64,000 nucleotides of DNA, taken from contig NZ_LT629748.1 in NCBI RefSeq assembly GCF_900105005.1, positions 3,286,001 through 3,350,000 of the forward strand, written 5' to 3'. The DNA comes from Halopseudomonas litoralis (GTDB lineage Bacteria > Pseudomonadota > Gammaproteobacteria > Pseudomonadales > Pseudomonadaceae). The notes under the pieces are model-generated. The model was not told the DNA's origin and made no database searches. It was given only the letters and a program-made list of their open reading frames with translations. Every line of letters begins with the position of its first letter. The first letter of the stretch is position 1. Of the stretch, positions 1 through 64,000 are shown in pieces. The translations under genes and the position numbers were made by a program.

Positions 1-2
1 CG

Positions 3-674
3 GGTGACACCATCAAGGTGGCCCGCCTGCCCGACAATATCTACCTGCGCAGCCAGAACGATCCTGACGATCTGATCTGGCAGCGCATCCCGACCTACCG
101 CACCCATGTGTTCCCGGCGCCGCCGGTGCACCAGTCGGTAGCGCTGCGTTTCGACGACGGCGCCATGCGCGGCAAGCACCTGTACTTCCAGGTGGCACGC
201 ACCAGCGAACGCTTCTATGTGCGCCTGCACTGGAAGGATCACACCGAGGACCGTACCAGCGAAGTCGACGCCTTCGGCGATGGCGTTGCGGTACAGTACG
301 CGCTGAACGGCACCGACACCTCCTACATGATGGGCAGCGGGCCGGAAAAACCGGTGAATATCTGGTACTGGCGCGCCGACCAGCGCGACGTCGAAAATCT
401 CGCCGCCGGCGGTTTCGGCAGCACCACCCGGTTGCCCGAGCAGAGCGTGTCCGGTGACGGCCTGTATGTATCCCAGCAGATTGCCCAGGATAATGAATGG
501 CAGGTGGTTATGTCCCGCCCGCTGGAGCCGGCCAGCAAACATGAAGTTGATTTCAAGCAAGGCATGGTTCCCCTGTCCTTTGCTGTCTGGCAGGGAAGCG
601 ACAACGAGCGCGATGGCAACAAGCGCGTTACCCATACCTGGATTCTGCTGGACACCAGCGACAGCAAACGCTGA
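3..674 (+). CDS. Haem-b gamma subunit of an ethylbenzene/DMS-dehydrogenase-type molybdoenzyme (5' partial)
   Basis: The frame is open to the left edge (reading GDTIKVARLP... from base 3), so the N-terminus with any signal peptide lies outside the window; the GTG at 18 is probably internal. The visible 223 residues match the ethylbenzene-dehydrogenase-like haem-binding domain, the periplasmic gamma subunit of complex iron-sulfur molybdoenzymes (ethylbenzene, DMS, chlorate, selenate and steroid C25 enzymes). Supporting motifs are the C-terminal FAVWQGSDNERDGNK block, typical of the family, whose Lys is a candidate axial haem ligand with Met as partner, and the YMMGSG segment. In such enzymes this subunit passes electrons from the Fe-S subunit to a cytochrome or quinone. 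The catalytic alpha and beta genes should lie just upstream. The substrate cannot be told from this subunit. Confidence 0.75.
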   Translation, partial: GDTIKVARLPDNIYLRSQNDPDDLIWQRIPTYRTHVFPAPPVHQSVALRFDDGAMRGKHLYFQVARTSERFYVRLHWKDHTEDRTSEVDAFGDGVAVQYALNGTDTSYMMGSGPEKPVNIWYWRADQRDVENLAAGGFGSTTRLPEQSVSGDGLYVSQQIAQDNEWQVVMSRPLEPASKHEVDFKQGMVPLSFAVWQGSDNERDGNKRVTHTWILLDTSDSKR

Positions 675-704
675 CGCCGGCTTCCCGCAGTGGAGTGAGC
701 AACA

Positions 705-1820
705 ATGTCGGTTTCCCAGTTCAACCCGCAGGACCCGCTGGCACTCGCGCCGGCGGACTGTGACCGCGGTCACGCCTGCCAGTTCTGTCCCGAAGAGCCA
801 AGCTGCCGGCTGGACAAGGGCCACCACGAGAAGCTGGTACTGGACTCGCGCCTGACCCGCATCGACCAGATCATCATGGTCATGGCCAACAAGGGCGGCG
901 TGGGCAAGAGCACGGTGTCGGCCAACATCGCCGCCGGGCTGGCAGCCCAAGGCTACCGCGTGGGCGTTGCCGATGCGGATATCCACGGTCCCAACCAGAG
1001 CCGCTTCTTCGGCTTTGTCGGCGAGCGCGTGCGTATCAGCAAGCGCGGCCTGTCGCCGCTGGCCTTCAATGCATCCGGCCTCGCGCATCCCATTCAGGTC
1101 GGCTCGCTGGCCTTCATGATGGAAAGTGACGACACGCCCATCGTCTGGCGCGACTCCTACAAGCACGACTTCATGCACCACCTGATCGGCTCCTTCGACT
1201 GGGGCGAGCTGGACTTTCTGATCATCGATATGCCACCGGGTACCGGCAACGAGCTGATCACCCTGTCCGACCTGCTGGAAGGCCAGAACGTCGCCGCCGT
1301 GCTGGTCACCACGCCCCAGGAAGTGGCGCTGATGGACAGCCTCAAGGCCGTGCGCTTCTGCCAGGAGCGCGGCATGCCGTTGCTCGGCGTGGTCGAGAAC
1401 ATGGCCGGCGTCACCTGCCCGCACTGCAGCGGCGAGTTCCACCTGTTCCCGCGTGATCATCTGGCCGAGGCTCTGGACAAGGCCGGGGTTGCCTCATTGG
1501 CCCAGGTGCCGTTTTCGCTGGCGCTGGCCAGCGGCTCGGACAGCGGCCAGCCGATCGTGCTCGACGCACCCGAGAGCGCCGAGGCCCGGGCGTTCAGCCT
1601 GGCGGTCAACGCCTGTGTCGATCAGGCCAAGGCCAACTTCGCCGCAGCGGCGGCGGATTCGCTGAAAGCCATGAACCAGGAAGCCCAACAGGCGCCGGAA
1701 CTGGAACAGGCACTCGCCGCGGTACCGGAGGAGCAGCGCGATGCCCTGCGCAGCGAACTGGCAGCCCTGCTGGGCAACCAGCCACTGCCCTCTGCCGGGC
1801 ACGACGGCAGCCCACGCTGA
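705..1820 (+). CDS. Nbp35/ApbC-like P-loop ATPase with N-terminal Fe-S cysteine cluster
   Basis: 371-residue MinD/Mrp-family ATPase. A deviant Walker A (KGGVGKS, residues 63-69) is followed by DADIHGPNQSR, the signature of Mrp/Nbp35 proteins, and IIDMPPGTGNE. Two cysteine sets are visible. C19, C25, C28 and C34 form CX5CX2CX5C, resembling the N-terminal ferredoxin-like cluster of eukaryotic Nbp35 (CX13CX2CX5C). C238 and C241 (CPHC) correspond to the cysteines that bridge a labile [4Fe-4S] cluster at the dimer interface of this family. The family carries or inserts Fe-S clusters. The start has GGAG 9 bases upstream. It lies 30 bases after the molybdoenzyme gamma subunit, so a role in maturing that Fe-S/molybdenum enzyme is plausible but is inference. 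The C-terminal tail of about 60 residues is Ala/Gln/Glu rich and probably helical. Confidence 0.8.
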   Translation: MSVSQFNPQDPLALAPADCDRGHACQFCPEEPSCRLDKGHHEKLVLDSRLTRIDQIIMVMANKGGVGKSTVSANIAAGLAAQGYRVGVADADIHGPNQSRFFGFVGERVRISKRGLSPLAFNASGLAHPIQVGSLAFMMESDDTPIVWRDSYKHDFMHHLIGSFDWGELDFLIIDMPPGTGNELITLSDLLEGQNVAAVLVTTPQEVALMDSLKAVRFCQERGMPLLGVVENMAGVTCPHCSGEFHLFPRDHLAEALDKAGVASLAQVPFSLALASGSDSGQPIVLDAPESAEARAFSLAVNACVDQAKANFAAAAADSLKAMNQEAQQAPELEQALAAVPEEQRDALRSELAALLGNQPLPSAGHDGSPR

Positions 1821-1878
1821 CGTCGTACCTGCGTCACCCCCTTGTTGTACTTCGTTTTATCTGTGAGGACGCTACACC

Positions 1879-3762
1879 ATGACCCAGGCACCCAACGCTG
1901 AACGTCGCCAATTCTTCCGCCAGCTGCTCGGCGGCACCAGCTCCCAGCCACACCGCGCACCCTGGCATCGGGTCCCGGAGGTGGGCGCCGGTGATGGCGA
2001 CGTGCTCTGGTCCGGCTGGTCCGGGGAGGGAGAAGTGTTCGTGGTCGGTGACGAGGGCATGATCCTGCGCTACCGCGGCGGTACTGGCGAGGGCAGTCAG
2101 CGCTGGCAACACATGGAGGTACCCGCCAAACTGCCACTGCATGGCATCTGGGGCCTGCGCGCCGATGACCTGATCGCCGTGGGCTGGATGGGCAGTATCC
2201 TGCACTACGACGGCAGCAGCTGGCAGCAGGTGCGCGGCGGCATTATTGACGAGAACGGCCGCTTCGCCTCCTGCGCAGAAAACACCCCGCTGTTCGCCAT
2301 CGATGGCAACGCCCAAGGCCAGGCCTGGGCGGTGGGTGATGACGGCATCATCCTGCATTACGACGGCAACCAGTGGACCGCAGAAACAGCCCCGACCCGC
2401 ATCAACCTGCGCGCCGTGGCCTGCGCTGCCGATGGCACGGTTTACGCCGCCGGTGGCGAAGGCACTGTATTGCAACGCCAGCTCGATGGAAGCTGGGTCC
2501 AGCTGGACTGCCCGCTGGGCTCGGGCTTCCAGGCCATACTGCTGCTGGACGACGAGATACTGCTGGCTGGCGGGCGCTACTTCGTCGATCCGGGCGGCTT
2601 CCGTGGCGAGCTGGTGCGCTACCGCGACGGCCTGTTCCAGGCGCTGACCTTTGACCAGCCGATGCCCCGCCTGCGCTCGCTCAAAGCCTACAAGGACGGC
2701 GTGCTGATCGTCGGCGACAAGGGCCATCTGTATTACCTGAAAGACCTCAAGCTCGACCGCCTCGAAAGCAACATGCCCCATGACCTGATGGATATCATCG
2801 CCCTGCCCACCGGCGAGGCCCTGGCAGTCGGTGACTTTGGCAGCATCATGACCGCCGCGGACGACTTCACCGCCGCCCTGGCACCGCCGCCCGGCGCTGT
2901 CCCACGCAGCGCCTGGACAGCCATGGCCTCCCCCACCGATCGCCAGCTGTGGGGCATCCATGAAGCGGCGGATGGCACCTGCTACGCCTGTGGCGAAGCC
3001 GGTACCGTTCTGATCCTGAAAGGTGATAGCTGGCGCGCCCTCCCGGCCCCGAGCGAGCTATCCGTGCATTGCGTCTGGGATACCGGCAACGGCCTGTTCG
3101 CCGCCGGCCAGCTCGGCCGCATCTATCGCTTCGATGGCCAGGACTGGCAACTGCACCACGATATGCACCTGGACCTGACCATTCTGTCCATGTGGGGCAG
3201 CGGTCCGGATGACCTCTACGCGGTCGGCGATGAAGGGCTCATCCTGCACTTCGACGGCCTGAGCTGGAAGCGCATGTCCAGCGGTACCCAATCAGCACTC
3301 TACAGCCTGTGGGGCTGGGGCAAGGACCGCATGCTCGCGGTCGGCGACTTCGGTCTGGTGCTGCGCTACAACGGCAAGGACTGGGCCGAGTTCAACGTCG
3401 GCACCGAGAACTTCCTCTACAGCGTCTGGGGGCCAGGGCTGAACGACATCTACACTGTCGGCCTCTCCGGCAGTCTGGCCCACTTCAACGGCCAGCGCTG
3501 GCAGCTGCAACCCACCCGCCTGCGTGATGACCTGCTGAGCGTATCCGGCACCAGCGCGGACAACGCCTACGCCGTCGGCACCCGCGGTCGTATCCTGCGG
3601 TTGCAGGCCGGCCAGTGGATTTCCGAACCCAGCGGCAGCGATGTCGGCCTGCGCGCCGTCTGCGCCACGCGCAACGGAGCGGTCTATGCGGTCGGTGATC
3701 GCGGCACCATTTTGCAGCGCGAGCCAACACAGCCACGCACTCCTCTCCTCGACCAACCATAA
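1879..3762 (+). CDS. Large beta-propeller repeat protein (Ycf48/WD40-like), function unknown
   Basis: 627 residues built of about 13 copies of a 40-50-residue unit of the form LxxVWGxGxxDxYAVGDxGxILHYDGxxW; clear copies include YAVGDEGLILHFDG, LAVGDFGLVLRYNG and YAVGDRGTILQR. Such repeats fold as beta-propellers, as in Ycf48-type assembly factors and BNR/WD40 proteins, so this is probably a one- or two-propeller scaffold. The N-terminus has RRQFFRQLLGG, a twin-arginine-like start without a convincing hydrophobic stretch, so export is uncertain. A GAGG ribosome site lies before the ATG, and the gene follows the Nbp35-like ATPase by 58 bases in what looks like one operon with the molybdoenzyme. 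I infer an assembly or scaffold role for that enzyme; the sequence gives no catalytic motif. Confidence 0.7.
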   Translation: MTQAPNAERRQFFRQLLGGTSSQPHRAPWHRVPEVGAGDGDVLWSGWSGEGEVFVVGDEGMILRYRGGTGEGSQRWQHMEVPAKLPLHGIWGLRADDLIAVGWMGSILHYDGSSWQQVRGGIIDENGRFASCAENTPLFAIDGNAQGQAWAVGDDGIILHYDGNQWTAETAPTRINLRAVACAADGTVYAAGGEGTVLQRQLDGSWVQLDCPLGSGFQAILLLDDEILLAGGRYFVDPGGFRGELVRYRDGLFQALTFDQPMPRLRSLKAYKDGVLIVGDKGHLYYLKDLKLDRLESNMPHDLMDIIALPTGEALAVGDFGSIMTAADDFTAALAPPPGAVPRSAWTAMASPTDRQLWGIHEAADGTCYACGEAGTVLILKGDSWRALPAPSELSVHCVWDTGNGLFAAGQLGRIYRFDGQDWQLHHDMHLDLTILSMWGSGPDDLYAVGDEGLILHFDGLSWKRMSSGTQSALYSLWGWGKDRMLAVGDFGLVLRYNGKDWAEFNVGTENFLYSVWGPGLNDIYTVGLSGSLAHFNGQRWQLQPTRLRDDLLSVSGTSADNAYAVGTRGRILRLQAGQWISEPSGSDVGLRAVCATRNGAVYAVGDRGTILQREPTQPRTPLLDQP

Positions 3763-3771
3763 AGCCCACTC

Positions 3772-3860
3772 CGTCATTGCGAGGAGCACAGCGACGCGGC
3801 AATCCACCGGCCCGGACCAGCAGGCAGTGGATTGCCACGCCCTTCAGACTCGCAATGACG
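3772..3860. repeat. 89-bp imperfect palindromic interspersed repeat
   Basis: The left arm begins CGTCATTGCGAG and continues to GGCAATCCAC; the right arm runs GTGGATTGCC to CTCGCAATGACG. The outer 12 and inner 10 bases are exact reverse complements, with a few mismatches between. I recognise this design (CATTGCGAGGAGC...GGCAATCC) as a widespread bacterial interspersed palindrome. It sits between the propeller gene and the porin and could fold in RNA and separate their expression. I saw no second copy in this window. Confidence 0.75.
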
Positions 3861-3914
3861 CTGTGCGTGATGCTTTTGACCAGATTTTTTTCGCAGCAAG
3901 GAGCTAGAAACACC

Positions 3915-5251
3915 GTGCACACACGCAAACTCAGTCTTATCGCACTGGCCACCGCCGCCGCCATCACTGCCCTGCCCGGCCTGGCCTGGCCAGCAGTCAA
4001 GCCGATGCCGAGGGCTTTATCGAAGGCAGCAGCCTCAACCTGCTGAACAGGAACTACCTGTTTGATCGCGACTACAAGCATGCCTCGGGCATCCACCGCG
4101 ATACCCGCGAATGGGCCCACGGCCTGCGCGCCACCTTCACCTCCGGATATACCCGGGGTACCGTCGGCGTCGGTGTGGACGCCCATGCCGTCGGCGTCAT
4201 CAAGCTGGACAGCGACCGCAACGGCGGCACCGCTTACACCGGCCTGCTGCCGACCGGCTCCGACGGCAAGGCCCAGGACAACTACGCCTACGCCGGCGGC
4301 AGCCTCAAGGCGCGCATCAGCAAGACCGAGCTGAAAGCCGGCGACCTGATCCCCACCAACCCGGTGTTCGGCATGGGCAGCTCGCGCCTGTTCTTCGGCA
4401 CGGCCCAGGGCTTCCAGCTGCTGAGCAACGAGATCGAAGGACTGAACCTGGAAGCCGGGCACTTCACCTCCATCCGCGATGGCAGCATGAACACCAACCG
4501 TGACGGAGAAATCACCCTCACCTACGGTGGTGCAGTGGATGCAGCCAGTGCCGACTACCTGGGCGGCAGCTACCAATTCACCGACCGGTTCAGCGCCATA
4601 CTCTACGCGTCCGAACTCGAAGATGTCTGGAACCAGTACTACGGCAAGCTCAACTACATCCTGCCGCTGGCCAGCGAACGCTCGCTGGCGTTCGACTTCA
4701 ACCTGTACGAGACCCGGGATACCGGCAGGGAGCTGGCCGGCCGGATCGACAACACCACCTGGTCGCTGTCCGCAGCCTACACTGCCGGCGCCCACAGGTT
4801 CATGCTGGCCCACCAGCAGGTCGATGGCGACGAGCCCTTCGACTATATCGGCATGGACAGCGGCAACACCGGCGGCTCCATCTGGGTAGCCAACTCCATC
4901 CAGTATTCCGACTTCAACGGCCCCAACGAAAAGTCCTGGCAGCTGCGCTATGACATCGACATGGGTTATTACGGCGTACCGGGCCTGAACTTCATGGTCC
5001 GTTACATTACCGGTGATGGCATCGATGACACGCACTATAAAGGCGGCGTTTACGGCGGGTACAGCGCCAGCACCGGAGGCAAGGACGGCAAGCACTGGGA
5101 ACGTGACATCGAAGCGCGCTATGTAGTGCAGTCAGGTCCGGCCAAGGACCTCGCCGTCCGCGCCAGCTATGCCGTGCACCGTGACAACGGCTTCAGCAGC
5201 GAAGCGAATGAGCTGCGTTTTGTGGTCGAGTATCCGCTGGATATCTTCTGA
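3915..5251 (+). pseudogene. OprD-family outer-membrane porin with a one-base frameshift in the signal peptide
   Basis: A GTG start at 3915, with AAGGAG 11 bases upstream, opens a typical signal peptide (HTRKLSLIALATAAAITALPGLAW). The frame then runs to a stop after about 43 codons, while the mature OprD sequence continues in another frame: DAEGFIEGSSLNLLNRNY from about 4004, open to 5251. Adding one G between 3989 and 3990 would give LAWASSQADAEGF, a normal cleavage site and a 445-residue protein, the usual OprD length. The rest is intact (two-residue-periodic beta strands, ending VVEYPLDIF). OprD/PhaK channels admit small carboxylates, aromatic or basic compounds. It is either a recent loss of function or a sequencing error. 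A shorter internal start would lack a signal peptide. Confidence 0.8.
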
Positions 5252-5274
5252 TATCGCGACACAAAACAGGACGG

Positions 5275-5475
5275 TCAATCACTAAGCCAGGGAAGGCTTT
5301 CAACAGGCCCGCCTGCCAGCTTCAACGCTTCACGCAGCCGCTGCTGATCCGCCTCGCAGGTCAGCGCCCTGACCGCCAGACCAAAGCGGGGGTCCTGATC
5401 AAAATTGCGGGTAGTGGAGATCACAAACTGGCAAATGCTGAGCCTGTGTGATGGCTGGTCTGTTACCTCATGAGG
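5275..5475 (-). pseudogene. C-terminal remnant of a DUF2254-like membrane protein gene
   Basis: On the minus strand an open stretch reads ISTTRNFDQDPRFGLAV, then ALTCEADQQRLREALKLAG, and ends PWLSD-stop. FDQDPRFGL is a hallmark of DUF2254 proteins, while the following residues look like the extreme C-terminus of the same family, so the region between seems deleted. An in-frame stop (TAG) at 5476-5478 closes it upstream and there is no start. The 5252-5623 interval otherwise holds only the upstream region of the CstA-like gene, including the short palindrome CCTCATGAGG at 5467. The family assignment is from memory of the motif. Confidence 0.45.
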
Positions 5476-5623
5476 CTAAAGCGAAGCACAGTACATCCCC
5501 CTATCTCCGACCATAGGCTGGTATCACCTCGGCACCGCCAATGCTAAATTACCGTGTTACAAAATAAACCCCACCAATATAAGTGCTGACAGGCTCTTGC
5601 TCCTACAACTATGAGGTTGATAC

Positions 5624-7102
5624 ATGCTCATTTTCTTCGCCAGCCTTGCGATACTCATTCTCGGCTACAAGTTCTACAGCCCCTTTGTGGAAAAACAAGC
5701 TGGTATAGACCCCACAGCAAAGACGCCTCAAGAACGCCTGCATGATGGCGTGGACTATGTCGCCATCAGTCCGGTCAGAGCCTTCCTGATTCAGTTCCTG
5801 AATATTGCCGGGGTCGGTCCCATTTTCGGGCCTATCCTGGGTGCCCTGTACGGCCCCATCGCGCTGGTGTGGATTGTTATCGGTAACGTGGTGGGCGGCG
5901 CGGTTCATGACTACTTCTCCGGTGTCATGAGCATGAAGGAAGACGGCAAGAGCTTGCCAGAGATTGCGGGTAATTATTACAACGTGATCTTCAAGGGCGT
6001 GATGCTGGTATTCACCTGCATGCTGCTGTTCTTTGTAGGCGTGGTGTTCATCATGAGTCCGGCGGGACTGCTGAGTAACCTGTCTTTCTTCGAAGGTACT
6101 TTCCTGGCCGGTAACACTTTCTGGGTTCTGGTGATTCTGGCGTATTATTTTTTCGCCACCTTGCTGCCCATCGACAAGCTCATTACCAAGCTGTACCCGG
6201 TGTTTGGTTTGCTGATGATTGTAATGACCACGCTGGTTGCTGTGGCACTGTTGCTGGAAGCGCCCAACCTGCCGGTGGTGAATGATGTATTTGCGTATTT
6301 CGACGGCCATCATGAGCATGACTTTCTGGCACCTAACCCGGACGGTTTGCCGGTCTGGCCGCTGTTGTTCCTGACCATTACCTGCGGTGCCATCAGCGGT
6401 TTCCACTCTACCCAGTCACCGATGATTGCCCGTTGTATTACCAATGAAAAATATGCCCGTCCGGTATTCTATGGCGCGATGATGTGTGAAGGCATTGTTG
6501 CCTGTGTCTGGGCGCTGGCCGGTATCGCGGCTTTCCCGGGCGGTTATGTCGAGCTGAAAGGCATGCTGGATCTGGGCGGTCCGGGGCTGGTGGTGAATCA
6601 CATTGCGACCAGTTACCTGGGTATATTCGGTGGCGTGATGGCGATTCTGGCGGTGGCTATTTTCCCGATTACCTCGGGTGATACGGCGTTCCGCTCACTG
6701 CGCCTGACGGTTACCGATGCGTTCAAGATCAAGCAGTCAGTCATGCACAGACTGGCGCTGGCCGCACCGATATTGGGTGTGGCCTATCTGATGACCTTCC
6801 TGGACTTCTCCTTGATCTGGCGCTACTTCGCCTTCTCCAACATGCTGCTGTCTACCAGTGTGTTGTGGCTGGCAACCAAGTATCTGTTTGACCGGGGTAC
6901 TTTCCACTGGATTGCCAGTATTCCAGCAGTGATCGGCACAGCGCTTACCGTGTCCTATATCGCGACGGCCGGGATTGGTTTGAACATGCCGGAGGAGTAC
7001 AGCAAACCCATAGGTATCGTGGTTGGTTTGGCTTGTCTTATCGGCCTGATTTACCAGCATAACAAGCACAATAAGAACGTTTATGCAGGCCCTCAAGCCT
7101 GA
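5624..7102 (+). CDS. Carbon starvation CstA-family transporter (short form)
   Basis: 492-residue integral inner-membrane protein with some 13-15 hydrophobic segments. The N-terminal half has the CstA hallmark GVDYVAISPVRAFLIQFLNIAG, continued by GPIFGPILGALYGP and GGAVHDYFSG; the middle has GFHSTQSPMIAR, also diagnostic. Characterised relatives (CstA, BtsT/YjiY) are proton-coupled pyruvate or peptide importers. This short form lacks the longer C-terminus of E. coli CstA (about 700 residues). Codon use is visibly more A/T rich (tattttttc, gcgtatttc) than in the flanking operons, and it sits between two gene remnants, so it may have been inserted or acquired. Substrate specificity is not determinable here. 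Confidence 0.85.
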   Translation: MLIFFASLAILILGYKFYSPFVEKQAGIDPTAKTPQERLHDGVDYVAISPVRAFLIQFLNIAGVGPIFGPILGALYGPIALVWIVIGNVVGGAVHDYFSGVMSMKEDGKSLPEIAGNYYNVIFKGVMLVFTCMLLFFVGVVFIMSPAGLLSNLSFFEGTFLAGNTFWVLVILAYYFFATLLPIDKLITKLYPVFGLLMIVMTTLVAVALLLEAPNLPVVNDVFAYFDGHHEHDFLAPNPDGLPVWPLLFLTITCGAISGFHSTQSPMIARCITNEKYARPVFYGAMMCEGIVACVWALAGIAAFPGGYVELKGMLDLGGPGLVVNHIATSYLGIFGGVMAILAVAIFPITSGDTAFRSLRLTVTDAFKIKQSVMHRLALAAPILGVAYLMTFLDFSLIWRYFAFSNMLLSTSVLWLATKYLFDRGTFHWIASIPAVIGTALTVSYIATAGIGLNMPEEYSKPIGIVVGLACLIGLIYQHNKHNKNVYAGPQA

Positions 7103-7162
7103 TTCAACTCGGTGTGCGGTTGTGGTGTTAAACACATCACAACCGCACGCAATCACGGTCAG

Positions 7163-7264
7163 GTTATCTGACGTCTTGTTGCGGCCGACGATCTTCAGGT
7201 AGCCGTCGCCATCCATCACCGCCAGATCACCTGTGTGCATCCAGCGCGGGCCGTCGATGGCCTT
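7163..7264 (-). pseudogene. Fragment of an AMP-binding acyl-CoA synthetase gene
   Basis: The minus strand reads KAIDGPRWMHTGDLAVMDGDGYLKIVGRNK, the A8-type motif (GRWMHTGDLAVMDxDGYxKIVGR) of fatty acyl-CoA/acetoacetyl-CoA ligases. Similarity stops after about 34 codons; a TAG closes the frame upstream (7271-7273) and nothing recognisable follows downstream. Such synthetases often neighbour liu operons in Pseudomonas, so this is probably the relic of a gene once attached to the leucine cluster. The rest of 7103-7440 holds the liu promoter region. Confidence 0.7.
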
Positions 7265-7306
7265 GTTAGTCTATGGGACTTGCACTTCCCGAGGGCGCTG
7301 ACAGTG

Positions 7307-7344
7307 TTGACAGTCCTTCAAGAGCAAGTTTACGCTAACGTAAA
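7307..7344 (+). promoter_or_regulatory. Candidate liu operon promoter and MerR-type (LiuR) operator
   Basis: TTTACGCTAACGTAAA at 7329-7344 is a perfect inverted repeat (TTTACG-4-CGTAAA), about 100 bases before liuA. A TTGACA -35-like hexamer lies at 7307-7312, so the palindrome would cover the spacer/-10 zone, the usual place for MerR-family operators. The MerR gene at the end of the operon (16580-16990) is the obvious ligand. The -10 is poor (TACGCT), which would fit a regulated promoter. Confidence 0.55.
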
Positions 7345-7440
7345 GGTGACCGGCTGACGAGATGTTCTTCAGCCAAAGGACGAACGTCGGACTTTCCGGC
7401 GAACCCGATCAAGCAAAACAACTACAAGACAGGTAGCTCC

Positions 7441-8604
7441 ATGACTTACTCCAGCCTCAATTTCGCCCTCGGTGAAACCATCGACATGCTGCGCGAGCAG
7501 GTACAGGCGTTCGCCGCTGCCGAACTGGCGCCACGTGCCGCCGCCATCGACAGTGACAATCTGTTCCCCAGCGACATGTGGAGGAAGTTCGGCGATATGG
7601 GCCTGCTCGGCGTGACCGTTTCCGAGGAATACGGCGGTGCGGGTCTCGGCTACCTGGCGCATGTGGTGGCAATGGAGGAAATCAGCCGCTACTCAGCCTC
7701 GGTAGGCCTGTCCTACGGCGCTCACTCGAACCTGTGCGTCAATCAGATCAACCGCAACGGCACTGCCGAACAGAAGACCCGATATCTGCCCAAGCTGATC
7801 AGCGGTGAACACATAGGTGCGCTGGCAATGAGCGAACCCAACGCCGGCTCCGATGTGGTCTCCATGAAGCTGCGTGCCGATAAAAAGGGCGACCGCTACA
7901 TACTCAATGGCAGCAAGACCTGGATCACCAACGGCCCGGATGCCAATACCTATGTGATTTATGCCAAGACCGACCTGGAAAAAGGTCCACACGGCATTAC
8001 CGCTTTCATCGTCGAGCGCGACTGGAAGGGTTTCTCCCGTGGCAACAAGTTCGACAAGCTGGGCATGCGCGGCTCCAACACCTGCGAGCTGTTCTTCGAT
8101 GACGTTGAAGTACCGGCAGAGAACATTCTGGGCAGCGAAAACGGTGGCGTCAAAGTGCTGATGAGCGGCCTGGATTATGAGCGCGCCGTGCTGGCCGGCG
8201 GCCCCACCGGGATCATGCAGGCCTGTCTGGACGTGGTGGTGCCCTATATTCACGACCGCAAGCAGTTCGGTCAGAGCATCGGTGAATTCCAGTTCATACA
8301 GGGCAAGGTCGCCGATATGTACACCCAGCTCAATGCCAGCCGCGCCTATCTTTATACCGTGGCTCAGGCATGTGACCGTGGCGAAACCACCCGCAAGGAT
8401 GCTGCCGGCGTGATCCTGTATACCGCCGAAAACGCCACCCAGATGGCCCTGCAGGCTATCCAGATTCTCGGCGGCAACGGTTACATCAACGAATTTTCCA
8501 CCGGCCGCCTGCTCCGTGACGCCAAACTCTACGAAATCGGCGCCGGCACCAGCGAGATCCGCCGCATGCTGATTGGTCGCGAGTTGTTCAACGAAACAAA
8601 ATAA
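7441..8604 (+). CDS. liuA: Isovaleryl-CoA dehydrogenase
   Basis: 387-residue FAD acyl-CoA dehydrogenase, the expected length. It oxidises isovaleryl-CoA to 3-methylcrotonyl-CoA in leucine breakdown and hands electrons to ETF. Seen in order: the N-terminal helical domain, [18 protein letters not shown] (FAD-binding middle domain), [27 protein letters not shown], and the C-terminal [21 protein letters not shown] with [10 protein letters not shown]. The [13 protein letters not shown] segment is characteristic of isovaleryl-CoA dehydrogenase, where the catalytic Glu lies in this region rather than in the C-terminal helix. It is the first gene of a liuABCDE-scoAB-atoB operon, 18 bases before liuB. 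Partners etfBA lie at 56663-58343. Confidence 0.92.
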
Positions 8605-8622
8605 ACGTCCGGAGTAGGTTTC

Positions 8623-10230
8623 ATGGCCATCCTGAATACCCAGATCAACACCCGTGCGCCCGAGTTCGCTGTCAATGGCGCAGCCATGCGCGAGCAGGTG
8701 AACAATCTCCGTGCCCTGCTCAATCAGATCAGCGAAGGCGGCGGTGCCAGCGCTCAACAGCGCCATACCTCGCGCGGAAAACTGCTGGTGCGCGATCGCA
8801 TCGATACGCTGCTCGACCCCGGCTCGGCATTCCTCGAACTGTCACAGCTGGCCGCTTATGAAGTGTATGGCGAAAACGTCGCGGCGGCCGGTATCGTCGC
8901 CGGCATTGGCCGCGTCGAAGGCATCGAATGCATGATCATCGCCAACGATGCCACGGTGAAAGGCGGCTCCTATTACCCGTTGACGGTGAAGAAGCACCTG
9001 CGCGCTCAGACCATCGCCCGGGAAAACCGTCTGCCGTGCATCTACCTGGTGGATTCCGGCGGTGCCAACCTGCCGCGTCAGGACGAGGTATTCCCCGATC
9101 GCGAACACTTTGGTCGCATCTTCTTCAATCAGGCCAACATGAGTGCTCAGGGTATCCCGCAGATTGCCGTGGTGATGGGCTCGTGCACTGCTGGCGGCGC
9201 CTATGTGCCGGCGATGGCCGACGAAGCCATCATGGTGCGTAATCAGGCAACCATCTTTCTCGCCGGCCCGCCGCTGGTCAAAGCCGCGACCGGTGAGGTG
9301 GTGACGGCCGAGGACCTGGGCGGCGCCGATGTGCACTGCAAGGTCAGCGGTGTTGCCGATCATTATGCCGAAAATGACGAACATGCCCTGGCCATTGCCC
9401 GGCGCTGCGTGGCCAACCTCAACTGGCAGAAACTGGGCCGGCTGCAGGTGCGCGAACCCAAGGCACCCCTGTATTCGGCCGATGAGCTGTACGGTGTAAT
9501 CCCGGCGCTGTCCAAGCAGCCCTACGATGTGCGCGAAGTGATCACCCGGCTGGTCGATGGCAGCGAATTCGATGAGTTCAAGGCGCTGTTCGGCACCACG
9601 CTGATCTGCGGATTCGCTCATTTGCACGGCTACCCGGTGGCCGTCCTGGCCAACAACGGCATTCTGTTCGCCGAGGCCGCGCAGAAAGGCGCGCATTTCA
9701 TTGAGCTGGCCTGCCAGCGTGGCATTCCGCTGCTGTTCCTGCAGAACATCACCGGCTTCATGGTCGGGCAGAAGTACGAAGCAGGCGGTATCGCCAAGCA
9801 TGGCGCCAAACTGGTCACCGCGGTGAGCTGCGCCCGGGTGCCGAAATTCACCGTGATCATCGGTGGCAGCTTCGGCGCCGGCAACTACGGCATGTGCGGT
9901 CGCGCCTATGACCCGCGTTTCCTGTGGATGTGGCCAAACGCGCGCATCGGCGTGATGGGTGGCGAACAGGCCGCCGGGGTACTGGCTCAGGTCAAGCAGG
10001 AGCAGAGCGAACGTGCCGGCAAGACGCTCAGCGACGACGAAGTGGCCGCCATCAAGCAACCGATTCTCGAACAGTACGAACACCAGGGTCACCCCTACTA
10101 CTCCAGTGCACGACTCTGGGACGACGGCGTGATTGATCCAGCACAGACGCGCGATGTAGTGGGGATGGCGTTATCCGCCTCGCTCAACGCACCGATCGAG
10201 CCGACCCGCTTCGGCGTGTTCCGCATGTGA
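8623..10230 (+). CDS. liuB: 3-Methylcrotonyl-CoA carboxylase, beta (carboxyltransferase) subunit
   Basis: 535 residues, the normal size for the MCC beta subunit. It carries carboxyltransferase N- and C-domains of the crotonase-like superfamily: [20 protein letters not shown] near the start, [48 protein letters not shown], and in the C-half [20 protein letters not shown] and [19 protein letters not shown]. Together with LiuD it carboxylates 3-methylcrotonyl-CoA to 3-methylglutaconyl-CoA with biotin-bound carboxylate. The KAATGEVV and [10 protein letters not shown] stretch is typical of MCC/PCC. It lies between liuA and liuC, with a 28-base gap to liuC. Confidence 0.93.
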
Positions 10231-10258
10231 CCCATCTGCGCCTATCAAAGGAACGCCC

Positions 10259-11056
10259 ATGATCGATTTCCAGACCATTGAACTGAATAAGGACGCGCGC
10301 GGCGTCGCCACCCTCTGGCTGAACCGTGCGGAGAAGAATAATGCCTTCGATGCTCAGGTCATCAGCGAACTGAACGCCGCATTGGCCACGGTGCAGGACG
10401 ACGCAGACATTCGTCTGCTGGTGCTGCGTGGCCGCGGCAGACATTTCTCCGCCGGTGCGGATCTCGGTTGGATGCGCGAGTCGGCAGAACTTGACTACCA
10501 GGCCAATCTCGCCGATGCCCATGAGCTCGGCGAACTGATGCAGCGTCTCTACCAATTGCCACAGCCGACACTGGCGGTGGTCCAGGGAGCGGCCTTCGGC
10601 GGTGCACTGGGGCTGATTGCCTGCTGCGATATGGCGATCGGCGCGGTCGATGCTCTGTTCTGCCTGTCGGAGGTGCGTATCGGCCTGGCCCCGGCGGTCA
10701 TCAGCCCGTTCGTGGCCAAGGCGATTGGCGAACGTGCGCTGCGGCGCTATGCATTGACTGCAGAACGCTTCAACGGCCAGCGCGCCCGCGAACTCGGCCT
10801 GCTCGCCGAATGCCACCCGGCAGACGGACTCGATGCCGCGCTGGAACAGTGGGTCGACAACCTGTTGCAGAACAGCCCGCAGGCGCTCAAGGCCTGCAAG
10901 AGCCTGTTACTTAAAGTGGGCGCCGGCGATATCTCTGCCGAACTGCGTCAGACCACCGAACATGCCATCGCCCGGTTGCGTACCAGCCCCGAGGGGCAGG
11001 AAGGCCTGAATGCCTTTTTGGAAAAACGCCGTCCCGCCTGGCAGGAGAAGAACTGA
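10259..11056 (+). CDS. liuC: 3-Methylglutaconyl-CoA hydratase (crotonase family)
   Basis: 265-residue enoyl-CoA hydratase/isomerase family protein. It should hydrate 3-methylglutaconyl-CoA to HMG-CoA. Family motifs are GRGRHFSAGADLGWM (oxyanion-hole strand), QGAAFGGALGLIACCDMAI, and FCLSEVRIGLAPAVISPFV with the catalytic Glu region. LGWMR and the LAPAVISPFV variant are common in bacterial methylglutaconyl-CoA hydratases. The start follows AAAGGAACGCCC. The stop overlaps the liuD start by one base (TGATG), indicating coupled translation. Function is assigned from the operon as well as from sequence. Confidence 0.9.
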   Translation: MIDFQTIELNKDARGVATLWLNRAEKNNAFDAQVISELNAALATVQDDADIRLLVLRGRGRHFSAGADLGWMRESAELDYQANLADAHELGELMQRLYQLPQPTLAVVQGAAFGGALGLIACCDMAIGAVDALFCLSEVRIGLAPAVISPFVAKAIGERALRRYALTAERFNGQRARELGLLAECHPADGLDAALEQWVDNLLQNSPQALKACKSLLLKVGAGDISAELRQTTEHAIARLRTSPEGQEGLNAFLEKRRPAWQEKN

Positions 11057-12978
11057 TGAAGCACTATATCGATACCTTGTTGGTGGCCAACCGCGGCGAG
11101 ATCGCCTGTCGCGTGATGAGCACCGCCAAATCCATGGGCCTGACCACGGTTGCCGTACACAGCGCCGTCGATGCCAATGCCCGGCATGCGCGCGAGGCCG
11201 ACATCCGCATTGATCTGGGTGGTGCCAAGCCTGCCGACAGCTACCTGCAGATCGACAAGCTGATTGCGGCAGCCAAGAGCAGCGGGGCTCAGGCCATTCA
11301 TCCAGGCTACGGCTTTTTATCCGAGAACGCCGGCTTCGCCCGCGCCATCGAAGCGGCCGGCCTGATCTTCCTCGGGCCGCCGGCCGCAGCCATTGATGCC
11401 ATGGGCAGCAAATCGGCGGCCAAGGCGTTGATGGAAGAAGCCGGCGTACCGCTGGTGCCTGGCTATCATGGCGAGGCTCAGGATCTGGAAACCTTCCGCG
11501 CCGCTGCCGAGCTGATCGGCTATCCGGTGCTGCTCAAGGCCACCGCCGGCGGTGGCGGCAAAGGCATGAAGGTCGTCGAGCGCGAAGAGGATCTCGCCGA
11601 GGCCCTGGCTTCGGCGCAGCGTGAAGCCCAATCGTCGTTCGGCGATGCACGCATGCTGGTGGAAAAATACGTACTCAAACCGCGCCACGTGGAAATCCAG
11701 ATATTCGCCGACCAGCAGGGTAACTGCCTGTATCTCAACGAGCGCGACTGCTCGATCCAGCGCCGCCACCAGAAAGTCGTTGAAGAGGCTCCGGCCCCCG
11801 GCCTGTCAGCGGAACTGCGCCGCGCCATGGGTGAGGCGGCGGTAACGGCTGCCAGAGCCATCGGCTATGTCGGCGCCGGTACCGTGGAATTCCTGCTCGA
11901 CGCCCGTGGCGAGTTCTTCTTCATGGAAATGAACACCCGGCTGCAGGTGGAGCACCCGGTCACCGAGGCGATTACCGGCCTCGATCTGGTGGCCTGGCAG
12001 ATCCGTGTGGCCCGTGGCGAGCCGTTGCCGATCACCCAGGAACAGGTGCCGCTGATCGGCCACGCCATTGAAGTACGCCTGTATGCCGAGGACCCGGATA
12101 ACGACTTCCTGCCGTCCACCGGCACACTGGCGCTGTATCGTGAGGCTGCCACCGGCGCTGGTCGCCGCGTGGACAGCGGCGTCGCCGAAGGCGATAGCGT
12201 GTCGCCTTTCTATGACCCTATGCTGGGCAAGCTGATCGCCTGGGGCGAGAACCGTGAGGAAGCGCGTCTGCGCCTGCTGGCCATGCTCGATGAAACCGCC
12301 ATCGGTGGTGTACGCACCAACCTGGCTTTCCTGCGTCGGGTGGTCGGTCACCCGGCGTTTGCCGACGCGGAGCTGGATACCGACTTTATCCCGCGGCACG
12401 AGACCGACCTGTTGCGCCCGGCAAGCAAACTCTCAGACACCTTCTGGCAGCAGGCCGCTGAGGCTTTCGTCAGCACCACACCTGTGGTTGCGCGCTCCGA
12501 CGATGCCCATTCACCCTGGTCCCGATATGATGGACTGCGCCTAGGCATGCCGGCGCAGATCACTCTGCATCTGCAATGCAACGGCGAGAGCCGCCGCGTA
12601 CAGCTGACAACATCGCAGCCATCGAGCTCCGAGCCGCTGCCCAGAGCCATTCGTCAGAACGATACCCTGTACCTGCAGCACAGCGGCGAATGGCTGGCGG
12701 TCACCGCCTTCGACCCCATTACCGAAGCGCAAGACAGCCTTCAGCAGCAAGGCGGCCTGACGGCCCCGATGAACGGCAGCATCGTTCGCGTACTGGTGGA
12801 AGCCGGCCAGCACGTCGCCGCCGGTACCGCACTGATAGTGCTCGAAGCGATGAAGATGGAACACAGCATCCGCAGCGCCCAGGACGGTGTAGTGAAAAGC
12901 CTGTTCTGCAACGAAGGTGATATGGTCAGCGAAGGCACTGTGTTGCTGGAGTTGGAAGAAGTCCAGGAGGATACATGA
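11056..12978 (+). CDS. liuD: 3-Methylcrotonyl-CoA carboxylase, alpha (biotin carboxylase/BCCP) subunit
   Basis: 640 residues. The biotin carboxylase domain fills roughly residues 5-450 ([30 protein letters not shown], the ATP-grasp glycine loop [41 protein letters not shown]). A linker of about 100 residues mediates contact with the beta subunit. The C-terminal biotinyl domain has EAMKMEHSI, where the second Lys (of MKM) is the biotin-attachment site. It carboxylates its own biotin with ATP and bicarbonate for use by LiuB. It needs a biotin ligase from elsewhere. The start overlaps liuC by one base and the end overlaps liuE by four. Confidence 0.94.
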
Positions 12979-13907
12979 ACCTGCTGCCCAAGCAGGTCCG
13001 TCTGGTCGAAGTCGGCCCGCGCGACGGCCTGCAGAATGAGCCACAACCCATCAGCATCGCTGACAAGGTGCGTCTGATCGATGACCTCAGCGCCGCTGGC
13101 CTGTCGTATATCGAGGCCGGCAGCTTCGTGTCGCCCAAATGGGTACCGCAGATGGCCGGTTCCGCCGAGGTGTTCGGACAGATTACGCGCAAGCCCGGCG
13201 TCACCTACGCCGCCCTGACGCCCAACCTGAAAGGTCTGGAGGCCGCTATCGCCGCTGGCGTGAAGGAGGTCGCGGTATTCGGCGCGGCTTCCGAAGCCTT
13301 CTCGCAGAAGAACATCAACTGCTCCATCGCCAACAGTCTGGCACGCTTCGCGCCGCTGATGGAGGTGGCGCGCGCCCATGACATCCGCGTGCGCGGCTAC
13401 GTCTCCTGCGTGCTCGGCTGCCCCTATGAAGGCAGCGTGGCGCCGGACAAGGTGGCCGAGGTTGCCCGCGAGCTGTACGCCATGGGGTGTTATGAGATCT
13501 CCCTGGGCGACACCATAGGTACCGGCACGCCGGGCAAAACCCGCACATTGATCGAGACGGTGAGTCGCGCGGTACCGCGCGAGCACCTGGCCGGCCACTT
13601 CCATGACACTTACGGACAGGCAATGGCGAATATCTATGCCAGTCTGCTGGAAGGTATCGCCGTGTTCGACAGCTCGATCGCCGGGCTCGGTGGTTGTCCC
13701 TATGTACAAGGCGCCAGTGGCAATGTCGCCAGTGAAGACGTGCTGTACTTGCTGAACGGATTGGATATTGAAACCGGTGTCGATCTCGACATGCTGATCA
13801 GCGCTGGCGAACGCATCAGCCAGTTGCTGGGCCGTGCCAACGGTTCGCGGGTGGCACGCACCCGCCACAGCGGCACAGACACAACAACAAGCAGAGGTAT
13901 GTCATGA
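12975..13907 (+). CDS. liuE: Hydroxymethylglutaryl-CoA lyase
   Basis: 310-residue HMGL/DRE-TIM metallolyase. It splits HMG-CoA into acetyl-CoA and acetoacetate. Visible are [12 protein letters not shown] at the N-terminus (metal-binding Asp and catalytic Arg), [15 protein letters not shown], the [10 protein letters not shown] loop, [31 protein letters not shown] (metal-binding His pair) and the C-terminal [19 protein letters not shown] with the catalytic Cys of the GxGGCP loop. The ATGA start overlaps the liuD stop and the end overlaps the next gene in the same way, so translation is coupled through this stretch of the operon. Confidence 0.94.
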
Positions 13908-14599
13908 ACAAGATCTACCCCAGTGCCACCCAGGCTCTTGAAGGGCTGGTTGAGGACGGCATGACGATCGCCGTCGGCGGCTTCGGCCTGTGCGGTATTC
14001 CCGAGGCATTGATCATCGCCCTGCGCGACACCGGCAAGACGCAGCTCACCGCCATCAGCAACAACGCCGGTGTCGACGGCTTCGGTCTCGGACTGCTGCT
14101 GGAAACGCGGCAGATCCGCAAGATGGTGTCCTCCTATGTCGGCGAGAACAAGGAATTCGAGCGCCAGTATCTGAGCGGCGAGCTCGAACTGGAATTCACC
14201 CCGCAAGGCACCCTCGCCGAGAAACTGCGCGCCGGCGGCGCGGGCATTCCGGCGTTCTATACCCGCACCGGCTACGGCACGCTGATCGCCGAAGGCAAGG
14301 AAACCCGACAGTTCAACGGCGAGTGGTATGTGATGGAGGAGTCGCTGACCGCTGATATCGCGCTGGTCAAGGCGTGGAAAGCCGACAAGTCCGGCAACCT
14401 GCAGTTTCGCAAGACCGCGCGCAACTTCAATCCGTTGGTGGCCACGGCGGGCAAGGTCTGCGTGGTCGAGGTGGATGAGATAGTCGAAACCGGTGAGCTG
14501 GACCCGGACCAGATTCATCTGCCGGGCATTTATGTGCAACGTATCGTGCACAACCCGAACGCCGAAAAACGTATCGAAAAACGCACGGTGAGGAGCTGA
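13904..14599 (+). CDS. scoA: 3-Oxoacid (acetoacetate) CoA-transferase subunit A
   Basis: 231-residue family I CoA-transferase alpha subunit: [19 protein letters not shown] near the N-terminus is the glycine-rich CoA-transferase signature, followed by [21 protein letters not shown] and [20 protein letters not shown]. With the next gene it activates the acetoacetate made by LiuE to acetoacetyl-CoA at the expense of succinyl-CoA. The start overlaps liuE (ATGA). Acetoacetate:acetyl-CoA transferase (AtoD) is an alternative name; the preference for succinyl-CoA is inferred from similarity to Sco/Lpsi proteins. Confidence 0.88.
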
Positions 14600-14603
14600 G
14601 ACC

Positions 14604-15233
14604 ATGGCCTGGGCACGTGAACAGATGGCGCAACGCGCCGCACAGGAATTGCAGGACGGCTTCTACGTCAATCTCGGCATCGGCCTGCCGACCCTGGTCG
14701 CCAACTACATCCCGGACGGCATGGATGTCTGGCTGCAGAGCGAGAACGGCCTGCTGGGCATTGGCCCCTTCCCCAGCGAGGAGGAGATTGATCCGGACCT
14801 GATCAATGCCGGCAAACAGACCGTCACCGCCCTGCCCGGCTCGAGTTTCTTCGACAACGCCCAGAGCTTTGCGATGATCCGCGGCGGTCATATCAACCTG
14901 GCCATTCTCGGCGCCATGCAGGTCTCCGAGAAGGGGGATCTGGCCAACTGGATGATTCCCGGCAAGATGGTCAAGGGCATGGGCGGCGCCATGGATCTGG
15001 TGGCCGGCGTCAAGCGCGTCGTGGTGCTGATGGAGCACACTGCCAAGGGCGGCGCGCACAAGATCCTGCCCGCCTGCGATCTGCCGTTGACCGGCCTCGG
15101 CGTGGTCAACCGCATCATCACCGACCTCGGCGTGCTGGATGTGACCGAGCAGGGACTTCAGCTGGTGGAGCTCGCCGATGGCGTCAGCTTCGATGAAATC
15201 CAGCAGGCTACCGGCAGCCCGATCCGGCGCTGA
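14604..15233 (+). CDS. scoB: 3-Oxoacid (acetoacetate) CoA-transferase subunit B
   Basis: 209-residue beta subunit of the same transferase. [15 protein letters not shown] and [18 protein letters not shown] contain the SENG motif whose Glu forms the CoA thioester intermediate. [20 protein letters not shown] is the usual second half. It starts 4 bases after scoA. It is followed by a hairpin with a short T run before atoB, so transcription may partly stop here. Confidence 0.9.
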
Positions 15234-15280
15234 AACGGGTGATTCATCAGTTGTATACTGTGGGCATCCACCTGCACCTT

Positions 15281-15307
15281 GTGTTGCGCTGTGGCGCAAC
15301 ACCTTTT
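15281..15307 (+). terminator. Hairpin with T tract between scoB and atoB (partial terminator or attenuator)
   Basis: GTGTTGCGC (15281-15289) pairs perfectly with GCGCAACAC (15294-15302) around a 4-base loop and is followed by CTTTT. It lies 47 bases after the scoB stop and 15 before the atoB ATG. The T tract is short, so some readthrough is likely. Confidence 0.6.
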
Positions 15308-15321
15308 CATTCGGAGCCATC

Positions 15322-16503
15322 ATGCAAGACGTCGTCATCGTAGCTGCAACCCGCACCGCCATCGGTAGTTTCCAGGGCGCGCTGGCCAATATCCCGGCCG
15401 TTGATCTGGGTGCCACCGTGCTCCGCGCCCTGCTGGAAAAGACCGGCATCGATCCGGCCACAGTGGATGAAGTGATTCTCGGCCAGGTACTCACCGCCGG
15501 TGCCGGACAGAATCCCGCACGTCAGGCCGCAATCAAGGCGGGCCTGCCCCACGCCGTACCCGCCATGACGCTGAACAAGGTCTGCGGCTCGGGCCTCAAG
15601 GCGCTGCATCTGGCCGCGCAGGCAATCCGATGCGGTGATGCAGAGGTGGTGATCGCCGGCGGTATGGAGAACATGAGTCTGGCGCCTTACGTCGTGCCGA
15701 AAGCCCGTACCGGGCTACGCATGGGCCATGCGCAGATGCTCGACAGCATGATCAGTGATGGCCTGTGGGACGCCTTCAATGATTACCACATGGGTATCAC
15801 CGCAGAAAATCTGGCCGACCAGTACAGCATTGACCGCACGCACCAGGATGCTTTCGCCGCCCAGTCTCAGGAGCGCGCCTGTGCCGCCATCGACGCCGGA
15901 CGCTTCGATGCGGAAATCACCCCGGTACTGATTCCGCAGCGCAAGGGTGAGCCCCTGGCATTCGCCCGGGACGAGCAACCGCGTGCCAGCACCACTGCCG
16001 ATACCCTCGCCGCGCTGCGGCCGGCATTCAAAAAAGACGGCAGCGTCACTGCCGGTAATGCCTCCACGCTGAATGATGGCGCCGCCGCTGTCATGTTGAT
16101 GAGCGCCAGCAAGGCCGAAGCCCTCGGCCTGCCGGTACTGGCGAAAGTCGCCGGCTACGCCAATGCGGGTGTTGACCCGGCGATCATGGGTATCGGCCCG
16201 GTATCGGCCACTCGCCGCTGTCTGGAAAAAGCCGGCTGGACGCTGGAGCAGTTGGAACTGGTCGAAGCCAACGAAGCCTTTGCCGTGCAGGCGCTTGCCG
16301 TGGGGAAAGAACTGGGTTGGGGTGCCGATAAGGTCAACGTGAATGGTGGCGCCATTGCGTTGGGCCATCCCATCGGTGCCTCCGGCTGCCGCATCCTCGT
16401 CAGCCTGCTGCATGAGATGCAGCGCCGCGATGTGCACAAGGGCCTGGCTACGCTGTGCATCGGGGGTGGCCAGGGGGTAGCCTTGGCTATCGAGCGCCCC
16501 TGA
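15322..16503 (+). CDS. atoB: Acetyl-CoA acetyltransferase (acetoacetyl-CoA thiolase)
   Basis: 393-residue biosynthetic/degradative thiolase. The start at 15322 is chosen because [19 protein letters not shown] is the canonical thiolase N-terminus and GGAG precedes it; an upstream in-frame ATG would add a non-conserved leader. The nucleophilic Cys is in [12 protein letters not shown], with [22 protein letters not shown] (His) and CIGGGQG (second Cys) at the C-terminus. It cleaves acetoacetyl-CoA to two acetyl-CoA, the last step of the leucine pathway laid out upstream. It is separated from scoB by an 88-base gap containing a hairpin, so it may also have its own expression level. Confidence 0.92.
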
Positions 16504-16517
16504 TCTAGTTAGCGTTC

Positions 16518-16548
16518 GCCCGCCCGATGACGTGCGCACCGGGCGGGC
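16518..16548 (+). terminator. GC-rich hairpin after atoB
   Basis: GCCCGCCCG (16518-16526) pairs with CGGGCGGGC (16540-16548), 13-base loop, 14 bases after the atoB stop and 31 before the MerR gene. No T run follows, so it is a weak or Rho-type stop, or an mRNA-stabilising element. Confidence 0.45.
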
Positions 16549-16579
16549 AACACCCTTGGAAAAACCGAGACCGACCCCC

Positions 16580-16990
16580 ATGGCTAAACAGACCTACAGT
16601 ATTTCCGATCTGGCCAATGAGCTGGACATCACCACCCGTACCATCCGCTTCTATGAAGAACAGGGCATGCTCTCGCCGGTCCGTCGTGGCCAGGAGCGCA
16701 TCTACTCACCCAAGGACCGCGTTGCCCTCAAGCTGATCCTGCGTGGCAAGCGCATCGGCTTTTCCCTGGCCGAATGCAAGACACTGATCGAACTCTACGA
16801 TCCCAAGGCAGGCAACCAGAACCAGCTCAACATCATGCTGCAGATGATCACCGAGCGCCGCCAGCATCTGGCACAGCAACTGCTCGACATTCAGCAGATG
16901 CAACTGGAGCTGGATACCGCCGAAGAACGCTGCCTCACCGCCCTGAAAACCACCCTTGAACGGAAGACTGCAAAAGCTGAACGTTCATAA
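16580..16990 (+). CDS. liuR: MerR-family regulator of the liu operon (LiuR-like)
   Basis: 136 residues from the ATG at 16580 (an in-frame upstream start at 16532 would run through the preceding hairpin). The N-terminal MerR winged helix reads YSISDLANELDITTRTIRFY and EEQGMLSP, then RRGQERIYS. A coiled-coil helix (about 85-125) follows. It lacks the C-terminal Cys set of metal-sensing MerR proteins. LiuR relatives control leucine/isovalerate catabolism; here the gene lies downstream of the operon, not upstream as in P. aeruginosa. The palindrome before liuA is its probable target. Confidence 0.82.
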   Translation: MAKQTYSISDLANELDITTRTIRFYEEQGMLSPVRRGQERIYSPKDRVALKLILRGKRIGFSLAECKTLIELYDPKAGNQNQLNIMLQMITERRQHLAQQLLDIQQMQLELDTAEERCLTALKTTLERKTAKAERS

Positions 16991-17054
16991 AACCGATACC
17001 TGCGTCCTGCGCCATGGCATAGTGGTCAGCTGATACCGACCAGAAGGATCTGCC

Positions 17055-17726
17055 ATGATTATTGTTCATCATCTGAATAACTCACGCTCGCAACGCATAC
17101 TCTGGCTACTTGAAGAGCTGGGTTTGGAATATGAGGTCAAACGCTATGAGCGCGACCCGAAAACCATGCTCGCACCACCGGAGCTCAAGGCCGTGCATCC
17201 ACTGGGGAAATCGCCGGTGATTACCGACGGCGATCTGACCGTAGCTGAGTCCGGCGCCATCATTGAATATCTGATTGCAACCTATAGCAGCGGCCGCCTG
17301 GCGCCAGAACCGGGCACCCCGGAACGCCTGCGCTATACCTATTGGCTGCATTACGCTGAAGGTTCAGCCATGACGCCGCTGCTGCTCAAGTTGGTGTTCA
17401 ACCGGGTGGAAAGCGCGCCCATGCCGTTTTTCGCCAAACCCTTTGCCAAGGGCATCGCCCGTCAGGTCAAAGACAAGTTTATCGAGCCGCAGATTATTCA
17501 GCATCTCGACTATATGAATGATGAATTGGCAGCCACCGGCTGGTTTGCCGGTGAAGAGTTCAGCGCAGCCGATGTGCAGATGAGCTTTCCTCTGGAAGCC
17601 GCCGCGGCGCGTGGTGGCCTGGATGAAAAATGGCCGCATCTGATAGATTTCCTGCAACGCATTCACGGCCGACCTGCCTATGAGCGCGCGCTCGAGCGCG
17701 GCGGGGAATACGGAATGGTCGGTTGA
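17055..17726 (+). CDS. Glutathione S-transferase family protein
   Basis: 223 residues with a thioredoxin-fold N-terminal domain (IIVHHLNNSRSQRILWLLEEL, then LKAVHPLGKSPVITDGD and ESGAIIEYL, the glutathione-binding SAI-type motif) and an all-helical C-terminal domain. NNSRSQR places a Ser/Asn near the usual catalytic position, as in beta/theta-like bacterial GSTs. A GAAGGA site lies before the ATG. Substrate unknown. It follows liuR by 64 bases, and the YigZ gene begins 15 bases downstream. Confidence 0.85.
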   Translation: MIIVHHLNNSRSQRILWLLEELGLEYEVKRYERDPKTMLAPPELKAVHPLGKSPVITDGDLTVAESGAIIEYLIATYSSGRLAPEPGTPERLRYTYWLHYAEGSAMTPLLLKLVFNRVESAPMPFFAKPFAKGIARQVKDKFIEPQIIQHLDYMNDELAATGWFAGEEFSAADVQMSFPLEAAAARGGLDEKWPHLIDFLQRIHGRPAYERALERGGEYGMVG

Positions 17727-17741
17727 TCACTCCTCTTCGCC

Positions 17742-18329
17742 ATGTATAGCCTTGCCCAGCCCGTCACTCACATTCTGGAAATCCGCAAAAGCCGATTTCT
17801 CGCCTGTGTTGAACCGATAGCCGACCGCCCCGGCGCGCAAGCCCGGGTTGCGGAGTTGCGCGCTGAGCATCCGGATGCCACCCATGTGTGTTGGGCGCTG
17901 CTGGCGGGCGGGCATAGTGCCGCGGTGGATGATGGTGAACCGTCCGGGACCGCTGGTCGGCCGATGCTGGAGGTGCTGCGTCACCAACAGCTGGATGGCG
18001 TGCTGGCTACCGTGGTGCGTTATTACGGTGGCATCAAGCTGGGTGCCGGCGGTCTTGTACGAGCCTATACCGACGCGGTAGCTCAAGCCTTGCTGCAAGC
18101 CGAGAAGATCGAACATATCCCCAGCCAGACGATAGTGTGCGAACTGCCCTACGCCCATGAAGGCCTTGCGCGACGTCTAATAAGTGAAATAGGTGGCGAG
18201 TTGCTGACGGTCCAGCATGGCCACAGCGTGCAACTGAAAATCTGCCTGCCGGTAACAGCCGCTGCGCAATTGCATGAGCAGCTGTTGTCAGCCACACGGG
18301 GCGAACTGGGGTGGCGGCGCTGTTCTTGA
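17742..18329 (+). CDS. yigZ: YigZ/IMPACT-family protein
   Basis: 195 residues. The N-terminal UPF0029/Impact domain has KSRFLACVEPI, HVCWALLAGG, DDGEPSGTAGRPMLEVL and VVRYYGGIKLGAGGLVRAY, all diagnostic for YigZ. The C-terminal DUF1949 domain (about 125-190) has an EF-G domain-like fold. The family's biochemical role is unresolved (translation-related in eukaryotic IMPACT). The ATG is only 15 bases after the GST stop, suggesting co-transcription. Confidence 0.9.
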   Translation: MYSLAQPVTHILEIRKSRFLACVEPIADRPGAQARVAELRAEHPDATHVCWALLAGGHSAAVDDGEPSGTAGRPMLEVLRHQQLDGVLATVVRYYGGIKLGAGGLVRAYTDAVAQALLQAEKIEHIPSQTIVCELPYAHEGLARRLISEIGGELLTVQHGHSVQLKICLPVTAAAQLHEQLLSATRGELGWRRCS

Positions 18330-18426
18330 GCGAGCCACTTCATCTGCTGATCATCTGACCATCGCCGTGTCTTTTCAGCGCACTCTGCTATCGTTCAAAC
18401 AACTCTTTCCAGTTCAAGGAACCGTT

Positions 18427-18951
18427 ATGAAGCTGCTCGCCACGGCCATGGTTACTCTGTTTCTGCTAGCCGGTTGCACCGGCGTCCCCAAAGGTATCGA
18501 ACCTGTCACCGGTTTCGATCAGGAAAGATACCTGGGCACCTGGTACGAAATAGCCCGGCTCGACCATTCCTTCGAAGAGGGTTTGAGCCGAGTGAGCGCA
18601 GAATACACCCCCAACGATGACGGCAGCATCAAAGTACTCAACCGTGGTTACAACCAGGCCAAAGGCGAATGGGAAGAAGCCGAGGGCCGGGCCGTATTTG
18701 TGGAGGACAGCGATGTTGCCCACCTGAAAGTCTCTTTCTTCGGTCCTTTCTACAGTTCCTACGTAGTCTTCGATCTGGATGAGGACTACTCCAAGGCTTA
18801 CATATCCAGCTATAACCGCAAGTACCTGTGGTTCCTTTCCAGAACGCCGCAGGTCAGCGAAGCAGAATTGGAAGCTTTCAAAGCCCTTGCGACAGCCCAG
18901 GGGTTCGAGCTTGAAGAGCTGATTGTGGTGGAGCACGCGGAGTCAGACTGA
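18427..18951 (+). CDS. blc: Outer-membrane lipocalin lipoprotein (Blc-like)
   Basis: 174 residues from the ATG at 18427. The lipoprotein signal peptide ends in the lipobox LLAGC (Cys about residue 17). The lipocalin barrel follows, with the GTWYEIARLDHSFEEGL signature, and YLWFLSRTPQVSE near the C-terminus as in E. coli Blc. Such proteins bind lysophospholipids or fatty acids at the outer membrane and are often stationary-phase induced. An AAGGAAC ribosome site precedes the start. Monocistronic as far as visible. Confidence 0.9.
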   Translation: MKLLATAMVTLFLLAGCTGVPKGIEPVTGFDQERYLGTWYEIARLDHSFEEGLSRVSAEYTPNDDGSIKVLNRGYNQAKGEWEEAEGRAVFVEDSDVAHLKVSFFGPFYSSYVVFDLDEDYSKAYISSYNRKYLWFLSRTPQVSEAELEAFKALATAQGFELEELIVVEHAESD

Positions 18952-18962
18952 GGCTGAATCCA

Positions 18963-19100
18963 TCACATTTTTTCACCGAACGCCTGCGATGTTTCCGTCA
19001 GACTCTGATAACCACCGGTTGCGGCGTACCAGGCAGCGGGATCGAGATAGTAGACTTTACCCTGCCGCCATGCCTGGCTTGCCGCCACCAGGACTGAGGG
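18963..19100 (-). pseudogene. C-terminal remnant of a siderophore-binding periplasmic protein gene
   Basis: Minus-strand codons read SVLVAASQAWRQGKVYYLD, then PAAWYAATGGYQSLTE and end FGEKM-stop. The AWxxGKVYYLDPAxWYxxxGGYQSL pattern is the C-terminus of FatB/CeuE-like ferric-siderophore ABC-transporter binding proteins. Upstream of it an in-frame TGA closes the frame and no start or N-terminal portion is present before the receptor gene at 19169. It is a deletion relic of an iron-uptake locus. Confidence 0.65.
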
Positions 19101-19168
19101 TCAGGTCGATGGTCGGCGCCAGCCCCACCGATCATAAGCGGCGGGGCTGTGGCGTCCAATTGCTGCGC

Positions 19169-21268
19169 TTAAAAGCTCTTGGTCAGGGCGAAGATCAGTC
19201 TGCGGCCATCCAGGTTGTAGGCATAATCGCCATCGGAGGTCACTTCCTTGTTGAAAACGTTGTAGACCCCGGCTTTCAGGCTCAGATCAGCCTGCGGCTT
19301 GAACACCAGGCCTACATCGGCAAAGGTATATGCGTCGTACTTGACACCGTTCTGACGCCCACCACCCGTGTTGGTTGACCAGTCGCCGGTGGTCTCACCG
19401 CGATAGTTGCCCTGAACCCACAGATTGAGCCGCTGAGTAGCCTGCCAGTCCAGCGAGGCGTTGAACATGTGCTTGGCCATATTGTTCAGCGGCCTGCCCT
19501 TGAAGTCGCCGGATTTCTGCTCAGTGTCAGTCCAGGTATAACTATGGCGGTAGACCAGGTTATCCAGGATGTCATAGTCAAGAGTGAACTCAACGCCCCT
19601 CAGCTCGGCTTCATCAATGTTCTCATAGGCGGTATAGCCGTACGGGTGCGGAGCAAACTCCCGGCCATCATAGAAACAAGTCTCGTCTGGCTCGCAGATG
19701 CGCCCGGTACGATTAATTTTATCCTCATAATCAATCACATAGGCGGTAACCGAGCCAGCCAGCCCTAAATCAAAGTTCTCATAATGGATGCCGATTTCGC
19801 GGTTCAGACTGGTTTCCGGCGTCAGTTCCGGGTTACCGATGGCCACGCCGCCCCTGGAGGTCATACCGAAGTCGGTAGTACTCTGGCGCAGATCAGGCGC
19901 CCTGTAACCGGAGGTAACGCCGCCCTTGAGGGTGAAGTTGTCGTTCATGTGCCATACGGCATAGACCTTGGGGCTGAACTCGCTACCGTATTGCTGATTG
20001 TCATCCAGACGACCGCTCAAAGTCAGGATAAGATTGTCGGTCAGGCTCCAGTTATCTTCCAGGAAGATGGAGTTCTGATAACGGTTCATCTTTATCACCT
20101 CGTCCGGATCGACCACGTTCGCCGGCATACCGTTGTTGCCGGCCTCCAGGTTCTCGTACTTGTGGGTCAGACCACCGGTCAGGGTATGTGCTCCGAGGAA
20201 CCAGCTGGCCTGGGTGTTGACTGTGGTCACTTCAAACTCGATACCCTTTCCGGTATTCGGGTTGAGGGTCGTCTTGTTTTCCGAGTGGTCATGGTTGATA
20301 TAGGAATTGGTAAAGACGTTACCGTACTTGCCCTCGTGGGACAGGAAGTAGTTCTTCTTGATCGAGTCGCTGTAGGTAGGATCTACAGGAGTAATGTTGC
20401 CTTGCCTATCTGTTGTTGTTTCGGCAAGACTACGGCCTGGATTTGCCCAGCGTTCCTGCTGGGTATAGCTGTGCCCCAGGGTAAGCAGGTTCTGTTCATC
20501 GAGATTCCACGACAGCTTGCCGCCGGCGTTTCTTTTCTTGTACTCCGGGTCAGTAGCAGCACTGTCGCTGCCACCAACAAGATTACTCTCATCCTGATTC
20601 TGGAAGGCACCCGTCAGCTGCAGACCCAGCACATCCTCTATCAATGGCATGTTCAGGAAGGCACTGGTCTGGAAACCATCTTCGTTCACATCGTTACCGC
20701 TGCCAGCCATTGCATATTCGGCCGTGATACTGCCAGTCAGCTCATTACCGACCTTCTTGGTAATGATATTGATCACACCGCCCATAGCGTCGGAGCCGTA
20801 CAATGCCGAGGCTGGACCACGGATAACCTCGATACGCTCAATGGCCTCCAGCGGCGGCAGGAAGTTGACATTATTACCAGCCTGCGAGCCGCGCTCACTG
20901 AAAGCATCGTTACCCGAGGCCGGGCGACCATCGATCAGGAACAGGGTGTAATTAGCGGTCATCCCACGCATCGAGATCGACCGTTCCACACCACCACCGA
21001 AAATCTGCACACCGGCGACATTTTTCAATACGTCCGTGACATCGGTATAGGATTTTTTCTTCAACTCTTCCTGGGAGATAACCGTAATCGCTGCAGGCGC
21101 ATCCCGAAGATTCTGCTCAAAGCCCGAGGCGGTCACCACCGTCTGCCCCAGATCCAGCGCTTCTTCCGCCACCGCCGAATATGCCAGCGAGGCCATAGTT
21201 ACTGCCAACATGGTTCTTTTGAAATATGGCTGCGAACTTGAAGCAAACTGACACTTACGGCGTGACAT
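19169..21268 (-). CDS. TonB-dependent ferric-siderophore receptor (FepA/IrgA-like)
   Basis: 699 residues from the ATG at 21268, chosen because GGAG lies 8 bases before it and a signal peptide follows (FKRTMLAVTMASLAYSAVAEE); an earlier in-frame ATG at 21346 is less likely. The plug domain has QTVVTASGFEQNLRDAPAAI, the TonB-box region, SISMRGMTANYTLFLIDGRP and RIEVIRGPASALYGSDAMGG; the 22-strand barrel ends LIFALTKSF. It resembles catecholate receptors (FepA, PfeA, IrgA). A Fur-box-like sequence lies at 21441-21459. Upstream on the same strand is a response regulator, as in pfeR-pfeS-pfeA, but no kinase gene is present. Ligand inferred only from family. Confidence 0.88.
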   Translation of the reverse strand: MSRRKCQFASSSQPYFKRTMLAVTMASLAYSAVAEEALDLGQTVVTASGFEQNLRDAPAAITVISQEELKKKSYTDVTDVLKNVAGVQIFGGGVERSISMRGMTANYTLFLIDGRPASGNDAFSERGSQAGNNVNFLPPLEAIERIEVIRGPASALYGSDAMGGVINIITKKVGNELTGSITAEYAMAGSGNDVNEDGFQTSAFLNMPLIEDVLGLQLTGAFQNQDESNLVGGSDSAATDPEYKKRNAGGKLSWNLDEQNLLTLGHSYTQQERWANPGRSLAETTTDRQGNITPVDPTYSDSIKKNYFLSHEGKYGNVFTNSYINHDHSENKTTLNPNTGKGIEFEVTTVNTQASWFLGAHTLTGGLTHKYENLEAGNNGMPANVVDPDEVIKMNRYQNSIFLEDNWSLTDNLILTLSGRLDDNQQYGSEFSPKVYAVWHMNDNFTLKGGVTSGYRAPDLRQSTTDFGMTSRGGVAIGNPELTPETSLNREIGIHYENFDLGLAGSVTAYVIDYEDKINRTGRICEPDETCFYDGREFAPHPYGYTAYENIDEAELRGVEFTLDYDILDNLVYRHSYTWTDTEQKSGDFKGRPLNNMAKHMFNASLDWQATQRLNLWVQGNYRGETTGDWSTNTGGGRQNGVKYDAYTFADVGLVFKPQADLSLKAGVYNVFNKEVTSDGDYAYNLDGRRLIFALTKSF

Positions 21269-21440
21269 ATATTGATCTCCAGAATGATATAGCAGACCTC
21301 CGGGAAAGCCACTCGGGGTTTCCAGAGACTCCTTTGTAGTTGGCATTGTTATGGCGGCGCCCTGGTCCGGGCGCGGCGGCCCTTCCGGCTTATGCTGGCA
21401 GATCGAAGCCGCGCGACTTCTCCGATACGATGAAATCGAC

Positions 21441-21459
21441 GCAAATGATATACATTACT
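21441..21459 (-). promoter_or_regulatory. fur box: Fur-box-like site upstream of the siderophore receptor
   Basis: GCAAATGATATACATTACT matches 13 of 19 positions of GATAATGATAATCATTATC. It lies about 170 bases upstream of the receptor start, between the response regulator and the receptor, in an AT-rich stretch unlike the surrounding coding DNA. Confidence 0.55.
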
Positions 21460-21512
21460 ATTTGAGAGTAAAAGAAATTTACAATCTATACACTTTTTGG
21501 GCGCCGTTTCGC

Positions 21513-22226
21513 TCAGAGCGCAGGGCGCACCAGCATATATCCCTGCCCCCACACCGTTTCCAATTGGCTGGAGCGGTAGCCGATAGCCTGTAATTTGCGG
21601 CGAATGTGGCTGATATGCATGTCCAGGCTGCGGTCATGTCGGGCATAGCCGCGGCGCAATGCCTGTTGATAAAGGAAAGGTTTGCTCAGCACCTCGTTCA
21701 CGTGCTGGGCGAGCAGGTTCAACACGCGAAATTCGCTGGCGGTCAGCCCGGCCTGATTACCCGCCAGACTCACGTCACTGTTGGTCTCGTCGAAATGCAG
21801 TTCATTGTCGGTTTCAGGTGATGGTCGTTCCTGTCGCTCATAAGCCACCCGACGGAGGATGGCGGTGACGCGTACGCCGAGCTCGGCAATACTGAAGGGC
21901 TTGGGTAGATAGTCATCAGCCCCCAGACTGAAGCCGGCGATGCGATTATGCTCATCGTCCAGCGCCGACATCAGCAATACCGGCACGCGACTTTGACGGC
22001 GCAGCTGCTGCAACACGCCTAAACTATCGATGCCCAGAATAGTCAGCAGGATCAGATCAAAATTACCACGCTTGGCCAGAAGCAAGCCGTCTGCACTGCC
22101 ACAGAGCGTAACGCGGTGGCCGCTTTGCTGCAGATGAGCTTGCAGTTCGCTGGCAAGCAGCGGGTCTTCTTCTACCGCAAGAATGCGGGCAGCGGTGGTG
22201 ACAGTCGGTAGCATATTGGTCAACAT
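21513..22226 (-). CDS. OmpR-family response regulator with degenerate receiver (no phosphoacceptor Asp)
   Basis: 237 residues. The receiver domain covers about 14-125 and the winged-helix DNA-binding domain about 140-232 (LTASEFRVLNLLAQHVNEVL, RRGYARHDRSLDMHISHIRR, VWGQGYMLV). In the receiver, FDLILLT has Thr62 where the family has the phosphorylated Asp (LLD), and the acidic pocket reads VEED rather than VDDD; the Thr/Ser (LLMSA) and Lys (LPKPF) positions are kept. No histidine kinase gene adjoins it. It probably acts without phosphorylation. A Fur-box-like sequence abuts its start. It lies upstream of and in the same direction as the siderophore receptor, its likely target. Confidence 0.85.
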   Translation of the reverse strand: MLTNMLPTVTTAARILAVEEDPLLASELQAHLQQSGHRVTLCGSADGLLLAKRGNFDLILLTILGIDSLGVLQQLRRQSRVPVLLMSALDDEHNRIAGFSLGADDYLPKPFSIAELGVRVTAILRRVAYERQERPSPETDNELHFDETNSDVSLAGNQAGLTASEFRVLNLLAQHVNEVLSKPFLYQQALRRGYARHDRSLDMHISHIRRKLQAIGYRSSQLETVWGQGYMLVRPAL

Positions 22227-22230
22227 GAAA

Positions 22231-22249
22231 CTTAATGAGAACCATTCTA
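22231..22249 (-). promoter_or_regulatory. fur box: Fur-box-like site at the response-regulator start
   Basis: CTTAATGAGAACCATTCTA (22231-22249) matches GATAATGATAATCATTATC at 13 of 19 positions and resembles the AATGAGAATcATT form common in Pseudomonas. It is 5 bases upstream of the regulator's start codon, and also within 100 bases of the divergent subtilase gene, so either could be iron regulated. Confidence 0.55.
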
Positions 22250-22325
22250 TACGAAATTTTTTGAAACATTCACTGCTTTCCGGGTCAGATTCAACGTAAG
22301 CTCAACTGACGTTTTAGAGGCATTG

Positions 22326-24089
22326 ATGAGGAAGCTTCACGCCGCTGCTTACGGGCTGATAACGATATTGTCATTCATATCTCTCTGCGCCTCGGCCGCT
22401 GACCCGCTGCGTATTACCCAACTGCAACGCTGCGGTGACCTGCTGAAAGTTCGGCAGCTCACTTTCTGTTTGCAAGTAGCGGGGCTCGAGCAGAATCCGG
22501 CGCAGATCCAGCTCAACGGCACGCCCCTGCCTCCCGACCGGATCGACCATCGCGATGGACAAGTACGTCTGCAGATCGACGCCGCCAGCGCGCAGAGCGG
22601 CCCGCTGTGGATTGAGCAGCACGATCAGATCAGTAATCCGGTGTGGCTGAGCCTGGGTTCCAGTCATGTCGTCGCCGCCGAACAGGACGCGGTGGTCAAG
22701 AACCGGGACGGCCTGACCACCTACCTCGATCTGGTCAGCGTGATCATCGAAGAAGGCCATGATGGGCCAGCAGAAGCCCGTCGACTGGCCGAGCAATACG
22801 ATGCCGAAGTGGTCGGCGCAATCCCACCCCTCAACGTCTATCAGCTGCGCCTGGCCGCCGAGAATCTGGAACAGCGCGACGCCGCAGTATTGCGCATCGG
22901 CAACGAAGTGAGCGTGGACGCTGTAGTGATCGAGGAGTCCGGTGCGGAAAAATCGGTCGAACGGGATACCGTCAACCCTCCGATAGAAGCGAGCGAGGAG
23001 TCCTCATCCAACCGCTTTCTGGATGCAGTGAATTTCTATCAGCGGCGGCTGAAAAACCCCTCTGACCATATTGAAACGCACCCTGTACGTATCGGCGTGA
23101 TCGAACGCGATGTGGATTTCGACGCCCCCGACGTCGCCGACTATCTCGGCGACTGCCGCAGCGAGGCCACCCGCACCTGCGTGTATGCCCGCGATGCCGA
23201 GGCCGCAGATGGGCACGGCACTACGGTCACCGGCATCCTCGCCGCCAACTGGGACAATGGCGGAAGTAACGGCTTTCTGCGCGGGTTGGACAAAGTTGGG
23301 CCAGGCTTCGATGTGATTGTCGACCGCGGCTCGGACGCCGGCATCACAGCGAATATTGCCGCCTCGGTCAATCTGGTCGAGGACGGCGCAAGAGTATTGA
23401 ACTGGAGCTGGGGCATCCACCGGATCGGCGCCCGCGACGTTCACGGCGATCCGGTAGACTCGCTGCTCCGCTCCGGCATTGCCATGAGCGGTTATGAGGA
23501 ACTATTGGAAGAATTCTTCCTGTGGCTGCGCCGCGAGCACCCCGACGTAGTGGTGGTGAACTCCGCCGGCAACGGCGCCTCGTTCTCCAGCCACGACGAG
23601 TACCGTCTGCCCTCCTCCTTCATCACCGATCAACTGTTTGTGGTCGGCGGCCATCAGCGCAGCAGCAAGGATGTCGACCTTGATGACCCCGGTTATTCCA
23701 CCCGACGCAAGGCATCCAATTCCGATATGCGCGTCGATATCACCGCTGCCGCCTGCACCGCCGGCTCGTCCCCCATTACCGAGCAGGCAGGGCCGGTGCA
23801 TTGCGGCACGTCCTACGCCACACCTCTGGTGACCGGGGTCATCGCCGCCATGCTGTCGATCAATCCCGAATTGCAGCCGGACCAGCTGCGCATGTTGCTG
23901 CGCCGCAGCGCCATGACCATCGGCCAGGAAAGCGACTTCGAACCGATGGAAGGAGATGACCTGACCGCTCCGATCCTGCCGTCCGAACGGGACAATAACC
24001 TGAACAATCCCGATGTCGGCCACTCGGCCCGGCTGGATATGTACAAGGCCCTGGAACTTGCGGTAAAGAGCCTCGACAAGGCGCGTTAA
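22326..24089 (+). CDS. Exported subtilisin-family (S8) serine protease with Asp-to-Glu change in the triad
   Basis: 587 residues with a signal peptide (residues 1-24, ...SFISLCASAAD) and a long N-terminal part (about 25-250) that may act as a prodomain and beta-sandwich. The S8 domain occupies about 255-570. His297 is in DGHGTTVTGI, the oxyanion Asn416 in NSAGN and Ser496 in GTSYATPLVTGVIAAML, all intact. The usual VIDxG reads VIERD: Glu260 replaces the catalytic Asp, with Asp262 two residues on. So it may be slow, specialised or inactive. It is divergent from the response regulator. ATG at 22326 was taken over the adjacent TTG. Substrate unknown. Confidence 0.82.
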   Translation: MRKLHAAAYGLITILSFISLCASAADPLRITQLQRCGDLLKVRQLTFCLQVAGLEQNPAQIQLNGTPLPPDRIDHRDGQVRLQIDAASAQSGPLWIEQHDQISNPVWLSLGSSHVVAAEQDAVVKNRDGLTTYLDLVSVIIEEGHDGPAEARRLAEQYDAEVVGAIPPLNVYQLRLAAENLEQRDAAVLRIGNEVSVDAVVIEESGAEKSVERDTVNPPIEASEESSSNRFLDAVNFYQRRLKNPSDHIETHPVRIGVIERDVDFDAPDVADYLGDCRSEATRTCVYARDAEAADGHGTTVTGILAANWDNGGSNGFLRGLDKVGPGFDVIVDRGSDAGITANIAASVNLVEDGARVLNWSWGIHRIGARDVHGDPVDSLLRSGIAMSGYEELLEEFFLWLRREHPDVVVVNSAGNGASFSSHDEYRLPSSFITDQLFVVGGHQRSSKDVDLDDPGYSTRRKASNSDMRVDITAAACTAGSSPITEQAGPVHCGTSYATPLVTGVIAAMLSINPELQPDQLRMLLRRSAMTIGQESDFEPMEGDDLTAPILPSERDNNLNNPDVGHSARLDMYKALELAVKSLDKAR

Positions 24090-24099
24090 CCTCGTCTCG

Positions 24100-24125
24100 G
24101 ACGACTGGAAGCCGATCCAGTCGTC
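24100..24125 (+). terminator. Hairpin after the subtilase gene
   Basis: GACGACTGGA (24100-24109) and TCCAGTCGTC (24116-24125) are perfect complements around a 6-base loop, 10 bases after the stop codon. No T run follows. Confidence 0.5.
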
Positions 24126-24237
24126 ATGTCATGCTCAAGCTCAGCATATTCCGCCGATATACCTACAATGTCTTATAGCCGGTAGGGCTTGACTCATTCC
24201 GCACCTGACAGCGGCCAGGAAGGCCAATATACTCTTC

Positions 24238-24260
24238 AAACCCCTCTGGAACAGGGGTTT
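24238..24260 (+). other. Hairpin in the leader of the GGDEF-EAL gene
   Basis: AAACCCCT (24238-24245) pairs with AGGGGTTT (24253-24260), 7-base loop, ending 23 bases before the ATG of the next gene. It could lie in that gene's 5' leader or finish upstream transcription. No further support. Confidence 0.4.
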
Positions 24261-24283
24261 ACGCATTTCCCGGGAATCACTGC

Positions 24284-27280
24284 ATGCCGCACAGCTTGAA
24301 ATCCGTAGCCTTGATGCTGTTAATCACCGCGGTGATCATGAATCTGTTCATGGTCACGCTGTTGGCGGTTACGTTGAACTCTGCGTATGACCGCAAGATT
24401 GAAGAGGTCCGGACCACTGTAACCAACCTGGCTTTGCTGATGGATCAAAGCGTTACCGGAGCGGCTCGAGAGGTCGATCTGGTACTTAGGAAAGTGCAGT
24501 CCCGTCTGGAAACTGCGCTGCGCGTCGGCGAGAGTCTGGAAACAAGCCCGGCCAGCGAGCTGACCGGCGCCGGCGAGGGCTGGATCGCTGATGCGGCGGA
24601 TATCCATATAACCGACGCTACGGGCCTTGTGCAATTTGAGCAGCAGGCGGATGAAGGCCGGTGGGTTGATTATGGCGACCGCGATTATTTCCTTACCCAT
24701 AGAACCAACCCCGATGCCGGCATGCTGGTCAGCGGTCTGCTCAGGAATCACAGCGGCGAGTGGGTGCATGTATTCTCCCGGCGTTACAACGATCCGGATG
24801 GCCGTTTTGCCGGCGTAACCGTGGCGGCCATTCCAGCCCAGCATTTCGCCGGACTGATATCGGGCCTGAATCTCGGACCCAACGGTATTGCTCTGATACG
24901 CGACCTGAACAAGACCTTGGTGGCGCGGCATCCGCCGCTGGATGCTGCGCCCGGCCGCATCGGCTCGGTCGGTGGTTCGCAGGAACTGACCGCGCTGCTC
25001 GAGTCCGGTGAGCAAGCGGGTATTTTCTACAGTCACGGCACCGCTGACGGGGTGCCTCGTACCGATGCCTTCCGACGCCTGAGCGCCATGCCGGTGTTTG
25101 TGGTGGCAGGGCTGGGCGAGGACGATTACCTGGCCATCTGGCGGCATGATGTCAATCGAGCCATAGTGCTTGGCCTGTTGTTTCTGCTGGTCACTGCCGG
25201 AGGAGCGCTACTGCTGTGGCGCCAGTTCAAGGCCAGCGACAAGGCCCACCGGCGCAGCCAGATGCTGCTCCAGCATGCCAGTGATGGCATCCACATTCTT
25301 GATGAGCACGGCCAACTGGTGGATGCCAGCGAGGCCTTTTATCAGATGCTCGGCTATACCCCAGGCGAGCTGAGTGGCCGTCATCCTTGCGACTGGGATG
25401 CGCAGCATTCACCAGAGGAAATGACCCAGCTGTTCAATAGCTTATTGAGCGGCGGTCAGATCTCCACCTTCGAAACCCGGTTCCGCCACAAGCTGGGCCA
25501 CGCCTTTGCGGTCGAAGTATCCACCGTACGAGTGGAGATCGAAGGTCGCCCCCTGCTCTTCAGCTCGGCCAGGGACATCACCGAGCGCAAGAAGGCAGAC
25601 GAGGACCTGCGTATTGCCGCCCAGGCATTCGAATCTCAGGTCGGCATGCTCATCACCGATGCTGATCTTAATATCCTGCGATGCAACCAGGCCTTCTGCC
25701 GCATCACCGGTTACAGCGCCAAAGAAGTCATTGGACGTCAACCCAACCTGCTGCAGTCCGGCCGTCACGATCAACGCTTTTACGCCGATATGTGGCAGGC
25801 GATCAATCGCTCTGGCGCCTGGCAGGGTGAGATCTGGAACAAGCGCAAGAACGGGGAGATCTATCCGCAGCTGCTGTCCATCGGCAAGGTCAGCAACGAA
25901 CATGGACAGACCACCCACTATGTCGCGTCGCTGTCCGATATCTCGGCGCGCAAGGCCAGCGAAGAGCAGATGCGCACCCTGGCCTTCTACGACTCACTGA
26001 CCAAGCTGCCAAACCGGCGACTGTTTCTCGACCGTCTGGAAGAAGCCCGAGGCACAGCCAAGCGGCGCGAGACTTACAGTGCGCTGCTGGTGGTGGATCT
26101 GAATGATTTCAAGATCCTCAACGACGCCGAGGGTTATACCGCTGGTGATCGCATGCTTGAGCAGGTCGCAACGCGTCTGATCAGTTGCGTGCCACATACA
26201 GAGTCCGTCGCCAGATTGGGTGGCGACGAGTTCGTCGTGCTGCTCGAAGACCTGGGCAAGCACGAGATTGATGCCGCCCATCAGGCCGAACAGATGGGCA
26301 ACCGCATTCTGCAGGAGCTGGCCCGCCCCTATGTGCTGGGCGAGACCGAGTATCGTGGCTCTGCCAGTATCGGTATCGCCCTGTTTGGCGCCAGTTATTC
26401 CATATTGTCAATGGAACCGCTCAAACGAGCCGAGCTGGCGATGTCCCAGGCCAAGAGCACCGGCAACAGTCCTTTGTGCTTCTTCGACCCGCAGATGCAG
26501 GCGCAGGTCAGAGAGCGCAGCGAAATCGACGCCGGCCTGCGCATGGCGCTGGAAAAGCAGCAGTTTCTGCTCCATTATCAGCCGCAAGTCGATGATACCG
26601 GGCAGATTATCGGCGCCGAAGCCCTGGTGCGCTGGAAGCATCCGGAACAGGGGCTGATTTCCCCGGCACGCTTCATTCCGGTGGCGGAGGACAATGGCCT
26701 GATTCTGCCCCTTGGTCACTGGGTACTGGAAACTGCCTGCCAACAACTGGCGCTCTGGGCTGACAACCCGGCTAGGGCGCACCTGACCATAGCGGTCAAT
26801 ATCAGCGCCAAACAGCTCTCTCAGGCGCATTTCGTTGATCAGGTAATGGAGGTGCTGCAACGTACCGGTGCGCCCGCGCAGCGATTGAAGCTGGAACTGA
26901 CTGAAAGCGCCCTGGTGCATGAGATCGAAAGCATCATCGACAAGATGAATAGCCTCAAGATGCACGGCGTGGGTTTCTCGCTGGATGATTTCGGTACCGG
27001 CTATTCGTCGCTGGCCTACCTCAAGCGCCTGCCACTGGACCAACTGAAGATCGATCAAAGCTTCGTGCGCGACATTTCCTTTGACGCCAACAGTGCCGAT
27101 ATCGCCCAGACGATCATCCTGCTGGCCGAGCGGATGAAGATTTCCGTGCTCGCCGAAGGGGTGGAAACACAGCTGCAGCAGAGCGCTCTGCGCGAGCGAG
27201 GTTGCCATCACTACCAAGGCTATCTATTCGGCAGACCCATGCCGATCGAGGAGTTTGAAGGGGAGCTGCTGCGCCGCTGA
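24284..27280 (+). CDS. Membrane-bound PAS-GGDEF-EAL cyclic-di-GMP enzyme
   Basis: 998 residues. A first membrane helix (about 8-30) and a second (about 289-311, VLGLLFLLVTAGGALLLW) flank a periplasmic Cache-like sensor of about 250 residues. Two PAS domains follow (about 325-440 and 445-565), then GGDEF (about 570-730; LGGDEFVVLLED intact) and EAL (about 745-995; GAEALVRWKHP, ELTESALV, DDFGTGYSSLAYLKRLP, KIDQSFVRDI, LAEGVET all intact). Both cyclase and phosphodiesterase sites look complete; the RxxD inhibitory site before GGDEF is absent (HTES at that place). The net activity is probably phosphodiesterase, as is common in such hybrids, but this is inference. Ligand unknown. Confidence 0.92.
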   Translation: MPHSLKSVALMLLITAVIMNLFMVTLLAVTLNSAYDRKIEEVRTTVTNLALLMDQSVTGAAREVDLVLRKVQSRLETALRVGESLETSPASELTGAGEGWIADAADIHITDATGLVQFEQQADEGRWVDYGDRDYFLTHRTNPDAGMLVSGLLRNHSGEWVHVFSRRYNDPDGRFAGVTVAAIPAQHFAGLISGLNLGPNGIALIRDLNKTLVARHPPLDAAPGRIGSVGGSQELTALLESGEQAGIFYSHGTADGVPRTDAFRRLSAMPVFVVAGLGEDDYLAIWRHDVNRAIVLGLLFLLVTAGGALLLWRQFKASDKAHRRSQMLLQHASDGIHILDEHGQLVDASEAFYQMLGYTPGELSGRHPCDWDAQHSPEEMTQLFNSLLSGGQISTFETRFRHKLGHAFAVEVSTVRVEIEGRPLLFSSARDITERKKADEDLRIAAQAFESQVGMLITDADLNILRCNQAFCRITGYSAKEVIGRQPNLLQSGRHDQRFYADMWQAINRSGAWQGEIWNKRKNGEIYPQLLSIGKVSNEHGQTTHYVASLSDISARKASEEQMRTLAFYDSLTKLPNRRLFLDRLEEARGTAKRRETYSALLVVDLNDFKILNDAEGYTAGDRMLEQVATRLISCVPHTESVARLGGDEFVVLLEDLGKHEIDAAHQAEQMGNRILQELARPYVLGETEYRGSASIGIALFGASYSILSMEPLKRAELAMSQAKSTGNSPLCFFDPQMQAQVRERSEIDAGLRMALEKQQFLLHYQPQVDDTGQIIGAEALVRWKHPEQGLISPARFIPVAEDNGLILPLGHWVLETACQQLALWADNPARAHLTIAVNISAKQLSQAHFVDQVMEVLQRTGAPAQRLKLELTESALVHEIESIIDKMNSLKMHGVGFSLDDFGTGYSSLAYLKRLPLDQLKIDQSFVRDISFDANSADIAQTIILLAERMKISVLAEGVETQLQQSALRERGCHHYQGYLFGRPMPIEEFEGELLRR

Positions 27281-27298
27281 ACTCCCCCTTCACCGCAC

Positions 27299-28687
27299 TC
27301 AGACCGTGCGGGAGAAATTACCCTTCTGCTCAGCGCCCAGGTACGCATCGAAAGCCATCGCCACGTTGCGCAGCATCAGTTGCCCCTCGGGCAGCAATAA
27401 TAGCTCGTGCTCATTGATGGCTACCAGCCCATCGGCAACCGGCTCGGCCAGCTGCCCCAGGGCATCGGCGAAATAACCTTTGAAGTCGATACCGTAGTAC
27501 TCTTCGAACTTGCGGAAATCAATCCGCCCCTGACACATCAGATCGAGAATCACCTCGCGGCGCAGCGTGTCATCCTCGCTCAGGTTGTAACCCCGGTGGA
27601 TCGGCAGCATATCGCTGTCCAGCCGCGCATAGTACTGCGAGAGTTCCTTGACGCTCTGGCTGTAGCTGTCACCCACCTTGCCGATGGAAGACACACCGAT
27701 TCCGATCAGGTCGCAGTCAGCATGGGTTGAGTAACCCTGGAAGTTGCGTTGCAGCGTACCGTTCTCCCGGGCCAGCGCCAGCTCGTCGTCCGGCAGCGCG
27801 AAATGGTCCATGCCGATATAAATATACCCGGCAGAAGTCAGCCGCTCGATGGTCAGCTCCAGCAGTTCCAGCTTGCGCTCGGGCGGTGGCATGTCCTGCG
27901 GGCGGATCAGCCGCTGGGCGCGCACCAGGTCCGGCAGGTGGGCGTAGCTGTAGGCCGCAATACGATCAGGGCGCATATCGATGATCTTGCTCAGGGTGAC
28001 ATCGAAGCTCTTTACGGTCTGCAGCGGCAGACCGTAGATCAGATCGACGCTGACCGATTTGAACTGCGCCTCACGTGCGGCACTGACCAGCTCGCGGGTC
28101 TGTTCTTCACTCTGCAGGCGGTTGACTGCCGCCTGCACCGCCTCGTCGAAGTCCTGGACGCCGAAGCTCAGACGGTTGAAGCCCAATGCCCGCAACTGAT
28201 GAATCTGCATTGGCGAAATGGTGCGCGGGTCGACTTCCAGCGAAAACTCATGGTCATCACTGTCGTCCATGTTGAAAGACGCACGCAGGGTATTCATCAG
28301 GTCTTCCAGCTGCTCGCTGGTCAGATAGGTCGGCGTGCCACCCCCCAGATGCAACTGAGTCAGTTTGCGCGATTTATCGAACAGCGCCGCCTGCATGGCG
28401 ATCTCTCGCTTGAGATATTGAAGATATTCCACCGCCCGCTCGGTCTTGTGGGTGATGATCTTGTTGCATGCGCAGTAGTAGCAGAGACTCTTGCAGAACG
28501 GAATATGGATATACACCGATAGGCACTTGGGCTCGGCAGCAGCGTTGCTGGCCTTGGCTGCCGCGCGGTAATCGTCCATGGCAAAGGCCTGATGGAATTG
28601 CGGCGCGGTCGGATAGGATGTGTAACGTGGGCCCGGGCGGTCATATTTCTCGATCAGGGCACGGTTGAAGCTGATTTTCTGCGTCAT
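27299..28687 (-). CDS. hemN: Oxygen-independent coproporphyrinogen III oxidase (radical SAM)
   Basis: 462 residues, standard HemN length. PGPRYTSYPTAPQFH at the N-terminus, then the radical SAM cluster motif FCKSLCYYCACNKI (CX3CX2C plus the extra Cys typical of HemN), LHLGGGTPTYLT, SLEVDPRT, RLSFGVQDFD and YGLPLQTVKSF. It decarboxylates coproporphyrinogen III to protoporphyrinogen IX without oxygen, using SAM. Convergent with the GGDEF-EAL gene (18-base gap). I found no clear ANR box (TTGAT-N4-ATCAA) in the 120 bases upstream. Confidence 0.95.
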   Translation of the reverse strand: MTQKISFNRALIEKYDRPGPRYTSYPTAPQFHQAFAMDDYRAAAKASNAAAEPKCLSVYIHIPFCKSLCYYCACNKIITHKTERAVEYLQYLKREIAMQAALFDKSRKLTQLHLGGGTPTYLTSEQLEDLMNTLRASFNMDDSDDHEFSLEVDPRTISPMQIHQLRALGFNRLSFGVQDFDEAVQAAVNRLQSEEQTRELVSAAREAQFKSVSVDLIYGLPLQTVKSFDVTLSKIIDMRPDRIAAYSYAHLPDLVRAQRLIRPQDMPPPERKLELLELTIERLTSAGYIYIGMDHFALPDDELALARENGTLQRNFQGYSTHADCDLIGIGVSSIGKVGDSYSQSVKELSQYYARLDSDMLPIHRGYNLSEDDTLRREVILDLMCQGRIDFRKFEEYYGIDFKGYFADALGQLAEPVADGLVAINEHELLLLPEGQLMLRNVAMAFDAYLGAEQKGNFSRTV

Positions 28688-28809
28688 TATGGTCTCTCGC
28701 CAGCATCACGGACATGGGTGAAGTGTACGGCAAGCAAAGGGGCTTTGCATTGCGCCCAACCCCGAGTGCGACCCCGCGCCGCACTCGAAAAACCGCACAT
28801 TCAGCCGGG

Positions 28810-29424
28810 TCAGAATTCGTCGTGCAGGCCGAACATGATCGAATGCGCCTGCTCATCGCTGACCGCAACAACCACACCCTCGCGTGCGTAGATCCAGACC
28901 TCTCCCTGATTGACCGGCATACGCACTTCGACCGGACCAAAGGTACCCTGAATGTAGCGCAGCTCCAGGGGTTGGTGAGGAATCATGCTGATACGCTCCA
29001 CCGGATAGCCGGCCAACGTGGTACTGATTGCCGGATTCACCGATTGGTCGGGCGATCCGGGCTGCCACGCCTGTGCCTCGACCAGGCTTTCCATTTGCTG
29101 AGAGTCCAGTGCAATGACCGCCTGCGCACGCCATTGCCGATCATCGGATTCCACCGTATGGCGGCTGACCAGCCTCGGCTCGCCATCGGCACTGATCATC
29201 CACAAGCTACCTTCGCCGAGTGCCCGCCCGACATCGGCCAACGTCAGGCCGCGCTGCTGAAGAGGCGTCCATAGACTCTGCTGATATTGCTCCTTCCAAG
29301 CCAGCTGCTGCGGTTCATCCTGCCCTGCCAGCCAATTGCCGAAAGCAAAGAAACACAGAACAATCACTGCCAACAGGGTGCCCACACCCACGATCTTTTG
29401 CCGCTTCATCTGTTCTCTCTGCAT
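28810..29424 (-). CDS. Single-pass membrane-anchored protein of unknown function
   Basis: 204 residues. Residues about 10-33 (IVGVGTLLAVIVLCFFAFGN) form one N-terminal membrane helix; the remainder is a soluble, probably periplasmic domain of about 170 residues with alternating strands (EPRLVSRHTVES, GPVEVRMPVNQGEVWIYARE) and no motif I recognise. An alternative start five residues in (MKRQK) would leave the anchor intact. It is between rpoH and hemN, both on the same strand, but separated from rpoH by a terminator. Confidence 0.7.
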   Translation of the reverse strand: MQREQMKRQKIVGVGTLLAVIVLCFFAFGNWLAGQDEPQQLAWKEQYQQSLWTPLQQRGLTLADVGRALGEGSLWMISADGEPRLVSRHTVESDDRQWRAQAVIALDSQQMESLVEAQAWQPGSPDQSVNPAISTTLAGYPVERISMIPHQPLELRYIQGTFGPVEVRMPVNQGEVWIYAREGVVVAVSDEQAHSIMFGLHDEF

Positions 29425-29460
29425 TCATTCATGGTGCATACATTTACAGTGCACAAAGCA

Positions 29461-29486
29461 AAAGGGCATCCCTGCGGATGCCCTTT
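29461..29486 (-). terminator. Rho-independent terminator of rpoH
   Basis: AAAGGGCATCC (29461-29471) and GGATGCCCTTT (29476-29486) form a perfect 11-bp stem with a 4-base loop; reading on the minus strand the stem is followed by TTGC. It begins 21 bases after the rpoH stop. Confidence 0.85.
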
Positions 29487-29506
29487 CGGTTCAGTATCAG
29501 ACGCTG

Positions 29507-30370
29507 TCAGGCGGCGTCTTCCACGCTGATATGTTTCTTCAGCTTGTTCATGGCATTTTTTTCCAGCTGACGAATACGTTCTGCCGACACCTGATACTTG
29601 GCGGCCAGTTCGTGCAGCGTGGCCTTCTCTTCGGCCAGCCAGCGCTGATAGAGAATGTCACGGCTGCGCTCGTCCAGCTGGGCCAGACCTTCCTGCAATT
29701 GCTGGCTGGAGCTGTCACTCCAGTCCGCACTCTCGAGTTGGGTAGCCGGATCGTAGCGCTTGTCTTCCAGGTAATGTACCGGTGCGTAGGCGGTGTCGTC
29801 ATCGTCATCCTGGGCGCCATCAAAGCCCAGATCCTGACCATACAGCCGGCTTTCCATCTCACGCACTTCGCGCACGGCAACGCCGAGATCTTCCGCTACG
29901 GCATTGACTTCATCGTGGGACAGCCAGGCCAGCTTCTTCTTGGCGCTGCGCAGGTTGAAGAACAGTTTGCGCTGCGCCTTGGTGGTGGCCACCTTGACGA
30001 TGCGCCAGTTGCGCAGAATGAATTCGTGAATTTCGGCGCGAATCCAATGCACAGCAAAAGACACCAGACGTACACCCATTTCCGGGTTGAAGCGCTTGAC
30101 CGCCTTCATCAGGCCGACGTTACCTTCCTGAATCAGATCGGCCTGGGCCAGGCCATAGCCGGAATAGCTGCGAGCGATATGCGCAACGAAGCGCAGGTGG
30201 GACATGACCAGTTGCCGGGCTGCCTCCAGATCCTGCTGATAGAACAAACGATCAGCCAGCTTACGCTCTTCCTCGACGCTGAGAATCGGGATGCTGCTTA
30301 CGGTCTGAACATAGGCCTCCAGGTTGGCACCTGGAATCAGATTATGTACGGGCTGCAAAGCAGTGCTCAT
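29507..30370 (-). CDS. rpoH: RNA polymerase heat-shock sigma factor sigma-32
   Basis: 287 residues. Region 2 contains [20 protein letters not shown] and [17 protein letters not shown], with [13 protein letters not shown]; the RpoH-specific box [10 protein letters not shown] is intact; region 4 ends with the helix-turn-helix [20 protein letters not shown]. It directs transcription of chaperone and protease genes on heat or protein-folding stress. It follows ftsX on the same strand with a 129-base gap that must hold its promoters, as in the conserved ftsYEX-rpoH order of Pseudomonas and enterics. Translational thermoregulation is known for rpoH but is not shown here. Confidence 0.97.
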
Positions 30371-30438
30371 GCTTGAACTCCAAAAAAATGACGAGTCAGT
30401 GTATCACTGCAGGCTCAGACAAGGAAAGCCCCGCCAAG

Positions 30439-30455
30439 TTCCGCAGCCTGCGGAA
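30439..30455. repeat. Short perfect palindrome in the rpoH upstream region
   Basis: TTCCGCAGCCTGCGGAA reads the same on both strands except for its centre base. It lies 69 bases upstream of rpoH and 44 after ftsX; it may be the ftsX stop hairpin or a protein-binding site. There is no T tract on the minus strand. Confidence 0.4.
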
Positions 30456-30499
30456 TAATACTTTTAAATCAGCAAGTTACATAAATATGAAACACTCCG

Positions 30500-31516
30500 T
30501 TACCGAGGTTCCATTTCACGGGCATGGCGACCGACTGCGAGCCAGGCTCCAACCAGTCCCAGCAATATGGCTCCGCCGAGCAAGGTCACGCCATCCTGCA
30601 GCGGCATCCCGGCCAGTTCGAAATCACTCTGATACAGCGCTGCTACCTCTCGCACGGTGCTGTTCAGCCAGACCAGGCCAGCTGCAAGCAGCAGCCAGGC
30701 CAGAATACCGGCCAACAGACCATAGAGCACACCCAGATACAGGAACGGCCGGCGAATGAAGGCATCGGTGCCGCCAACCAACTTGATCACCAGGATCTCG
30801 TTGCGCCGACTTTCGATTGCCAGGCGGATGGTATTGACCATCACCAGCAGCAACGTCAGTACCAGCAGTACGGCAAGCCCACCGGTGAAGCGTTCGACCA
30901 TGGCCAGAATCGCTGTCAGCCGCTCGACCCACAGCATGTCGATCTGCACCTGATCGACCCCCGGCAATTGCGCCAGTCGATCACGCAGCGGCTGCATTGA
31001 CGACATGCCACCCTCGATGCTCTGCGGCATGACCAGAATCACGTCGGGCAGCGGGTTGTAGGCCAGTTGCTGCAGCGCATCACCCAGTCCCGAATGCTGC
31101 TGAAACTCAACGAGCGCCAGCTCGCGATCCAGCAATTGCGCCTCTGCCACCTCATCAAGAGCAGCGATATCTGCCTGCAGCGCCTGCGCCGCATCGGCCT
31201 TGATGTCCTGTTGCAGATAGACCGACAGCTGGGCGGCCCGCTGCCAGTCGATGCCCAGACGCTCGACCTGATTGATCAGTACCGCCAGCCCCATCGGCAG
31301 CGCCAGCACTATGCTCATCACCAGTACTATCATGGCAGTGCTGACGGGGTAATCCCGAATTCGCCCCAGCGCCATACGCGCGCTGTCGCGATGACTATCC
31401 GCCCAGCCGCGCAACGGATGACGCCAGTTGCTCCGCGAGCGGGCGGCGCCACTGGTGGCTTTCTGTGGTTTCTTATCGGTTGGCCGTGGTTGGTTCGCCG
31501 CCATGTTATTCCCCAT
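30500..31516 (-). CDS. ftsX: Cell-division ABC transporter permease FtsX
   Basis: 338 residues. A basic cytoplasmic N-terminal extension (about 1-60, KKPQKATSGAARSRSNW) typical of Pseudomonas FtsX precedes four membrane helices: one at about 72-95, then a periplasmic loop domain of about 120 residues, then three helices (near LAVLLVLTLLLVMVNTIRLA, YLGVLYGLLAGILAWLLLAAG and the C-terminus). With FtsE it activates septal peptidoglycan hydrolysis through EnvC-like partners. The start lies inside the end of ftsE (11-base overlap). Confidence 0.95.
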   Translation of the reverse strand: MGNNMAANQPRPTDKKPQKATSGAARSRSNWRHPLRGWADSHRDSARMALGRIRDYPVSTAMIVLVMSIVLALPMGLAVLINQVERLGIDWQRAAQLSVYLQQDIKADAAQALQADIAALDEVAEAQLLDRELALVEFQQHSGLGDALQQLAYNPLPDVILVMPQSIEGGMSSMQPLRDRLAQLPGVDQVQIDMLWVERLTAILAMVERFTGGLAVLLVLTLLLVMVNTIRLAIESRRNEILVIKLVGGTDAFIRRPFLYLGVLYGLLAGILAWLLLAAGLVWLNSTVREVAALYQSDFELAGMPLQDGVTLLGGAILLGLVGAWLAVGRHAREMEPR

Positions 31517-32168
31517 CGGCCAACAGCCGACCTTCGTTCAGGGTCAGCATGCGGTGATCGAGCCGGGCAATCAGCGGCAGGTCATGACTGGCAATGATCA
31601 CCGTCACGCCGACCCGGTTGAAATCCTCGAACAAGGCCATGATCTCGGCAGACAAAGCCGGGTCCAGGTTACCCGTGGGTTCATCAGCCAGCAGCAATGC
31701 CGGCTTGTGTACCACCGCCCGGGCAATACCGACGCGCTGCTGTTCGCCGCCCGACAGGGCGATCGGATACATGTTCTCGCGCTTGAGCAGACCGACCTTG
31801 TCCAGCGCCGCACGCACCCGCCGGCCCACTTCGTCGCGCGGGGTGCCCTTGATGATCAACGGCAGCGCCACGTTGTCGAATACCGTGCGATCGAACAGCA
31901 GCTGGTGGTTCTGGAATACCACCCCGACCTGGCGACGCAGGTAGGGAATATCGTGGCTGCCCAGATCACGCAGATTCTGCCCACCGACATGCACCTGCCC
32001 GGAGCTTGGCCGCTCCATGCACATGATCAGCTTGAGCAAGGTGCTCTTGCCCGCGCCGGAGTGGCCGGTGATGAAAACCATTTCGCCGGTGCGGATATGG
32101 AAGCTCAGGTTTTCCAGACCCTGATGGCCGTTGGGGTAACGCTTGCTGACCTGATCGAAACGGATCAT
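31506..32168 (-). CDS. ftsE: Cell-division ABC ATPase FtsE
   Basis: 220 residues. Walker A GHSGAGKSTLLKL, Q-loop VVFQNHQLL, signature LSGGEQQRVGIARA and Walker B LLLADEPTGNLD, then the H-loop ASHDLPLI are all intact. It starts IRFDQVSKRYPNG, as in FtsE generally. It pairs with FtsX at the divisome. It starts 3 bases after the ftsY stop and overlaps ftsX. Confidence 0.96.
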   Translation of the reverse strand: MIRFDQVSKRYPNGHQGLENLSFHIRTGEMVFITGHSGAGKSTLLKLIMCMERPSSGQVHVGGQNLRDLGSHDIPYLRRQVGVVFQNHQLLFDRTVFDNVALPLIIKGTPRDEVGRRVRAALDKVGLLKRENMYPIALSGGEQQRVGIARAVVHKPALLLADEPTGNLDPALSAEIMALFEDFNRVGVTVIIASHDLPLIARLDHRMLTLNEGRLLADGE

Positions 32169-32171
32169 CGG

Positions 32172-33473
32172 TTATTCGCGTCCAAACAGCGCCTTGACGA
32201 ATTCCGGCGCAGTGAAGGGCCGCAGATCATCGATCTGCTCACCCACCCCGATAAAGCGGATCGGCAAGCCGAACTGCTTGGCCAACGCAAAGATTACCCC
32301 ACCCTTGGCCGTACCGTCGAGTTTGGTCAGAGCCAATCCGGTCAGGCCGACCGCCTGATCGAACAGTTTGGTCTGGCTGATAGCGTTCTGGCCGGTACCG
32401 GCGTCCAGCACCAGCAACACTTCATGAGGCGCTTCGGGATCGAGCTTGGCCAGCACCCGCTTGACCTTTTTCAGCTCGTCCATGAGGTTGTCCTTGTTGT
32501 GCAGACGTCCGGCGGTATCAGCGATCAGCACATCCGCTCCGCGGGATTTGGCTGCCTGCAAGGCATCGAATACCACCGAAGCGGAATCCGCGCCGGTGTG
32601 CTGGGCAATCACCGGAATGCTGTTGCGCTCGCCCCAGACCTGCAGCTGCTCGACGGCGGCGGCGCGGAAGGTATCACCGGCAGCCAGCATCACCTGCTTG
32701 CCCTCGCCCTGCAGACGCTTGGCCAGTTTGCCGATGGTGGTGGTCTTGCCCACCCCATTCACGCCCACCACCAGAATCACATAGGGGCGCTTCTCGCTGT
32801 CCACCACCATGGGTTTGGCGACGTGCGCCAGCAGGCTTTCCAGTTCGTTCTGCAGCGCCTTGTACAGCGCGTTGCGGTTGGACAACTCGCGGCGACGTAC
32901 GCGCTGTTGCAGCGACTCCATGATCAAGGTGGTGGCTTCGATACCGACGTCGGCCATCAGCAGACGGGTTTCCATCTCCTCCAGCAGCTCGTCATCGATT
33001 TCCTTTTCGCCGAGAAACAGATTGGCCATGCCCTCGCCGAGGTTGGCACTGGTTTTCGACAGGCCGGCACGCATGCGCGCAAAGAACCCCTTGGGCTCCT
33101 GCGGCTGCGGTGTCGGTTCTGTGGTGGCAGGCTGCTCGGCGAGACTGGAAAACAGCTCGGCAGCCGCCTGACGGGCGACCTGGTCATGGCTCCCCGCAGG
33201 CGCCACCGGTGCGACCGCGGGCTCATCGACCAGCGGTTCCGGCGTTATCGGCTCGGCGGGATCGGGGACGACCTCAACAGCCGCCGTTTCGGGCGCAGAG
33301 TGCTGCAGCGGCGGTTCCGACGCTTGTTCCGGCTGCGTTTCTGCCGCGGGCGCAACCGGTTCGTCGGCCTTGCGGCGCATCCAGCCAAACAGGCCTTTCT
33401 TGCCGGCCTTGCCGCTGTCGTTGCGCTCGGGGTCCTGTTCGGGGTGTTCTGGCTTGTCTTTGGAACCAAACAT
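32172..33473 (-). CDS. ftsY: Signal recognition particle receptor FtsY
   Basis: 433 residues. The N-terminal A domain (about 1-130) is acidic and Pro/Ala/Glu rich, opening with FGSKDKPEHPEQD and the membrane-binding KKGLFGWMRRK. The NG GTPase domain follows, with GVNGVGKTTTIGKLAK (G1), DTFRAAAVEQL, DTAGRLHNKDNLMDELKKV (G3), TKLDGTAKGG (G4) and GVGEQIDDLRPF at the end. It receives SRP-ribosome complexes at the inner membrane for co-translational insertion. First gene of ftsYEX, divergent from the M16 peptidase pair at 33576. Confidence 0.97.
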   Translation of the reverse strand: MFGSKDKPEHPEQDPERNDSGKAGKKGLFGWMRRKADEPVAPAAETQPEQASEPPLQHSAPETAAVEVVPDPAEPITPEPLVDEPAVAPVAPAGSHDQVARQAAAELFSSLAEQPATTEPTPQPQEPKGFFARMRAGLSKTSANLGEGMANLFLGEKEIDDELLEEMETRLLMADVGIEATTLIMESLQQRVRRRELSNRNALYKALQNELESLLAHVAKPMVVDSEKRPYVILVVGVNGVGKTTTIGKLAKRLQGEGKQVMLAAGDTFRAAAVEQLQVWGERNSIPVIAQHTGADSASVVFDALQAAKSRGADVLIADTAGRLHNKDNLMDELKKVKRVLAKLDPEAPHEVLLVLDAGTGQNAISQTKLFDQAVGLTGLALTKLDGTAKGGVIFALAKQFGLPIRFIGVGEQIDDLRPFTAPEFVKALFGRE

Positions 33474-33575
33474 TGACGATCACTATCTGAGTCTGGCGCA
33501 GGCATTTGGCTTGCGCGTTGAAGGTTGGGTTATCCTACCCCACTTCCGGCACCGGCGGTAATCACAGGACATCAC

Positions 33576-34940
33576 ATGTACATCGCGCAACGTTCACTCC
33601 TGCTCAGCCTCTTTCTGCTGATCTTCAGTCTGGCCGGCAGCATTCAGGCCAGCGAGACCCGACTGCCCACCCACGAATTCACCCTGGATAACGGCCTCAA
33701 GGTCATCGTGCGTGAGGATCATCGCGCCCCTGTGGTGGTGTCGCAGCTCTGGTATCGTGTGGGCAGCAGCTACGAGCCGCCCGGGCGTACCGGTATGTCG
33801 CATGCGCTGGAACACATGATGTTCAAGGGCAGCGAACGGTTGGCGCCGGGACAGGCATCGCGTCTGCTGAGCAGCCTGGGCGCGCAGGAAAATGCCTTCA
33901 CCAGCCGTGATTACACTGCCTATTATCAGATTCTCAGTCGCGACCAGCTGGCCATTGCGCTGGAGCTGGAAGCCGAGCGCATGCATGGCCTGACGCTGCC
34001 GGAGGACGAGTTCCTGCGCGAGATGGAGGTAATCAAGGAAGAACGCCGCCTGCGTGTCGAGGACAATCCCAACAGCCTGGCCTATGAGCGCTTTCTGACC
34101 CAGGCCTACATGGCCAGCCCTTATGCCCAGCCAGTGATCGGCTGGATGCATGACCTGGACCGCCTCACCGTCGATGACCTGCGCGAGTGGTACCGGCTGC
34201 ATTATCAGCCGGGCAATGCCATTCTGGTGGTGGTCGGTGATGTGCAGGTGGATGAAGTCCGCCGTCTCGCCGAACGCTACTTCGGCCCGCTATCCAATGC
34301 CCCTACCACGCCGCCCAAGGCCCCGCTGGAACTGCCCGGTGGCAGCGAACGCAGCCTGACTCTGCACCTGCCGGTGCAGATGCCCAGCCTGTTGCTCGGC
34401 TTCAACGTACCCAGCCTGAGCACCGCCGCTGAAGCCTGGGAAATCCATGCCTTGCGTCTGCTCGAAGGCGTGCTCGACGGCGGCTACAGTGCCCGTCTGG
34501 CCAGCAACCTGGAGCGCGCGCAGTCTAACGCCACATCGGCCTCCGCCAGCTACGACGGTTTCACCCGCGGCGACACCCTGTTCCTGTTGAGTGGCATCCC
34601 CAATCAGTCTCGTGATGTCAGTCTGGAGCAATTGGAACAGGCGCTCTGGCAGCAGATCGACGAGCTCAAGCAGACCCCGCCCAGCGAGGAGGAACTGAAC
34701 CGGGTACAGGCGCAGATAACCGCTGAGCTGGTCTATGCCCAGGACAGCATCAGTCACCAGGCCAACCAGATCGGCATGCTGGAAAGCATCGGCTTGCCCT
34801 GGACCCTGCTGGATGAAGACATTAAAGCGCTGGAAGCCATCACACCTGAACAGATCAGTGAGGTGGCACAGCGTTATCTGGTTCCCGAGCGCCTCACCCG
34901 CGCCCATGTTCTGCCCGTTATCACCGAGGAGAAGCGCTGA
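33576..34940 (+). CDS. M16 zinc peptidase, catalytic partner
   Basis: 454 residues from the ATG at 33576, preceded by an ACAGGAC ribosome site; an in-frame upstream start at 33525 would add a non-signal leader. A signal peptide (RSLLLSLFLLIFSLAGSIQA) implies periplasmic export. The inverted zinc motif HXXEH is intact (HALEHMMF), with the distal Glu region ELEAERMHGL. Two homologous pitrilysin-like halves are seen. The next gene is a paralogue without the motif, so the two probably act as an alpha/beta pair. The substrate is unknown; the order is conserved in Pseudomonas beside ftsY. Confidence 0.9.
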   Translation: MYIAQRSLLLSLFLLIFSLAGSIQASETRLPTHEFTLDNGLKVIVREDHRAPVVVSQLWYRVGSSYEPPGRTGMSHALEHMMFKGSERLAPGQASRLLSSLGAQENAFTSRDYTAYYQILSRDQLAIALELEAERMHGLTLPEDEFLREMEVIKEERRLRVEDNPNSLAYERFLTQAYMASPYAQPVIGWMHDLDRLTVDDLREWYRLHYQPGNAILVVVGDVQVDEVRRLAERYFGPLSNAPTTPPKAPLELPGGSERSLTLHLPVQMPSLLLGFNVPSLSTAAEAWEIHALRLLEGVLDGGYSARLASNLERAQSNATSASASYDGFTRGDTLFLLSGIPNQSRDVSLEQLEQALWQQIDELKQTPPSEEELNRVQAQITAELVYAQDSISHQANQIGMLESIGLPWTLLDEDIKALEAITPEQISEVAQRYLVPERLTRAHVLPVITEEKR

Positions 34941-36510
34941 TGGCTGCTGTCAAATCCAATCGACGCGGCTCGCTGGCCCTGTTGTTACTGGTCGTCCTGG
35001 CGGTCATCGTGATGACCGCGTTTCTACTGCGTGACCCCACCCCGCAAGCGCCTTCTGACGCCCCGGTGGCTGGCAACCAGACTGAGCAGCCGGTCAGCGA
35101 TGCGCAGATCGAGGCGGAGCCCGACACGGTAGTGGCCGAGCTGCTGCCCGAGCTGGATTCGTTGCAACAGGTCGACCTAGACCAGCCACCGGCTCGCCGC
35201 GCTCTGGACCTGCAACACTGGACCACCGAACAGGGCACACGGGTGTATTTCATGCAGGCCGAAGAACTGCCCATGCTCGATGTACAGCTGTTGTTCGCTG
35301 CCGGCGCCAGCCGCGATGGTGAACTGCCGGGCCTGGCCACCATGACCAACGCCATGCTCAATGAAGGTATCGAGGGCAAGGACGCCGGAGCCATCGCCGC
35401 CGGCTTCGAACGTCTGGGCGCACAGTTCTCCAACAGCTCGCACCGTGACATGGCATTGGCCGGCCTGCGCACCCTGACCGCCGACGACAAGCTCGACTCG
35501 GCGCTGGCTTTATTCGCCAATGTCATCGCCCGCCCGAGCTTTCCCGAGGAGGCCTTCGAACGCCTGCGCAACCAGCTGCTGGCCAGCCTGCAATTCAGGT
35601 TGCAGCAACCCGCTGCGCTGGCCAGTGAAGCCTTCTGGGCCGACCTGTATCCACAGCACCCCTACGGCAGCCTGCCTGAAGGTCAGCCCGACAGCCTGCA
35701 GCAGCTGACACCCGAGACACTGCGCATCTTCCACAGCCAGTATTACACTGCCGGCAATGCGGTCATCGCCCTGGTCGGCGATATCAACCGGGACAGCGCT
35801 GAACGTCTTGCTCAACGCCTGGCCGACGCCCTGCCACAGGGGCCAGCGGCGCCAGTCATCGGCGATCCGCAACCGATTTCCTCCAGCCATCGGCATATCG
35901 ATTTCAATGGTCAGCAGACCCATGTACTGGTGGGCCAACACGGTATCAGCCGTCACGACCCGGACTACGCCGCGCTCTATGTCGGCAACCAGATTCTCGG
36001 TGGTTCGGGCTTCGGCTCACGGCTGATGCAGGAGATCCGCGAAAGCCGCGGCCTGTCGTATTCGGTCAGCAGCCGGTTGATCCCCATGCAGGCCACCGGC
36101 CCGGTAATGGTCAGCATGCAGACCCGCGCCGACCAGGTCGATCTGGCGTTGGAGGTCATTCACCAGAGCCTCGACGCCTTCATCAGCGAAGGTCCGACCG
36201 AGGCCGAACTGACCCGCACCAAGCGCCAGATCAACGGCGAATTTCCATTGAGCACCGCCAACAACGCATCCATTGTCGGCCAGCTCGGCATGATCGGCTT
36301 CTACGAGCTGCCGCTCAATCATCTGCAACTCTTCCTCGATCAGGTGCAGGCCCTCACGGTGGAAGATATCCGCGCGGCTTTTGCTCGGCATTTCAACGCG
36401 GAGCAGCGCCTGGTCATCACCGTCGGCCCGGCCATGGTTCTGCAGGAAACCGCGCCGACAGACACTGACCAGCCGGATACCCCCGTATTGCCGATCACGG
36501 AGCCAGACGC

Positions 36511-36514
<4 letters not shown>
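34940..36514 (+). CDS. M16 peptidase-like, non-catalytic partner
   Basis: 524 residues. An N-terminal membrane anchor or signal (SLALLLLVVLAVIVMTAFLL) and an acidic Pro/Ala linker come first, then two M16 halves. At the place of HXXEH it reads GLATMTNAML, so the zinc site is lost. The C-terminal half keeps RESRGLSYSVSSRL, the substrate-binding R/Y motif of M16 partners. Such pairs function as heterodimers in which one subunit binds zinc and the other supplies the RxxxY-type motif. The start overlaps the previous stop by one base, supporting stoichiometric co-translation. Confidence 0.9.
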
Positions 36515-37712
<1,198 letters not shown>

Positions 37713-37737
37713 ATGACAGTACCCCGGAGTTAATTGA

Positions 37738-39671
<1,934 letters not shown>

Positions 39672-39734
39672 CGGCCTGACCAAGCCAGCACGGGCACAAC
39701 CCCCTGTCGGCTCAGCTATGCCAACCAGTCTCTG

Positions 39735-40073
39735 TCAGAGGTTATCGTGCTTCTGCTTGTGACCGTAGCCGGTCTTGGTGCAACCCAGGCAGCGCATGAA
39801 GGTCTCACGGCCCGGGCGAACCACCAGCTCCTGGCCCGCTTCGGCAGTATTGCCTGCCAGTGCAGTGAAGGGCAGACTGACAACGAAGGCTGCAGCTCCC
39901 ACTGCCGTTATCGCGGCTCCGATCGGCCGGGCGATAATCAGATCACCGACCATGGCGAAGATCCCCGGGTTTTCGACGTTTTCCTGATATCCGAAATTGG
40001 CCTCATTGGCCATGACGCTGCCGGCAAGCAACAGACCGACGAGCACAGCGGTGGTGTGACGTAACAGGCGCAT
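39735..40073 (-). CDS. Small exported protein of unknown function, conserved in Pseudomonas
   Basis: 112 residues with a signal peptide ([20 protein letters not shown], cut before NEANFG). A strongly hydrophobic stretch follows ([20 protein letters not shown], about 56-75), so one membrane pass or a hydrophobic core. The C-terminus has CLGC, a possible redox or metal pair. Pseudomonas genomes carry such a gene beside ggt. No function can be assigned. Convergent with ggt. Confidence 0.75.
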
Positions 40074-40227
40074 AGTAGTAATCCCTGGTTGTGAGCCCGA
40101 TAGGCATTGGAGTCATGATGCGGCCCCCTTCCCGGGAACCTGCATCAAGGCTCATTGTAGGCATATTCAGATCATTTCGGAACGTGGCAACTGAAAATTG
40201 CCAACCAGTGCAGCAAAGCAGCGAAAA

Positions 40228-41040
40228 TCAGTGCTGGCATTTGCGGCAGAACACGCTGCTGCGCTGGCCCAGACGGCATTCCGAAAGCGTCGTGCCGCAC
40301 AGCTTGCACAGCTGTCCGGCGCGGCCGTAAACAAACAGCTCCTGTTGAAAGTAGCCGGGCTTGCCATCACCGCCGATAAAGTCCCGCAGTGTGGTGCCGC
40401 CGCTGTCGATGGCGCGAGCCAGCACCTTCTTTATCTCTTCGGCCAGCACCTGAAAACGCGCACGACTGATCCGTCCTGCCTCACGGCGCGGATCGATGCC
40501 CGCTGCAAACAAGGCTTCGGTTGCGTAGATATTACCCACGCCGACCACCACCGCATTGTCCATGATGAAGGGTTTGACCGCCATGCTGCGCTTGCGCGAC
40601 AGCTGATACAGCCGCTCACCATCGAATTCCGCCGACAGCGGTTCAGGGCCGAGTTTGACCAGCAATGGATGGACATCCCCACTGCGCTGCCAGAGCATGG
40701 CACCAAAGCGGCGCGGATCGGTGTAGCGCAGAGCGAGGCCGGAATCCAGCTCAATATCCACATGTTCATGCTTGAGCACCGGCGTCTCGGCTGGCACCAG
40801 CCGCAGGTTGCCGGACATGCCCAGATGACTGATCAGGGTGCCACCGCCGATATCCATCAACAGGTACTTGGCCCGTCGGCGGATGGCGGTGAAGGTCTGG
40901 TTCTCGATCTGGACCGCCAGATCCTCGGGAATCGGCCAGCGCAGACGCGCGTCGCGGACGATCAGCCGGGTCACGCGATGGCCTTCCAGATGCGGAGCGA
41001 TGCCGCGACGGGTGGTTTCGACTTCAGGTAACTCAGGCAT
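40228..41040 (-). CDS. mutM: Formamidopyrimidine-DNA glycosylase
   Basis: 270 residues from the ATG at 41040, chosen because the mature protein must begin [12 protein letters not shown], with Pro1 as the nucleophile and Glu2 catalytic. Other motifs are [10 protein letters not shown] (Lys/His substrate loop region), [21 protein letters not shown] (helix-two-turn-helix) and the C-terminal zinc finger [14 protein letters not shown]...CRKC with four Cys. It removes 8-oxoguanine and ring-opened purines. It begins 4 bases after the stop of the upstream permease gene on the same strand. Confidence 0.97.
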
Positions 41041-41044
41041 GATC

Positions 41045-42388
41045 TCAGGAATGCAGCCAATGGACGATAAACAATAGCACCAACAGCAGCGGTAGCGCAC
41101 TGATGACGAAGCGGCCATTCCAGACGAATGCGACCTTGTTGGGTTTTTCGCCACTGTAGCGCGCCAGAATCAGCGTGGACGGACCGAAGGGCGAGAAGAT
41201 CATGGCAATCGAGAAGCCGCACATCAGCCCCAGCGCCGGCGTCATGATTGGCACGCCCAGACGTGCCAATTCGGCCAGCAGGCCGACCAGCAATGACAGC
41301 GAGACAATAGGCGCAACCCCCGCCATCGCCAACAGGATGATGCCGAGCAGGCTGCCCACCGCCAACAGCATGTTGTATTTCGGCTCCTGCGCCAGCCAGG
41401 TTGCCAGTTCCTCCAGCGGCGCAACGGCACCCAGCGCGCCACCCATCAGCGCAGCGCAGCCAAAGATGAACATCTCGTTATGCATGGTAATCAGGTTGTC
41501 GCTGATTTCACCCAGTACCCGGCGCGGCGAACGTTCGCACCACAGCAGATAGCTGGCGATACCGACCGGAATCAGGATCATCGCCGCCTGGGATGGTGTC
41601 AGCACCGTCAGCCAGGCCAGCACCCCGATAGCCGTCAGCCCCAGCAGACTGCCCACCAACAGGGCGCCCATGCCCGCGGCGCGACTGCTGTCACCGATGT
41701 TCTCGCGCAGCCTGAGCAGACCACGGGTCTCCCGACGCCATCCGACCAGCATCAACAGCAGCGCGGCGACCAGTCCGTAAGGGACCATGGTCGCCCAGGA
41801 CAGCTGGGGCATTTCGCGGGTGACCATGGCGATGGTTACGCTGGTCGGCGCCACCAGGGGTACCAGGGCAAAGCCGCGCAAGGTGGTGACCATGACGGCG
41901 CGCATGCCTTCATGGCGTTGTTCGTCATTCAAGGCATATTGGCGCAGGTGCTGGTCGAGGGTGCCACACAGCAGACTCATCATGCCGAAATTGAGTATCG
42001 AGCCGATGCTGCCGGAGGTCAGCACGTAGCGCGGATACAGCCAGATCGCCGGCCCAGCCAATAGCGCCTTATGCATCTCGCGCAGGTGCGGTAGTCGCTT
42101 GGCCAGTAGTTGCATCAGACCCAGTGCACCGAGAAAGCTGGCGTAATAGGCACCCGAAGCCGCCAGCCGCCCCCACAACCCCGGATCGCCCTCGCCAAGC
42201 AGCACCACCGCCAACAGCAGGCCAACAGTAAGCAGGCCGAGAATGCGCGGATAGGGCAGCAGTCGCCGAAAATTCAGGACAAAATAACCCGCCAGCGCCG
42301 CGGCGGCGAACCAGCTCAGTTGCGGCCATTGTCCGGCCAGGGCGATCAGCTCGAGGCCGACACCCAGCGGCAACAACCATGCCGTCAC
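41045..42388 (-). CDS. Polytopic inner-membrane permease, DUF401/uncharacterised family
   Basis: 447 residues with about 12 hydrophobic helices (for example [54 protein letters not shown]). Helix hairpins such as [15 protein letters not shown] and [16 protein letters not shown], near the middle of each half, resemble the re-entrant loops of ion-transporter-superfamily carriers. Homologues sit beside mutM in Pseudomonas (PA0358 position). The substrate is unknown. Its start overlaps the thioesterase stop (ATGA). Confidence 0.75.
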
Positions 42389-42813
42389 GGCAAATCTCTG
42401 CGCAGCGCACCCTGCTTGAAAACACCATCGGCAAAACCGAGCAGCGTGTCATTCTCATCCAGCAGATCACAGCTGGCCATGAAGATCTTGTATCCCCCCT
42501 TGCGGCAAGTCGCTACGGCGCGGACCCGGCTACCCGCACCAGCTACGGCGCTGAAGTTGACGTTCATGGACAGGGTGATGGCAACGCGGCGATCCTGGGG
42601 ATCTGCCGCGTAGGTGCCGCACAGTCCCATGGCAATATCCATCAGACTGGCAGTCACCCCACCATGCAGATTGCTGGCATTGTTCAGATGTTTTGCTTCG
42701 AGGGTCAGCCCGATCACCGCTCGGTCCGGCCCGTATTCCAACAACTCAGCACCCAACTCCTGAAAAAAACCGGTCACGGTGCGTTGTACGGCCAGATTCT
42801 GGTCTTCACTCAT
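42385..42813 (-). CDS. PaaI-type hotdog thioesterase
   Basis: 142 residues, one hotdog domain. LHGGVTASLMDIAMGLCGTY is the helix-containing signature (HGG with a following Asp), and the strand ITLSMNVNFSAVAGAGSRVRA matches PaaI/YbgC-type acyl-CoA thioesterases. Substrate unknown. It forms a three-gene unit with the permease and mutM, with tight overlaps. Confidence 0.85.
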   Translation of the reverse strand: MSEDQNLAVQRTVTGFFQELGAELLEYGPDRAVIGLTLEAKHLNNASNLHGGVTASLMDIAMGLCGTYAADPQDRRVAITLSMNVNFSAVAGAGSRVRAVATCRKGGYKIFMASCDLLDENDTLLGFADGVFKQGALRRDLP

Positions 42814-42997
42814 GGATGATCTTCTCCCAATGCGGTTTCACTGCCCGGTCTTGTCTGCATTACAGCGGGGCGGCAGTATGCCACGGACGGCAGCGCGGGT
42901 AACGGTTCTGCTGATCAGCTTATGGAACGTCATAAGCCGCCCGGCTTGCACTCATGCGCCCCAGGATTTAATCTCGCTTCACTTTAAACGAAATATG

Positions 42998-43014
42998 GTT
43001 CCGCATAGCGGAAC
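42998..43014 (+). promoter_or_regulatory. Perfect 17-bp palindrome, IclR-type operator candidate
   Basis: GTTCCGCATAGCGGAAC is a perfect inverted repeat with a 3-base centre, 22 bases before the start of the hydroxyacyl-CoA dehydrogenase gene. TTCCGC-N3-GCGGAA is a common architecture for IclR-family operators. It resembles the three sites at 50883, 51930 and 51958 (TTTYGC-N3-RYGAAA). Confidence 0.6.
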
Positions 43015-43036
43015 AGAGTAACCGAGGAGCCTGAGT

Positions 43037-44551
43037 ATGTTCAACCGGATTGGTGTTATCGGCGCCGGCGCCATGGGCCGAGGTATCGCTCAACTGTTCG
43101 CCAGCAGCGGTCAACAGGTGCTGCTGTTCGACACCCGTGCCGAAGCCATCGAAGATGCACTGGCGTTCAACCGCAACCTGCTGCAACGCCAGGTTGCCAA
43201 GGGCAAACTGAGCGAGGCGGAGTTCGAGGCGGTCAATGCGCGCATGCAGCCGGCGGCTGAACTGGAACAGCTCAAGGATTGCGACCTGATCATCGAGGCG
43301 ATTGTCGAGATCCTTGAGGTGAAGCAAAAGCTGTTCACCGACCTGGAAGCCATCGTCAGCGAAGCCTGCCTGCTGGCCACCAATACCTCCTCGCTGTCCG
43401 TAACCCGCATTGCTGCTGGCTGCAATCGCCCCGAACGGGTTGCCGGGTTCCACTTCTTCAACCCCGTGACGCTGATGAAGATCGTTGAAGTGGTACGCGG
43501 CTCGCGCACCGATGAGCGCTATATCCAGGGCCTGGTCGAGTTGGCGGAAAAGGCCGGTCATTTTCCGGCGATCACTCCCGACACCCCCGGCTTTCTGGTC
43601 AACCATGCCGGTCGCGCCTTTGGTACCGAAGCCCTGCGCATGCTCAGCGAAGGTGTCGCCACGGCCCAGCAGATCGACCGTATCCTGCGTGATGGCCCGG
43701 GTTTTCGCATGGGTCCATTCGAGTTGTTCGACCTGACCGGCCTGGACGTCTCCCATGCGGTGATGGAGTCGGTATACGAGCAGTTCTATCATGATCCGCG
43801 CTACACCCCGTCGTTCATTGCCGGCCAGCGCGTCGCCGCGGGCCTGTTGGGACGCAAGACCGGTCAGGGTTTCTATCGTTACGAAGAAGGTCAGAAGATC
43901 GAACAACCCGAACAGGCGCCGGAAACCGTACTGGTCAACCGCCCGTTCTGGCTGCAGAGCGATGACCAGAGCCTGCGCAGCCAGGTCGCTGCCGTGCTGC
44001 AGACGGCTGGCGCGACGCTGGAGAACGGCGAGCAACCTTCCGCCGAGGCCATCTGCCTGATCACGCCGCTGGGCGAAGACTGCACCGCTGCGCTGACCCG
44101 CCAGAATCTGCCCGCCGCCCGCACCCTGGCTCTGGACAGCTTTGCCAACTGGGACAAGCGCCGCACCCTGATGCGCCAGCCCGCTGCCGACAGCAATGTG
44201 GTGGCACAGGCACGCCAGGCACTGGCCGCCGACGGCGTGCCGGTGGAAGTGATCAATGATTCCCCCGGCTTCGTTATCCAGCGCCTGATCGCCAGCGTAA
44301 CCAACCTGGGCTGCGAAATCGCCCAGAAAGGCATTGCCACACCAGAGACGCTGGACCGGGCCATTCAGCTGGCGCTGGGCTACCCGAAAGGTCCGCTGGC
44401 CTTCGGCGAGCACTACGGCAAACAGGCCCTCTTTACCGTGCTGAACAACATGCAGGCCACCTACGGCGAACCGCGTTATCGTCCCAGCCCCTGGCTGCGT
44501 CGCCGCGTGCAGCTGGGCCTGCCGCTGACCACACCTGACACCCAGGAGTAA
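43037..44551 (+). CDS. paaH: 3-Hydroxyacyl-CoA dehydrogenase, PaaH-type (3-hydroxyadipyl-CoA dehydrogenase)
   Basis: 504 residues, the length of PaaH/PaaC enzymes with a duplicated C-terminal domain. The Rossmann motif is IGVIGAGAMGRGIAQLFA; then TNTSSLSVTRIA, RVAGFHFFNPVTLMKIVE (catalytic His) and PGFLVNHAGRAFG; a second 3HCDH domain sits at about 405-490 (DSPGFVIQRLIASV). PaaH oxidises 3-hydroxyadipyl-CoA to 3-oxoadipyl-CoA. It is followed 5 bases later by a matching thiolase, so the pair would finish adipyl-type beta-oxidation. No phenylacetate paaABCDE genes are nearby, so I infer a dicarboxylate role. Confidence 0.82.
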   Translation: MFNRIGVIGAGAMGRGIAQLFASSGQQVLLFDTRAEAIEDALAFNRNLLQRQVAKGKLSEAEFEAVNARMQPAAELEQLKDCDLIIEAIVEILEVKQKLFTDLEAIVSEACLLATNTSSLSVTRIAAGCNRPERVAGFHFFNPVTLMKIVEVVRGSRTDERYIQGLVELAEKAGHFPAITPDTPGFLVNHAGRAFGTEALRMLSEGVATAQQIDRILRDGPGFRMGPFELFDLTGLDVSHAVMESVYEQFYHDPRYTPSFIAGQRVAAGLLGRKTGQGFYRYEEGQKIEQPEQAPETVLVNRPFWLQSDDQSLRSQVAAVLQTAGATLENGEQPSAEAICLITPLGEDCTAALTRQNLPAARTLALDSFANWDKRRTLMRQPAADSNVVAQARQALAADGVPVEVINDSPGFVIQRLIASVTNLGCEIAQKGIATPETLDRAIQLALGYPKGPLAFGEHYGKQALFTVLNNMQATYGEPRYRPSPWLRRRVQLGLPLTTPDTQE

Positions 44552-44556
44552 TCCGA

Positions 44557-45756
44557 ATGACTGCTTATATCTATGATGGTTTGCGTTCCCCCTTCGGCCG
44601 CCACGCCGGCGCGCTGGCCCCGGTGCGTCCGGATGACCTGCTGGCGGATGTGATCCGCGCTGTGGTCACACGCAACCCTTTTGCCGGTGATGACTACGAA
44701 GACGTGATCATGGGCAACACCAACCAGGCGGGCGAAGATGCACGCAACGTTGCCCGTCACGCTGGACTGCTGTCCGGCCTGCCACAGGAAGTCGCCGGCG
44801 TTACCGTCAACCGCTTGTGCGGTTCCGGTCTGGCCGCGATCTTGGATGCGGCCCGCGCAGTAAAAGCCGGCGAAGGCGAGCTGTTCGTTGCCGGTGGCGT
44901 GGAAAGCATGAGCCGCGCGCCCTTCGTCATCGCCAAGAGCGAGAGCCCCTATGCACGGGAATTCCGCGCCTTCGACAGCACCATAGGTGCGCGCTTCCCC
45001 AACCCCAAGGTAGAGTCCGAGTACGGTGACGACACCATGCCGCAAACGGCGGATAACGTCGCAGCTGACCTGGGTATCACCCGTGAACAAGCTGATACCT
45101 ACGCTGCGCGCAGCCAGGCACTGTACGAAAAGGCCCGCGCTGACGGCTTCTTCGCCGAAGAAATCCTGCCGATTGAAGTACCCCAAGGCCGCAAAAAGCC
45201 GAACAAGGTTGTCGATCAGGATGAGCATCCGCGCCCGTCCAGCGACATAAGCGCCCTGTCCGGCCTGCGCCCCCTGTCTGCTGACGGCGTGGTCACCGCC
45301 GGTAACGCGTCGGGCGTCAATGATGGCGCCGCTGCGCTGATCATCGGCAGCGAAGAAATCGGCCAGAAGTATGGTGTCAAAGCCCGTGGTCGGATTCTTG
45401 CCGGCGCTGTTTCCGGTGTGGCACCGCGTGTCATGGGTCTGGGCCCGGTCGAAGCCTGCAAGAAAGCATTGGCCCGCGCCGGTCTGACGCTGAACGACAT
45501 GGACGTGATCGAAATCAACGAAGCCTTCGCCTCCCAGGTGCTGGGCTGCGCCAAACAACTGGGCATCGCCTTCGACGACCCACGCCTGAACCCCAACGGC
45601 GGCGCCATCGCTGTCGGACACCCGCTGGGCGCCTCGGGCGCTCGCCTGACCCTGACCGCGCTGCGTCAGCTGGAGCGTACCGGTAAGCGTTATGCGCTGG
45701 TCAGCCTGTGTATCGGGCTGGGCCAGGGTGTGGCGGCGGTCATTGAGCGCGTCTGA
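44557..45756 (+). CDS. Thiolase, 3-oxoadipyl-CoA (PcaF/PaaJ)-like
   Basis: 399 residues. The nucleophilic Cys is in VNRLCGSGLAAI; GGVESMSRAPFV, IEINEAFASQVLG, NPNGGAIAVGHPLGASGAR (His) and CIGLGQG (second Cys) follow. The DTTIGxRFPNP-like segment (FDSTIGARFPNPKVE) is typical of PcaF/PaaJ, which cleaves 3-oxoadipyl-CoA to succinyl-CoA and acetyl-CoA. It is co-transcribed with the PaaH-type dehydrogenase and closed by a strong hairpin. General acetyl-CoA acyltransferase activity is the alternative. Confidence 0.85.
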   Translation: MTAYIYDGLRSPFGRHAGALAPVRPDDLLADVIRAVVTRNPFAGDDYEDVIMGNTNQAGEDARNVARHAGLLSGLPQEVAGVTVNRLCGSGLAAILDAARAVKAGEGELFVAGGVESMSRAPFVIAKSESPYAREFRAFDSTIGARFPNPKVESEYGDDTMPQTADNVAADLGITREQADTYAARSQALYEKARADGFFAEEILPIEVPQGRKKPNKVVDQDEHPRPSSDISALSGLRPLSADGVVTAGNASGVNDGAAALIIGSEEIGQKYGVKARGRILAGAVSGVAPRVMGLGPVEACKKALARAGLTLNDMDVIEINEAFASQVLGCAKQLGIAFDDPRLNPNGGAIAVGHPLGASGARLTLTALRQLERTGKRYALVSLCIGLGQGVAAVIERV

Positions 45757-45763
45757 TAGCGCC

Positions 45764-45794
45764 GTCCCCCTCCCCCTCTCGCGGGGAGGGGGAC
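45764..45794 (+). terminator. Strong GC hairpin after the thiolase gene
   Basis: GTCCCCCTCCCC (45764-45775) pairs perfectly over 12 bp with GGGGAGGGGGAC (45783-45794), 7-base loop, 7 bases after the stop. No T run, but the stem is very stable. Confidence 0.65.
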
Positions 45795-45898
45795 ACCCTC
45801 CTGCCCCACCACCCACACAATTGAACAGTCATCCGGAACTTCTGACCTGCTCCTAACCTCTGCTATGGTATTGATCCCATCGAACCGGAAGCACCCTG

Positions 45899-46195
45899 AT
45901 GTATGTGAACACCAACCCCTTTGAATGGCTGGGCCAGGCCTTCGGCACACTGATCAGGCTGATTGTTGATGGCCTGGCCTGGGTGTTCGATATGCTCAGC
46001 GGCGCCAGCACCGCCTTCGTCAACGGCTTTTCCCGTGCTCTGGGTATCGACAGCAGCATCCTCAGCATCGCCTTTGTCGTGCTCGGGCTGTTTCTCATCT
46101 ATCTTGGTGTCAGCTCATTTCTCAGAAAACGCTTTATTGGCGGTGTGATCTGGCTGCTGCTCGGGCTCTGGTTATTGAGTAGCCTGATTCGCTGA
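45899..46195 (+). CDS. Small two-helix membrane protein, unknown
   Basis: 98 residues. An amphipathic or hydrophobic first part (LIRLIVDGLAWVFDML) is followed by two clear membrane helices, ILSIAFVVLGLFLIYLGVS and IGGVIWLLLGLWLLSSLI, with a basic LRKR turn between. I recognise no family. Its own start region follows the thiolase hairpin; a Raf-kinase-inhibitor-like gene begins 44 bases after its stop. That it is a real gene rests on coherent membrane topology and codon use. Confidence 0.6.
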   Translation: MYVNTNPFEWLGQAFGTLIRLIVDGLAWVFDMLSGASTAFVNGFSRALGIDSSILSIAFVVLGLFLIYLGVSSFLRKRFIGGVIWLLLGLWLLSSLIR

Positions 46196-46239
46196 TCTGA
46201 CGCACACGCTCATCCCACTCGCAATGAAAGGAGAACATC

Positions 46240-46722
46240 ATGGGTTTTGCCTTGAATCTTGATCTTCAACTGACCAGCAGCGCCTTTGCGGCTGATGGCG
46301 CCATCCCCACAAAACATACTGGCGAGGGTGAAGATGTGTCACCAGCGCTGAGCTGGACCAATGCGCCGGCGGGTACCAAAAGCTTCGCCATTGTCTGCCA
46401 TGACCCGGATGCCCCGTTGGTCTCGGCCAATGGCACTTACGGTTTCGTGCACTGGGTTCACTACAACATTCCCAGCGATGTCGCCTCGCTACCTGAGGGC
46501 TGCAAGCAGCACACCGATGGCCTGACCAACTTCAGCAAGACCGGTTACGGCGGTCCCATGCCTCCAGAAGGTCACGGTCAGCATAAGTACTATTTCTGGG
46601 TGCTGGCACTGGACTGCGAACCGAACCTGGAGGACGGCCTGGATATGTGGCAACTGCTGGCCAAGGTCGAGCCGCACACCCTGGCGATGAATCGCCTGGT
46701 CGGCACCTACCAGCGCGGTTGA
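46240..46722 (+). CDS. YbhB/YbcL-family (PEBP, Raf kinase inhibitor-like) protein
   Basis: 160 residues. LQLTSSAFAADGAIPTKHT, the ligand-pocket motif DPDAPLVSANGTYGFVHWV and GYGGPMPPEGHGQHKYYFWV are the conserved PEBP blocks; HKYYFW closes the anion-binding pocket. No signal peptide, so cytoplasmic. Its bacterial role is poorly defined. GAAAGGAG precedes the ATG. Confidence 0.9.
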   Translation: MGFALNLDLQLTSSAFAADGAIPTKHTGEGEDVSPALSWTNAPAGTKSFAIVCHDPDAPLVSANGTYGFVHWVHYNIPSDVASLPEGCKQHTDGLTNFSKTGYGGPMPPEGHGQHKYYFWVLALDCEPNLEDGLDMWQLLAKVEPHTLAMNRLVGTYQRG

Positions 46723-47081
46723 ACACAGTTGCAGCGGGAGTCCAAGGATACCCGCTCAGCGGCTGACTGAACGTCAGGCCGCCTCTGCCAGAATTTCCCG
46801 GTAGGCTTTGGGTGGCGTTTTGAAAGTGATGATAGATGGCGCCGACACGGGTATCGCATTGCACCTTGATCATGTCGATGGTGGTCGCCTTACTGACTCT
46901 GTATTTTCATACCGACAGCGGGCAGTTGGCACAGATCAGCAATGATTATTTGCTGGCCGAAACCGACGCCAACCAGACCCGCAACAATTACTCAACCAGA
47001 GCGCACACTTGTGGTCGAGAAGCGGCCAGTTGCTGCTGAGCACGACGCAAATCATCTATTAAAAGGAATGAGGAGCAGATC
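46723..47081. other. Gene-poor stretch with possible regulator debris
   Basis: 359 bases without a supported gene. On the minus strand near 46780-46880 two different frames give short pieces (AYREILAEAA before a stop; RVGAIYHHFQN) that faintly recall the helix-turn-helix of AraC/TetR regulators, possibly frameshifted remains. The plus strand has a 67-codon open frame (46836-47039) with no recognisable features. I call no gene here. Confidence 0.35.
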
Positions 47082-47513
47082 ATGCAGGATAAACAGTACG
47101 TCGCTCTGGAAGCGGTACGCGAACGAGTCGCTGCGCAACCTTTTACTCAACTGCTTGGCGCAGAAGTCAGTGCGGTATCGGAAAGCAGTTGTGAACTGAC
47201 CTTGCCGATGCGTCCTGAACTGACCCAGCAATACGGCTTTGCCCATGGCGGCGTGATTTCCTATCTGGCCGATAATGCGGCGACCATTGCCGGCGCCATG
47301 GCCTTGCAAGCCCCCGCAGTGACCTCGGAATTCAAGATCAACTACCTGAGACCCGGCATTGGCGAACGCTTGATAGCCCGTGCAGAATGCCTCCACGCCG
47401 GCCGTAGCCAGGCGGTGTGTCGCTGCGAGGTCTATACCGTCACCGAAGGAGAAGAGAAATTGTGCGCTGCCGCGCAGGCGACCATCGCTCTGTTACCCAA
47501 GCCGCTCACCTGA
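47082..47513 (+). CDS. PaaI-family hotdog thioesterase
   Basis: 143 residues, one hotdog fold: FAHGGVISYLADNAATIAGA carries the HGG motif and the catalytic Asp/Asn helix, and SEFKINYLRPGIGERLIARA the long central strand. AGGAATGAGGAG lies before the ATG. Likely releases CoA from small or aromatic acyl-CoAs to recycle CoA during beta-oxidation. Followed at 118 bases by a larger thioesterase. Confidence 0.88.
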   Translation: MQDKQYVALEAVRERVAAQPFTQLLGAEVSAVSESSCELTLPMRPELTQQYGFAHGGVISYLADNAATIAGAMALQAPAVTSEFKINYLRPGIGERLIARAECLHAGRSQAVCRCEVYTVTEGEEKLCAAAQATIALLPKPLT

Positions 47514-47630
47514 TGACGAATCATCGCCGCCGTGCATGACGGCGGATTCATGCTGCCATACCAGCTTGCCGCCTCACCCCAGCCTGTCTAGGATGGGCAG
47601 TCCAGCAAGCTTGTCAATGGACAATCAATA

Positions 47631-48440
47631 ATGAGTAACCGTCACGCCTTCGATCAGGCCATTGCCCTGACACCCCTCTCCGACAACCGGTACCAGGGCA
47701 AGACCAGCGAAGCCTTCCAGAACATGGTCGGCCCGTTTGGCGGGAGCACCGCTGCTACCCTGCTGAATGCGGTATTGCAGCATCCGCAGCGGCTGGGCGA
47801 CCCAGTCTCCCTGACCGTCAACTTCGCCGGGCCAGTAGGCGAGGGCGAATTCGAGGTAGAAGCCACGCCACTGCGCACCAACCGCTCGACCCAGCACTGG
47901 TTACTGCTGCAGAAACAAGATGGCGAGGTGGTCACCAGTGCCACGGCCTTTTTCGCCCTTCGCCGTGACACCCTGACAGAGCAGCAGTTGTGCGCTCCGC
48001 CAGCGCCTGCACCAACCTCGCTGCAGCGCATGGATATCAGCATCCGCAACTGGTTCAAGCAATACGATTTCCGCTTTGTCCACGGTATACCGTTGATGGG
48101 CCGCGCAGAAGGACAGCCGCTCGATACCGAATCACTGTTGTGGGTGCGCGACGCTGTGGAACGGCCGCTGGACTTCACTTCGCTGACAGCGCTGGGAGAT
48201 GTGTTCGCCCCGCGTATTTTCCTGCTGCGCAAGAGTTTTACGCCATCGGGCACGGTGTCCATGACCCACTATTTTCATGCCACCAGCGACGAGTTGGAGC
48301 AGGTAGGCAGTGGCTTTCTGCTGGGTCGAGCGCAGGCTTCACGGCTGCATAACAACTACGCCGATCAGGTCGCTCATCTATGGTCGGAAGATGGCCGGCT
48401 GTTGCTGACCAGCACCCAGTCGGTGTATTTCAAGGAGTGA
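47631..48440 (+). CDS. TesB-like double-hotdog acyl-CoA thioesterase family protein
   Basis: 269 residues containing two hotdog domains. N-terminal FQNMVGPFGGSTAATLLNAV resembles the substrate tunnel start of TesB-like proteins, and LTVNFAGPVGEGEFEVEATP the first core strand; the second half holds MTHYFHATSDEL and ends VYFKE. This is the 4HBT_3/TesB-like thioesterase group; substrate is unknown. No ribosome site better than CAATCAATA is seen. It stands alone, with the crotonase/ligase pair on the opposite strand downstream. Confidence 0.82.
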   Translation: MSNRHAFDQAIALTPLSDNRYQGKTSEAFQNMVGPFGGSTAATLLNAVLQHPQRLGDPVSLTVNFAGPVGEGEFEVEATPLRTNRSTQHWLLLQKQDGEVVTSATAFFALRRDTLTEQQLCAPPAPAPTSLQRMDISIRNWFKQYDFRFVHGIPLMGRAEGQPLDTESLLWVRDAVERPLDFTSLTALGDVFAPRIFLLRKSFTPSGTVSMTHYFHATSDELEQVGSGFLLGRAQASRLHNNYADQVAHLWSEDGRLLLTSTQSVYFKE

Positions 48441-48571
48441 CGTGATGGGCTGGCTCGCTGTCAGCGCTTGCCCGAGTCATCGAGCAGGAGCTCGACAACC
48501 CACAAGGCGGGCCGCAACTTCACCGTCAGCCGCGGTGCGAAACCTGACTTCCGGAAGGTAGCGCGTCAGCG

Positions 48572-49237
48572 CTACGCTGATAGCGCCGCAGCCACTTCTG
48601 CCCTTAAAGGCGCATTGAGCAGCAAGCGGGTTTCCCGGTAGGCCTGTCGATGCAGCGCAGCCAACTGTCTGGCCTTTTCCCTGGCACGTTCCAGCAATTC
48701 ACCGCCTGTAGCCAGCTCATCATAAAAGCCGGCATCAAGCGCCTGCTGTGGCTCCAGCGTCTGAGCCTGCAGGGCGCAGCGATTGAGCCAGGACGGTGCC
48801 AGGCGCGTGCGTGCCTGAGGCATGGCGGCATCGGGCATGGTCATGCCGATGGCTACCTCATTCAGGCCGACGCTGAAAGCGCCTGCCGCGCCGATACGGT
48901 AGTCGGCCAGCAGCAACATGAAGGCCGCCTTGGCCATGGCATGGCCGGTACTGGCAATAACCACCGGCGCGGGGTAGTCCAGCAGCGCCAGAGTCAGCCG
49001 ATCACCCGCGGCGCGCATGGCATCACAAGCCGGCCCGCCCGCGGCGATCAACTTGCGATCGTAGCCGCCACTGAAACAGCCGGCCCGGCCATAGATAAGC
49101 AGCGCCGCATCCGCCTTCGCGGCATCGGCAATGGCCGCCAGCAAGCTTTCCAGCATCTGTTCGGACAATGCATTGACCTTGCCATCGTCCAGAGCGATCT
49201 CCGCCACGCCATCAGTGATACTCAGCGACAGGCTCAT
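48572..49237 (-). CDS. Short crotonase-family (enoyl-CoA hydratase/isomerase) protein
   Basis: 221 residues, shorter than the usual 260. GRAGCFSGGYDRKLI is the oxyanion-hole strand and TGHAMAKAAFMLLLADYRI the second conserved block. A Glu at VGLNEVAIGM matches the first catalytic Glu of crotonases, but the second Glu position is not evident (LNRCALQAQT), so simple hydratase action is doubtful; isomerase or hydrolase activity is possible. It overlaps the upstream ligase gene by four bases (ATGA), so the two are translated together. Confidence 0.8.
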   Translation of the reverse strand: MSLSLSITDGVAEIALDDGKVNALSEQMLESLLAAIADAAKADAALLIYGRAGCFSGGYDRKLIAAGGPACDAMRAAGDRLTLALLDYPAPVVIASTGHAMAKAAFMLLLADYRIGAAGAFSVGLNEVAIGMTMPDAAMPQARTRLAPSWLNRCALQAQTLEPQQALDAGFYDELATGGELLERAREKARQLAALHRQAYRETRLLLNAPLRAEVAAALSA

Positions 49238-50859
49238 ACGCTTACCTCAGCCCGCGCTTCATCCCGCAAAACCCGGCGCAGCAGTTTACCGACGGTGGAC
49301 TTGGGCAGATCATCACGGATCTCGACGAAGCTCGGCACCTTGTAGCCGGTCAGTTGCTCACGGCAATGGGCGACAATGTCGGCTTCACTCAGCGTGTTGT
49401 CATGCAGGCTGACGTAGAGCTTGATGGCCTCACCCTTGCGCTCGTCGGGGATACCCACCGCCACGCATTCACGGATACCGCGATGACGCATGACCGCGTC
49501 TTCCACCTCATTGGGATACACGTTGAACCCGGATACCAGAATCATGTCCTTCTTGCGGTCGACCAGCTTGAGGAAGCCGTCCTCGTCGATGACACCGATA
49601 TCACCGGTCTTCAGCCAGCCATCGGCGGTGAAGGTTTCAGCAGTCGCGTCCGGACGCTGCCAATAGCCTTTCATTACCTGCGGACCGCGTACCAACAGTT
49701 CGCCTGGCTCACCGGTCGGCATTTCGTTACCGGCATCATCCACGATCTTCAGTTGGGTATCGATGATTGCCTGGCCGATATAGCCTTCCTTATAAGGAGT
49801 GGTGGCGGTCGCTGCAATGACCACCGGCGAGGTCTCGGTCATGCCGAAGCCTTCACGGATGACGCTGCCGGTGCGCTCATGCCAGCGCTGAGCGATCGAC
49901 AGATTCAGCGGCGCGCCGCCGGAGTTGACCCACTTCACCTGACTGAAGTCGATACTGTCGAATTTCGGGTGGGCCATCAGCGACACGAACAGGGAGTTGA
50001 TGCCGGTCAGCAGGGTGATCCGGTGCCGCTGCATATCGGCAATCATGCCGTCCAGATCCCGCGGGTTGGTGATCAGTACACTATTGAAACCGGTGAATAC
50101 CGAGGCCAGGCAGTTCGCGGTGAAGGCGAAGATATGGTAAAGCGGCAGTGGCGAAACACGCACTTCGTTGCCGTATTCCAGCTCGCCGGGGTTGAGGATG
50201 CTCACCGCCTGCAGGACATTGCACAGCAGGTTGTTGTGGGTCAGCATCGCCCCTTTGGACACACCGGTGGTGCCGCCGGTGTATTGCAATACCGCCAGAT
50301 CCTCCAGACCTCGCGTCTGTTCGACTTCCGGCAGCGTCCTGCCCACGGCTAATGCGGTCATGAAGCGGGTCATATCCGGCTCGTCGTTGTGTTCCTGCGG
50401 ATGGCGCCAGTCGTCCAGGCTGGTGACGATCAATCGCTCGATGGCGGTGTCACTCTGAACGCTGCGTACCAAGGGTACCAACTTGTCGAGCACCACCACC
50501 GCCTTGGCACCTGAATCAGCAAACTGGTGCCGCGTTTCCGGTGCGGTGTATTGAGGGTTGGTGTTGACGATGACCAGACCGGCCTTCAGGGCGCCGAAAA
50601 TAGTCACCACATATTGCAACAGGTTAGGTAACTGAATGGCCAGCCGATCACCCGGCTGCAATCCCGCCTCGTGGCGCAGATAGCGAGCGAAGGCATCGGC
50701 ATGCTCTTTCAGCGCCGTGAAGCTTACCGAGTCCGCACCACAGGAGAATGCCGGTTTTTCACCGTATTCGCGACAGGCCTGCTCTAGCAGATCATGAATA
50801 TTGGTATGGCCGAGCTCGGCCAGTTGGCCGGCAACAACGCAGGATTCTGGGGTGGACAT
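49234..50859 (-). CDS. AMP-forming acyl-CoA ligase (FadD/PimA-like)
   Basis: 541 residues, full-length. LQYTGGTTGVSKGAMLTHNN is the phosphate-binding loop, EGFGMTETSPVV the A5 motif, GWLKTGDIGVIDEDGFLKLV the A7/A8 hinge, and PKSTVGKLLRRVLRD the C-terminal catalytic Lys. It activates a fatty or dicarboxylic acid with ATP and CoA. It is divergent from the IclR regulator, and a palindrome (TTTTGCACAGCGAAA) lies 24 bases before its start, so it probably opens the pathway run by the PimF/PimC/PimD-like enzymes. Specificity for pimelate-type acids is inferred from these neighbours. Confidence 0.88.
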   Translation of the reverse strand: MSTPESCVVAGQLAELGHTNIHDLLEQACREYGEKPAFSCGADSVSFTALKEHADAFARYLRHEAGLQPGDRLAIQLPNLLQYVVTIFGALKAGLVIVNTNPQYTAPETRHQFADSGAKAVVVLDKLVPLVRSVQSDTAIERLIVTSLDDWRHPQEHNDEPDMTRFMTALAVGRTLPEVEQTRGLEDLAVLQYTGGTTGVSKGAMLTHNNLLCNVLQAVSILNPGELEYGNEVRVSPLPLYHIFAFTANCLASVFTGFNSVLITNPRDLDGMIADMQRHRITLLTGINSLFVSLMAHPKFDSIDFSQVKWVNSGGAPLNLSIAQRWHERTGSVIREGFGMTETSPVVIAATATTPYKEGYIGQAIIDTQLKIVDDAGNEMPTGEPGELLVRGPQVMKGYWQRPDATAETFTADGWLKTGDIGVIDEDGFLKLVDRKKDMILVSGFNVYPNEVEDAVMRHRGIRECVAVGIPDERKGEAIKLYVSLHDNTLSEADIVAHCREQLTGYKVPSFVEIRDDLPKSTVGKLLRRVLRDEARAEVSV

Positions 50860-50882
50860 CGGAACCTCTTTTTGGACTATTA

Positions 50883-50940
50883 TTTTGCACAGCGAAATAG
50901 AATACCAAAAGATGCTATTCTATCCATCGCGACTGTGCAA
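50883..50940 (-). promoter_or_regulatory. IclR-type operator region between the ligase and iclR genes
   Basis: TTTTGCACAGCGAAA (50883-50897) is a 15-bp near-palindrome (TTTYGC-N3-GCGAAA). It also forms the left end of a wider interrupted inverted repeat: TTGCACAG (50885-50892) with CTGTGCAA (50933-50940), and ATAGAATA (50897-50904) with TATTCTAT (50916-50923). A further weak inverted match, TATCGCTGTGCAGGA, lies at 50963-50977. The region serves two divergent promoters. Confidence 0.65.
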
Positions 50941-51078
50941 TCATCGGTACAAATCAAAACAATATCGCTGTGCAGGACGTCCGCTGCTGGTATCGTTCTG
51001 CGCACACAGCAATAGTAGCTCGGCATCGATCAACCGGATGCCCGCACACGGATGCCCCTTTCAAGGTAAGAATGCTTT

Positions 51079-51864
51079 ATGAACGACGATCAGGCAGAAC
51101 AGATCCCACCCAAGGACCGCAAGTTTGTCGAGGCACTGTCTCGCGGGCTCGATGTATTGCGGGCATTCAGTCAGGGTTCGGTAGTCATGGGTAATCAGGA
51201 TATAGCCCGGATCACCGGTCTACCCAAGCCCACCGTATCGCGCATGACCTATACGCTGACCAAGCTCGGCTATCTGGCCTACTCGCCACAGCTGGAGAAG
51301 TACCAGCTGGATTCCGGCGTGCTGGCCCTCGGTTATGCCTATGTGTCGAACCTGCGAGTGCGCCAGTTGGCCAAGCCCTATCTGGATGAGTTCGCGCGCA
51401 ATACCAACACCTCCGTGGGCCTGACCTGCCGCGACCGGCTATCGATGATCTACGTCGAGAACTGCCGTCCAGCCGAGATCACTTCACTGCGCATGGATGT
51501 CGGCGTGCGCCTGCCGCTGGCGACCACCGCAGCCGGGCGCGCCTACCTGGCCGCGATGAAGGAAGAAGAGCGCCTGCACGTCATGAGCTCGCTGGCCGCA
51601 CGCAATCCCGAGACCTGGCCGGAGCTGGAAAAGCAGCTTGAGCAATCTTTTGAAGACTATGAGAAATATGGTTTCTGCCTGTCATTGGGTGACTGGGATC
51701 GCAACGTGAATGCGGCCGGGGTGGCTCTGCATCTGCAGGACGGCACACTGATGGCCCTTACCTGCGGCGCCCCGACCTATCTGGTGTCCGAAGACAAGCT
51801 GAAGAATCAGTTGGCGCATCAACTGGCCATTCTCGCCGGCGATATCCAGCGGCTTGGCGTGTAG
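51079..51864 (+). CDS. IclR-family transcriptional regulator
   Basis: 261 residues. The N-terminal winged helix reads VEALSRGLDVLRAFSQGS, then MGNQDIARITGLPKPTVSRM (recognition helix) and YLAYSPQLEKYQLDSGVL; the C-terminal effector domain (about 90-255) has SVGLTCRDRLSMIYVENCR and GVRLPLATTAAGRAYLAAM. IclR proteins of this kind control aromatic and dicarboxylic acid catabolism and respond to a pathway acid or CoA ester. It lies between the divergent ligase and the downstream pimF-like gene, both of which carry TTTYGC-N3-RYGAAA palindromes, so it is very likely their regulator. Confidence 0.9.
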   Translation: MNDDQAEQIPPKDRKFVEALSRGLDVLRAFSQGSVVMGNQDIARITGLPKPTVSRMTYTLTKLGYLAYSPQLEKYQLDSGVLALGYAYVSNLRVRQLAKPYLDEFARNTNTSVGLTCRDRLSMIYVENCRPAEITSLRMDVGVRLPLATTAAGRAYLAAMKEEERLHVMSSLAARNPETWPELEKQLEQSFEDYEKYGFCLSLGDWDRNVNAAGVALHLQDGTLMALTCGAPTYLVSEDKLKNQLAHQLAILAGDIQRLGV

Positions 51865-51929
51865 TCATCAATGCCTTTTATGGCACACCATTTACCAACG
51901 GGCATCGACAACACGCTGTAAGTTTTGTA

Positions 51930-51972
51930 TTTTGCCATGCGAAACGTGGTTTCATTATTTCGCACAATGAAA
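51930..51972 (+). promoter_or_regulatory. Tandem IclR-type operators before the pimF-like gene
   Basis: TTTTGCCATGCGAAA (51930-51944) and TTTCGCACAATGAAA (51958-51972) are two copies of the 15-bp near-palindrome, 28 bases apart start to start, and share 14 of 18 positions each with the site at 50881-50898 when three flanking bases are included. They end 26 bases before the ATG. Tandem sites suit binding of an IclR tetramer. Confidence 0.65.
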
Positions 51973-51998
51973 CTCATCTGATTCACAGGAGATTCAGC

Positions 51999-54092
<2,094 letters not shown>

Positions 54093-54148
54093 TTAACGTA
54101 CGGCCGGCAACCCCGGCCGTCACGCTCGAACAACAACGAGGACCCAAC

Positions 54149-55345
54149 ATGGAAATCCATTACACAGCTGAACAACTCGCCTTCCGTGACGAAGTGCGCG
54201 CATTCCTCAAGCAGGAACTGCCGGCGGACATCGCAGCCAAGGTCAAACTCGGCAAGCATCTGACCAAGACCGATCACGAACGCTGGCAGCAGATCCTGTC
54301 GAAGAAAGGCTGGTACGCGCCGGGCTGGCCGGTCGAGCACGGCGGTACCACCTGGGATGCCGTGGAAAAACACATTTTCGATGAAGAATCCTCCGCTGCC
54401 GGTGCGCCACGCACCATTCCTTTCGGCGTCAACATGGTTGCCCCGGTAATCATCAAGTTCGGCACCGAAGCACAGAAGCAGCAGTACCTGCCGCGCATCC
54501 TGTCCGGTGAAGACTGGTGGTGCCAGGGTTACTCCGAGCCGGGCGCCGGTTCCGATCTGGCCTCGCTGAAGACCCGCGCCGTGCGTGACGGCGATCATTA
54601 CATCGTCAACGGCCAGAAGACCTGGACCACCCTGGGCCAGCACGCCAACATGATCTTCTGTCTGGTGCGTACCGATCCGGAAGCCCAGCAGCAGCGCGGC
54701 ATTTCCTTCCTGCTGATCGATATGGCCACTCCAGGCATCACCGTGCGCCCGATCATCACCCTGGATGGCGATCATGAAGTCAACGAAGTGTTCTTCGACG
54801 ACGTGCGCGTGCCGGTAGAAAACCTGGTTGGTGAAGAGAACAAGGGCTGGACCTGCGCCAAGTATCTGCTGACCCATGAACGTACTGGCCTGGCTGGTAT
54901 CGGTTCTTCCAAGGCGGCACTCAGCCACCTGAAAAAAGTAGCTTCCAAACAGCAGAAGAATGGCAAGTCGCTGCTCGAAGATGTGATGTTCCGCAGCCAG
55001 ATCGCCGAAGTGGAAATGCAGCTGATGGCCGCCGAAATGGGCACGCTGCGTATTGTCGCTGCGGCTTCCGAAGGCGGTGTTCCCGGCGCGGAAAGCTCGA
55101 TCCTCAAGGTGCAGGGCACGGAAATCCGTCAGGCCATCACCCACCTGCTGCGTAAGGCCATCGGCCCCTACGCTCTGCCCTTCCTGCCGGAAGAGCTGGA
55201 AGGCGACTACGACGGCGAATGGCTGCTGGAAAACTACAGCGCGTCTCTGGCCTCGTCGTACTTCAATATGCGCAAACTGTCGATCTTCGGCGGATCCAAC
55301 GAGATCCAGAAGAATATCGTCTCCAAAATGATTCTCGAACTCTAA
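54149..55345 (+). CDS. Acyl-CoA dehydrogenase, large subunit (PimC-like)
   Basis: 398 residues. YTAEQLAFRDEVRAFLKQEL, then the GWYAPGWPVEHGGTTWD segment and YSEPGAGSDLASLKTRAV (FAD loop), KTWTTLGQHANMIFCL and the C-terminal FGGSNEIQKNIVSK. This is the pimeloyl-CoA dehydrogenase large-subunit type. The usual YEGTSEIQ helix reads IFGGSNEIQ, so the common catalytic Glu is absent there and the base must lie elsewhere in this subunit or in the partner. It introduces the 2,3-double bond of the acyl-CoA and reduces ETF. Second gene of the pimF-C-D unit, 12 bases before the small subunit. Confidence 0.85.
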   Translation: MEIHYTAEQLAFRDEVRAFLKQELPADIAAKVKLGKHLTKTDHERWQQILSKKGWYAPGWPVEHGGTTWDAVEKHIFDEESSAAGAPRTIPFGVNMVAPVIIKFGTEAQKQQYLPRILSGEDWWCQGYSEPGAGSDLASLKTRAVRDGDHYIVNGQKTWTTLGQHANMIFCLVRTDPEAQQQRGISFLLIDMATPGITVRPIITLDGDHEVNEVFFDDVRVPVENLVGEENKGWTCAKYLLTHERTGLAGIGSSKAALSHLKKVASKQQKNGKSLLEDVMFRSQIAEVEMQLMAAEMGTLRIVAAASEGGVPGAESSILKVQGTEIRQAITHLLRKAIGPYALPFLPEELEGDYDGEWLLENYSASLASSYFNMRKLSIFGGSNEIQKNIVSKMILEL

Positions 55346-55357
55346 GGAGCGCCGACC

Positions 55358-56491
55358 ATGGACTTCAAATTGACTGAAGAGCAGCAGATGCTGCAGGACA
55401 CCGCGGCCCGCCTGGTACGCGACGTTTACACTTTTGAAAAGCGCCTGGAGTTCAGCGCCAGCGAAGCCGGCTTCAGTATCGACTTCTGGCAACAGCTGGG
55501 TGAACTGGGCCTGACCGCCATCCCCTTCTCCGAAGAGCTGGGCGGTTTTGGCGGCACCGGCGTGGAAACCATGTTGATCATGGAGCAGTTCGGTCGCGGC
55601 ATCTGCCTGGAACCCTACATGGAATCTGTGGTTCTGGCCGGTGGCCTGATCGGTCAGTTGGGCAATGACCAGCAGAAGGAAGAACTGCTGGGCGCCATCG
55701 CCAGCGGCGAGCTGCAGGCCGCCGTGGCACTGGAAGAACTGCACAGCCACTATGTGCTGAATGATGTTCAGACCACTGCCAAGCAGAACGGCGGTAGCTG
55801 GACACTGAGTGGCCGCAAAGGCGTGGTCATCGGTGGCCACACTGCTGGCAAAATCCTGGTCTCGGCACGCACCGCGGGTGATGTGCGCGATCAACAGGGT
55901 ATCAGCCTGTTCATCATCGACCCGACTGCTGCAGGCGTCACTCGCCGCGTCTATTCCACCGTGGATGGCCGCAAGGGTTGCGAACTGGTGCTCGACAACG
56001 TTCAGGGCGAGCTGCTGGGTAATGCCGGCGATGCCTATGACGCCATCCGCTACCAGAGCGGCCGCGCCATTGCTGCTCTGTGTGGCGAAGCGGTTGGCGC
56101 CATGCGCACCGCCTGTGATCTGACCCTGGATTACCTGAAGACGCGCAAGCAGTTCGGCCAGCCGATCGGCAAGTTCCAGGTTCTGCAGCACCGCATGGTC
56201 GATATGATCAGCGAACTGGAGCGCGGCACTTCCATGGCTATCCTGGCAGCCTGCCTGGCTGATGACGAGGATAGCGAAGAGCGCAGCGCCAAGCTCGCAG
56301 CCGCCAAGTTCATCGTCAACCGCGCCGCCCGTTATGTGGCCGAGCAGTGCATCCAGTTGCATGGCGGTATCGCCATGACCTGGGAATACAACGGTGCCCA
56401 TTACGCCAAGCGCCTGGTCATGATCAGCCATCAGTTCGGTGATGATGATCATCATCTGGAAGCCTACGCCAACCAGCTGGTTGTTGCCTGA
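55358..56491 (+). CDS. Acyl-CoA dehydrogenase, small subunit (PimD-like)
   Basis: 377 residues. FKLTEEQQMLQDTAARLVRD at the start and LGELGLTAIPFSEELGGFGG in the N-terminal domain; the middle domain is divergent (VALEELHSHYVLND replaces the usual TEPxAGSD loop); the C-terminus has RKQFGQPIGKFQVLQHRMVD and CIQLHGGIAMTWEYNGAHYAKRL. The divergence and pairing with the preceding gene match PimD, the small subunit of pimeloyl-CoA dehydrogenase. It probably forms an obligate heterodimer with shared FAD sites, which is inference from family. Nothing else follows in the unit before etfBA. Confidence 0.85.
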   Translation: MDFKLTEEQQMLQDTAARLVRDVYTFEKRLEFSASEAGFSIDFWQQLGELGLTAIPFSEELGGFGGTGVETMLIMEQFGRGICLEPYMESVVLAGGLIGQLGNDQQKEELLGAIASGELQAAVALEELHSHYVLNDVQTTAKQNGGSWTLSGRKGVVIGGHTAGKILVSARTAGDVRDQQGISLFIIDPTAAGVTRRVYSTVDGRKGCELVLDNVQGELLGNAGDAYDAIRYQSGRAIAALCGEAVGAMRTACDLTLDYLKTRKQFGQPIGKFQVLQHRMVDMISELERGTSMAILAACLADDEDSEERSAKLAAAKFIVNRAARYVAEQCIQLHGGIAMTWEYNGAHYAKRLVMISHQFGDDDHHLEAYANQLVVA

Positions 56492-56662
56492 GGCCACCTC
56501 TGAAGTCGGGAAAGCAGGTATTTGTCCTGTTTTCCCGGCCAATTCATTTCAATTTGACGGTCTGGGTACTATCGAACACGAAAAGTGCCCGGTATGCTAA
56601 GGCCCCTTTTTAATGTCATGCGCCCATCGGGCGCCTCACAGACTTGTGGAGGACTAACGTCC

Positions 56663-57412
56663 ATGAAAATCCTCGTCGCCGTAAAGCGCGTGGTCGATTA
56701 CAACGTCAAGGTTCGCGTGAAAGCGGACAATTCCGGCGTCGATCTGGCCAACGTCAAGATGTCCATGAACCCCTTCTGCGAAATCGCCGTGGAAGAAGCC
56801 GTACGCCTGAAGGAAAAGGGTGTTGCGACTGAAATCGTTGCCGTCACCGTAGGCCCGACTGCTGCCCAGGAGCAGCTGCGTACTGCATTGGCACTGGGTG
56901 CCGACCGCGCCGTGCTGGTCGAGTCCACCGACGAACTGAACTCGCTGGCCATCGCCAAGCTGCTCAAGGCTGTGGTCGACAAGGAGCAGCCGCAACTGGT
57001 CATCCTCGGCAAGCAGGCGATCGACTCCGACAACAACCAGACCGGTCAGATGCTGGCTGCGCTGAGCGGCTACGCCCAGGGCACCTTCGCTTCTGCGGTC
57101 AATGTGGAAGGCGAAAGCGTCAAGGTCACCCGTGAAATCGACGGCGGCCTGCAGACCGTTGAGCTGAAACTGCCAGCCATCGTCACCACCGACCTGCGCC
57201 TGAATGAGCCGCGCTACGCTTCTCTGCCGAACATCATGAAGGCCAAGAAGAAGCCGCTGGAAACCCTCAAGCCGGAAGATCTGGGCGTGAGCACCGCTTC
57301 CACCCTGAGCACCGTCAAGGTCGAAGCTCCGGCTGCCCGCAGCGCCGGCATCAAGGTCAAGAGCGTTGATGAGCTGGTCGACAAACTGAAGAACGAAGCC
57401 AAGGTGATCTGA
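56663..57412 (+). CDS. etfB: Electron transfer flavoprotein beta subunit
   Basis: 249 residues from the ATG at 56663, with GGAGGA 14 to 9 bases upstream; an in-frame upstream ATG is rejected for lack of conservation. [56 protein letters not shown] (AMP-binding and interface loop) and [24 protein letters not shown] (recognition loop for partner dehydrogenases). ETF accepts electrons from the acyl-CoA dehydrogenases LiuA and PimC/D-like and passes them to ETF:quinone oxidoreductase, which is not in this window. The alpha subunit follows 1 base after the stop. Confidence 0.96.
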
Positions 57413-57413
57413 C

Positions 57414-58343
57414 ATGACGATTCTGGTTATTGCTGAACACAACAACACCGAACTGAATGCCGCCACCCTGAACACTGTGGCTGCCGCTCAGGCTATCGGT
57501 GGTGACATCGACGTACTGGTTGCCGGCGCTGGCTGCGCTGCCGTCGCTGACGCCGCCGCCAAGATCGCTGGTGTATCCAAGATACTGCTGGCTGACAACG
57601 CTGCCTATGCTCACCAGCTGCCGGAGAACATCTCCCTGCTGATCGCCGAGCTGGGCAAGAACTACACTCACATCCTGGCCGCTGCCAGCACCAACGGCAA
57701 GAACTACCTGCCACGCGTTGCTGCCCTGCTGGACGTGGATCAGATCTCCGAGATCATCGCCGTCGAAAGCGCCGATACCTTCAAGCGTCCGATCTATGCC
57801 GGTAACGCCATCGCCACCGTCAAATCCGACGCGGCGATCAAGGTCATCACCGTGCGCGGCACCGGCTTTGACGCCGTGGCTGCCGAAGGTGGCAGTGCTG
57901 CGGTTGAAGCTGTTGCTTCGGCCCAGGACGCTGGTCTGTCCAGCTTCGTTGGCGAAGAACTGGCCAAGTCCGACCGGCCCGAACTGGCTGGTGCCAAGAT
58001 CGTCGTTTCCGGCGGCCGCGGCATGCAGAACGGTGACAACTTCAAACTGCTGTACAGCCTGGCCGACAAGCTGGGTGCAGCGGTTGGCGCCTCCCGCGCC
58101 GCGGTTGACGCCGGCTTCGTACCCAACGACATGCAGGTCGGTCAGACCGGCAAGATCGTTGCTCCGGGCCTGTACATCGCCGTCGGTATCTCCGGCGCGA
58201 TCCAGCATCTGGCCGGTATGAAGGACTCCAAGGTGATCGTCGCGATCAACAAGGATGAAGAAGCGCCGATCTTCCAGGTGGCTGATTACGGCCTGGTAGC
58301 TGATCTGTTTGAAGCGGTACCTGAGCTGGAAGGCAAGCTGTAA
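57414..58343 (+). CDS. etfA: Electron transfer flavoprotein alpha subunit
   Basis: 309 residues. [40 protein letters not shown], then [38 protein letters not shown] and [20 protein letters not shown] contain the FAD-binding C-terminal domain signatures. It holds the redox FAD of ETF; the alpha/beta dimer is cytoplasmic. Terminated by a strong rho-independent hairpin. Confidence 0.97.
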
Positions 58344-58366
58344 GAGCTTGGCTGCCAGCAACAATC

Positions 58367-58399
58367 AAACCCCCGGCTTGCGAGAGCTGGGGGTTTTTT
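58367..58399 (+). terminator. Rho-independent terminator of etfBA
   Basis: AAACCCCC (58367-58374) pairs with GGGGGTTT (58389-58396), the stem extends inward through GGCT/AGCT, and a run of six T (58394-58399) follows. It begins 24 bases after the etfA stop. Confidence 0.92.
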
Positions 58400-58547
58400 C
58401 GTTTGGAAAGTGATGCTCCCCCTGCTCCTCTGCATCCCGCAGCGCTTATCGGAAAAACCGTCAAACAAATCCAATTTAACCCATTTCACAAACAAGAGAA
58501 TCCACATCAGAATAAGCTTATTCCTTTAAAACCTAAGAGAATTAGCT

Positions 58548-59549
58548 ATGTGGAAGGGCTTGGGCATCTGTGCATTACTGACCGCAGCAGGATTTCTTCT
58601 TGTTCATCTTCCGGGAATCAATAACAGCGGCATCAGCCCTCTGGTGATCTCGTTGGTGCTGGGTTTAGTGGCGGGAAACCTTTCCCTGCCAGTGCCTACT
58701 CATACAGTGGCGCCCGGTCTGGGATTCGCAACTCGCTGGCTGCTACGAACCGGGATTGTCATATTCGGTCTCTCGGTAACCCTTCAGCAGATATTTGCGC
58801 TCGGCTTCCAGGTAGTGATACTGGACACGCTGGTTATCAGCACCGTACTGCTGGTCGGTTATCAGCTGGGAACCCGCTGGCTCAAGCTCGATCCGGAAAC
58901 AGCTCTGCTGACCAGTGCGGGTAGTGCCATCTGCGGCGCGGCAGCTATTCTCGCCACCGAGACGACTATCCGAGCCAAGCCTGCAGCCACCGCCATGGCG
59001 GTGGCCACAGTAGTTCTATTTGGCAGCCTGGCAATGATCCTCTATCCATTGTTGTATCCGTTGCTCGGTTGGGACCCGCAGCTGTACGGCGTTTTCATTG
59101 GTGCGACAGTGCATGAAGTGGCGCAGGTGGTCGCTGCGGGAGATGCTATAGGCACAGCGGCTCTGACCAATGCGGTGATCGTCAAGCTGGTTCGGGTGAT
59201 GCTGCTGATACCCTTCCTGCTGATCGCCGGACAATGGTGGCTGAAGCGTCATGCCGTCGACGAGGACGACGGCGCAGAGCCACGGCGGCTGACTATTCCC
59301 TGGTTCGCCTTCGGCTTTCTGGGCATGGTGGTATTTAACAGCGTCTTTGCATTGCCGCACACTTTGCATGCAGCCATTGTTCTGTGTGGTCAGATAGCCT
59401 TGACCATGGCGATGGCGGCGCTGGGCTATGAAACACGCATCGAGAAGCTGCGTCCGCTGCGCCTGAAACCGCTGTTGCTGGCGTTGATACTCTTTGTTCT
59501 GCTGGTCATCGGTGGCTTGGGCCTGACCTGGCTATTGATCCGTATATGA
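58548..59549 (+). CDS. yeiH: YeiH-family putative sulfate exporter (UPF0324)
   Basis: 333 residues with about 9-10 membrane helices. GISPLVISLVLGLVAGN, ATRWLLRTGIVIFGLSVTLQQ, LLTSAGSAICGAAAILATE (the family's re-entrant motif), VFIGATVHEVAQVVAAGDAIG and ALTNAVIVKLVRVMLL are the conserved UPF0324 blocks. It is named from related transporters; actual export of sulfate is not proven for the group. Monocistronic. The leader upstream (58400-58547) is A/T rich. Confidence 0.9.
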   Translation: MWKGLGICALLTAAGFLLVHLPGINNSGISPLVISLVLGLVAGNLSLPVPTHTVAPGLGFATRWLLRTGIVIFGLSVTLQQIFALGFQVVILDTLVISTVLLVGYQLGTRWLKLDPETALLTSAGSAICGAAAILATETTIRAKPAATAMAVATVVLFGSLAMILYPLLYPLLGWDPQLYGVFIGATVHEVAQVVAAGDAIGTAALTNAVIVKLVRVMLLIPFLLIAGQWWLKRHAVDEDDGAEPRRLTIPWFAFGFLGMVVFNSVFALPHTLHAAIVLCGQIALTMAMAALGYETRIEKLRPLRLKPLLLALILFVLLVIGGLGLTWLLIRI

Positions 59550-59621
59550 CGCTGGTCAATGTTCGGCTCGGACCATGGAGATATCCTCCGCACCCCACTT
59601 GTCTTGTAAACAGGATCCTCC

Positions 59622-60923
59622 ATGCCCCAGGCACCTGAACTGCTGGCCCCCGCCGGCACCCTCAAAGCCATGCGCTACGCCTTCGCCTACGGTGCTGATG
59701 CGGTCTATGCCGGTCAGCCGCGTTACAGCCTGCGTGTCCGCGAGAATGATTTTCACAACCCCGCAGTACTCGCCGAGGGGATTGCCGAGGCGCATGCGCT
59801 GGGCAAGAAGTTCTATCTGGCGAGCAATATCGCCGCTCATAACAGCAAGGTAGCGACTTATGTCCGCGACCTGGAAGAAATCGTGGCCATGGCCCCCGAC
59901 GCATTGATCATGTCCGATCCCGGCCTGATCATGCTGGTACGCGAGCGCTGGCCCCACATGCCGGTGCATCTGTCGGTCCAGGCCAATGCCACCAACTGGG
60001 CAACCGTGAAGTTCTGGCAGCAGCAAGGACTGGAGCGGGTGATCCTGTCCCGTGAGTTGTCGCTGGACGAACTCGAGGAGATTCGTCGCCAGTGTCCCGA
60101 CATGGAGCTGGAGGTGTTCGTGCATGGCGCGCTGTGCATCGCCTATTCCGGGCGCTGCCTGCTGTCTGGTTACTTCAATCACCGCGATGCCAACCAGGGT
60201 GCCTGCACCAACTCCTGCCGCTGGAAATACGACCTGCAACCGGCGCAGGAGACTGCCGAGGGCAATGTCGAGCCGGTGGTAAGGGAAGTCCCCGCCCAGA
60301 AGGTGCATCTGCTCAGCCAGAGTGACAAGCCGGATGAGCTGATGGCAATTGAGGAGGACGAGCACGGCACCTACATAATGAACTCCAAGGACCTGCGAGC
60401 AGTTCAGCATGTACAGCGTTTCGTCGATATGGGCATGCACTCACTGAAGATCGAGGGCCGCACCAAATCGCATTTCTATGTCGCCCGTACCGTGCAGACC
60501 TACCGCCGGGCGATTGATGATGCCGTCGCCGGTCGTCCCTTCGACATGGCGTTGATGGACGACCTGGAAAGCCTGGCCAACCGTGGCTACACCGAGGGTT
60601 TCTACCGCCGTCACCCGCCGGGGGTTTATCAGAACTACGAGCAGGGCAATTCGCGCATGCTGCGTCATCAGTTTGTCGGCGAAGTGCTGGAAGATCTGGG
60701 TGAATGGCTCAGCATCGAGGTCAAGAATCGCTTCTGCGTGGGCGACCAGCTGGAACTAATGACCCCCTCGGGCAATCACAGTTTCGCTTTGAATTCACTG
60801 CTGGATCGTCACGGGCAACCGGCCGATGTCGCGCCGGGTACCGGGTATGTGGTGCGCATCCCCAAGCCGGACGGTATCGAGGGGGATAAGGCTCTGCTGC
60901 TACGTTACCTGCCGGCAACCTGA
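59622..60923 (+). CDS. trhP: U32-family tRNA hydroxylation protein TrhP (YegQ)
   Basis: 433 residues. PELLAPAGTLKAMRYAFAYG, ADAVYAGQPRYSLRVREN and HLSVQANATNWATVKFW are U32 motifs; the signature FVHGALCIAYSGRCLLSG is followed by GACTNSCRWKY, so four Cys could bind an Fe-S cluster. The C-terminal beta domain (about 355-430) is typical of YegQ/RlhA proteins. TrhP adds the hydroxyl at uridine-34 in the 5-hydroxyuridine step toward cmo5U of tRNA with prephenate as a needed metabolite. Older annotation as a collagenase-like peptidase is misleading. A 72-base gap follows yeiH. Confidence 0.92.
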   Translation: MPQAPELLAPAGTLKAMRYAFAYGADAVYAGQPRYSLRVRENDFHNPAVLAEGIAEAHALGKKFYLASNIAAHNSKVATYVRDLEEIVAMAPDALIMSDPGLIMLVRERWPHMPVHLSVQANATNWATVKFWQQQGLERVILSRELSLDELEEIRRQCPDMELEVFVHGALCIAYSGRCLLSGYFNHRDANQGACTNSCRWKYDLQPAQETAEGNVEPVVREVPAQKVHLLSQSDKPDELMAIEEDEHGTYIMNSKDLRAVQHVQRFVDMGMHSLKIEGRTKSHFYVARTVQTYRRAIDDAVAGRPFDMALMDDLESLANRGYTEGFYRRHPPGVYQNYEQGNSRMLRHQFVGEVLEDLGEWLSIEVKNRFCVGDQLELMTPSGNHSFALNSLLDRHGQPADVAPGTGYVVRIPKPDGIEGDKALLLRYLPAT

Positions 60924-61030
60924 CAGAGCGCTGAACAGAATAGGTAAATATTCGCTCAGTCGGTCAGTTCATGGTTTACTTGCGCGCCTATTCAGCTTCA
61001 TTTTCTCCATGACCACGGAGCGCTGTACAA

Positions 61031-61828
61031 ATGGATTGGTTGCAAGTAGTGATTCTCGCCCTGCTCCAGGGCCTCACCGAATTTCTCCCGGTCTCAAGTT
61101 CGGCCCACCTGATCCTGGTGCCGGCGCTCACCGGCTGGCCGGATCAGGGACTGGCATTCGACGTCGCATTGCACTTCGGCAGTCTGTTCGCGGTCCTGCT
61201 GTATTTTCGTCGGGACCTGATCAACATGACTGCCAGCTGGTCGCAGTCGCTGGTTACCCGCAAGCCAGATGACGATGCCCGCCTGGCTTGGGGCGTGCTT
61301 TTCGCTACCATTCCGGTGGGGCTGGCCGGACTGGCGTTCAAGGATCAGATCGAGTTATACCTGCGCTCGCCTTTCTATCTGGCAATGGGTCTGGTGTTTT
61401 TCGGGTTGTTGCTGGGCTGGGCGGACTGGCGCTTTCGCGGTGCGCGTACCGAAGGCCAGATGACCTGGAAGGACGTGCTGATCATCGGCTGTGCCCAGGC
61501 ATTGGCACTGGTTCCCGGCACCTCCCGCGCTGGCATCACCATTACCGCCGCACTGATGCTGGGGCTGAGCCGCGAAGCCGCGTCACGTTTCTCCTTCCTG
61601 CTGTCGATTCCGGTAATTCTTTTGGCCTGCATGCTGAAGACAAAGGATCTGGTCGAGGCTCAGGTGGCCGTGGACTGGAGTTCCATGACCCTGGGCATAC
61701 TGGTATCCGCCGTCAGCGCCTTCCTGTGCATCCACTACTTCCTGGTGTTCATCAAACGCATCGGCATGCAGCCGTTCGTGATCTACCGGATCATCCTGGG
61801 TGTCGCGTTGCTGGTGGTGTTCTACTGA
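61031..61828 (+). CDS. uppP: Undecaprenyl-diphosphatase
   Basis: 265 residues, polytopic. LALLQGLTEFLPVSSSAHLIL is the first catalytic motif (E/Q-rich, with PVSSSAHL), and PGTSRAGITITAALMLGLSR the second; FDVALHFGSLFAVLLYFRRD supplies the His/Asp motif region. It removes the terminal phosphate from undecaprenyl diphosphate, recycling the carrier for peptidoglycan and polysaccharide synthesis, and confers bacitracin tolerance. Followed by a hairpin with a T run. Confidence 0.97.
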   Translation: MDWLQVVILALLQGLTEFLPVSSSAHLILVPALTGWPDQGLAFDVALHFGSLFAVLLYFRRDLINMTASWSQSLVTRKPDDDARLAWGVLFATIPVGLAGLAFKDQIELYLRSPFYLAMGLVFFGLLLGWADWRFRGARTEGQMTWKDVLIIGCAQALALVPGTSRAGITITAALMLGLSREAASRFSFLLSIPVILLACMLKTKDLVEAQVAVDWSSMTLGILVSAVSAFLCIHYFLVFIKRIGMQPFVIYRIILGVALLVVFY

Positions 61829-61871
61829 GTTGCGGGGAAACTTTTTGTGGGAAAGCCGTAGCACGGCATGA

Positions 61872-61917
61872 CTCCTGATGATCCCCATGCTCCGCATGGG
61901 AACCATCAGAGTTTTTC
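61872..61917 (+). terminator. Terminator after uppP containing a larger palindrome
   Basis: CCCATGC (61885-61891) pairs with GCATGGG (61895-61901) at the core and the imperfect palindrome extends outward to ACTC/GAGT (61872-61913), then TTTTT. It separates uppP from the convergent copper receptor, whose stop is 12 bases on. The core is of a kind often repeated in pseudomonad genomes. Confidence 0.75.
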
Positions 61918-61928
61918 TGCCAGGCAGA

Positions 61929-63992
61929 TCAGAAACTGAAATCCAGCTTGGCCCACAGGGTACGACCCGGCTCGTTGATCCGTGTCTCAGCCGGAAAACC
62001 GAAACTGCCGTTGCCGGCCAGGTTGAGGTGTTCGGCGTAGGCCTTGTCCAGCAGGTTATCCACTCCGACACTGCCCGTCACTTCGGTACTGAAGCGGTAG
62101 GCAGCGTTGAGCGACAACACCCCGAACCCCGCCGCATCACCGAAGTCCTTGCTGGTAACGTTACCCTTGCCATCCGCGGTACGGCTTTGCGCTGCCACCA
62201 CCCGCCACAGGGCTCCGGCACTCCAGTTGTCCCGCGCATAGGTCAGGTTGAAGCGCGCCTCCAGCGGTGGCATCTGGGGTAACGCCTCACCGTCACTGCG
62301 GTTGCGCCCCCAGGCCCAGGCCAAACTGGTTTCCGTCTGCCAGTTGTCGGTCACATCCAGCGCGATACCGGCTTCGGCACCCATGATATGAGCATCGATA
62401 TTCTCCGCACTGCTGATGCCGCCCATGCCGGTGTAGTCGAACAGGATGAAGTCATCGACCATGCCTGCATAGCCGGACACCCAGGCCTCCAGCCCTTCGC
62501 GCTTGTACTGCAAACCGACATCCAGCTGGGTGGTGCGCTCCGGATCAATGCCATCGAAGGCATTCACCGCGCCAACCGCCTGCCTGGGCGAGAACAGCTC
62601 CCAGTAGTCGGGGAAGCGCTGCACATGACCAAGGCCAACATAGGCCGTGGCCGGCAGGCTGGACAGATCCTCCTCCAGCCGCACAAAGGCCGCCGGCAGG
62701 GTTTCCCGACGCGTATCGCCGGCGGTGGGATTGGGTGCCGGCATGCCCATCATGCCGCCGCTGACGGTAGCGCGGAAATCTTCGACATGGTGCTGATCCA
62801 GCCGCAACCCGCCGATCAGTCGTTGATCTTCCTGCAGGGTCCAGGTCAGCTCGGAAAACACACCTATCTGGCTGAAAGCGGCATCCTTCATCCAGGACGC
62901 GTTCTCATAGGTATCCACGCCCATGCCACTGCGTGTGCGGTGGGTATTGCGTTGGGCGTCGGCGCCAGCCAGCAGTTCCACATCATCCCAGACCCAGGTT
63001 GAGGCAAGCCGGGCTCCCAAGGTGCGGCGATCCACATTGGTTGCCATCGGACCGGCCATCATGCCGGTAGTGGATGGCGTGCGCAGACTGTAGTTGTCCA
63101 TCACATGGTCGGCGTAGTTGTAATACACCCGCGCCTCCAGCTCCTGCAGCGCGCCGCCCTGAAACTGCTTCTCGAAGCGCAGCCCCAGGCTTTCCCGTTC
63201 GAACTGCGAGCCATCCATGCCGCGGCCCGCGTAGCGCGCCTCGCCATCACCGGCACCGACGCTCAGCTCCAGCAGAGTGTCATCGTCCGGCGTCCAGCCC
63301 AGCGCCAGATCGGTGTTCCACTTGTTCCAGCGTGATGGTACGCGATCGCCATTACCGTCCTGGTAGTCACCGGAGCGGGAGCGGTTGCCACTCAGACGCA
63401 GATAGCCATCACGGCTACCGATGGCTCCGTCCATCTGCATATCCCGGCGGGTGTTGGAGCCCGCCACCACAGAGGCATCCAATCGGCTACCCGGTTCGTC
63501 AAAGCTCTCGGGCAGACGATCGAACCGGATGGTGCCAGCCGAAGCGCCCGGCCCCCAGGCGACGCTTTGCGGTCCCTTGATAACCGTCAGCTGGTCGAAA
63601 TTCTGCGGCGCGATATAGGACGACGGAGCGTCCATGCGTGAGGGGCAGGCACCGAGCATTTCGCCGCCATTGGTCAGCAGTTTCAGTCGTGATCCGAACA
63701 TGCCCCGCAATACCGGATCACTGTTGCTGCCCCCGCCGCGCACGGCAGAGAAACCGGGAATGGTCTTCAGGTAATCCGCCGCATCACTGGCCGGGATAGG
63801 CTGCCGGGCCTGCTTCGGATTGGTGATGATGGTCAACGGCGAATCCTGCTGGACCGCTGTGATGACGCGTGGCGGCAGCGCAAGCGAATCCGCATGTTGA
63901 TGGTGGCTGTGATCAGCCTCAGCCAGAACCGTGACGGGCAGGCCGAGTACGGCCAGAGACAGAAAAGTACGTACAAAAACAGGTTGCGACAT
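61929..63992 (-). CDS. oprC: TonB-dependent outer-membrane copper receptor OprC
   Basis: 687 residues. The signal peptide (VRTFLSLAVLGLPVTVLAEA) is followed by a His-rich stretch (DHSHHQH) and the plug: PASDAADYLKTIPGFSAVRG, DPVLRGMFGSRLKLLTNGG and TVIKGPQSVAWGPGASAGTI. The barrel ends WAKLDFSF. The copper site known from P. aeruginosa OprC (CxxxM plus HxM) is conserved: Cys116 and Met120 (CPSRM), His296 and Met298 (HVM). It imports copper through TonB. Only 8 bases lie upstream of the start in the window, so its promoter and regulation are not visible. Confidence 0.93.
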   Translation of the reverse strand: MSQPVFVRTFLSLAVLGLPVTVLAEADHSHHQHADSLALPPRVITAVQQDSPLTIITNPKQARQPIPASDAADYLKTIPGFSAVRGGGSNSDPVLRGMFGSRLKLLTNGGEMLGACPSRMDAPSSYIAPQNFDQLTVIKGPQSVAWGPGASAGTIRFDRLPESFDEPGSRLDASVVAGSNTRRDMQMDGAIGSRDGYLRLSGNRSRSGDYQDGNGDRVPSRWNKWNTDLALGWTPDDDTLLELSVGAGDGEARYAGRGMDGSQFERESLGLRFEKQFQGGALQELEARVYYNYADHVMDNYSLRTPSTTGMMAGPMATNVDRRTLGARLASTWVWDDVELLAGADAQRNTHRTRSGMGVDTYENASWMKDAAFSQIGVFSELTWTLQEDQRLIGGLRLDQHHVEDFRATVSGGMMGMPAPNPTAGDTRRETLPAAFVRLEEDLSSLPATAYVGLGHVQRFPDYWELFSPRQAVGAVNAFDGIDPERTTQLDVGLQYKREGLEAWVSGYAGMVDDFILFDYTGMGGISSAENIDAHIMGAEAGIALDVTDNWQTETSLAWAWGRNRSDGEALPQMPPLEARFNLTYARDNWSAGALWRVVAAQSRTADGKGNVTSKDFGDAAGFGVLSLNAAYRFSTEVTGSVGVDNLLDKAYAEHLNLAGNGSFGFPAETRINEPGRTLWAKLDFSF

Positions 63993-64000
63993 GGCAATTA

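What the first reader, a model, noticed from the sequence alone, without database searches (positions are those of the whole stretch)
3..3762. Molybdoenzyme gamma subunit linked to an Nbp35-like Fe-S ATPase and a 13-motif beta-propeller
Seen: the three genes are on one strand with gaps of 30 and 58 bases. Known: type II DMSO-reductase enzymes (ethylbenzene, DMS, chlorate, selenate, C25-steroid) usually come as alpha-beta-gamma plus a TorD-like chaperone. I do not know a described system in which the gamma gene is followed by a P-loop Fe-S carrier ATPase and a long propeller. Inference: a dedicated maturation/assembly module for an enzyme that hydroxylates a hydrocarbon, steroid or terpenoid, or oxidises another reduced substrate. 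An OprD-type porin lies next to it.
Basis: partly seen in the sequence, partly recalled or inferred. Interest (0 to 1): 0.75.

Follow-up and report, generated by a model that had tools for sequence, protein, structure and literature searches.

The report
DMS-dehydrogenase-type operon with undescribed maturation pair
Next to a molybdenum enzyme of the kind that oxidises the climate-relevant gas dimethyl sulfide lie two extra genes, an iron-sulfur carrier ATPase and a double propeller protein, that accompany the enzyme in every close relative examined and probably help to build it.

Summary
Left of the window lie the missing genes: cytochrome c, catalytic alpha, four-cluster beta, TorD-type chaperone and the start of gamma. 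The operon reads alpha-beta-delta-gamma-ATPase-propeller. Alpha groups with a Rhodovulum sulfidophilum protein that I identify as dimethyl sulfide dehydrogenase DdhA (68% identity, no gaps) and is 45% identical to chlorate reductase. From the propeller, 45 of 45 testable loci have the ATPase directly upstream and gamma before it. From alpha, 22 of 22 genomes with hits of 76% or more, own genome included, carry both. The Ideonella clr locus has neither. The ATPase has Cx5Cx2Cx5C and CPxC in 46 of 46. The propeller is modelled as two seven-bladed propellers with a Tat-like RRx[FLM]F start lacking a hydrophobic region in 45 of 45 intact N-termini. Best reading: a dedicated cytoplasmic Fe-S loading and export-checkpoint pair for a DdhABC-type enzyme. 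That role is inferred. DMS as substrate is likely but unproven, because residues near the Mo ligand differ from DdhA. The porin is not a conserved partner.

The parts
3..674 (+). gamma (heme b) subunit, cut by the window edge; full gene G000:C1:3285889-3286674
   Evidence: TIGR03477 190 bits, PF09459 68 bits; Met and Lys motifs aligned with those of EbdC
705..1820 (+). Nbp35/Mrp-type P-loop ATPase dedicated to the operon
   Evidence: PF10609 250 bits; a different housekeeping ApbC lies elsewhere in the genome
759..806 (+). N-terminal Cx5Cx2Cx5C motif (C19, C25, C28, C34)
   Evidence: 46 of 46 operon ATPases; invariant in alignments A2 and A3
891..914 (+). deviant Walker A, KGGVGKST
   Evidence: 46 of 46
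1416..1427 (+). CPxC motif (C238, C241), the cluster-bridging motif of Nbp35/ApbC
   Evidence: 46 of 46; the 'bridging' role is recalled knowledge
1879..3762 (+). double beta-propeller protein
   Evidence: AlphaFold2 model m07f7dc4e86ff, pLDDT 88.8, pTM 0.54
1903..1929 (+). Tat-like motif RRQFFRQLL at the propeller N-terminus, no hydrophobic region after it
   Evidence: RRx[FLM]F in 45 of 47, the two misses (L059, L060) being N-truncated; hydropathy compared with alpha
1963..2853 (+). first seven-bladed propeller (residues 29-325)
   Evidence: DSSP strands of the model
2914..3720 (+). second seven-bladed propeller (residues 346-614)

Best explanation
The three genes are the end of a six-gene operon for a periplasmic type II DMSO-reductase-family enzyme of the DdhA (dimethyl sulfide dehydrogenase) clade. 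SHOWN by sequence: alpha has a Tat motif, the Mo-ligand region and the His/Cys FS0 site; beta has 15 Cys, as for four Fe-S clusters; gamma is the heme b type with a hydrophobic N-terminus; delta is a TorD-type chaperone; ATPase and propeller were present with them in every testable locus. INFERRED: in the cytoplasm the Nbp35-like ATPase holds labile [4Fe-4S] clusters at its CPxC and N-terminal cysteine sites and hands them to apo-alpha-beta, which needs five clusters. The double propeller is the adaptor. Its N-terminus imitates the alpha Tat motif but lacks the hydrophobic region, so it could dock on the TorD-type chaperone (or shield the alpha signal) without being exported. That would bring ATPase, chaperone and apo-enzyme together and delay Tat export until clusters and Mo cofactor are in. 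The mature enzyme then oxidises DMS or a similar small sulfide to the sulfoxide and passes electrons through beta and the gamma heme to cytochrome c.
For: Operon content and Pfam/NCBIfam scores. Alpha 68% identical to the R. sulfidophilum protein over 910 residues without gaps; both in one 28-row clade, SH-aLRT 100. Stappia and Labrenzia alphas are 75.8% and 75.6% identical to that protein, as the published 76% for DMS-degrading isolates of those genera against DdhA (PMC6524544, passages). Linkage 45 of 45 from the propeller side and 22 of 22 from the alpha side, own genome included. Operonic ATPase distinct from the housekeeping ApbC. ATPase motifs 46 of 46 and propeller Tat-like motif without hydrophobic region. 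Small cytochrome c gene in 21 loci, in 18 just upstream of alpha. Chlorite dismutase family absent from 15 of 16 genomes.
Against: No experiment shows that either protein is needed for the enzyme. The ATPase could insert something else, and the propeller fold is generic. The beta/gamma-proteobacterial rows (20, this window among them) differ from the alpha-proteobacterial rows (8, P0337 among them) at 14 fixed columns of 910; one (I to G) lies six residues before the Asp aligned with the Mo ligand, and the residue three before it is D in the first set and V or T here, so the substrate may differ. That the R. sulfidophilum protein is DdhA is inferred; its record has a generic name. ATPase and propeller in R. 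sulfidophilum itself were not seen, only in its nearest relative found (88%, L077). Eleven alpha rows just outside the 28-row clade could not be tested for the two genes. The chaperone scores below its NCBIfam cut-off (131 against 152). The cytochrome c gene was not seen in about half of the loci and is on the other strand in 13.
Confidence: 0.58

Rival explanations
1. Same module, but the substrate is not DMS: the beta/gamma-proteobacterial enzymes act on another small sulfide, or on another reduced or oxidised compound.
For: Fixed differences near the Mo ligand between the two sets of rows; hosts include genera such as Halomonas, Marinobacter and Denitrificimonas (titles) that are not known to me as DMS phototrophs.
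Against: Alpha 68% identical to the DdhA-type protein, with 397 of 910 columns invariant over both sets; beta 82-98% identical to the window's among the loci.
Confidence: 0.3
2. It is a chlorate (or similar oxyanion) reductase, as in Ideonella.
For: The best plasmid hits are ClrA at 45%; one host, Stutzerimonas chloritidismutans, respires chlorate (recalled).
Against: ClrA and its relatives form a separate clade. A chlorite dismutase family hit is found in 1 of 16 genomes, only S. chloritidismutans, and not on the operon contig. Ideonella Cld has no match in the operon loci, the window or its left flank (run without a positive control in the same database). The clr locus lacks ATPase and propeller.
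Confidence: 0.05
3. The propeller is exported by Tat and works in the periplasm, as an assembly factor or electron-transfer partner.
For: Conserved RRx[FLM]F; a weak match, far under cut-off, to the assembly factor Ycf48.
Against: No hydrophobic stretch near the arginines: median best 15-residue hydropathy in the first 50 residues 0.23 (range -0.33 to 1.06), against 1.13 in alpha (-0.07 to 1.61) and 1.79 in gamma. The ranges of propeller and alpha overlap.
Confidence: 0.12
4. ATPase and propeller place or regulate the enzyme (MinD/ParA-like) instead of maturing it.
For: The ATPase belongs to the ParA/MinD superfamily and matches MinD models under their cut-offs.
Against: Best Pfam family is the NUBPL iron-transfer NTPase, and two cysteine motifs are invariant, which positioning ATPases do not need (recalled).
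Confidence: 0.1

Closest known systems
Dimethyl sulfide dehydrogenase DdhABC, ddhABDC (Rhodovulum sulfidophilum)
   Same: Alpha in one clade and 68% identical; order alpha-beta-delta-gamma (order for ddh recalled); heme b gamma with Met and Lys motifs; cytochrome c nearby in about half of the loci
   Different: Two further genes, ATPase and propeller, not met in the texts found here; residues near the Mo ligand differ in the window's enzyme
Chlorate reductase clrABDC (Ideonella dechloratans, L067)
   Same: Same four-gene order, a gamma subunit and a cytochrome c gene close by
   Different: 45% alpha; no ATPase or propeller match; mobB and chlorite dismutase instead
Haloarchaeal type II operon (Haloferax larsenii plasmid, L068)
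   Same: Type II alpha, beta, EB_dh gamma, TorD, and an Mrp-type ATPase in the same gene run
   Different: ATPase is a FeS_assembly_P-Mrp-DUF2249 fusion with a HEAT-repeat neighbour, no propeller match; alpha 36-37%; that such operons encode nitrate reductases is recalled, the record says molybdopterin-dependent oxidoreductase
Eukaryotic CIA system: Nbp35-Cfd1 scaffold plus Cia1/CIAO1 WD40 adaptor
   Same: A P-loop [4Fe-4S] ATPase teamed with a WD40 propeller (PMC6205161, PMC10623007, passages)
ApbC/Mrp of the same genome
   Same: P-loop ATPase with CxxC
   Different: Another N-terminal part in place of the four-cysteine motif; elsewhere in the genome

Membership tests
Type II DMSO reductase family (DMSO_red_II) | Alpha over the curated model cut-off | tested here: met
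   TIGR03479 1226.8 bits, cut-off 984.75
Type II DMSO reductase family (DMSO_red_II) | FS0 pattern HxxxCxxxC(n)C (pattern from PMC8301774, passage) | tested here: met
   HxxxCxxxC in 41 of 41 alphas over 880 residues; RGCQKG in 40 of 41, RGCNKG in the other
Type II DMSO reductase family (DMSO_red_II) | Beta with four Fe-S clusters | tested here: met
   TIGR03478 567 bits, cut-off 481; 15 Cys in 43 of 43 betas over 300 residues
Type II DMSO reductase family (DMSO_red_II) | Gamma heme b subunit with Met and Lys ligands | tested here: met
   TIGR03477 over cut-off; Met motif in 45 of 46 (not L045), Lys motif in 45 of 46 (not L050); ligands as in PMC8840923 (passage), placed by the EbdC alignment
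Type II DMSO reductase family (DMSO_red_II) | Dedicated TorD-like chaperone over cut-off | tested here: inconclusive
   TIGR03482 131.1 bits, cut-off 152.3; PF02613 57 bits, cut-off 22.2
Dimethyl sulfide dehydrogenase (DdhA) | Alpha in the clade of R. sulfidophilum DdhA | tested here: met
   28-row clade, support 100, includes P0337; that P0337 is DdhA is inferred
Dimethyl sulfide dehydrogenase (DdhA) | Same residues next to the Mo ligand | tested here: not met
   I199 of P0337 is G203 here, and D202 is V206; hence 'DdhA-type', not filed as DdhA
Dimethyl sulfide dehydrogenase (DdhA) | DMS oxidation | not testable with these tools
   needs an assay
Chlorate reductase | Chlorite dismutase partner in the genome | tested here: not met
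   absent in own genome and 14 of 15 others
Nbp35 (N-terminal four-Cys P-loop NTPase) | Deviant Walker A and CPxC | tested here: met
   46 of 46
Nbp35 (N-terminal four-Cys P-loop NTPase) | N-terminal CX13CX2CX5C (recalled) | tested here: not met
   here CX5CX2CX5C, 46 of 46: the last two spacings agree, the first does not
Cia1/CIAO1 | Sequence or specific structural relation | tested here: inconclusive
   not among the 3 hits of the sequence search; fold match tied with many propellers

The most novel reading that the evidence does not exclude
Bacteria hold single-client counterparts of the eukaryotic CIA system: an Nbp35-like [4Fe-4S] ATPase plus a double-propeller targeting adaptor that carries a decoy Tat motif, so that cluster loading of a DMS-dehydrogenase-type enzyme is coupled to release for export. 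The haloarchaeal operon with an Mrp fused to a FeS_assembly_P domain beside a HEAT-repeat protein would be a second, independently assembled version.
Probability: 0.28. Interest if true: 0.82.

Novelty: new variant of a known kind. Interest (0 to 1): 0.6.

Why it matters
DMS oxidation by DdhA-type enzymes is surveyed from ddhA alone (as in PMC6524544 and PMC7039863, passages). If two further genes are obligatory for a working enzyme, they matter for heterologous expression and could serve as added markers. How five-cluster exported molybdoenzymes receive their Fe-S clusters before Tat export is open as far as I know, and a dedicated ATPase with a propeller adaptor and a decoy Tat motif makes it directly testable by single deletions. 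The work also places the enzyme clade in Halomonas, Marinobacter, Pseudomonas relatives and Alcaligenaceae.

Tried and rejected
Rejected: hydrocarbon or steroid hydroxylase (EbdA model 432 against 2000 bits). Rejected: chlorate reductase. Rejected: the porin as a module member (1 of 46 loci).

An apparent result thrown out: one search gave alpha identities of only 33-93%, which looked like a fast-evolving catalytic subunit. My query had an off-by-one start; with the right start alpha is 71-99% identical. The alpha and gamma numbers must not be used, nor its rows for the molybdenum-cofactor genes, several of which were also in the wrong frame.

Led nowhere: the propeller search over an even draw of the class had matches in 3 of 274 genomes, of which only the own genome is a true one (the others are other repeat propellers). 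TIGR03479 over the phylum found only the own genome (1 of 398). In the genus of G802 only G802 itself had a hit (1 of 11), so R. sulfidophilum was not reached. No regulator, transporter or pathway gene stood out beside the operon: apart from the cytochrome c cluster (21 loci) and a 9-locus cluster of reading frames overlapping it, clusters held at most 9 loci, most of them within Marinobacter or Halomonas (open frames, not called genes). Fold search: all top folds are generic propellers; the VIA list tests mainly the second propeller, and the first was not searched alone. The ATPase model (pLDDT 78.3) was not fold-searched. The tree is a quick one with a printed warning that the ClrA and haloarchaeal long branches may join falsely; this does not touch the 28-row clade.

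Rows dropped: of 52 loci, six weak ones (L061-L066) have no operon and were left out of the linkage count; L060 begins inside the propeller gene and cannot be tested. Alphas of 880 or fewer residues (under 900 for the Tat count) and betas of 300 or fewer were left out of the motif counts. L059 (beta, propeller) and L052 (alpha, propeller) look broken in their drafts and were only described. Thirteen of the 19 stretches are the same places as loci (contig lengths agree) and are not counted twice among the 49. Of four more distant alphas (35-38%, L118-L121, two genomes) none shows ATPase or propeller, but L120 and L121 leave little downstream DNA.
Full report
What is there. The window is bases 3286001-3350000 of a 3.99 Mb genome in one contig. 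Its nearest named relative in this work is Pseudomonas saudimassiliensis (alpha 99% identical; told as the same genus, where G1096 has the contig length of that record). Coordinates G000:C1: cytochrome c 3280879-3281202 (Pfam Cytochrom_C), alpha 3281316-3284093, beta 3284106-3285086, TorD-type delta 3285102-3285842, gamma 3285889-3286674, then ATPase (window 705-1820) and propeller (1879-3762). Molybdenum-cofactor genes lie further left (MobA-like; MoaE; MoeA-like). NCBIfam scores: alpha TIGR03479 1227 bits, beta TIGR03478 567, gamma TIGR03477 190, all over cut-off; delta TIGR03482 131, under its cut-off of 152.

Which enzyme. Against solved structures alpha is nearest to perchlorate reductase PcrA and ethylbenzene dehydrogenase, and the alignments keep the GD of the Mo-ligand region (that this Asp is the ligand is recalled). 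A search from Ideonella ClrA brought in the reference set (best 120 of 2723 listed). One member, P0337 from Rhodovulum sulfidophilum, is 68% identical to the window's alpha over 910 residues without a gap; ClrA is 45%. In a 56-row tree (quick IQ-TREE) P0337 lies in one 28-row clade (support 100) with all 26 operon alphas put in. Inside it the 20 beta/gamma-proteobacterial rows, the window's among them, form a group (support 100); the 8 alpha-proteobacterial rows fall into two groups whose branching is unresolved. Eleven further alphas of unknown context lie just outside, and ClrA relatives form another clade. P0337 carries only a generic name. I take it for DdhA because R. sulfidophilum is the DMS dehydrogenase organism (PMC7039863, passage), and because Carrion et al. 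2019 (PMC6524544, passages) report 76% identity to R. sulfidophilum DdhA in DMS-degrading Labrenzia, Oceanicola and Stappia isolates; here Stappia L053 is 75.8% and Labrenzia P0291 75.6% identical to P0337.

A caution on substrate. Between the 8 alpha-proteobacterial and the 20 beta/gamma-proteobacterial rows 397 of 910 columns are invariant and 14 are fixed differences. One, I199 of P0337 against G203 here, lies six residues before the Asp of the GD; the residue three before that Asp is D in the 8, V in 18 and T in 2 of the 20. The pocket is therefore not identical, and 'DMS dehydrogenase' for the window's enzyme is a likely assignment, not a demonstrated one. Chlorate reduction is unlikely: a chlorite dismutase family hit occurs in only 1 of 16 operon-bearing genomes, that of Stutzerimonas chloritidismutans, on other contigs than the operon.

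Are the ATPase and propeller really tied to it? From the propeller: 52 loci, 46 with at least 47% identity. Of these, 45 extend upstream, and all 45 have the ATPase directly before the propeller and gamma before that; delta, beta and alpha follow as far as the contigs reach, alpha being incomplete in L052. From alpha, without using the propeller: 3 of 394 genomes of the family of Mameliella, 3 of 37 of the own genus, itself included, 1 of 385 of the class of Pelagibius, which is Pelagibius itself (two further genomes have hits of only 35-38%), and 15 of 201 of the Halomonas family. All 22 genomes with hits of 76% or more to the query carry ATPase and propeller. These searches overlap with the propeller search: four of the 22 (G797, G802, G1636, G1504) had not been found from the propeller. 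G802, the nearest relative of P0337 found (88%), is among them. Distinct places besides the window: 49. The Ideonella clr locus has neither gene. The distribution is patchy. The only neighbour shared widely is a small cytochrome c, in 21 loci: in 18 just upstream of alpha, 13 of these on the other strand, and in 3 downstream of the propeller. So the module goes with the enzyme, not with a chromosomal region.

The ATPase. It is a NUBPL/Mrp P-loop ATPase with deviant Walker A, CPxC, and an N-terminal Cx5Cx2Cx5C, each in 46 of 46. In 16 operon genomes (E up to 1e-20) the operonic form scores 570-704 bits (two copies in G672) and the other Mrp relatives 158-211 bits, matching only from model position 43 or later. 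In the own genome the second one is an ApbC with another N-terminus and a CxxC. Nbp35 has CX13CX2CX5C (recalled), so the last two spacings agree and the first does not.

How it most likely works. Alpha-beta needs one FS0 and four further clusters (beta has 15 Cys in 43 of 43) before it leaves through Tat. The ATPase supplies clusters, the propeller brings ATPase, chaperone and apo-enzyme together, and its decoy motif competes for the chaperone until loading is complete. Only the parts and their linkage are shown; the transfer, the binding and the checkpoint are inference.

Comparison with CIA. In eukaryotes the Nbp35-Cfd1 scaffold makes [4Fe-4S] clusters and a targeting complex of CIAO1, CIAO2B and MMS19 helps hand them to clients (PMC6205161 and PMC10623007, passages; Cia1 as a WD40 protein from a reference title there). 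The pairing here of an Nbp35-like ATPase with a propeller is alike in logic. A haloarchaeal operon (L068) pairs an Mrp fused to a FeS_assembly_P domain with a HEAT-repeat protein beside another type II enzyme, which recalls CIAO2B and MMS19 (their families recalled). This is analogy, not homology.

What is in print. Ten searches of the open-access library listed no paper whose title or abstract start describes these two genes with a type II enzyme. In one search the three listed papers that name DMS dehydrogenase hold none of 'propeller', 'Nbp35' or 'Mrp'; papers with fewer than three of its six terms were not listed. The founding ddh papers were not among the results and were not seen, so prior mention there cannot be excluded. 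Read in part: PMC6050957 (section 9 and passages), PMC6524544, PMC7039863, PMC8840923, PMC8301774, PMC6650914, PMC6205161, PMC10623007 (passages); PMC9243173 returned no passage. The rest were seen as listings.

Verdict. A real, conserved, apparently undescribed two-gene extension of DdhA-type operons: a new variant of a known kind, interest 0.6.

Noticed in passing
window 3915-5251: The OprD-type porin gene seems interrupted: a signal-peptide-like start lies in another frame than the barrel (open frame 4175-5251, Pfam OprD from profile position 57)..
   Followed up: partly
window 3763-3865: Long hairpin between propeller and porin genes (RNA energy -51.6 kcal/mol, z -5.7); looks like a REP-type element, but the 100-base query matched only itself in the genome (shorter copies could be missed).
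   Followed up: partly
L035, L036, L038: Second copies of parts or most of the operon lie beside the first (two ATPase copies in G672).
   Followed up: no
L068:13624-16678: Haloarchaeal type II operon with an Mrp fused to FeS_assembly_P and DUF2249 domains, a HEAT-repeat protein and a 299-residue protein without Pfam match.
   Followed up: partly
alpha (G000:C1:3281316-3284093), residues 203-209: Residues next to the Mo-ligand Asp separate alpha-proteobacterial DdhA-type rows from the beta/gamma-proteobacterial ones, which may mark a change of substrate.
   Followed up: partly
window 5624-10230: Downstream of the porin lie a CstA-like transporter, an acyl-CoA dehydrogenase and a carboxyl transferase, perhaps leucine/isovalerate breakdown (recalled), with no sign of a link to the operon.
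   Followed up: no
L052, L059: Marinobacter fuscus and one Halomonas MAG carry operon genes that look broken in these drafts.
   Followed up: no
window 705-1820, ATPase residues 292-355: The operonic ATPase model ends in helices after the P-loop domain, including a long one at 292-329; what it contacts is unknown.
   Followed up: no
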